This document shows, piece by piece, positions 1-26,599 of a stretch of 26,599 nt of DNA; the stretch's first letter is position 1; each line of letters starts with the position of its first letter. Source of the stretch: a virus. The notes beneath the pieces were generated by a model. It had not been told where the DNA came from, made no database searches, and saw nothing but the letters and a program-made list of their open reading frames with translations. A program made the translations under genes and the position numbers. The stretch covers positions 1 through 26,599 of the IMG/VR virus record IMGVR_UViG_3300017767_000099; one strand, 5' to 3'.

Positions 1-756
1 AGCATCTTCCATTAACATTAATTGTTTAAATACTTTACGAGCTGGTTCTAAAAATGATCTACCATAAGGAAGATAATTAGAGTCTGTAAGTAATCTAAAA
101 TGAGCGATTTCATAATTTTCTAATGTAAACTGATCTCTTCTAATTGTGTTTGTTGCTCCACTAGCTAAACCATTTGGGTCAAGAGTAAAACGAGTATAAG
201 AAGGATTTTCGGGATCTGTTCCTTCTTCTCTTACTACTTCATAAGTTGAAAGAGGTAAAACATTATAAACACCAAATTTTTCAGATACTTCTAATTTTAG
301 ATAAAAATCTCCATATTTACACATATTACGAATCCATGTAGCTAAATTAAATTCTACATTTAAAACATCATAAAATAAATTTTGTAATACTTTTCTTACA
401 TTTTCATCAGATGAATTAATATTTAAAACATCCCCATATTCATTTCTTGTAGTAGTTTCATCAGACATTATGTCTAATGCCGCTGCAATAATAGGATCAT
501 GATCCATAGCTTCATAATCACTATAAAGCTGCAGTCGCATTGACTGATAATTTAATGTTGGGTTATATTGTAAAGAAGATCCTACAGGTTTATGTAAACG
601 TGTAAATCTATCATAAAGTGAATTTGTAGCTAGGTTTCCATATTTTTGGATCCTACCTGTGTCCATTACTTTTAAATTTTTTCCTCCTATGTTTCTAATG
701 ATTACATCACTGGAAAATAATCGCTGTAGTCTTGAAAATAAACTAGTATCTGCCAT
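1..756 (-). CDS. Portal vertex protein, T4 gp20-like (3' end cut by window edge)
   Basis: This gene encodes the N-terminal 252 residues of a portal protein, the dodecameric ring through which DNA enters the capsid and on which terminase docks. It is not closed by a stop before the left edge, so the C-terminus lies outside. The product starts MADTSLFSRLQRLF. It has YEAMDHDPIIAAALDIMSDE at residues 81-100 and KYGDFYLKLEV at 147-157, both matching the conserved layout of gp20-type portals (an acidic 'DP.I..ALDI..DE' helix followed by a Gly-Asp strand). It lies 24 bases downstream of the terminase gene, the usual pairing in T4-like phages. The leader before the ATG is almost pure A/T with no Shine-Dalgarno sequence. 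Identification rests on motif recall and synteny. Confidence 0.85.
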   Translation of the reverse strand, partial: MADTSLFSRLQRLFSSDVIIRNIGGKNLKVMDTGRIQKYGNLATNSLYDRFTRLHKPVGSSLQYNPTLNYQSMRLQLYSDYEAMDHDPIIAAALDIMSDETTTRNEYGDVLNINSSDENVRKVLQNLFYDVLNVEFNLATWIRNMCKYGDFYLKLEVSEKFGVYNVLPLSTYEVVREEGTDPENPSYTRFTLDPNGLASGATNTIRRDQFTLENYEIAHFRLLTDSNYLPYGRSFLEPARKVFKQLMLMEDA

Positions 757-780
757 TTATATTATTTTTTTTTATACATA

Positions 781-2373
781 TTATTCTAAAAGCCAAGTCA
801 AATCTTGTTGTCCATGTTCCCCCATGTCTTGAGTCCAACCGGCTTCTTTTTTATTTGGTTTACTGGTATAAATAGCAGGAGTACTTCGTTTCCAATTATT
901 TAATGCAGCGTTTGTCATATCAATTCCTTGTTGTGCAAATTTAAGAGCTGTATCTCTTACATAGCAAGCTGTTGCTAGGGACATTACTAAATCATCATTA
1001 TATCCCCCTTGAGCTTCTGCTCTTCCACTTTTCCAAATAAAAGTTCGCATTTCTTCTAGCGTTCTTTTTCCTTGAATAGTAAGTGATTTTTCTCTTAAAT
1101 AAGCATCTAATTTTCCTATTACTAATGGTCTTGATTTCATACTCATTGTAAAACCAGGAACCATTTTAGTTGTGTCTGTTATATCGTATCCTTTTGATAA
1201 AAAGGCATCAGCACTTGTGGCTGCATCTCCTTTAGGTGAGTAATATAAATTTTTATATCCTTTATCTATTACTACTTGAATTGTATTCCATCCTATATTA
1301 GCATTTTCAATTACAAGTAATGCATTATTGTATTCAGTTGCAATAGCAACTAACATATGCCCAAATTCTTTGGTACCAATTTGTGCTTTAAATTCACCAA
1401 TTTGTCTACATTCTTCAACATCTATAATGTGAAATGCTGAATAATCTTTACTATCTCCTCTTGCAACATCCGCTACAACAATAAAATTTCTATTATAATC
1501 AGGATATTCCCATATATGCAAACTGCCATCTAATCCTCTTTTTTCTACAGGATTACATACAGTTGTTTTTTCATAATAAGACATTAAGTCAGGAGCAAAA
1601 ACAGTATTACCTGAAGTTGTAAAATCACAATCACATTCTTGTGCAGCCATTCTTGATCCTAATTCATCTTCTTGTTGAGTTCTCCAAGCTTCATTTCTTT
1701 CTGGATGTACTGTCCAAGGTAATCTTATAGGAGTAAATCCATTAGTTCCTTCTTCTCCTCTAACCCACATTTTATGAAAGAAATTACCTGTACCATTAGG
1801 TGTAGATAAAATTATTGCTCTACCCCCAGTTGATAATGTTTGCTGTGATGATGCCCAAATTTCTTCTATTCTATTTCCTTCAATAAAGGCAGCTTCATCA
1901 ATAATTAGTAAGGATATTGCTTCTGATCTACCAGCATCACTTGCCGCTGATACTGCTTTTACTTGAGAGCCATTTTTAAGTCTAAGTGCTAATTTATTAT
2001 TTTCTTCAAAACCTAATTTAAGCCAAGAAGGTAAATTTTCATACATAAATTTTACCTTTGTTACTAGATTTTTTGCTGTGTCTTGTTTAGTAGCAATTAC
2101 TAATACATTTGTATCTTTTTGAAATATCATTTGCCATAAAGCCATTCCTGCAGATAAAGTAGATATACCTAACTGACGTGATTTTAGTATAATATTTCTT
2201 TCATTTTTATTTAATAATCCTAAAACTTTTTCTTGAAAAGGATATAAATTAAATTTAATACGCCCTCTAGTAGGATGCTGAATCATACAATATTTTTTCA
2301 TAAAGTATACAGGATCCTGAGCACATTTAATGTACTCCTGTTTTATAATTTGTTTTATGTTTTGTTGAGACAT
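781..2373 (-). CDS. terL: Terminase large subunit, T4 gp17-like
   Basis: This 530-aa protein is the ATP-driven DNA packaging motor and headful nuclease. The N-terminal ATPase has the gp17-type deviant Walker A KSRQLGIST at residues 64-72, Walker B LLIIDEAAF at 155-163 with catalytic Glu160, and the coupling motif STPNG at 190-194. The C-terminal RNase H-fold nuclease has its first acidic residue in VVADVARGDSKDYSAF (Asp302), a second in LLVIENANIG (Glu356) and a third in GGYNDDLVMSLA (Asp460/461). All expected catalytic residues are present and the length is normal for the family (T4 gp17 is 610 aa; many marine homologues are shorter). It lies between a P-loop kinase gene (one-base gap) and the portal gene. 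No small terminase was recognised in this window. Confidence 0.96.
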   Translation of the reverse strand: MSQQNIKQIIKQEYIKCAQDPVYFMKKYCMIQHPTRGRIKFNLYPFQEKVLGLLNKNERNIILKSRQLGISTLSAGMALWQMIFQKDTNVLVIATKQDTAKNLVTKVKFMYENLPSWLKLGFEENNKLALRLKNGSQVKAVSAASDAGRSEAISLLIIDEAAFIEGNRIEEIWASSQQTLSTGGRAIILSTPNGTGNFFHKMWVRGEEGTNGFTPIRLPWTVHPERNEAWRTQQEDELGSRMAAQECDCDFTTSGNTVFAPDLMSYYEKTTVCNPVEKRGLDGSLHIWEYPDYNRNFIVVADVARGDSKDYSAFHIIDVEECRQIGEFKAQIGTKEFGHMLVAIATEYNNALLVIENANIGWNTIQVVIDKGYKNLYYSPKGDAATSADAFLSKGYDITDTTKMVPGFTMSMKSRPLVIGKLDAYLREKSLTIQGKRTLEEMRTFIWKSGRAEAQGGYNDDLVMSLATACYVRDTALKFAQQGIDMTNAALNNWKRSTPAIYTSKPNKKEAGWTQDMGEHGQQDLTWLLE

Positions 2374-2374
2374 A

Positions 2375-2920
2375 TTATTTATTATACATATAAGAAGCCA
2401 TTGATGTTTTAATTTGATTTATACGTTCTTTAGTAGTTCCTGAAATTGTAACTACTTTACCAGGCATCCATTTATGCATTCCTAATATAGATGATATTTT
2501 TTGATGAATAGCTAATCTATAATCTTTATTTGTTTCTCTAACTCCATTATCTTCCATAGGCACAGACAAATCATCTATATGAAATATAATATCATATTCT
2601 TTTATAAGATGCCATAAAACTCCATTTATATGTTGTTTTTCAGCTTTATTCATTGATTTAGATAATTCACAAAAAGCCATTACATCTATAATAGTTCTAT
2701 CAGTTACTATATTTTCTTGCATTAATTCCGCTGCTCTTTCAGCTGCAAATACTAATTGTCCTTTTAAAGTACTATCTGTATTTAATGGTATTCCGATTGA
2801 ATTTAAATATTTACTTCTTTCTGTTCTAAAGATATAATTTTTAAAATCTATATCATCTTTTAAAGCATTTACTAATGTAGTTTTACCTACACTCATTGTT
2901 CCACATAAACCTATTTTCAT
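2375..2920 (-). CDS. P-loop kinase/NTPase, NadR-kinase-like (AAA_28 type)
   Basis: This 181-aa protein opens directly with a Walker A motif, GTMSVGKTT at residues 7-15. It has an ERAAELM helix and a VTDRTIIDVMAF segment near residue 75 that matches the 'DR...D..A' signature of AAA_28 nucleoside-type kinases, the fold of the C-terminal ribosylnicotinamide kinase domain of NadR. A phosphotransfer role on a nucleoside or mononucleotide is therefore likely; the substrate cannot be read from the sequence. It sits one base upstream of terL and just after a 99-aa protein gene. An HxGH nucleotidyltransferase domain encoded at 13596-17513 could supply the other half of a NadR-like pair. Alternatives are a deoxynucleotide kinase or a generic P-loop NTPase. 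Confidence 0.7.
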   Translation of the reverse strand: MKIGLCGTMSVGKTTLVNALKDDIDFKNYIFRTERSKYLNSIGIPLNTDSTLKGQLVFAAERAAELMQENIVTDRTIIDVMAFCELSKSMNKAEKQHINGVLWHLIKEYDIIFHIDDLSVPMEDNGVRETNKDYRLAIHQKISSILGMHKWMPGKVVTISGTTKERINQIKTSMASYMYNK

Positions 2921-2923
2921 TTT

Positions 2924-3223
2924 TTAATGTCTTGATGTTCCTTTTCCTGCTGCTGTTTTATACCAAGGTAAACCTTCTTTACCTTTCATAATAGCATTCC
3001 AATTATCATAATTGTATTCAATACCATTTAGATAATATTCTTTTTTTCTTTGTTTTTTATTAGTTAAAGCAGGACCTTCTTCATTATGAAGTACTGCTCT
3101 ACCATTTCCAAAATCTACAACTCTTGCTTGTGTTTTAGATCCATCTTCTTCTATTTTAAAGACTTTTCTTATTTTAGTTTTAGCCCATCTTCGAGCTTGT
3201 AATTCTTCTCTTGTTAAATCCAT
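2924..3223 (-). CDS. Small phage protein with an HNxxGPA motif
   Basis: This 99-aa protein of unknown function has an N-terminal half that is basic and probably helical (MDLTREELQARRWAKTKIRK). Its centre carries GRAVLHNEEGPAL followed by EYYLNGIEYNYDNW. The pattern of a His, an acidic residue and Gly-Pro-Ala followed by a 'yyLNGieY' strand recurs in many small tailed-phage proteins, where it often forms tandem strand repeats; here there is one copy. No catalytic motif is visible. It lies three bases from the downstream kinase gene and about ten bases after the FAD dehydrogenase gene, so it is probably co-transcribed with both. The start ATG is preceded by an A-rich leader. Confidence 0.65.
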   Translation of the reverse strand: MDLTREELQARRWAKTKIRKVFKIEEDGSKTQARVVDFGNGRAVLHNEEGPALTNKKQRKKEYYLNGIEYNYDNWNAIMKGKEGLPWYKTAAGKGTSRH

Positions 3224-3232
3224 ATTTTTATT

Positions 3233-4561
3233 TTAAAAATGTTCATGAAATTCAGGGTATTCTTCTACTACTTTTAATAATGATTCAGCAACATATGTAC
3301 CTTGAGCTCCTGATACTGTAATACCTCTTGCTGATAATGCATCACCTACAAAATAAACATTGGGGAACCTAGTAAGACTTAAATCTTCGTAATTTACCAA
3401 TGGTTCAGGTGATAAATATTTTACTTCAGGCATATAAATACCCCAATCATCTTTTAATGTTGGAAATATTTTTGTCATATCTTTAATAAAATCTATTATA
3501 TGATTACCATGTTCTCCTAATGCATCAAATAATGGTTCTGTATTTTCTACTACAACACATCTAACTAAATTACCTTCTGATGTTTTTGAAGGTATTCTAC
3601 TACTAGGTGAATAATAAGTACCAGTTCCTGCTATTTGTAATTTTTTAACTGCTTCTCTTGACCAATCAAATGGTTTATCTATACCTCTAATTTCCATTAA
3701 AATACCAAAATTAGTCATATCATTTCTATATGCTTCATCTTTTTTAGCATGACCATTATAAGAATGATTTCCATAAGTATCTTCTACAGCAACATAAGCA
3801 GCATTATTATTTGTACAAAATGATCTTAAACTTACATTATCAAGTTTTTTATATAATTTAAAATCATATGATATGTCAATTAATTTTTGAAAATGATGTT
3901 GTGGTGCTTCAAATCTAACTCCTATTTGTACTGGTTTAGGTTCTGTTGGTAAATCATATTTTTCAGCTAATTTTTTACCAAAATCAATTCCTGATTTACC
4001 CACACCAAATATTAACCTATCATAATAAATTCTTCCTGAAGGAATATTTTCTCCATAAACTAAATTAGTATCAAAATTAATGTCAGTTACTTTAGTGTTC
4101 CATAAAAATTCAACTCCATTATCAGTTAAATATGTATACCAATTCTTGCCAATTTCATGTAGATAATCGGTTCCTATATGCCATACGGGGAATAGGCGCA
4201 AACCAAAATAAGGCTTGATAAAATCGGGTTCTTTTACTGGATGAGAACATTGAATTACTTCAGGTTTAGGATGAAATCTTCTAAAATTATCAATAACCTG
4301 ATCCATTAATTCCATAGCTTTTTCATCACCACAGTATTTAGACATATGACCCCCTATAGATGTATGATAAGTTAATTTACCATCTGACCATCCACCAGCA
4401 CCCATAAATCCTGTCATTACTTCTTCAGGTTTACGTTTAAAGGGATCATTACCCATATCAATTATGGTGATTTTACCTTTATGATTGTTATCAATTAGTT
4501 TTGTAGCTGCATTTACTCCTGCAACTCCTGCTCCTATAATTACTAAATGTTCTTTTTCCAT
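3233..4561 (-). CDS. FAD-dependent dehydrogenase, COG2509-like
   Basis: This 442-aa flavoprotein starts MEKEHLVIIGAGVAG. An upstream in-frame ATG would add 12 residues (MVYSSFFIIYNN), but that start lies within the stem-loop terminator, so I prefer the ATG at 4561. The Rossmann dinucleotide-binding loop is G10-x-G12-x-x-G15, with an acidic strand end at Asp35. GAGGWSDGKL (around residues 54-63) resembles the 'GaGaFSDGKL' of COG2509 FAD-dependent dehydrogenases, and the C-terminal VYFVGDALSARGITVSGAQG (around 401-420) is the second FAD-binding Gly-Asp motif followed by 'RGI'. The substrate is unknown. A full-length, apparently intact redox enzyme is unexpected in a late virion operon; it may be an auxiliary metabolic gene. 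It is the first gene after the terminator and so may have its own promoter. Confidence 0.82.
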   Translation of the reverse strand: MEKEHLVIIGAGVAGVNAATKLIDNNHKGKITIIDMGNDPFKRKPEEVMTGFMGAGGWSDGKLTYHTSIGGHMSKYCGDEKAMELMDQVIDNFRRFHPKPEVIQCSHPVKEPDFIKPYFGLRLFPVWHIGTDYLHEIGKNWYTYLTDNGVEFLWNTKVTDINFDTNLVYGENIPSGRIYYDRLIFGVGKSGIDFGKKLAEKYDLPTEPKPVQIGVRFEAPQHHFQKLIDISYDFKLYKKLDNVSLRSFCTNNNAAYVAVEDTYGNHSYNGHAKKDEAYRNDMTNFGILMEIRGIDKPFDWSREAVKKLQIAGTGTYYSPSSRIPSKTSEGNLVRCVVVENTEPLFDALGEHGNHIIDFIKDMTKIFPTLKDDWGIYMPEVKYLSPEPLVNYEDLSLTRFPNVYFVGDALSARGITVSGAQGTYVAESLLKVVEEYPEFHEHF

Positions 4562-4574
4562 ATTATTGTATATA

Positions 4575-4616
4575 ATAAAAAAAGAGCTGTAGACCAAATA
4601 AGGCCACAGCTCTTCA
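4575..4616 (-). terminator. Rho-independent terminator upstream of the FAD dehydrogenase gene
   Basis: A perfect 9-bp stem pairs 4582-4590 (AAGAGCTGT on the plus strand) with 4606-4614 (ACAGCTCTT). Read on the minus strand, the stem is followed directly by a run of T (4583-4577). It lies after the stop of the 64-aa gene at 4658 and before the FAD dehydrogenase start at 4561, so it should end the transcript carrying the holin-like gene. Confidence 0.85.
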
Positions 4617-4657
4617 AAATTTTGTTTAAATCGTTCGGCTATGAATCGAACTATATG

Positions 4658-4852
4658 TTATTTTTTTCTTACTTCACATTTTGATTTTTTACAATCATTT
4701 AAGGTAGCATATCTTCCTTTACTACTATGAACAAGTGTACAAGAATTATTAATACAATCGTATGTTGTTAATTTTTCACCTCCTTGTTGTTCATTTCTTT
4801 GTTGTTTTAAAATTTCCCTAATTGCTTTTTTTAATTCTCCAATTTTTGCCAT
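4658..4852 (-). CDS. Small basic protein with a four-cysteine C-terminal motif
   Basis: This 64-aa protein starts MAKIGELKKAIREILKQQ. A longer frame from 4903 exists but would overlap the holin-like gene, whereas the ATG at 4852 leaves a four-base gap, so I use the shorter start. The N-terminal 20 residues form a lysine-rich amphipathic helix like those on several other late proteins here. The C-terminal half carries four cysteines in the arrangement YDCINNSC ... GRYATLNDCKKSKC, suggesting a small disulfide- or metal-stabilised knot. A similar 'F.sd..C...C' stretch is present near residue 1110 of the 1423-aa protein encoded at 9314-13585. Its function is not known. It is the last gene before the terminator, directly downstream of the holin-like gene. 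Confidence 0.7.
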   Translation of the reverse strand: MAKIGELKKAIREILKQQRNEQQGGEKLTTYDCINNSCTLVHSSKGRYATLNDCKKSKCEVRKK

Positions 4853-4856
4853 AATT

Positions 4857-5249
4857 TTATTTTTTTCTTTTTTCAAATGATCTACCGCCAAAATAAGCAC
4901 CAATCACTGTAATTAATACAAGTTGTAATAAATCTGTCCATTTTTCTTCAACTGTAAATTTAATAGTTCCTGCATCAATAAATATCATTAATACTGTAGA
5001 AACAACAAGGAATATAAGGGTCATTGGACGGACATTTTTTGATAACCAAGAATCACTATTCATGTCTGATTTCCAACGATCTGTTACATTTTGTTGCATT
5101 TCATTTTCATAATTTAAAAGTAATTCTTTTAATTTTCTTTTTGCTTCTAATTTTTCATCTTTAGTAGTGGTAAGATTATCTAATACTCCTCCTACAGATT
5201 TGACTAGTTTATCAGCGCTACCACTAAATAATTTATTTATTATATTCAT
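4857..5249 (-). CDS. Holin-like membrane protein (3TM/GTA-holin type)
   Basis: This 130-aa protein has a helical, charged N-terminal 70 residues (an amphipathic segment, then KDEKLEAKRKLKELLLNYENE). Two hydrophobic segments follow, at about residues 76-93 (MTLIFLVVSTVLMIFIDA) and 107-122 (LLQLVLITVIGAYFGG), and then a short basic tail GRSFEKRKK. The 'W..kNVRPMTL' entry to the first segment and the 'GayfGGRs.EK' end are the signature of the '3TM' holin family, originally defined from gene-transfer-agent release proteins. The expected role is permeabilising the inner membrane at lysis. No endolysin is recognisable next to it; the HExxH peptidase gene immediately upstream is the only enzyme candidate nearby. 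Holin function is inferred from family resemblance. Confidence 0.78.
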   Translation of the reverse strand: MNIINKLFSGSADKLVKSVGGVLDNLTTTKDEKLEAKRKLKELLLNYENEMQQNVTDRWKSDMNSDSWLSKNVRPMTLIFLVVSTVLMIFIDAGTIKFTVEEKWTDLLQLVLITVIGAYFGGRSFEKRKK

Positions 5250-5263
5250 AACGTTTTAGTTTT

Positions 5264-5641
5264 TTAATATTTAATATTGTCTTCAAAGTCTCTAAATAAC
5301 ATATTTCCTTTTAAATATGCTTCCATTTCCATTTTTCTCATATGAGGATCATCTTGGGCATAAGTTAGTGATTGGGACGCATCCCCCATTTCTAAATCAC
5401 CCCTTTCATTTTGGTGATGGTGTACTAATTCATGAGAAAAAGACCTACAAATATCTTTTGGGTGTCTATTTGTTATATATAACACAATAGATTGGTCTGA
5501 TGGATCATAATATGCTGTTCTACCAAAAATATCTTTAGAATTTTCTTCATCATTACGAAGATATAATTTAGGTGCTGTTTGAAGATTATATTCTTCTTTA
5601 GCTACTTTATATATTTCTTTTAATGCTTCTTTTAATTCCAT
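5264..5641 (-). CDS. Small zinc metallopeptidase-like protein (HExxH)
   Basis: This 125-aa protein contains SHELVHHHQNERG, giving a textbook HExxH zinc-binding and catalytic motif (His70, Glu71, His74). A downstream acidic helix MEMEAYLKGN supplies a possible third ligand at Glu105 or Glu107, which would make it a gluzincin-like minimal domain. It has a short lysine/glutamate-rich N-terminal helix (MELKEALKEIYKVAKEEY) and no signal peptide or membrane segment. The start overlaps the previous gene's stop as TAATG, implying coupled translation. Possible roles are prohead or virion protein processing or a lysis function; nothing in the sequence decides between them. A T4 gp21-type prohead protease would be a serine enzyme, so this is not that protein. 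Confidence 0.75.
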   Translation of the reverse strand: MELKEALKEIYKVAKEEYNLQTAPKLYLRNDEENSKDIFGRTAYYDPSDQSIVLYITNRHPKDICRSFSHELVHHHQNERGDLEMGDASQSLTYAQDDPHMRKMEMEAYLKGNMLFRDFEDNIKY

Positions 5642-6078
5642 TACGCTTCTGGTTCTTCATCTGGTGGTGAAGGAGGAGAAGATGGGGGAGGTGTTGAGGG
5701 TGTTGGGGGTGTATCCCCAACTTCTCCTTCTGTTTCTTCATCACCTATTGATTTTAATAAAGGATCTGTTAGTAATTTATTTATATGTTTAATAGCATAA
5801 TTTCTTTCATCTAAATCTCCTACAAAATATTCTTTAGATCCTATTTTAATTAATAAAGAAAAACTTTCATAATATACATCAAAAAATTCTCCATTGAGTA
5901 AAAATACTCTATATGAAGGAGGAATAGTATTTACTGCTTTAAATTTATCTATAAAACGGTTTAAAGGGTCTATTTTAAGTTTATATTTTAAAACACTAAG
6001 TAATTCAGGAGGAGCTTTATACTCTTCTTCCTGAAGATTTACTATTTCTTCTTGTATGTATTTTTTAAGTTTTTTCAT
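5641..6078 (-). CDS. Unknown late protein with proline-rich C-terminal tail
   Basis: This 145-aa protein has an N-terminal Lys/Glu amphipathic helix (MKKLKKYIQEEIVNLQEEEY), a folded-looking middle of about 90 residues (VFLLNGEFFDVYYESFSLLI, KEYFVGDLDERNYAIKHINK), and a tail from about residue 112 made of acidic residues then Pro/Ser/Thr (TPPTPSTPPPSSPPSPPDE). The tail is probably disordered and exposed. The start and stop both use one-base TAATG overlaps with the neighbouring genes, so the three small genes are probably translated as a coupled unit. I do not recognise the family. A virion-associated role is plausible from position and the shared N-terminal helix. Confidence 0.65.
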   Translation of the reverse strand: MKKLKKYIQEEIVNLQEEEYKAPPELLSVLKYKLKIDPLNRFIDKFKAVNTIPPSYRVFLLNGEFFDVYYESFSLLIKIGSKEYFVGDLDERNYAIKHINKLLTDPLLKSIGDEETEGEVGDTPPTPSTPPPSSPPSPPDEEPEA

Positions 6079-6374
6079 TATCCGTAGTATGCTAATACTT
6101 TTCCATTAGTTAATTTAAATCCTATTATTGGTCCCAAAATAATAGATCCTGTTATGTTAGCGTCTGCAATTTGTTCGAATGTTTGTACTGTAGGGTGATC
6201 GGATCCTAAATTTAAATCACCTTTACCCCACTGAATATCTTTAAATTCCGCAGCTGTTCCGATTGTTGTAGCAGCGGGTCCTTCTACTATTTGAATGTAA
6301 GCAAAACTACCTGTAGTTGCTGTGGTATCACTTACATATTTTGGACCTGTTCCTGCTGTGTCTATAATTGGCAT
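6078..6374 (-). CDS. Small probable virion protein
   Basis: This 98-aa protein begins MPIIDTAGTGPKYVSDTTAT. It is rich in Gly, Thr, Ala and Ile, has very few charged residues, no cysteine and no long hydrophobic segment. Predicted character is mostly beta strand (SFAYIQIVEG, GSIILGPIIGFKLTNGKVLAYY), as in small capsid-decoration or fibre proteins. No catalytic motif is seen. It is translationally coupled to the next gene by TAATG and follows the 540-aa protein gene by two bases. The family is not recognised; a structural role is inferred from composition and position. Confidence 0.55.
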   Translation of the reverse strand: MPIIDTAGTGPKYVSDTTATTGSFAYIQIVEGPAATTIGTAAEFKDIQWGKGDLNLGSDHPTVQTFEQIADANITGSIILGPIIGFKLTNGKVLAYYG

Positions 6375-6376
6375 AA

Positions 6377-7999
6377 TTATTTGTTTTTATTTTTATTAAT
6401 TGCTTGTGAAGTTTTTTTTCTTTTATTTTTTAAATATTTGTCTGTTTTGTCTACATCACCATCATTATCTATATCATCATCTTCTTGACCTACTGGATCT
6501 AATTTTTCTTGATAAATGCCTGTAGCTAATTTTTTATCATCGTCTAAATTAAATGTAGCTACATTAGATACTTTTGTAGGTATTTTTATTATGTCTTTAG
6601 CTTCTTGTTCTGAAAAATCAATTTCTAATTTTTGTTTTTTTAAATTTTCATATTGTTTTCTAACTTTAGATAAAAACTGTTCTGGCATAGAAATACCTTT
6701 TTTAGCATAAGATTTAAGAATTTCTTCATTTGTTTGTCCTTTTTCAAACCTACTAAATAACTTTTTCATAGTACCCTCTAACAATACAGTTTGTTTATAT
6801 ATGTCTATATGGGTCATTAAGTTTGTGTTTTTTCTTGAATTTATATAATTTTCAAGTAAATTTTCATTTTGTTGTTCTGGTGGGTTGTCTATAGCTTTTA
6901 TTTGATCTCTTAAAGCTTCAATTTGTTCGTCAAATCCTTTTGAAGCTTGTTGACCTGCTGTGGCTGCTTGAGCCATTGCTTTAGCTTTTTGTTTTTCAAT
7001 ATATTTTAATTGATATTGAATAACACCTTTTTGTAGACGTTTTAATCCTGTTTCGTATGCCTTTGCTTCTGGGTCTTGAGCTTGCTCTGTTACCATACCA
7101 CCATGACTAAATTGGTTTAAATTTACTGTTTTTTTGTCTCCATCTTCATCTTCTAATTCTAAAACAAATCCATCATTACTAATTACAGTATAAGAGCTCC
7201 CCATATATTTTACTTTACGTCCTACTTTAATTTTATCCTTAAAGTCTTCAGGACTTATTTTAGACATATATTGTTTTTTAAATTTAGATTCAGCAAAAAA
7301 ACTAAAACTTGCTTCAATAATTCTTTCACCTGGCTCATCATCACGATCAGACACACCATGAAATTCAAATGTAAATTCTTCTGTTATTTCATTAACTTTA
7401 TCAAAAATTTTTTTAAGTATTTCTACTTGGTCTTTTTCCCACATTGAAAGATCTCTATGGTCTATTCGTAAATAATATCCTTCTTTACCGTTATATGATC
7501 CTCCTCTTACGGTTTCATCCACTTTTAATTTTAAGTCTTCTGTAGTTGTTTTTATTAGTAATTGAAAATCTGGGTGTTCACCCATTTTGTAGGGGTTATT
7601 TTGTTCCATCATACCAGTTGCTGTTCTTTTTGGTCTTTTTGTAAAAGGATATTCGTCTGTGTGTTTTATAGCTCTTGTAGAAGGGACTCCTTGAGTAGTT
7701 AAAGTAGCATGCCCGTAAGCTTGCTCATTAGTTTTTTTATTTGATTCAAACATTCCCATTTTAGTTCTATTATAATTAAGGGGGTCGGCCTCTTTTGTAT
7801 AATGATTACCATCACCACCATAAATACTCTTATACATATAATTTTTTAATTCTTCAACGTCATCTGCAAAAGGTCTAGGTGAAACCATATTATTACCATC
7901 ATCAGAAGTTGCTCCTGTTGACGCCATATCTCCTGTACCTGTGTATTCTTTTATAGGTAAGAGTTTTTTAATTAGTTCCTGTAGTTTCTTTTTGTCCAT
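6377..7999 (-). CDS. Virion-associated protein with EF-hand-like C-terminus
   Basis: This 540-aa protein, of a type seen in marine T4-like phages, has no known enzyme motif. It starts MDKKKLQELIKKLLPIKEY, a basic amphipathic helix similar to those of neighbouring gene products. The middle has a possible coiled coil (around residues 310-375, ending EQIEALRDQIKAID) and a predicted beta segment around GRKVKYMGSSYTVIS. Near the C-terminus DIDNDGDVDKTD (residues 509-520) has the exact spacing of an EF-hand or dockerin calcium loop. It is followed by a basic tail KYLKNKRKK. The 'D.D.DGDvD..D.YL..R' ending recurs in many marine myovirus virion proteins. The start overlaps the upstream gene by 32 bases. 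Confidence 0.7.
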   Translation of the reverse strand: MDKKKLQELIKKLLPIKEYTGTGDMASTGATSDDGNNMVSPRPFADDVEELKNYMYKSIYGGDGNHYTKEADPLNYNRTKMGMFESNKKTNEQAYGHATLTTQGVPSTRAIKHTDEYPFTKRPKRTATGMMEQNNPYKMGEHPDFQLLIKTTTEDLKLKVDETVRGGSYNGKEGYYLRIDHRDLSMWEKDQVEILKKIFDKVNEITEEFTFEFHGVSDRDDEPGERIIEASFSFFAESKFKKQYMSKISPEDFKDKIKVGRKVKYMGSSYTVISNDGFVLELEDEDGDKKTVNLNQFSHGGMVTEQAQDPEAKAYETGLKRLQKGVIQYQLKYIEKQKAKAMAQAATAGQQASKGFDEQIEALRDQIKAIDNPPEQQNENLLENYINSRKNTNLMTHIDIYKQTVLLEGTMKKLFSRFEKGQTNEEILKSYAKKGISMPEQFLSKVRKQYENLKKQKLEIDFSEQEAKDIIKIPTKVSNVATFNLDDDKKLATGIYQEKLDPVGQEDDDIDNDGDVDKTDKYLKNKRKKTSQAINKNKNK

Positions 8000-8585
8000 T
8001 TAATTCTTTTAAAATAGATTTTCTTCTTATTTTAGCATTTTTTACAATTTCTTTAGCCATTTTTTCTTTGTCTATACCTCCCACCCATCTTTCTACATGA
8101 CCATCTTCTGAAACATATCCTTCATTTGTAGCATTAACAGCATTTAATAAAAAAGATTCCATATCATTTACTATGTCTAATGAATTTTTTATTTTAAGTT
8201 CTTTTTTATAATTATCATATTTTCCTTCAATTATAAGTTTATGTTCAAATTCTATAACACAATCATGACAGTTTTTATGTACTTTATAATTATCTTTATC
8301 TAATTGACTTTTTATTACTTTACTACATTTAGGACAACATAAAGGTATAAATACTTCTTTTTTAATTTTATCTAATTTTGAAATAGTTTGTTTAATACCA
8401 TTTTTAATAGTCCATGTTTTTTTATTTTCAGTCCAAACGTCACCTTCTTTATATCTAATAGTTTTCTTTTTATAACCTACTTGAGATTCAGAAGATGAAC
8501 CTATTTTACCTTGAACAAGGTTACGTACTCTTTCAACGTCTTTTCTTTTAAATTCTTTTTTTAATCCTGCGAATTTTTGTTGCAT
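7968..8585 (-). CDS. Zn-ribbon protein of marine T4-like phages
   Basis: This 205-aa protein has one clear zinc-binding unit: C84-x2-C87 (CPKC) paired with C106-x2-C109 (CHDC). Upstream are segments VERVRNLVQGKIG, QVGYKKKT and EGDVWTENKKTWTIKNGIKQ, which I recall as a conserved family in cyanophages and other marine T4-like phages, usually listed as a hypothetical or virion protein. The C-terminal third is helical and basic. Its function is unknown; nucleic acid or protein binding through the ribbon is possible. It ends 32 bases inside the downstream 540-aa gene and starts three bases after the 242-aa gene stop. Confidence 0.72.
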   Translation of the reverse strand: MQQKFAGLKKEFKRKDVERVRNLVQGKIGSSSESQVGYKKKTIRYKEGDVWTENKKTWTIKNGIKQTISKLDKIKKEVFIPLCCPKCSKVIKSQLDKDNYKVHKNCHDCVIEFEHKLIIEGKYDNYKKELKIKNSLDIVNDMESFLLNAVNATNEGYVSEDGHVERWVGGIDKEKMAKEIVKNAKIRRKSILKELNGQKETTGTN

Positions 8586-8588
8586 AAC

Positions 8589-9313
8589 TTAATATTTTTT
8601 ATAAATTTCAAGAAGAGATTTTTTAAATTTTTGGTTTTCATCTATAGTCCCTGATGTTGGTCCTCTTGAACTATAAAAATCTGATTGAGCTTTTGATTCT
8701 GCGTCTCTTCCTTTTATCATAGCTTTTATCATTTCTAATGCTGTGTTTATATCTACAGGAATAGGTTGATCATCTACACCTACATTCATAAATCCTGAAT
8801 AACTTGAATCCCCCATTTGACCCAGTTCAGGTAATACATCTTTAAGTGCATAATATGTTTTTTCATATCCAAAAGCTCTAAGAAATTGTAATTCTCCTCT
8901 ATCCTTTTTAAATAATATTTCTTGAGTAGATCTACTTTTATATTGAAGAGAACCTAAATCTGGATAAATTGTAATTTCACCATCCTCATATTTATATGCA
9001 TCTTTTATTCCAACTAATTTATCTTTAAGATATACTTCATCGTATGATAATCCCCCTTTTGTTGGTTCTTTTTTCTTTATTCTAATAGCATTTTCAATTG
9101 CTTCAATTTCTGCTCCATATTCATCTGCTATAGGACCACCTTCAGGTTCAGCTTCTTGTTCCATTTCTCTGTAGACTTGTTCTAAACGATCTTGAAGATC
9201 TTCTAAATCATAAAATTCAACATATTCTTTAGTACGTTGATCAACAGGAGCCCCTTGTTCCCTTAGGGGCTTTATTCCTGCTAATTCTTTAAACCTATCT
9301 GGAAGAGATTTTT

Positions 9314-9317
<4 letters not shown>
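8589..9317 (-). CDS. Unknown virion-associated protein
   Basis: This 242-aa protein starts MKKSLPDRFKELAGIKPLRE. The 'RFKELAGI..L.E' opening is a recurrent N-terminus among structural proteins of marine T4-like phages. It then shows a coiled-coil-like acidic stretch (EDLQDRLEQVYREMEQEAE, about residues 39-57), a beta-rich centre (GEITIYPDLGSLQYKS) and a helical C-terminus ending KKSLLEIYKKY. There are no cysteines and no enzyme motifs. The start overlaps the stop of the 1423-aa gene as ATGA. A GC-rich hairpin lies about 46 bases inside the gene (9249-9271). A packaged or scaffold-linked protein is an inference from the N-terminus and context. Confidence 0.6.
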
Positions 9318-13585
<4,268 letters not shown>

Positions 13586-13595
13586 TTCTTTTTTT

Positions 13596-16500
13596 TTAGA
13601 AATCGGAAACCATCCCTCCTAGAATAAATTTTCCTGTTATTTTATACGGTTGTGTTGCTATGTTTTTGTCTCTAATTACTTCTCCTTCATGGTTTTCAAC
13701 TGATCCCATAGGAGAATCTAATACTTTAAGTATTTCATCACCTAATTTTTCAGTTGCAAGATAAGTTGTAAACCCTTCAATTGCTTTTTGTTTATCATTT
13801 TCATCATCAAATAGATCTTCTATATTTTCTTTTTGAAGAATAGCCAAATAAACCTGCTTTGAAACAGCTCCAACTTTTTTCTTAGTACCGTTAACGTTCA
13901 TAAATATAAAGTCTTTTTCAGGGATGTTATTTAATTCATTTAATAGATCACTTAATGACTTATTTACTGTGTTTTCCCCCGCTTCAATGGTATATTGTTT
14001 AGAAAGTGCTGCATTAAAATTTGGTTTTTTCTTCATTTCTGTTGGGACTGATCCATACACTTCAAAATCGTTTTTCTTTGCTGTTGGTTTTAAATTGTTT
14101 AGTAAAGATTCTAAAGCTGACTTATCATAAGACACTTCAGAAGACACTCTTTTAGTTAACATTTTTCTTTTTCCTTGTACTTCTTTAGTTTCTATTTTAT
14201 TTAAACCATGTATTGCTATAAAATTTGAACCATAATCTTGTACGTTAGTTTTTCCACTAACATATTCCATATTAAATAATATGTTTGGATCATCATATGC
14301 TCCTAATTTTTTAAGGTCAGCTTCTAAAGAAGGTAATGCTTCATTAAACATGTCTAATACTTCTCCTCCTACTTTAACCATTCCATGACCATCTCCAAAT
14401 CTACTTAATAAATCATCTTTTGTAATACCTTTTACGTCTAAAGATTTTTTAGAACCTCTGTCCATTACAAATTGTTTTTTACCATCTAAATCTACTAAAC
14501 GAATAGAACTATTTACTCCATCTATTTTTACAGAACCAGGAGTTTTATTTAGGGATTCTGCTGTTTTTTCAAATATATTTAATAAATCTTTACCTGAATT
14601 AACATTTGATAAATTAAAAGGGTGTGCCATATGTCCTGCTGCTCCTCCTTCTGTTAATAATGTTTCATTGATAATTTCTTTCCACCATGCTTTAGTAAAT
14701 GTACCTTCTTTTTTCATTCTTTGTGTTTTTTTCTTTGATGCTTCTTTACGTTTTTTAATGTATTCAAAAGCTGATTTTAAACGTTTTTTCTTTTGTGGGT
14801 CTTTTGTTCTACCTAAAGCAGCTCTTACTCTTTGATGTATTAAATTTATAATTTGTGATTGACGAGCATGAGATTTACTTTTAAATGATTTTTTTGTTAA
14901 AGTATCTACTATGTCTTGTCTAGTACTAAATTTAACTTTAACTGTGTCTTTAGGATTTTCGTCTGTATATAATCTTCTACCTGATCCTTTAGGTTTTTTA
15001 CCTGTTCCTTTTTTAGGATCAACTTCATTTATAGGGTTAAACATTACGTCTGGTAATTCATTATAATTAATCCCTATATAATCACCAACATTTACATTGT
15101 TATTTTTACAATACCCCCCAGGTAATTCTAATACTGTGTCTGCTTTTCCAGTGTATTTAGGACACCAACCACCTTTACAAGGGGAAGCACTGTGGTCTAT
15201 TTTATTTATTTTATTATTATCTATAAAAACTATATCTAGAGGAATTTTACAATTTTGCATATGAAATTGTCTTTTAGCTATGTCTAAATAAGGAAAAATC
15301 ATTCCTCCTTCTAATTCATTTCTACCCATCATACCTTGTACTTGTAATTCAGGTGTATCCATTACTTCTAAAGGTATAAATTTATCATGGATTACAGCTG
15401 TGCTTTCATTTAAACTCATCATAGTATCATATGATTTTGTTTTTAAATCATTTAATTGTAATATAAAATCTGTTCTTCTTAAAACTTTAAATGCTAAATT
15501 TTCAACACTATATTCTCCACCTTTTTCAAGGCCTGATGATCTCATATTTCTAAGTCTTTCTTTAATTCTATCTACAGAATTTATAACTTCTTGATATTGT
15601 TTATTATTAAATAATATTTTAATTTGGGGTAATTGAGACCAATAACCTTCTGCTTTAGATTTTATATCTTCTTTATCGAGAATTATTTTATTTTTAACAG
15701 GTTCATTAATCCATTTATCATTTAATACTGAGTATAAACCAGATGCTGTATGTTTTTCATCTTTATCTTCAACGTATACCTCAACAGGATAACCAAACAT
15801 ATCTATTTCATGTCTTTCATTCCATATTGATTTTTTAGCTAAAAAATAATCTCTAGCAAAATTTTTATTTTTTACAATTTGGGAATAATCTAATACTAAA
15901 TGTAAATCAACATCTGAAAATTTAGACCAATTATAATTAGCTAAACTACCTGTTAGTTTTATATCTTTTAATATTGTGTTTTTAGGTAATTCTAATGATT
16001 CAAAAAAATCTTGTGCTATTAACAATAATTTTTTTCTAATTTCGGGTTTTAATTTATTATTTTCCCACACATCAGTAACTAATGTATCTTGAATATTAAA
16101 ACTATTTATAACATCATCTGAAAATGAAATTTCATATAATTTTCTTGTAAGTGTACCTTTTAAATAATCAGGTACTTTTATATATTGATCTCCTTGTTTT
16201 TTAAGATCTTTTTTTAAACGTTTAAGATTTTTGCTGTGTTTAGCTTTTTCTTGATTATTCATAGTACCCATCATTTCTCTAATTGATGCTGGGTCTTCTA
16301 CTTTTAAAAATATGTCTGGATATTTATCTTTTAACGCAGATACTGATGTTCTGTTTTCTTCAGAATCATCTATAAAATAAATTGTTTGATATCCTTTTTT
16401 TATATGATTCTCAATCCAATTAGCTTTATCTTGACCTGTTACTTTACCATCTACTTGTAGGCCTAAAGGTACAACATAAGCATCTAAGCCTAATTCTTCC

Positions 16501-17513
16501 CTCATATATCTTGTTACGGGGTGTCCTATAGAACGCGCTGTAAGGATTGTTGTTTTTACTTCTGTTTTACTTAATGAATTTTTTAATTTACTTACTACCC
16601 CTGTGTTTATAATAGCATCCCTTATTTGTTTTTCAAAGTTTTTAAAATCATATGTAATGTCTAAATTACCTAATCTTGCTTCTAATTCTTTACTTTTTGT
16701 TGGAAATTCTTCTGATGATATGTCTAATTCTTGATAAAAATCAGGATCAGTGGGGCTAGTTATAACTGTTTTTATGTTGGTTTTTACTTTAGCTATAGTA
16801 TCGTCAAAATCATAAACATGTAGTATTTTTCCTTTTTCATTTTGAACCTCTTCTCCAAAATTACGTTTACGGTAAAGAGCGGATCCTATGCCCCCATTTC
16901 TGTATTTGTAATTGTTAGATGTTAGTTTTTTGGGGTTTGGGTCATTTGTTTTTGCAAAATCACGGTAATGATCATCAGGATGATATAAATCTTCTTTTAA
17001 ATTTGTAACTATATTCCAAGCTGCTTTTTCGTCTGTATTTAAAGGTAAACCATCAATAAAAAATTCTTTATTATCATTTTTAATATAACTACGCATTAAA
17101 GTGCCTGATATTTTTTTGTTAGTTCTTGAAGTTTGATCTGGTATATTAATAAATTCTATATTGATTTTTTTATTAAATTTTTTAGCGTAGGTAGGAATTC
17201 TTACAAAACGTGGATCTTCATTGTCTTTTTCTCCTTTTATAAAAAAAAGAGTATCTCCATCCTTAGCTTCTAATTCTACAAAATCATACACATCTCTTAC
17301 TGGAGAAATATTTGCTTTTCTAATTTCTATATTTTCTCCTTGTGTGTATAATTCCCATAATTTAACAGACATATCTTGGGTTATACTTTCTCTTTCTTTA
17401 GGGCCAACAAATACAATAACTTTCTCTACTTGTTGAGAAGCTATTTTAGCTGCTTTGTAATGTCCTATGTGTGGGGGTTTGTATCCCCCAGGATATAGTG
17501 CTATATTTGCCAT
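13596..17513 (-). CDS. Multidomain enzyme fusion: HxGH NTase, HAD, Pol-beta NTase, DUF192, ligase-like
   Basis: This 1305-aa protein carries at least five recognisable modules. Residues 1-145 are an HxGH nucleotidyltransferase (YPGGYKPPHIGHYKAA at 7-22; ISGTLMR at 135-141), of the NMNAT/cytidylyltransferase superfamily. Residues 230-405 are a HAD phosphatase (DFDDTI 235-240, TILTAR 322-327, FIDDSEEN 380-387). Residues 505-600 are a Pol-beta-type nucleotidyltransferase (GSLANYNWSKFSDVDLHLV 522-540, metal-binding Asp534 and Asp536). Residues 713-820 match DUF192 (IPLDIVFID, VNVGDYIGI). Residues 834-935 are a basic DUF5872-like segment (KPKGSGRRLYTDENP). Residues 955-1305 are a DUF6267-like domain with ligase-type motifs KIDG (996-999), NMEYV (1081-1085) and EGEVI (1276-1280). 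Counterparts of these modules occur in marine T4-like phages. Substrates are unknown; polynucleotide end repair or NAD-linked chemistry are the main options. Confidence 0.82.
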   Translation of the reverse strand: MANIALYPGGYKPPHIGHYKAAKIASQQVEKVIVFVGPKERESITQDMSVKLWELYTQGENIEIRKANISPVRDVYDFVELEAKDGDTLFFIKGEKDNEDPRFVRIPTYAKKFNKKINIEFINIPDQTSRTNKKISGTLMRSYIKNDNKEFFIDGLPLNTDEKAAWNIVTNLKEDLYHPDDHYRDFAKTNDPNPKKLTSNNYKYRNGGIGSALYRKRNFGEEVQNEKGKILHVYDFDDTIAKVKTNIKTVITSPTDPDFYQELDISSEEFPTKSKELEARLGNLDITYDFKNFEKQIRDAIINTGVVSKLKNSLSKTEVKTTILTARSIGHPVTRYMREELGLDAYVVPLGLQVDGKVTGQDKANWIENHIKKGYQTIYFIDDSEENRTSVSALKDKYPDIFLKVEDPASIREMMGTMNNQEKAKHSKNLKRLKKDLKKQGDQYIKVPDYLKGTLTRKLYEISFSDDVINSFNIQDTLVTDVWENNKLKPEIRKKLLLIAQDFFESLELPKNTILKDIKLTGSLANYNWSKFSDVDLHLVLDYSQIVKNKNFARDYFLAKKSIWNERHEIDMFGYPVEVYVEDKDEKHTASGLYSVLNDKWINEPVKNKIILDKEDIKSKAEGYWSQLPQIKILFNNKQYQEVINSVDRIKERLRNMRSSGLEKGGEYSVENLAFKVLRRTDFILQLNDLKTKSYDTMMSLNESTAVIHDKFIPLEVMDTPELQVQGMMGRNELEGGMIFPYLDIAKRQFHMQNCKIPLDIVFIDNNKINKIDHSASPCKGGWCPKYTGKADTVLELPGGYCKNNNVNVGDYIGINYNELPDVMFNPINEVDPKKGTGKKPKGSGRRLYTDENPKDTVKVKFSTRQDIVDTLTKKSFKSKSHARQSQIINLIHQRVRAALGRTKDPQKKKRLKSAFEYIKKRKEASKKKTQRMKKEGTFTKAWWKEIINETLLTEGGAAGHMAHPFNLSNVNSGKDLLNIFEKTAESLNKTPGSVKIDGVNSSIRLVDLDGKKQFVMDRGSKKSLDVKGITKDDLLSRFGDGHGMVKVGGEVLDMFNEALPSLEADLKKLGAYDDPNILFNMEYVSGKTNVQDYGSNFIAIHGLNKIETKEVQGKRKMLTKRVSSEVSYDKSALESLLNNLKPTAKKNDFEVYGSVPTEMKKKPNFNAALSKQYTIEAGENTVNKSLSDLLNELNNIPEKDFIFMNVNGTKKKVGAVSKQVYLAILQKENIEDLFDDENDKQKAIEGFTTYLATEKLGDEILKVLDSPMGSVENHEGEVIRDKNIATQPYKITGKFILGGMVSDF

Positions 17514-17524
17514 TAATTACTATA

Positions 17525-17541
17525 GTTTGTTATAAATATAA
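17525..17541 (-). promoter_or_regulatory. Candidate promoter or leader element, shared with 23943-23959
   Basis: On the minus strand this reads TTATATTTATAACAAAC, ending 11 bases before the ATG of the 1305-aa gene. The same 17-mer with one substitution occurs 10 bases before the ATG of the 240-aa virion gene. It is not a Shine-Dalgarno sequence. It could be a phage promoter -10-like element or an A/T-rich translation leader. Low-complexity A/T sequence limits confidence. Confidence 0.4.
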
Positions 17542-17545
17542 ACTT

Positions 17546-18469
17546 TTACGACAAGGCTAACCTCTTTTTCATTAAAGTGGAGGTAGTTAATTCTATTGCA
17601 TTATGTAGTAATTTTGTAAATTTTTTAAAACCTAATTCAGAAGGATCTTTATCCCCCATTTCTATAAGATAAACACGTTTTCCATAACTCATAAAGGTTT
17701 TAGCATGATTAAAAGCGTCTTTTAAAGCATCTTCATCTAAAGCAAGATATATTTTTTTAACATTACTTTTAATAATTTTTTTCATTAAAGATGTAGATAT
17801 TTTTTTACCAAATAAAGGAACTACATTACGTTTAATTGCCATAGCATCAAACGCACCTTCACATAAAATTATGGGTAAATCCCAATTTATATACATTTCA
17901 AACCCAATTATGTCCTTAGTACTGGACGCAAGTTTATGTTTAATATATGCGTTTTTATCAAATGATCTGCCAACATAATAATTTAGAAAACCATCTTTAT
18001 CATAACTAGGAACTACCACCATATTTCTTAAAGGGCCATTTTCACAATAATGTAAATTATATTTAACTACATCTTGTTTTGTTATTCCTCTTTGATCTAA
18101 ATAATGTAAAGCATGTTTAGATAAAATTGCAGAACTTGAAATTATAGGTATAACTTCTTTAGGTAATTGTAAAGTATTGGTGTCAACCTTTTGTTTTGTT
18201 TGTTTTTTAAAATTATATTGTTGGTCAATTTCTTTTAAAATATTAAATGTAGATCCAGGTGCATTGGATTTTTTTAATAATTGATAAGCTCTATGTCCTT
18301 TATAACCACAAACCCAACATTGAAATTTTTGAGATAATAAATTAAATGTAAGTTTTTTCTTATGATGATTACAACTAGGACAAGTAAATACAGCTTCATC
18401 ACCTCCTCTAGCTGATTTACTTCTACCTAATACTGATTCTAATAATTGTTTTAATAAATCTTCTTTCAT
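17546..18469 (-). CDS. DNA primase, DnaG/T4 gp61-like
   Basis: This 307-aa protein has an N-terminal zinc ribbon C30-x2-C33 ... C51-x2-C54 (FTCPSC, CWVCGYKG) of the type that recognises the primer template. The TOPRIM catalytic domain has the motif ILCEGAFDAMA (Glu204) and LALDEDA (Asp245, Asp247) and a later GDKDPSELG. All catalytic acids are present. It is shorter than bacterial DnaG because there is no helicase-binding C-terminal domain, as in T4 gp61 (342 aa). Its role would be making RNA primers for lagging-strand synthesis with a phage helicase encoded elsewhere. The start overlaps the GIY-YIG-like gene stop as ATGA. A replication gene among virion genes is unusual relative to T4. Confidence 0.93.
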   Translation of the reverse strand: MKEDLLKQLLESVLGRSKSARGGDEAVFTCPSCNHHKKKLTFNLLSQKFQCWVCGYKGHRAYQLLKKSNAPGSTFNILKEIDQQYNFKKQTKQKVDTNTLQLPKEVIPIISSSAILSKHALHYLDQRGITKQDVVKYNLHYCENGPLRNMVVVPSYDKDGFLNYYVGRSFDKNAYIKHKLASSTKDIIGFEMYINWDLPIILCEGAFDAMAIKRNVVPLFGKKISTSLMKKIIKSNVKKIYLALDEDALKDAFNHAKTFMSYGKRVYLIEMGDKDPSELGFKKFTKLLHNAIELTTSTLMKKRLALS

Positions 18470-18894
18470 CTAAAATCCCTGTCATAAAATTTACCTAATA
18501 TATTGTCATTAAGGTATTTTTTATCTTCTAAAACTTCTAATACAAATTGATATTTACATTCTAAATATGTAAGTTCTTTTTTGTTAAAAGCCACTTGTAG
18601 AATTTTTCTTTCTAAGTCTTCTTTATTTGCATCTTTTATAAAACTATGAGAACCATAGTAAGTTTTCCAATCGCTTTCTTTAAGTACTCTTTTATAGACA
18701 GGAGGTCTACCTTTACCTTCCCAAAGTGCTTTTTCTTTTTTGCCTAATTTTTTCTTTAAATTATATATTAAAGATTTTTTACCAATGTATTTTTTTCCAG
18801 TTGGGGTATGAGTTGTTTGATAAATAAAACCAAATGCTCCTTTAGGAAGGTCAACTATTTCATTAATAAGTTTGTCTTGATAATACCACTGCAT
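18466..18894 (-). CDS. GIY-YIG-like putative endonuclease
   Basis: This 142-aa protein has an N-terminal GIY-YIG-type core: GFIYQTTH at residues 22-29 in place of 'GIY', and KKYIGKK at 34-40 as the 'YIG' strand. The stretch ESDWKTYYGS, then a helical region and ELTYLECKYQF, matches a family found as free-standing genes in many T4-like phages and often listed as a homing or Seg-like endonuclease. It lacks a visible DNA-binding domain, so it may be a resident nuclease rather than a mobile one. It overlaps the primase start by four bases and starts three bases after the 144-aa gene stop, which argues for a fixed operon position. Activity is inferred from motif only. Confidence 0.7.
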   Translation of the reverse strand: MQWYYQDKLINEIVDLPKGAFGFIYQTTHTPTGKKYIGKKSLIYNLKKKLGKKEKALWEGKGRPPVYKRVLKESDWKTYYGSHSFIKDANKEDLERKILQVAFNKKELTYLECKYQFVLEVLEDKKYLNDNILGKFYDRDFR

Positions 18895-18897
18895 AGT

Positions 18898-19332
18898 TTA
18901 TTTATTTAAATAATCTATAGCATCCATTACTTCTTTTGATTGACTCATTGAAAATATCCCTTTGTCATAAGATTTTTCACAGGCTTGAATTAAAATTTTT
19001 ATAGATTTATTTATTTCTTTCTTTTTTTCTTTTAATTCTTTTACTCCTAATAAAGCATTCGGTTTTTCACCATTCTTATCTAAATAATCTAAAGCATTTA
19101 TTACACTTTGGGATTCTTTCATTGTAAATAATTTATTAGTATGAGCTAATTCACAAGCTTGTGATATTACTATTAAATGAGATTTATATTCTGATTGTTC
19201 TGTTTTTAGTGTTTCTAACGTTTTTCCGTTATTTCTTATTCTAGTTTCAGGAGGCATGTCAAAAGTTCTTTGACCATTTTGTCTTAAACCTTCTTGAAAC
19301 TCTGGGTATCCACCAGTTACTAACTTTGCCAT
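18898..19332 (-). CDS. Unknown protein with an internal duplication
   Basis: This 144-aa protein's residues 51-86 and 109-144 are two copies of the same helical unit, with the shared pattern 'LI.QACE.....k.F.M..S..V..A.DYL.K' (SQACELAHTNKLFTMKESQ versus IQACEKSYDKGIFSMSQSK). The first 50 residues are polar and probably extended (GGYPEFQEGLRQNGQRTFDM). It has no catalytic motif, signal peptide or membrane segment. It is the first gene after the 19354-19388 terminator and heads the primase cluster. The family is not recognised; a small helical-repeat binding protein is the most that can be said. Confidence 0.65.
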   Translation of the reverse strand: MAKLVTGGYPEFQEGLRQNGQRTFDMPPETRIRNNGKTLETLKTEQSEYKSHLIVISQACELAHTNKLFTMKESQSVINALDYLDKNGEKPNALLGVKELKEKKKEINKSIKILIQACEKSYDKGIFSMSQSKEVMDAIDYLNK

Positions 19333-19353
19333 ATCTTATGTTTTTATGTATAT

Positions 19354-19388
19354 AAAAAAAAGACCCTGGAAAACCAAGGTCTTTTAAT
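19354..19388 (-). terminator. Rho-independent terminator after the 208-aa protein gene
   Basis: A 10-bp stem (12 bp counting outer A-T pairs) pairs 19360-19369 with 19374-19383 and has one G-T wobble and a four-base loop. On the minus strand it is followed by eight T residues (19361-19354). It lies 25-30 bases after the 208-aa gene stop and before the 144-aa gene, dividing fibre genes from the primase cluster. Confidence 0.9.
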
Positions 19389-19412
19389 ATAAATGTTATT
19401 TTATACTACTTA

Positions 19413-20039
19413 TTATGAAGTACCTGTAGTAGTTGAAGCGTCTGCTGTTGGTGCTGGTGTACCTGTAGTAACCATACCGTAAGCCATACAGTGAACTAAA
19501 TTAGCTTCAAGGTAAGTAAAGTCATACATTGAACCAATTGCCCCACCTGCATCTGTTACTGCATCTGCGTCAATTTCTAACGATTGTGCGTTTGCTGTAA
19601 TAGTAAATCCTGCGGTTGCATCAGTAGCATCCCCATCTAATGCACTTAATAGGATTTGTCCTACCAATACACAAGTACCTGAATCTGCGAATCCTAATTT
19701 AAATGCTGTAGTTGACCAAGATGTAGTTCCTACTATACATCTGATTCTCATACCCACATTACCCGCAGCTGCATCTGGTAATGTAATAGCTCCTGCTTGT
19801 GCTGCGTTTGAATACCAAGTTAAATCTGTAGCTGTGGAAGTTAAATTTTCTGTTCCTGTTCCTGATTGTTCTGTAATATTTGAATTTTTTAAACCTGCTG
19901 AAAATGTTGTAGCTGCTGCTACTGTTCCACCGTCTGTTAAATTTAGCATACTGTCGAATACGTCGACAAAATTTGCTGCTGTGGGTCTATCTCCTGTTTC
20001 GAAGTATCCCTTTAGTGCTGTTATTCCTACTGCGCTCAT
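19413..20039 (-). CDS. Probable virion/fibre protein
   Basis: This 208-aa, low-charge protein is rich in Ala, Thr, Gly and Ser. Its N-terminus MSAVGITALKGYFETGDRP followed by TAANFVDVFDSML resembles an opening I recall in phage and metagenomic fibre-like proteins ('LK.YF.tGd.Pt...F.d..DS'). The rest is predicted beta-rich (ITLPDAAAGNVGMRIRCIVG, FKLGFADSGTCVLVGQI), ending in a Thr/Ser/Ala tail PTADASTTTGTS. It stands alone between a 118-bp upstream gap and a strong terminator, which suggests a separately and strongly expressed transcript, as expected for an abundant structural protein. The exact identity (decoration, fibre, or tail-surface protein) is not recognisable. Confidence 0.6.
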   Translation of the reverse strand: MSAVGITALKGYFETGDRPTAANFVDVFDSMLNLTDGGTVAAATTFSAGLKNSNITEQSGTGTENLTSTATDLTWYSNAAQAGAITLPDAAAGNVGMRIRCIVGTTSWSTTAFKLGFADSGTCVLVGQILLSALDGDATDATAGFTITANAQSLEIDADAVTDAGGAIGSMYDFTYLEANLVHCMAYGMVTTGTPAPTADASTTTGTS

Positions 20040-20157
20040 AATTTTTTATTATTTTTGGATTTTTAATTAATTAATTTAATAGAGATTGCAATCTATTTTT
20101 TGATTTCTTATCATACGTATATGCATTTTTTAAAAACCGCAATAAATTTTTATCTAT
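20040..20157 (-). promoter_or_regulatory. 118-bp intergenic region with palindromes; probable promoter region
   Basis: This is the largest gap in the window. It contains a perfect 12-bp palindrome AGATTGCAATCT (20083-20094), an ATACGTAT palindrome (20113-20120) and an AATTAATTAATT run (around 20064-20076). It lies upstream of the 208-aa gene, which ends in its own terminator, so a promoter or operator here is likely. No sigma70-type -35/-10 pair is convincing. Confidence 0.45.
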
Positions 20158-22089
20158 TTATGTATCCCACCTTAAAACAAAAGTGGTGTCGGTTTCATCA
20201 GACATTCTGATTGGTTGTCCTAATTTACCTACTACTAAACAATCTCCTTTTTCATCATAAAGTCCTATTGTTGTTATAAAAGTTGAAAAATTAGAACCTG
20301 TAGTGAAATCAGCTAATGTGTGTTTTTTACTTGATTTTACTTTTCTTGCTGATAGGTTATAAGTACTATTAAATTCATCTTCACTTACTGTACATTGATA
20401 TTCATGTTCATAAATTAAATGAGTTCCTTGAAATTGAATTTTATTTAAACTATATTCATTTCCTGGATTTTGTAGTGTATTTTGATATAAAGGATGAGTT
20501 ATAACAGCAAAACCTGCTTGATAAAAACAATTTCCTATGTAAGGTGAACCATTTAGGCTTGAAGATATATTAAGTATTGTATTTGGTGTATGGGCTTTTG
20601 AATAAATGTTTATATTACTAATATTACCATTAAAGAATTTTCCTTTATCTATTAGTGGACCATAATTATCTACAACAAAAGTTGAACCTATTACTGATAC
20701 ACCTATACCACCATCTGTAAAACCGTCTACAATAAATGATGATCCTATAACGGCTGTACCTAGACTAAACTCAAAATCTGTGTTTTTATGTTCACCTTTA
20801 GATCCTATGTATAAATTAGATGTGTTTCTTGTTTGTTCCTTTATTGTAAAATCTTCTTCTTTTAATTTAGCGCCATTTTCCCAAATCTGCATTTTTGATC
20901 CTGACGATTGACATAGTATGTGAGTATTTATATCAACAATGTTATAATTGCCTGTTTCGCCCAAAGAGGCGCTTGCAGCATATTTTTGATTTCCATCTGA
21001 TCTTTCAAAATGAAGAGAATTACTTATATGATATATTTCAAAAGGAAATTGAGGTTCGGAAGATTCTGCAGAACTAGATAAACTATTAGTTACTCTTTTT
21101 GTTCCACTTTTAGCTATAATGTATCTTTTTTCAAGGTCTAATTCTCCACTTACTATAAATTGAGTATTAACTCCTCCAACATTTTGGCCTATTGCTGCTG
21201 TTCCTATAACAGGTGCATCTAAGGATATAGGTCTTATGTAAAAAGATACTGAGAAGTTTTCATCTTTATCAAAATTATATCTTTCATGGTGGGAAGATGA
21301 AATGTATGAACCTGTTCTACTATTAAATTTTATTTCAGATGATGAGCTTATAGACTGTGCAAATTGAACATTATTATAATATATTTTATTTATAAAATAA
21401 CTATCGTCTTCGTTTTCAGGATAAATTTCTCTAGGTTTACCCATTATACTTGTGTATGTTACAGGGGCATTAGGACTATTTTTTCCTCTTCTCCAACCCC
21501 CACCTATTATATCTGTGTGAAATCCTGTTTTTTTATTAACATATTTATAATGAGCATAATCACTAAATACATCTAAATCATATCTTTTAAAACCATCTAC
21601 TGGTTCTAATTTAAATACATTTTGTTGAATATCATTAGGATAATTGTCTAAATTAGTTCCACTAATTATTAAATTTCCTTTTTTATCATCTATAATTTGA
21701 TAACTACTTGCAGACAAATAAAAAGATCCTGGTTTTATTTCAAAACCATATAATCCAGAAGGTATAGATAATATGTTTGCTTTTTGATAAAGAGTTCTAG
21801 GTTGTTCTAAATAATTAATGGGACCCATTTTATCACCTACTGTTTTTTTAAAATTTCTATAAAAAAGGTGATCTATTTGGCTATATTTAATAAAATTTAT
21901 AACGTCCGATCCATAACCGTCAGTATGAGAAGTACCATACATAGATACTGATTCTGAAGTCCAACTAGCATTAAACCATGTTAATGAATTTGATGCTGCT
22001 GAAGCGGAAGTGAAATTATATTGTTTATGGGCATTAAAGGGGATTAGTGCCTTGTCTTGTGCCGAAAATTTTTTAAAGACTGTACCCAT
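20158..22089 (-). CDS. Tail-fibre-like virion protein with interrupted LamG domain
   Basis: In this 643-aa protein, residues about 270-520 look like a LamG/concanavalin-type sugar-binding sandwich: FSVSFYIRPISL, YIIAKSGTKR, SGSKMQIWENGAKL, NLYIGSKG and FFNGNISNINIYSKA match the strand order of LamG_3 domains. The domain is interrupted by Ile-Gly-rich peptides at about 293-317 (VIGTAAIG) and 441-475 (LGTAVIGSSFIVD, then IGVSVIGSTFVVD). The C-terminal 40 residues (FITTIGLYDEKGDCLVVGKL) are homologous to the end of the 365-aa neighbour (FITTVGMYNDANDLLAVAKL), a module frequent in marine myovirus virion proteins. Likely role: host recognition or baseplate-linked fibre. It precedes the 118-bp promoter-like gap. 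Confidence 0.72.
   Translation of the reverse strand: MGTVFKKFSAQDKALIPFNAHKQYNFTSASAASNSLTWFNASWTSESVSMYGTSHTDGYGSDVINFIKYSQIDHLFYRNFKKTVGDKMGPINYLEQPRTLYQKANILSIPSGLYGFEIKPGSFYLSASSYQIIDDKKGNLIISGTNLDNYPNDIQQNVFKLEPVDGFKRYDLDVFSDYAHYKYVNKKTGFHTDIIGGGWRRGKNSPNAPVTYTSIMGKPREIYPENEDDSYFINKIYYNNVQFAQSISSSSEIKFNSRTGSYISSSHHERYNFDKDENFSVSFYIRPISLDAPVIGTAAIGQNVGGVNTQFIVSGELDLEKRYIIAKSGTKRVTNSLSSSAESSEPQFPFEIYHISNSLHFERSDGNQKYAASASLGETGNYNIVDINTHILCQSSGSKMQIWENGAKLKEEDFTIKEQTRNTSNLYIGSKGEHKNTDFEFSLGTAVIGSSFIVDGFTDGGIGVSVIGSTFVVDNYGPLIDKGKFFNGNISNINIYSKAHTPNTILNISSSLNGSPYIGNCFYQAGFAVITHPLYQNTLQNPGNEYSLNKIQFQGTHLIYEHEYQCTVSEDEFNSTYNLSARKVKSSKKHTLADFTTGSNFSTFITTIGLYDEKGDCLVVGKLGQPIRMSDETDTTFVLRWDT
20669..20768 (-). 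repeat. Two direct copies of an Ile-Gly-rich in-frame repeat (57-bp period)
   Basis: Segments beginning at 20669 and 20726 on the plus strand align over about 42 bases at roughly 70 percent identity by eye (shared TCTACAA, CCTAT, ACCTA blocks). The offset is 57 bases, exactly 19 codons. They encode LGTAVIGSSFIVD and IGVSVIGSTFVVD. Related segments occur at about 21171-21210, 25711-25750 and 26181-26225. Confidence 0.75.
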
Positions 22090-22100
22090 TTTTTAGGATA

Positions 22101-23198
22101 TTAAAAGTCTAATTTTACTCGTATAAGTGCTTCTTTAGTAAAGTCTTTTGCAATTGGTTGGCTTAATTTTGCAACTGCTAATAAGTCATTTGCATCATTA
22201 TACATTCCTACTGTTGTTATAAATACTTTTGGGTTCATTCTCATTGTAGAGAATAAAATTGTTCCCTTACTACTTCCACTAGTAAATGACGGATTATTAG
22301 TATAGTTAAATTCTGAGTTTTTAGCTCTAACAAAATAAAATTGAGAATTTACATCTTCTTCTGTGTCTATAATAAAGTGATTAGAAGAAGAAATTAATTG
22401 ATACATTCCAATGTGATTAAGGTCATAATTTGTACTTAACCCTGTGTTGGTTTGTGGTAAATCTTGTTGTAATGTTGCACCAGTACCTACTTTAGCTGCA
22501 AACATATCACCATTTAATATGATAAGACCTGCATGTGGATAAAAATGTCCATAAGATGAACTTCCCCCTTTTTGATTTATTGTTGAACCTGATATAATAC
22601 CATTTGAACCTGATACAATGTTATAATAACCACCTAAATTAGTGCCTACATAGTTAGGATTGTTTGCAGTAGCCCCCCTACTAACACTATCATCTGTAAG
22701 TTTTAATTTACTATCAGTAGGAGTATCTATATTAGCTCCTGAAATAAATAATGATAAACTTCCCGCAGATAATCTTTGTTTGTAATTTGCTCTATTTACA
22801 TTAATTACATAAATACTGTCTGGTGTATGAGTACCAAACGTAAAATTTTGGGTTTCATCTTGAAAAACTAATTGTCTGTATTGGTTGTAATTTACTCTAG
22901 CAGCACTAAATCCAAATGATCCTGTGTCGTTAGTAAAATCAGGAGAACCTGATCCGTGTCTGTGTCCATATGCTAAAGAATATTGTACTGCTGATGCGTT
23001 AGAAGTACTAACGGCATTGTAAGCATCTATATAATATTGTATTGATCCTGTTGTTGATATAACTGATGCTGATAATACTGAAGATGTAAAATTTGTATCT
23101 AAATTATTGTCATTAGTAGACCATGTAGATGTAACTAATGGAGATGGATTCTCTAATATTACTATATCATTTGCTTCGTCAAATCGTGTTAAACTCAT
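22101..23198 (-). CDS. Virion structural protein, paralogue of the 643-aa fibre protein
   Basis: This 365-aa protein has a predicted beta-rich, Ser/Asn/Thr-rich composition and no enzyme motifs. The opening MSLTRFDEANDIVILENPSP and middle segments such as GFSAARVNYNQYRQLVFQDE and HAGLIILNGDMFAAKVG are of the type seen in marine T4-like virion proteins. The C-terminus NPKVFITTVGMYNDANDLLA then VAKLSQPI is shared with the 643-aa protein encoded just downstream, so the two genes have a common terminal module, perhaps for attachment to the tail. It lies 11 bases from each neighbour. A baseplate or fibre-network role is inferred from family resemblance and position. Confidence 0.68.
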   Translation of the reverse strand: MSLTRFDEANDIVILENPSPLVTSTWSTNDNNLDTNFTSSVLSASVISTTGSIQYYIDAYNAVSTSNASAVQYSLAYGHRHGSGSPDFTNDTGSFGFSAARVNYNQYRQLVFQDETQNFTFGTHTPDSIYVINVNRANYKQRLSAGSLSLFISGANIDTPTDSKLKLTDDSVSRGATANNPNYVGTNLGGYYNIVSGSNGIISGSTINQKGGSSSYGHFYPHAGLIILNGDMFAAKVGTGATLQQDLPQTNTGLSTNYDLNHIGMYQLISSSNHFIIDTEEDVNSQFYFVRAKNSEFNYTNNPSFTSGSSKGTILFSTMRMNPKVFITTVGMYNDANDLLAVAKLSQPIAKDFTKEALIRVKLDF

Positions 23199-23209
23199 TT
23201 TTATTTATT

Positions 23210-23932
23210 TTAGGTTGTTGTAGAATTTACAGTAAATGGAACTGTTATTCTTGCTCCTGTATTTATTCCTTCAATTATTAAACTTGTTGTTAATGATGGT
23301 AATTCAGTACTAAATAAGGCATTATTAGTTGTAGCTTGGATTGTTAATGTTCTTCCTACTACTGTTTCTGCTGTAGCTACATTAGAAATAGTGTTTATAG
23401 TTGTTACATTTGCAGTTTGGTTATTAGTAGTGTCGTTAGAACCATAAGGTGATGCTTTTCTTCTTTGAGATCTAGTTGATGCTCCTGTTGCTTGTATATA
23501 TTCTCTTAATCTATTATCTATTATAGTAAATCTATATCCCTGTGATTCAGTGCCTGCTTGATTATTACCGTTTATGTTAAATGTTCTGGGTTTTATAGCT
23601 TGAACTGCTCCTTGAGCTAATTCTATACCTGTTTGGTTTCCTACCTGAATGTAAGGTATTGCTGAAGTTCCTCGAGCTAAAGTAATCAATTTTGATTGCA
23701 TCATATTAGCTCCATCAGGAATAGCTTCAATTAAAGGCATATTTTCAATTGCTTCTGCTGAGTATTGTGTTCCATTAGGGTGATTTTCATTAAATAAAGT
23801 ATAATCTATTTCACTATCACCTAAGGCAAATTGTGTTATCTCAAATGAACCATCATTTTTGGCGAGAAGTTCTCTTCCTTTTTTAGTTAAAATTGCGTCT
23901 ACTGTAATACTGGTTTTGTCTAAATATCCCAT
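23210..23932 (-). CDS. Conserved virion protein of marine T4-like phages
   Basis: This 240-aa protein begins MGYLDKTSITVDAILTKKGR and continues ELLAKNDGSFEITQFALGDS then IDYTLFNENHPNGTQYSAEA. This 'GYLD...ITVDAILTKkGRelLa' opening with 'F.lgD.eIDYtL.n..HP.G..y....IEN.P..EA' is a strong recurrent signature of a structural protein family in marine myoviruses. The C-terminal half is Thr/Asn-rich and beta-like (TLTIQATTNNALFSTELPSL). No cysteine or catalytic residues were seen. The leader contains the 17-base A/T element also found before the 1305-aa gene. The exact position in the virion is not known. Confidence 0.75.
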   Translation of the reverse strand: MGYLDKTSITVDAILTKKGRELLAKNDGSFEITQFALGDSEIDYTLFNENHPNGTQYSAEAIENMPLIEAIPDGANMMQSKLITLARGTSAIPYIQVGNQTGIELAQGAVQAIKPRTFNINGNNQAGTESQGYRFTIIDNRLREYIQATGASTRSQRRKASPYGSNDTTNNQTANVTTINTISNVATAETVVGRTLTIQATTNNALFSTELPSLTTSLIIEGINTGARITVPFTVNSTTT

Positions 23933-23942
23933 TGTTTTTGTT

Positions 23943-23959
23943 GTTTATTATAAATATAA
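23943..23959 (-). promoter_or_regulatory. Candidate promoter or leader element, shared with 17525-17541
   Basis: On the minus strand this reads TTATATTTATAATAAAC, ending 10 bases before the ATG of the 240-aa virion gene. It differs at one base from the element before the 1305-aa gene and has nearly the same spacing to the start. It lies in the 43-bp gap after the 686-aa gene. Confidence 0.4.
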
Positions 23960-23975
23960 TGTTTTTTAAAAAATA

Positions 23976-26036
23976 TTAAGTCCCTTCATAAAGTACATTT
24001 GTTATACCACCTGGCGCGTCATCTATTAATCCTGCCCTTTGTAAATATAAATCTAAATTTCTTCTTACTCTAGGATGTGTAAATTGAGGAATTATTACTA
24101 CTCCTTTTGTTCCTATACCATCAAATAATTCTTCGTCTTTATCTATATTTGCTATAATAACATGATCTTTATCTAAAAATGACAATTGCCATTCTAAAGA
24201 ACTTGTTCCTCTATCATTTATATAACTTCCATAATAATTATCAACTGTCATAGAAGCAGATAAAGAGTTTTTATAATCAGGATTACTACTAGTTATATCA
24301 CCATCAAAACCTATTGCCCCTAATGCTCCCCCCTGTAAAAATACTCGCATTTCTTGAGTTCTATTTAAATTTACTCCTGGTTGTGTGAAAAGATTTACAT
24401 TTGATTGACCTAAAGCAGCACAACCTGCATAATCATTACCCGTAGCTACTAAAGCTTGTTTTTGTGCAAACGTTAAAAAACTACCTGTATATTCTAAGTA
24501 AGCATTATCTATTCTATCATCAAAAGTGTCTAACACAGGCATAAATCTACCATCATTAGATCCTTTAAAAATTATTTCATGTGTTTGGGGTAAAAAACCA
24601 TGACAATGATCGCCAACATCTAATGCTGTTTGGTTTTGATCTACTTCAAAAGTTCCTATACTTCTTTCATCGTTTGCACTTTGGTTGTATTTGTAATTTC
24701 CTGGTTCTCCACTCCCACTTATACTTACACTAAAATCTTTTACACCTTCTAAAAAAGTAACGTGTAATTCTGTTTTTTCTTCTATAGGTACATCATCATT
24801 AGAATTATTTTGTTGTAAAAAATCTAAACAATTTACACCTATAAATCTACTTGCTTGTCCTAAGTCTGAATTTTTAAGACGTTCAGCATATGTTGTTCCT
24901 ACCCATCTATTTTCAATATTTCCAAAAGAACCACTGTAAAATTGTCTTGTATATTTGTTAGTGTGTATAGAAGATGAAGAAAAAGAAGGACCTATATGGT
25001 GTTGTTGAAGTATGTCTCCTCCTCCAGCACCAGTACTAGGATTACCTACAATATTACCCGCATGGTAATTTATGTTAGCATATCTTAATCTAGCACCTGA
25101 TATAGGGGCTTGAGCTACTGCGTTATTACCTGTATTTACTCCATTAATATAAAGATTTTCTCTTTGTTCTCCGTCTCTGTAAAAATAAATACCATTATTT
25201 GTAGTTAAATGATCTTCTACAGTATTTTCGGGAAGAGTTCCCCCTCCTGGTTCCCCTCCATGCCTATATTCAAAAGATTTTAATAACCATCCTTTATTCA
25301 TTTTACAAAAGTAATTTTGTTTTAATTTTGATCCTACAGATTCGTCTAATATTTTAATTTTAAAACTTCTTCCTGTAGGTAAATCATTAGTTATAAACCT
25401 ATGGAATTCTTGAAAGTCTTCTTGTTCTCTACTTATTACATCTACTGTGTCTGTTTCTATATTTACTATTAGTATTTTTTGAATACCAATGTATGAATGG
25501 TTTTGTAAGTCAGCAAATTCATTTTCTTCTTTCCCCCCTATAATTGTATTAGCTATAAAAATAGCTGTTGTTTGGTTTTGGACTGCAGGGTTTGAACCAT
25601 ATGTTTCATCCCCTTTGTATATTTCAAAATTTTGACATAAAGTTCCTTCAGAATTTTCTACTGTAAAAGGGGCACCGTTTTTAGCAAATTGATGTTCAAC
25701 CACCCCACTAGAACCTACTATTTGGGAAAACCCTATACCACTGCCTATAGCGGCGGGGGTATATACATTTACTGCTTTTCCTGTTGTTTTACATCCTTTA
25801 TATCTAGTGTTAGCCCACCATACTGTGTCTATTATAGAATCATCAAATTCTGCTGTAAAGAGACGTTTTTCAAAACTTTTTGTTATAATTCTAGGAAAAA
25901 GTTCATGAGAAATTTGAAAAAAGGATCCTGATACTCCTCCTATATTCATATATCCTATACCAGGTGCTGCTATAGTACCTGGTAAATAATTAAATATACA
26001 TGATCCTGTGGGTTTATTTGCATTTATTATCGCCAT
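23976..26036 (-). CDS. Large virion protein, unknown family
   Basis: This 686-aa protein has beta-rich, Gly/Asn/Ser-rich composition, with no enzyme motif or membrane segment. Its N-terminus MAIINANKPTGSCIFNYLPG is followed by two Ile-Gly-rich patches: GIGYMNIGGVSGSF (about 26-39) and AAIGSGIGFSQIVGSS (about 95-110). The second resembles the repeated peptide in the 643-aa fibre protein. The middle has GRSFKIKILDE and a helix-turn segment ending in WLLKSFEYRHGG; the C-terminus LDKDHVIIANIDKDEELFDG then VRRNLDLYLQRAGLI is more globular. It lies two bases from the upstream partial gene. A tail or fibre-network protein is likely from its place among structural genes. Confidence 0.62.
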   Translation of the reverse strand: MAIINANKPTGSCIFNYLPGTIAAPGIGYMNIGGVSGSFFQISHELFPRIITKSFEKRLFTAEFDDSIIDTVWWANTRYKGCKTTGKAVNVYTPAAIGSGIGFSQIVGSSGVVEHQFAKNGAPFTVENSEGTLCQNFEIYKGDETYGSNPAVQNQTTAIFIANTIIGGKEENEFADLQNHSYIGIQKILIVNIETDTVDVISREQEDFQEFHRFITNDLPTGRSFKIKILDESVGSKLKQNYFCKMNKGWLLKSFEYRHGGEPGGGTLPENTVEDHLTTNNGIYFYRDGEQRENLYINGVNTGNNAVAQAPISGARLRYANINYHAGNIVGNPSTGAGGGDILQQHHIGPSFSSSSIHTNKYTRQFYSGSFGNIENRWVGTTYAERLKNSDLGQASRFIGVNCLDFLQQNNSNDDVPIEEKTELHVTFLEGVKDFSVSISGSGEPGNYKYNQSANDERSIGTFEVDQNQTALDVGDHCHGFLPQTHEIIFKGSNDGRFMPVLDTFDDRIDNAYLEYTGSFLTFAQKQALVATGNDYAGCAALGQSNVNLFTQPGVNLNRTQEMRVFLQGGALGAIGFDGDITSSNPDYKNSLSASMTVDNYYGSYINDRGTSSLEWQLSFLDKDHVIIANIDKDEELFDGIGTKGVVIIPQFTHPRVRRNLDLYLQRAGLIDDAPGGITNVLYEGT

Positions 26037-26038
26037 AA

Positions 26039-26599
26039 CTATATTGTATTGTATTCTGTATATCTATAATACCTACGGGAAGGTCTTCCTTTAGTAGCCA
26101 TTCCTAATAAAATAGATGATTCATGTGCTTTATAATTGGCAGGTTTATTAGATGGGTGAATTTGAGCTGTCCACTCACCAATGGCAAATGTTGTTCCTAT
26201 TTCTGCGAACCCTATACCTACATTTGTATAACTTTGGGGACCATAAGGTTTAATAGGAGCTTGACAATCTTGGTTATTTTCAGCATTTGGGTCTTTATTT
26301 TGTTGACTTAAATGAATGTCAAATATTTCTATTGTAGTGTTGGTTCCTTGTTCTAATCTTTCTCCTGTTTTACTAGAAGTTATATTTGATAAATTATTAT
26401 TACTAACTACATAAGTACCCGGTTCATATTGGCCCTGGGGGGTTAAAGGATCTGCTGTGTCTGCTATATCGTTTATTTTATTGTCTTCATAATCTGTTGA
26501 TATGTTAACATCAAAATGTTGGTGAAGACCTTCTGTCATTGTTTGACCATCACTTCTTACTGGAATTTCTCTTGGGAATTTATTTCTTTCTAAGAAATG
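26039..26599 (-). CDS. Virion-associated protein, 5' end beyond the window
   Basis: The frame is open from its stop at 26039 to the right edge (187 codons including the stop). An internal ATG at 26539 would give 166 aa, but the 20 upstream codons read as convincing protein (NKFPREIPVRSDGQ), so the true start is probably outside the window. The product contains MTEGLHQHFDVNIST, a Glu/Asp/Asn-rich middle, and SYTNVGIGFAEIGTTFAIG near the end, a copy of the Ile-Gly-rich peptide seen in the 643-aa fibre protein. It ends GRPSRRYYRYTEYNTI. I do not recognise the family. Position and composition suggest a structural protein. Confidence 0.62.
   Translation of the reverse strand, partial: HFLERNKFPREIPVRSDGQTMTEGLHQHFDVNISTDYEDNKINDIADTADPLTPQGQYEPGTYVVSNNNLSNITSSKTGERLEQGTNTTIEIFDIHLSQQNKDPNAENNQDCQAPIKPYGPQSYTNVGIGFAEIGTTFAIGEWTAQIHPSNKPANYKAHESSILLGMATKGRPSRRYYRYTEYNTI

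Follow-up and report, generated by a model that had tools for sequence, protein, structure and literature searches.

Several described systems come close to the locus reported here. First, the internal head proteins of T4 are targeted by leaders of 10-19 residues, in which residues 4 and 7 act in targeting and residues 8 and 10 in cutting, and gp21 cuts after L/I-x-E (PMC9026906). A gp21-like protease likewise processes many packaged head proteins of the phiKZ/SPN3US type, which are single proteins with propeptides, by cutting after x-E (PMC9026906). Second, the "polyvalent proteins" of phages and conjugative elements (Iyer et al. 2017, PMC5512222) hold several unrelated enzyme domains per chain in variable architectures, and processing by a zincin or a C-terminal assemblin-like domain has been proposed; the same paper names the T4-like ARTs as not genuine polyvalent proteins, and DUF192 is absent from its text. 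Third, published mass spectrometry of cyanophage S-CREM2 virions detected the Pol-beta homologue gp156 and a cytidylyltransferase; its authors cautioned that co-purification is possible and left open whether enzymes in cyanophage virions are truly packaged (PMC10665884). A cassette-swapping enzyme polyprotein is not described among the literature compared.

Herein, we propose that one gene in the 26,599-nucleotide stretch of viral DNA analyzed (the window; IMG/VR record IMGVR_UViG_3300017767_000099) encodes a cargo polyprotein that a T4-like marine phage packages in its head and its prohead protease cuts at [L/I/M]-x-E joints, a reading to which we give a probability of roughly 0.7. The polyprotein is probably chopped into separate head-packed enzymes, because the phage's own head-maturation protease has its cutting signal at the joints. 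Constant NMNAT-like and ligase-like domains would flank exchangeable enzyme modules, and a gp21-type protease would cut the joints while the polyprotein sits in the prohead. NMNAT-like, HAD, Pol-beta nucleotidyltransferase, DUF192, basic and ligase proteins would thereby be freed as separate small head enzymes and would leave the head with the DNA at infection. We infer the targeting, cleavage, ejection and in-host role of each enzyme. The best reading is that the polyprotein combines polyvalent proteins with T4 internal proteins. As in the former, at least two domains of disparate activity lie on each chain in variable architectures, Pol-beta nucleotidyltransferases, GNATs and zincins are shared domain classes, and delivery with the DNA is predicted for both; unlike them, this T4-like family has fixed NMNAT-like and ligase-like ends and a prohead-protease motif at its joints.

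The gene occupies 13596-17513 on the minus strand (ATG at 17513, stop codon at 13596-13598) and comprises 1305 codons with zero internal stops, the plus strand of this interval being full of stops; its modules, linker and predicted sites below are likewise given on the minus strand. An earlier note on this DNA gave no strand for the reading frame. An assembly artefact or frameshift behind the fusion was excluded because independent contigs carry full-length, in-frame relatives. That note described one 1305-residue gene with five or more modules, and the NMNAT-like, HAD, Pol-beta, DUF192 and ligase-like modules were all confirmed. First, the NMNAT/cytidylyltransferase-like module (residues 1-174, 16992-17513; GGYKPPHIGH ... 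ISGTLMR) is shared by every relative in the fused family, with its HxGH and ISxTxxR motifs invariant or nearly so. The domain (1 to about 170) matches Pfam CTP_transf_like (E 2e-4), TIGR00125 (5e-6) and, at residues 3-142, a NadR-type model (E 8.5e-4); among the family matches, only PF01467 reaches its curated cut-off and all others lie below. Second, a linker and a HAD phosphatase-fold domain follow (residues 175-413, 16275-16991; DFDDT, TILTAR, DDSEEN); the AlphaFold model of the domain at about 228-410 (pLDDT 78) matches HAD phosphatases. A conserved basic linker (414-461, 16131-16274), which 44 of 60 complete relatives share, leads to the third module, a Pol-beta-type nucleotidyltransferase (462-703, 15405-16130), the S-CREM2 homologue of which is the virion protein gp156. 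Its domain at 472-698 matches phrog_36119 (1.6e-43), and the MTPAP and NTP_transf_2 matches are weak. The fourth module (704-830, 15024-15404) holds DUF192 at 714-813 (E 2.9e-21). The fifth (831-955, 14649-15023) consists of a basic part at about 831-940, "GSGRRLYTDENP", which the earlier note had overlooked, and a capsid-targeting-like segment, FTKAWWKEIINETLLTE. The basic part has no Pfam match, and Pfam does not support DUF5872 as its name.

The sixth module (956-1305, 13599-14648; KIDG, NMEY, EGEVIR, YKITGK) is, on its predicted structure (pLDDT 91), a ligase-type covalent nucleotidyltransferase fold. The best PDB matches of this model are T4 Rnl1 (Z 9.0, 176 residues) and other RNA/DNA ligases. 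As in these enzymes, K-x-D-G, E, E-G-x-V and K (motifs I, III, IV and V) stand in order on the ligase fold, and K41/D43/G44, E128, E321/G322/V324 and K336 (ligase-domain numbering) are invariant in 35 relatives; unlike in these enzymes, activity is putative, and sequence similarity is very low, with a PF09414 match in just 6 of the 35 members (best E 0.004) and chance hits only in a PDB sequence-profile search. The expectation that KIDG, NMEY and EGEV would share one ligase domain was thus borne out, all three falling within one well-predicted domain, and the catalytic motifs are in register, the HAD motif residues also being invariant, in 19 relatives.

The order of the modules is highly variable, with 52 orders among 60 complete IMG/VR relatives. 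The two ends alone are constant in the 60, an NMNAT-like domain at the N-terminus and either of two ligase-like modules at the C-terminus; HAD is present in 24, DUF192 in 9 and Pol-beta in 1, the protein of the window, and the middle cassettes are freely exchanged for peptidase, SET, plastocyanin, GNAT and RegB-like modules. DUF6267 (PF19782, phrog_455; motifs KWDG and EG[FY]VA) takes the place of the ligase module at the C-terminus of 24 of 60 relatives, and its leaders or joints end in x-E as in proteins with the ligase module. Homology between the two was not detected by sequence profiles (not alignable, probability 1.7), and their sole link is a structure match to an S-PM2 protein (E 1e-3). 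Among cultured phages, tblastn with the ligase domain alone gave no match at 1e-3, and the full-protein query found a diverged copy of the ligase module in Microcystis phage Mel-JY01. The earlier note had offered, as one of three alternatives, a single multifunctional machine for end healing and sealing. Such a protein, cytoplasmic, unpackaged and produced in the course of infection for repair or counter-defence with Pnkp-like activities, would account for a HAD fold, a ligase fold and a nucleotidyltransferase in one chain, for a weak match to a PNK family (phrog_415, E 0.15) and for Pnkp1/Rnl/Hen1 among the HAD structure matches, which are otherwise general HAD phosphatases. Against it, unrelated modules can stand in for HAD, Pol-beta and DUF192, none of which is obligatory, the gene lies in the late head-gene cluster of a syntenic relative, and single-module homologues are found in virions. 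Moreover, the Pnkp-type combination of 3'-phosphatase, kinase and ligase was not seen, as no kinase module was recognised and HAD itself is confined to its 24 relatives. Since the module set is not fixed across relatives, we rejected the heal-and-seal machine as the main reading and consider it very unlikely; the T4-like context, the ligase fold and the later-cleaved polyprotein of that interpretation stand. Counter-defence is plausible as the purpose of individual modules, and five polyproteins gave no PADLOC match to known defence or counter-defence families.

The joints between modules speak for the cargo polyprotein. [LIM]xE was observed at 56% of module-start borders against 10.8% expected by chance (z 17; 149 distinct borders from 79 dereplicated relatives, the breakpoints of related proteins being not fully independent), and exact [LIM]xE is absent from about 40% of borders. 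This result supports the third alternative of the earlier note, a polyprotein cleaved later, through presence of the motif and not through observed cleavage. In the window's protein, the predicted sites (a slash marks the cut) are LKE174/DLY (16992-17000), conserved across relatives as [LI]xE/D[LF]Y; IRE413/MMG (16275-16283), where the confidence of the HAD model falls below 50 (model residues 191-194, residues 412-415); LYE461/ISF (16131-16139); LNE703/STAV (15405-15413); INE830/VDPKKG (15024-15032), the same module following other [LIM]xE in relatives; and INE950/T with LTE955/GGAAGHM (14649-14672). Joints are alike in cultured relatives, namely VMAE/GRYD in immuto and NIIAE/GG in Mel-JY01. 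Folded modules contain [LIM]xE as well, for instance at residues 54, 339 and 1199, and therefore accessibility must decide. An uncut multidomain polyvalent protein, with the border motifs as short helical linkers or relics of fused leader-bearing genes, has precedent in packaged uncut examples such as the N4 virion RNA polymerase and in the disparate domains mixed by polyvalent proteins (PMC5512222), and the fusion of leader-bearing genes would leave [LIM]xE behind. We consider it unlikely, as joints of many kinds of module pair keep the exact spacing, and no comparable enrichment is seen for other acidic or hydrophobic combinations (the next best [LIM]xX, X = M, reaches 2.7-fold, and neither [LIM]E nor [LIM]xxE rises above background). 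In addition, E950 and E955, together with W943 and W944, are invariant in 42 full-length relatives, those with a DUF6267 C-terminus included, whereas relics should decay.

Distant stand-alone homologues of the ligase module open with leaders that resemble T4 capsid-targeting sequences and close with this motif at the same cut (...ILNE/GGAAGHM). Before GGAAGHM, these leaders read MKTFKQYYNTILNE/, MKSFKQFIINE/, MISFKQFVLE/ and MKKKLLTE/, and one homologue (L085) starts M/GGAAGHM and therefore marks the natural start of the ligase module. As with T4 IPI-III and Alt (PMC9026906), the stand-alone homologues show similar leaders of 8-14 residues with F at 4 and 7 and a terminal E, the cut motif is identical and relatives encode gp21. 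Unlike the T4 internal proteins, each of which has its own gene and a single N-terminal leader, the polyprotein has many modules per gene and internal sites, and it begins straight with the NMNAT-like fold (MANIALYPGGYKPPH); without an N-terminal capsid-targeting sequence, it is therefore not classed as a classical internal protein. The segment before the ligase module (FTKxWWKEII-NE-xLLTE/GG) may be an internal capsid-targeting sequence. Cleavage by a zincin-like metallopeptidase instead of gp21 would agree with the processing proposed for polyvalent proteins (PMC5512222), with a putative metallopeptidase gene at 5264-5641 and with a HELEH-bearing module in 13 of 60 complete relatives. Such a module is absent from most relatives and from the window's protein, the documented gp21 motif is L/I-x-E, and this motif ends the stand-alone leaders; we consider this alternative very unlikely.

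For the prohead-protease reading, S-CREM2, a related phage in culture, offers virion data. Its virion cytidylyltransferase has the leader MKNFSSFLTE/A, and the 10-residue pattern M..[FL]..F[LMF].E, chosen after the S-CREM2 data were seen, occurs in 5 of the 26 virion proteins that are non-structural and in none of the 167 proteins outside the virion. A looser [LIM]xE leader definition separates them weakly (9/26 versus 26/167, p 0.024), and with all virion proteins the loose test is at the edge of significance (p 0.053). The reading may settle the question left open by the S-CREM2 authors. More broadly, we see roughly even odds that T4-like phages of marine bacteria carry a plug-in cargo cassette of fixed ends, exchangeable enzymes and prohead-protease joints, in which any enzyme recombined in is packaged, cut free and delivered to the next host, with the same short capsid-targeting code on single cyanophage-head effectors (kinase, SAM hydrolase, Cas9-like nuclease, cytidylyltransferase). 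If true, [L/I/M]-x-E, where it marks a module joint or closes a 10-residue leader, would reveal head-carried, injected proteins of T4-like marine phages from genomes alone. Many "hypothetical" genes (DUF6267, DUF192, NMNAT-like, Pol-beta and unnamed modules) would become predicted early effectors, with mature N-termini that are predictable and directly checkable by mass spectrometry.

The 26.6-kb window, a fragment, does not contain gp21; of 20 related records, 11 encode Peptidase_S77 (gp21), among them each of the four longer than 130 kb, and the syntenic relative (G020) has capsid, scaffold, gp21, portal and TerL together with the polyprotein, in the gene order of the window. The T4-type terminase large subunit of the window (781-2373; 58% to Flavobacterium phage immuto) lies on the same strand as the polyprotein. 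Among the translated minus-strand neighbours at 5641-13585, the genes at 5641-6078, 6377-7999, 8589-9317 and 9314-13585 have short basic N-termini containing [LI]xE and are candidate co-packaged head proteins.

The best-supported reading of the 1305-aa gene is that it encodes a polyprotein packaged as cargo in the phage head, which the prohead protease would cut into separate enzymes for delivery at infection. The ORF, its modules, the ligase and HAD folds, module shuffling, motif enrichment, leaders and gp21 genes in relatives are shown here; that the protein is targeted, cut and ejected, and what each enzyme does in the cell, is what we infer. This reading takes up the idea of polyvalent proteins (PMC5512222) and joins it with that of the T4 internal proteins and their capsid-targeting sequences, a combination of which no description was found in the openly accessible literature searched. 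The reading frame is real as claimed in the earlier note and runs on the minus strand at 13596-17513, from an ATG at 17513 to a stop at 13596-13598 (1305 codons in translation), and full-length relatives on independent IMG/VR contigs are in frame. Three of the modules proposed previously were borne out by profile searches, namely a CTP_transf_like/NMNAT-like N-terminus, a Pol-beta nucleotidyltransferase (phrog_36119, 1.6e-43) and DUF192 (2.9e-21). For the HAD segment, the predicted model showed a HAD fold (pLDDT 78) with HAD phosphatases as the closest structures, and the motif residues were invariant in 19 relatives.

The C-terminal module (aa 956-1305) was predicted to have a covalent nucleotidyltransferase fold, which is well supported because of ligase structure matches, invariant residues and weak matches to Pfam RNA_ligase (6 of 35 members). 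In the 35-sequence alignment, K41, D43, G44, E128, E321, G322, V324 and K336 (domain numbering) were invariant. T4 Rnl1 ranked first when the model (mean pLDDT 91) was searched against the PDB using Foldseek, with weak E-values (best 0.035), and was also the top row in VIA-align (Z 9.0, 3.8 A, 176 residues), where nearly all leading rows were RNA or DNA ligases. The outcome that the earlier note named as refuting, absence of such a fold or motifs out of register, was checked for and not seen.

The earlier note had also offered a multifunctional repair machine as one possibility, consistent with a phosphatase, a nucleotidyltransferase and a ligase in one frame. A fixed multi-step repair enzyme is unlikely because module order and content vary so widely: 52 distinct orders were observed among 60 complete relatives, and several module pairs occurred in both orders. 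The NMNAT-like N-terminus is kept, and the C-terminus is the ligase module in 35/60 or DUF6267 in 24/60. The middle varies, with SET, plastocyanin-type copper proteins, GNAT, metallopeptidase-like and RegB-like modules, and among these proteins Pol-beta was found in the window protein only. In an alignment of 42 relatives, plastocyanin/azurin-type copper-binding modules were observed in four and SET methyltransferase modules in three. The 'GDTYEKMAAKGKK' module was also found, again after MEE, in a separate gene adjoining the polyprotein gene of another phage (L002:5896-6579), so modules are exchanged between the polyprotein and the genes beside it. DUF6267 (PF19782; e.g. L005:2779-3954) occurs in 464 records of cultured phages. 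It has the motifs KWDG and EGFVAVD...KLVDR, weakly matches the ligase-module model via an S-PM2 protein, and is probably another covalent nucleotidyltransferase.

Module borders were defined by local alignment as homology breakpoints among 79 dereplicated proteins, and a glutamate directly precedes module starts, even after unrelated upstream modules. [LIM]xE was observed at 56% of 149 distinct start-border contexts compared with 10.8% at positions drawn at random from these proteins (z 17, a score that overstates independence because related proteins share borders), rising to 71% where borders had at least 10 partners. The controls for residue and spacing make the more reliable case: any other residue replacing E was at most 2.7-fold enriched, a one-position shift abolished the signal, and polar-x-E showed no enrichment in the 149 contexts. 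E950 and E955 were invariant in a 42-protein alignment spanning both C-terminal types.

T4 gp21, the prohead protease (Peptidase_S77), cuts after L/I-x-E, and T4 internal proteins carry leaders of 10-19 residues as capsid-targeting sequences, in which residues 4 and 7 matter for targeting, as do 8 and 10 for cutting (PMC9026906). Distant relatives encode the ligase module as a gene of its own, nearly always beginning with a leader of 8-14 residues that ends at the same point, before GGAAGHM (MKTFKQYYNTILNE, MKSFKQFIINE, MKTFKNYILNE, MTTFKEFYQLISE, MISFKQFVLE and MKKKLLTE); a single copy has M immediately before GGAAGHM. In the fused proteins, F[ST]KxWWxxxxx-E-xx[LI]xE, aromatic-rich as the leaders are, precedes whichever C-terminal module is present (ligase or DUF6267) and may act as a targeting sequence within the protein.

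The published virion proteome of the cultured cyanophage S-CREM2 includes ORF154 (cytidylyltransferase), ORF155 and ORF156, although the authors state that co-purification cannot be excluded (PMC10665884). ORF156 is a homologue of the window Pol-beta module (tblastn, 34% identity, 1e-25), and ORF154 starts with MKNFSSFLTE/A (the slash marks a predicted cut). The start M..[FL]..F[LMF].E, a pattern based on the T4 leader though selected after inspecting the S-CREM2 data, was observed in 5/26 non-structural virion, 0/26 structural and 0/167 undetected proteins (p 3e-5); a loose pattern had a weak effect. Capsid-targeting-like 10-residue leaders (MKDFDSFLEE, VKRFDAFLTE and MKDLHSFLTE) were seen at the starts of S-CREM2 gp6, gp13 and gp14, a SAM hydrolase, an APH-like kinase and a small protein, all in virions, and the Cas9-like nuclease gp12 has RFASFMAE/A near its annotated start.

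Of 20 related records, 11 encode Peptidase_S77; among them are the four that exceed 130 kb and several with fused polyproteins. The syntenic record G020 (28.6 kb) encodes the major capsid protein, scaffold, gp21, portal and TerL, followed by the genes of the window up to the polyprotein. The window terminase is T4-type and nearest to that of Flavobacterium phage immuto (58%), which suggests a Bacteroidota host; immuto encodes a 908-aa polyprotein relative with joints of its own, and Microcystis phage Mel-JY01 has an NMNAT-like-ligase fusion with the border NIIAE/GG.

Several other genes were observed on the minus strand of the window. Just downstream of the polyprotein gene, a 1423-aa ORF (9314-13585) begins like a leader (MKKKELYNLIKNSIKEQ) and contains many Cys-rich 'DPxACNYD' repeats and a poly-Gly run. 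It ends in a domain of the Hint type (self-splicing/self-cleaving), for which the Vint match (1.2e-5) fell slightly short of its cut-off. The ORF at 6377-7999 ends in a 35-residue segment that recurs at protein ends in pelagiphage, methylophage and immuto genomes, an EF-hand-like tail common to presumed virion proteins. A small putative metallopeptidase with HELVH (5264-5641; DUF6647/DUF6782) has its domain also fused within immuto gp088, and an FAD/NAD(P)-dependent oxidoreductase (Pyr_redox_2; 3233-4597) lies among the head genes and is syntenic in G020.

Follow-up and report, generated by a model that had tools for sequence, protein, structure and literature searches.

Several structural genes in the right-hand part of one viral sequence encode short isoleucine- and glycine-rich peptides that resemble one another, and we asked whether these segments are copies of a single inserted module and, if so, what such a module might do. 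The stretch of DNA analysed here, referred to as the window, is an IMG/VR record, a linear virus sequence of 26,599 bases from a marine bacteriophage. A phage collection was searched for close DNA relatives of the window and none was found. Proteins in its right-hand part are encoded on the minus strand and have no PHROG labels, and PHROG and Pfam searches of the window's virion genes returned almost no labels. Three genes carry the peptides:

20158..22089, minus strand, gene for a 643-aa LamG/concanavalin-like virion protein (LamG-type fold)
23976..26036, minus strand, gene for a 686-aa virion protein
26039..26599, minus strand, C-terminal 186 aa of a virion protein of about 1300 aa, truncated at the window end

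Distant relatives of both the LamG protein and the 1300-aa protein occur in Microcystis phage Mel-JY01 and in the cultured Flavobacterium phage immuto. In immuto the corresponding genes are flanked by a baseplate wedge gene on one side and by tail fibre and tail spike genes on the other, and because of this gene neighbourhood the two proteins were taken as virion proteins.

The unit proved to be 16 residues or 48 bp long, with the consensus GIGxxxIGxxFxVGNY; the original prediction had recognised the repeat itself but had set its size at 36 bases and 12 residues. The window contains a tandem pair of units in the LamG protein, one unit in the 1300-aa protein and degenerate copies at two further sites, together with one possible additional relative:

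20719..20766, minus strand, unit W1, SLGTAVIGSSFIVDGF, first of the tandem pair at LamG site 2 (profile and DNA match)
20662..20709, minus strand, unit W2, GIGVSVIGSTFVVDNY, second of the tandem pair at LamG site 2 (profile and DNA match)
21145..21210, minus strand, degenerate copy VIGTAAIG-QNVGGVNTQ-FIVSG with an internal extra stretch, at LamG site 1 (best DNA register 21163-21210)
25692..25739, minus strand, degenerate copy GIGFSQIVGSSG (25704-25739), in the N-terminal region of the 686-aa protein (DNA match)
26171..26218, minus strand, unit W3, GIGFAEIGTTFAIGEW, near the C-terminus of the 1300-aa protein (profile and DNA match)
25911..25961, minus strand, GIGYMNIGGVSGSFFQI, possibly one more degenerate relative (its score with the tag profile described below is a weak 3.6 bits)

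The peptides first reported were present where they had been placed, all on the minus strand. They had been described as sharing one frame and strand, which is correct for the strand and for the frame relative to each gene but not for the absolute frame, since the unit starts 20662, 26171 and 25692 lie in three different frames. A reported match of 26 of 36 bases between 20675-20710 and 26186-26221 gives 10 of 36 as written and is recovered at 26 of 36 with a shift of 2 bases. When the profile was trained without the window copies, the three window units were detected at domain E-values of 2.6e-4, 4.1e-4 and 0.012, and the next best match had an E-value of 0.86. In a DNA-only comparison over 26,552 window positions, the best non-self match of each of the five 48-bp units was another unit, and the top four matches of the unit at 26171 were the four others; for the two weak copies, the 48-bp frame used in this comparison came from the DNA alignment, and both places had been named in the original prediction. 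Plain chance as the source of the window units is excluded by the profile E-values and the nearest-neighbour test. At the 686-aa site, where the window copy is degenerate, related phages have full copies.

A 17-position profile built on the LamG-protein relatives at 75 loci was used to examine the distribution of the unit, with L001, L002, L008, L025 and L057 excluded from the profile and from codon counts as near-duplicates. In ORFs of at least 60 aa, matches of at least 9 bits were clearly separated from the rest. Across the relatives, about seven loop sites in four families of virion genes carry the unit: sites 1 and 2 of the LamG protein; a '918' site of the 1300-aa protein and its C-terminal site, where L047, L009 and L010 have as many as three copies in tandem; the 686-aa family; and a 411-aa protein. 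A third LamG loop holds a looser, M-containing form in L011, L059, L060, L068, L069 and others. With a profile made from the LamG copies alone, 10 copies carried by other genes were recovered with domain E-values below 0.01, the best reversed-sequence score being 5.1 bits, and among 13 whole records searched, 7 had matches, all inside ORFs of unit-bearing families. The profile scan of relatives therefore yielded further copies whose similarity exceeds the controls, as had been anticipated. That the segments are copies of one peptide module, placed in loops, is well supported. A tblastn search of phages with the consensus peptide gave no match, the 21-aa query being probably too short, and PDB chains gave no match to the unit profile. 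In the literature searched, mostly without subscription papers, neither the unit motif nor any in-frame peptide element of phages was found.

Alignments of relatives showed filled as well as empty alleles at LamG sites 1 and 2, at the 686-aa site and at both sites of the 1300-aa protein, C-terminal and 918; in the 411-aa protein, the site is filled in the L047 phage but empty in a relative with 71% identity. Because relatives show filled and empty sites, the segments are insertions. The original prediction had proposed in-frame inserts and had suggested testing whether their sites vary between close relatives, and neither of the outcomes that it named as refuting occurred: homologues have empty sites there, not ordinary conserved strands, and more copies exist, above random, in other genes. 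The fewest gains or losses were 3 for site 1 and 4 for site 2 on the LamG tree (40 rows), and 3 for the 918 site and 2 for the C-terminal site on the 1300-aa tree (25 rows). Both trees came from quick searches with no bootstraps, on columns filled in 80% of rows; the LamG tree is without L024, L038 and L039, and the 1300-aa tree without L016, L023, L027, L029, L050, L075 and W (all fragments or too distant), without the filled copies of these excluded rows and without the 1424-aa protein of L010.

The edges of the module are sharp. Among same-genome copies, nucleotide identity per codon was 0.46-1.0 across the 16 codons versus 0.25-0.38 outside, and similarity was at background one codon beyond the unit edge. 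Compared with empty relatives, the insert borders are untidy, with adjacent loop residues differing as well, and no target duplication was seen at them. In the predicted model of the window LamG protein (mean pLDDT 65.9, uneven in the rest), residues 292-303, 305-317 and 435-481 have pLDDT below 50 and lie between core strands. The inserts are unstructured in this model and interrupt the predicted LamG fold between core strands, as had been suggested from the sequence.

We then compared copies within genomes at the levels of peptide and DNA. The core residues G, I, G, I, F and V are nearly constant. Codon identity among same-residue pairs is about background in most columns, for example 0.41 versus 0.41 at position 3, with positions 2, 9 and 14 among the exceptions; codon choice this near to background implies that most copies are old or that the DNA link is faint. 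Copies within one genome were alike at 8.43 of 16 residues, versus 7.54 when genome labels were shuffled within sites (2 of 5000 shuffles; 11 of 2000 for different-gene pairs only). An excess at the synonymous level was also detected within genomes (2 of 5000 shuffles, and 11 of 2000 for different-gene pairs only), and for non-tandem pairs this signal was weaker, at 84 of 2000 without L009 and 183 of 2000 without L047. The clearest pair is in L009, whose copies at LamG site 2 and at the 918 site share 41 of 48 bases; from codon usage, 33.7 would be expected. This pair and the synonymous and edge measures were drawn from 30 copies, and the amino-acid, different-gene and non-tandem tests from 33 (L007, L018 and L028 added). 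Within-genome likeness is firm in amino acids and weaker in synonymous bases.

Position 8 of the unit illustrates this likeness. Most copies have G there, but the two listed for L006 and the five listed for L010 all have E, as do three of the five in L009; all six L047 copies have G, though L047 adjoins L009 on the LamG tree. Copying and a common binding partner would both produce such a joint change, and the data fit either. Within-genome DNA copying as a cause of the likeness, rather than coevolution alone, is moderately supported as an explanation.

A similar peptide, GIGxMxIGxxFxVx-stop, occurs as a C-terminal tag on LysM-like proteins of Bacteroidota phages. A scan with GIGxMxIGxxFx[VIL] found at least 120 stretches, versus 3 with the reversed pattern. 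Among the matches listed and five genome loci, 80 of 113 stop exactly one residue past the V. Among the matches listed, 60 of 85 tagged ORFs with distinct last 60 residues belong to one LysM-like family, mostly of about 100 aa, and the others form 17 small clusters, some perhaps not real genes. A stricter form of the tag was found in five bacterial contigs, two labelled Flavobacterium and one each labelled Flectobacillus, Croceivirga and Massilia, of which we take the first three genera to be Bacteroidota. The cultured phages lotta8-1 (GIGEMIILQNFIIT) and fF4 (GIGFMVIENDFTVR) have the tag or a close form and FPSV-S1 has a degenerate tag end; Peternella_1 and BS-TP1 were examined and are without it. 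In a predicted model of a LysM protein from a Bacteroidota phage, the tag is an unfolded tail after a confident LysM fold. The tagged family matches the baseplate protein gp16 of phage A-1(L) (8kea, E 0.0012) over the LysM part only, and the members checked matched no PHROG or Pfam family.

The LysM tag profile scored in-group units and unit-like stretches at up to 11.4 bits, versus 3.6 for the reversed control, with each match to an in-group unit weak (domain E at least 0.01). Because the scan patterns were drawn from the inserts, the link between tag and unit is partly circular: the tag's fixed letters depend on the scan pattern, whereas the exact C-terminal placement, the reversed-pattern control and the hosts are independent of it. 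The tag and the unit have the pattern GIGxxxIGxxFxV in common. The window units differ from the tag in being internal rather than at the extreme C-terminus, and the full window copies are without M. From these sequence comparisons we consider, with moderate confidence, that unit and tag probably form one peptide family.

The LysM tail offers a structural parallel. In A-1(L), the available text of the baseplate report describes the C-terminal tail of gp16 as inserting into the hub barrel or joining a beta-sheet in the tube initiator (PMC10966104), and the Milano paper, in the text available, names the LysM protein as a universally conserved wedge protein (PMC10811340). This tail (LysM fold as in T4 gp53) is likewise a short peptide outside the fold of a virion protein. 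The pattern itself is known for the Bacteroidota-phage version and not from the A-1(L) tail, and the LysM tail is the end of its protein, whereas the unit is an internal loop insert present in several copies and in other virion proteins.

We give an even chance to the reading that the unit is a portable docking peptide copied within phage genomes into virion loops. The 16-codon module would be duplicated by DNA copying during phage replication; its copies, always in coding phase, would settle in surface loops that tolerate indels, in virion proteins close to the baseplate, and selection on the peptide would retain them. The module would act as a docking strand or hairpin, foreign to the carrier fold, that pairs with another virion subunit; this putative pairing would parallel that of the A-1(L) tail, and we infer a docking role for the unit by this analogy. 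The copies of one genome would have a common partner, which would explain the concerted change.

The units might instead be exposed, fast-recombining host-recognition peptides on lectin-like or tail-fibre-region loops, exchanged to alter host-surface binding. The lectin-like fold of the LamG protein, the position of the immuto genes between baseplate wedge and tail fibre or spike genes and the differing occupancy among relatives are compatible with this, but the core residues are nearly constant whereas recognition loops usually diversify, and the variation lies at a small number of positions, which change together from site to site. We regard host recognition as unlikely. It is quite unlikely that the units are ordinary beta-hairpin loops with a common motif, of independent origin or inherited with each fold and not copied between genes. 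The sequence GIGGMxIGxxF does occur inside lysozyme-bearing tail proteins, the pattern is found in other beta-rich ORFs too, and the codons are mostly near background; against these points stand cross-gene profile matches far above reversed controls, the DNA-only nearest neighbours, the empty alleles and the lack of structure in the LamG model.

A third alternative, in our judgement distinctly unlikely, is that the units are selfish mobile DNA like RPE or MITE, inserted in frame, which loops tolerate and whose peptide has no function. It would fit the dispersed and tandem in-frame copies, the presence of both filled and empty sites and the within-genome DNA likeness, and the original prediction had compared the segments with Rickettsia palindromic elements (RPE). 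The likeness is that of dispersed short elements inserted in frame into unrelated genes, four virion gene families in the present case, with the host gene staying open; beyond a dispersed in-frame peptide the comparison fails. RPE are described in the available text as palindromic and about 100-150 bp long (PMC10969869, PMC3767692), whereas the unit has 48 bp, is conserved as a peptide while its codons drift and is seen only in virion genes. Palindrome scores of the five window units were 5-8, with shuffled means of 6.2-7.8, in agreement with the earlier remark that the segments are not obviously palindromic, and RNA folding of the units gave no consistent fold. RPE also occur outside genes. 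In a six-frame scan of 76 loci (665,105 bases, frames of at least 12 aa), 37 of 39 matches of at least 9 bits lay in long virion ORFs and the remaining two, at 9.3 bits, in 35-aa frames, with 5 matches of at least 9 bits (best 12.5 bits) in the reversed control; above the control level, these loci showed no unit out of frame and none beyond the virion genes. An RPE or MITE identity was rejected on the palindrome and RNA-fold tests, and for RPE the length and location speak against it as well.

PARCEL (palindromic amphipathic repeat coding elements), as far as the available text describes it, is a short, profile-defined, peptide-coding repeat with suggested intra-genomic shuffling, in all of which it resembles the unit; it has 25 residues, forms tandem tracts with dyad symmetry and is tied to membrane-targeted proteins of unicellular microbes (PMC2996958). 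The unit differs in having 16 residues, occurring mostly as single copies and being without dyad symmetry. Gene conversion by T4-type homing endonucleases could copy DNA within or between phage genomes, and the third gene downstream of the LamG gene is a SegE-like GIY-YIG gene, but homing is known to move entire genes or their flanks and is not known to move 48-bp modules, and the proximity of this gene to the unit-bearing LamG gene is treated as coincidence for now. It is hardly credible that translation skips the inserts or that they are removed by splicing, for although their length is near that of known bypass gaps, the unit frames have no stops, the RNA has no consistent fold and the peptide is conserved residue by residue, and on stops and fold an intein or bypass element is excluded.

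The docking reading can be extended, tentatively, to one docking peptide family GIGx(M/S/A)xIGxxFxV in Bacteroidota phages and marine relatives. Such a family would occur both as a C-terminal tail and as loop inserts, would be copied from gene to gene within a genome and evolve in concert, and would allow baseplate wiring to be edited via a 48-bp module, which would amount to linear-motif transposition. We consider this possible rather than probable.

Cellular genomes are known to contain dispersed peptide elements that lie in frame, and the role of the added peptides there is largely unexplored according to the available text (PMC10969869); the present unit is tiny and sharp-edged and lies in virion proteins, and by analogy the solved baseplate offers a plausible partner site for it. 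For annotation, the C-terminal tag offers a means of recognising LysM baseplate proteins in Bacteroidota phages. The module observed in these tail proteins belongs among the in-frame dispersed peptide elements and is perhaps a portable docking motif. If the docking reading is true, phages would have a simple route to rewire their tail appendages without whole-domain exchange.

Among 30 copies of the unit, a 16-residue peptide module (GIGxxxIGxxFxVGNY) carried in-frame by virion genes, position 2 showed codon equality in 0.84 of same-residue pairs compared with an expected 0.51, with ATA as the predominant codon, whereas position 7 displayed no such excess. The codon excess at position 2 is a bias at the DNA level. 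At the unit site of the 686-aa family in locus L009, extra residues separate the GIGxxxIG half from the FxVG half, and the unit in the ~1300-aa virion protein of L132 (918 site) is likewise interrupted between these halves, which may be separable strands.

Three other genes of the window encode the following proteins:

18466-18894, minus strand: SegE-like GIY-YIG endonuclease, matching PF19835 at E 2.5e-22; its gene is the third one downstream from that of the LamG-like virion protein

13596-17513, minus strand: 1305-aa fusion protein, adenylyltransferase-like N-terminus and a second portion matching phrog_36119

9314-13585, minus strand: 1423-aa protein with numerous Cys-rich repeats (CNYNxxA..DDGSC), a long poly-Gly run and, close to the C-terminus, a Hint-like domain (Vint/Hint matches below Pfam cut-offs)

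PHROG 447, the same family as the endonuclease, carries the label 'NAD synthetase', which looks wrong.

A conserved stretch, GIGGMxIGxxF, resembling the C-terminal tag of LysM-like proteins in Bacteroidota phages, lies inside long tail proteins of L141, L187, L161 and other loci; some of these proteins have a lysozyme or VanY domain at the C-terminus. They may represent the hub barrel, which a tag could imitate.
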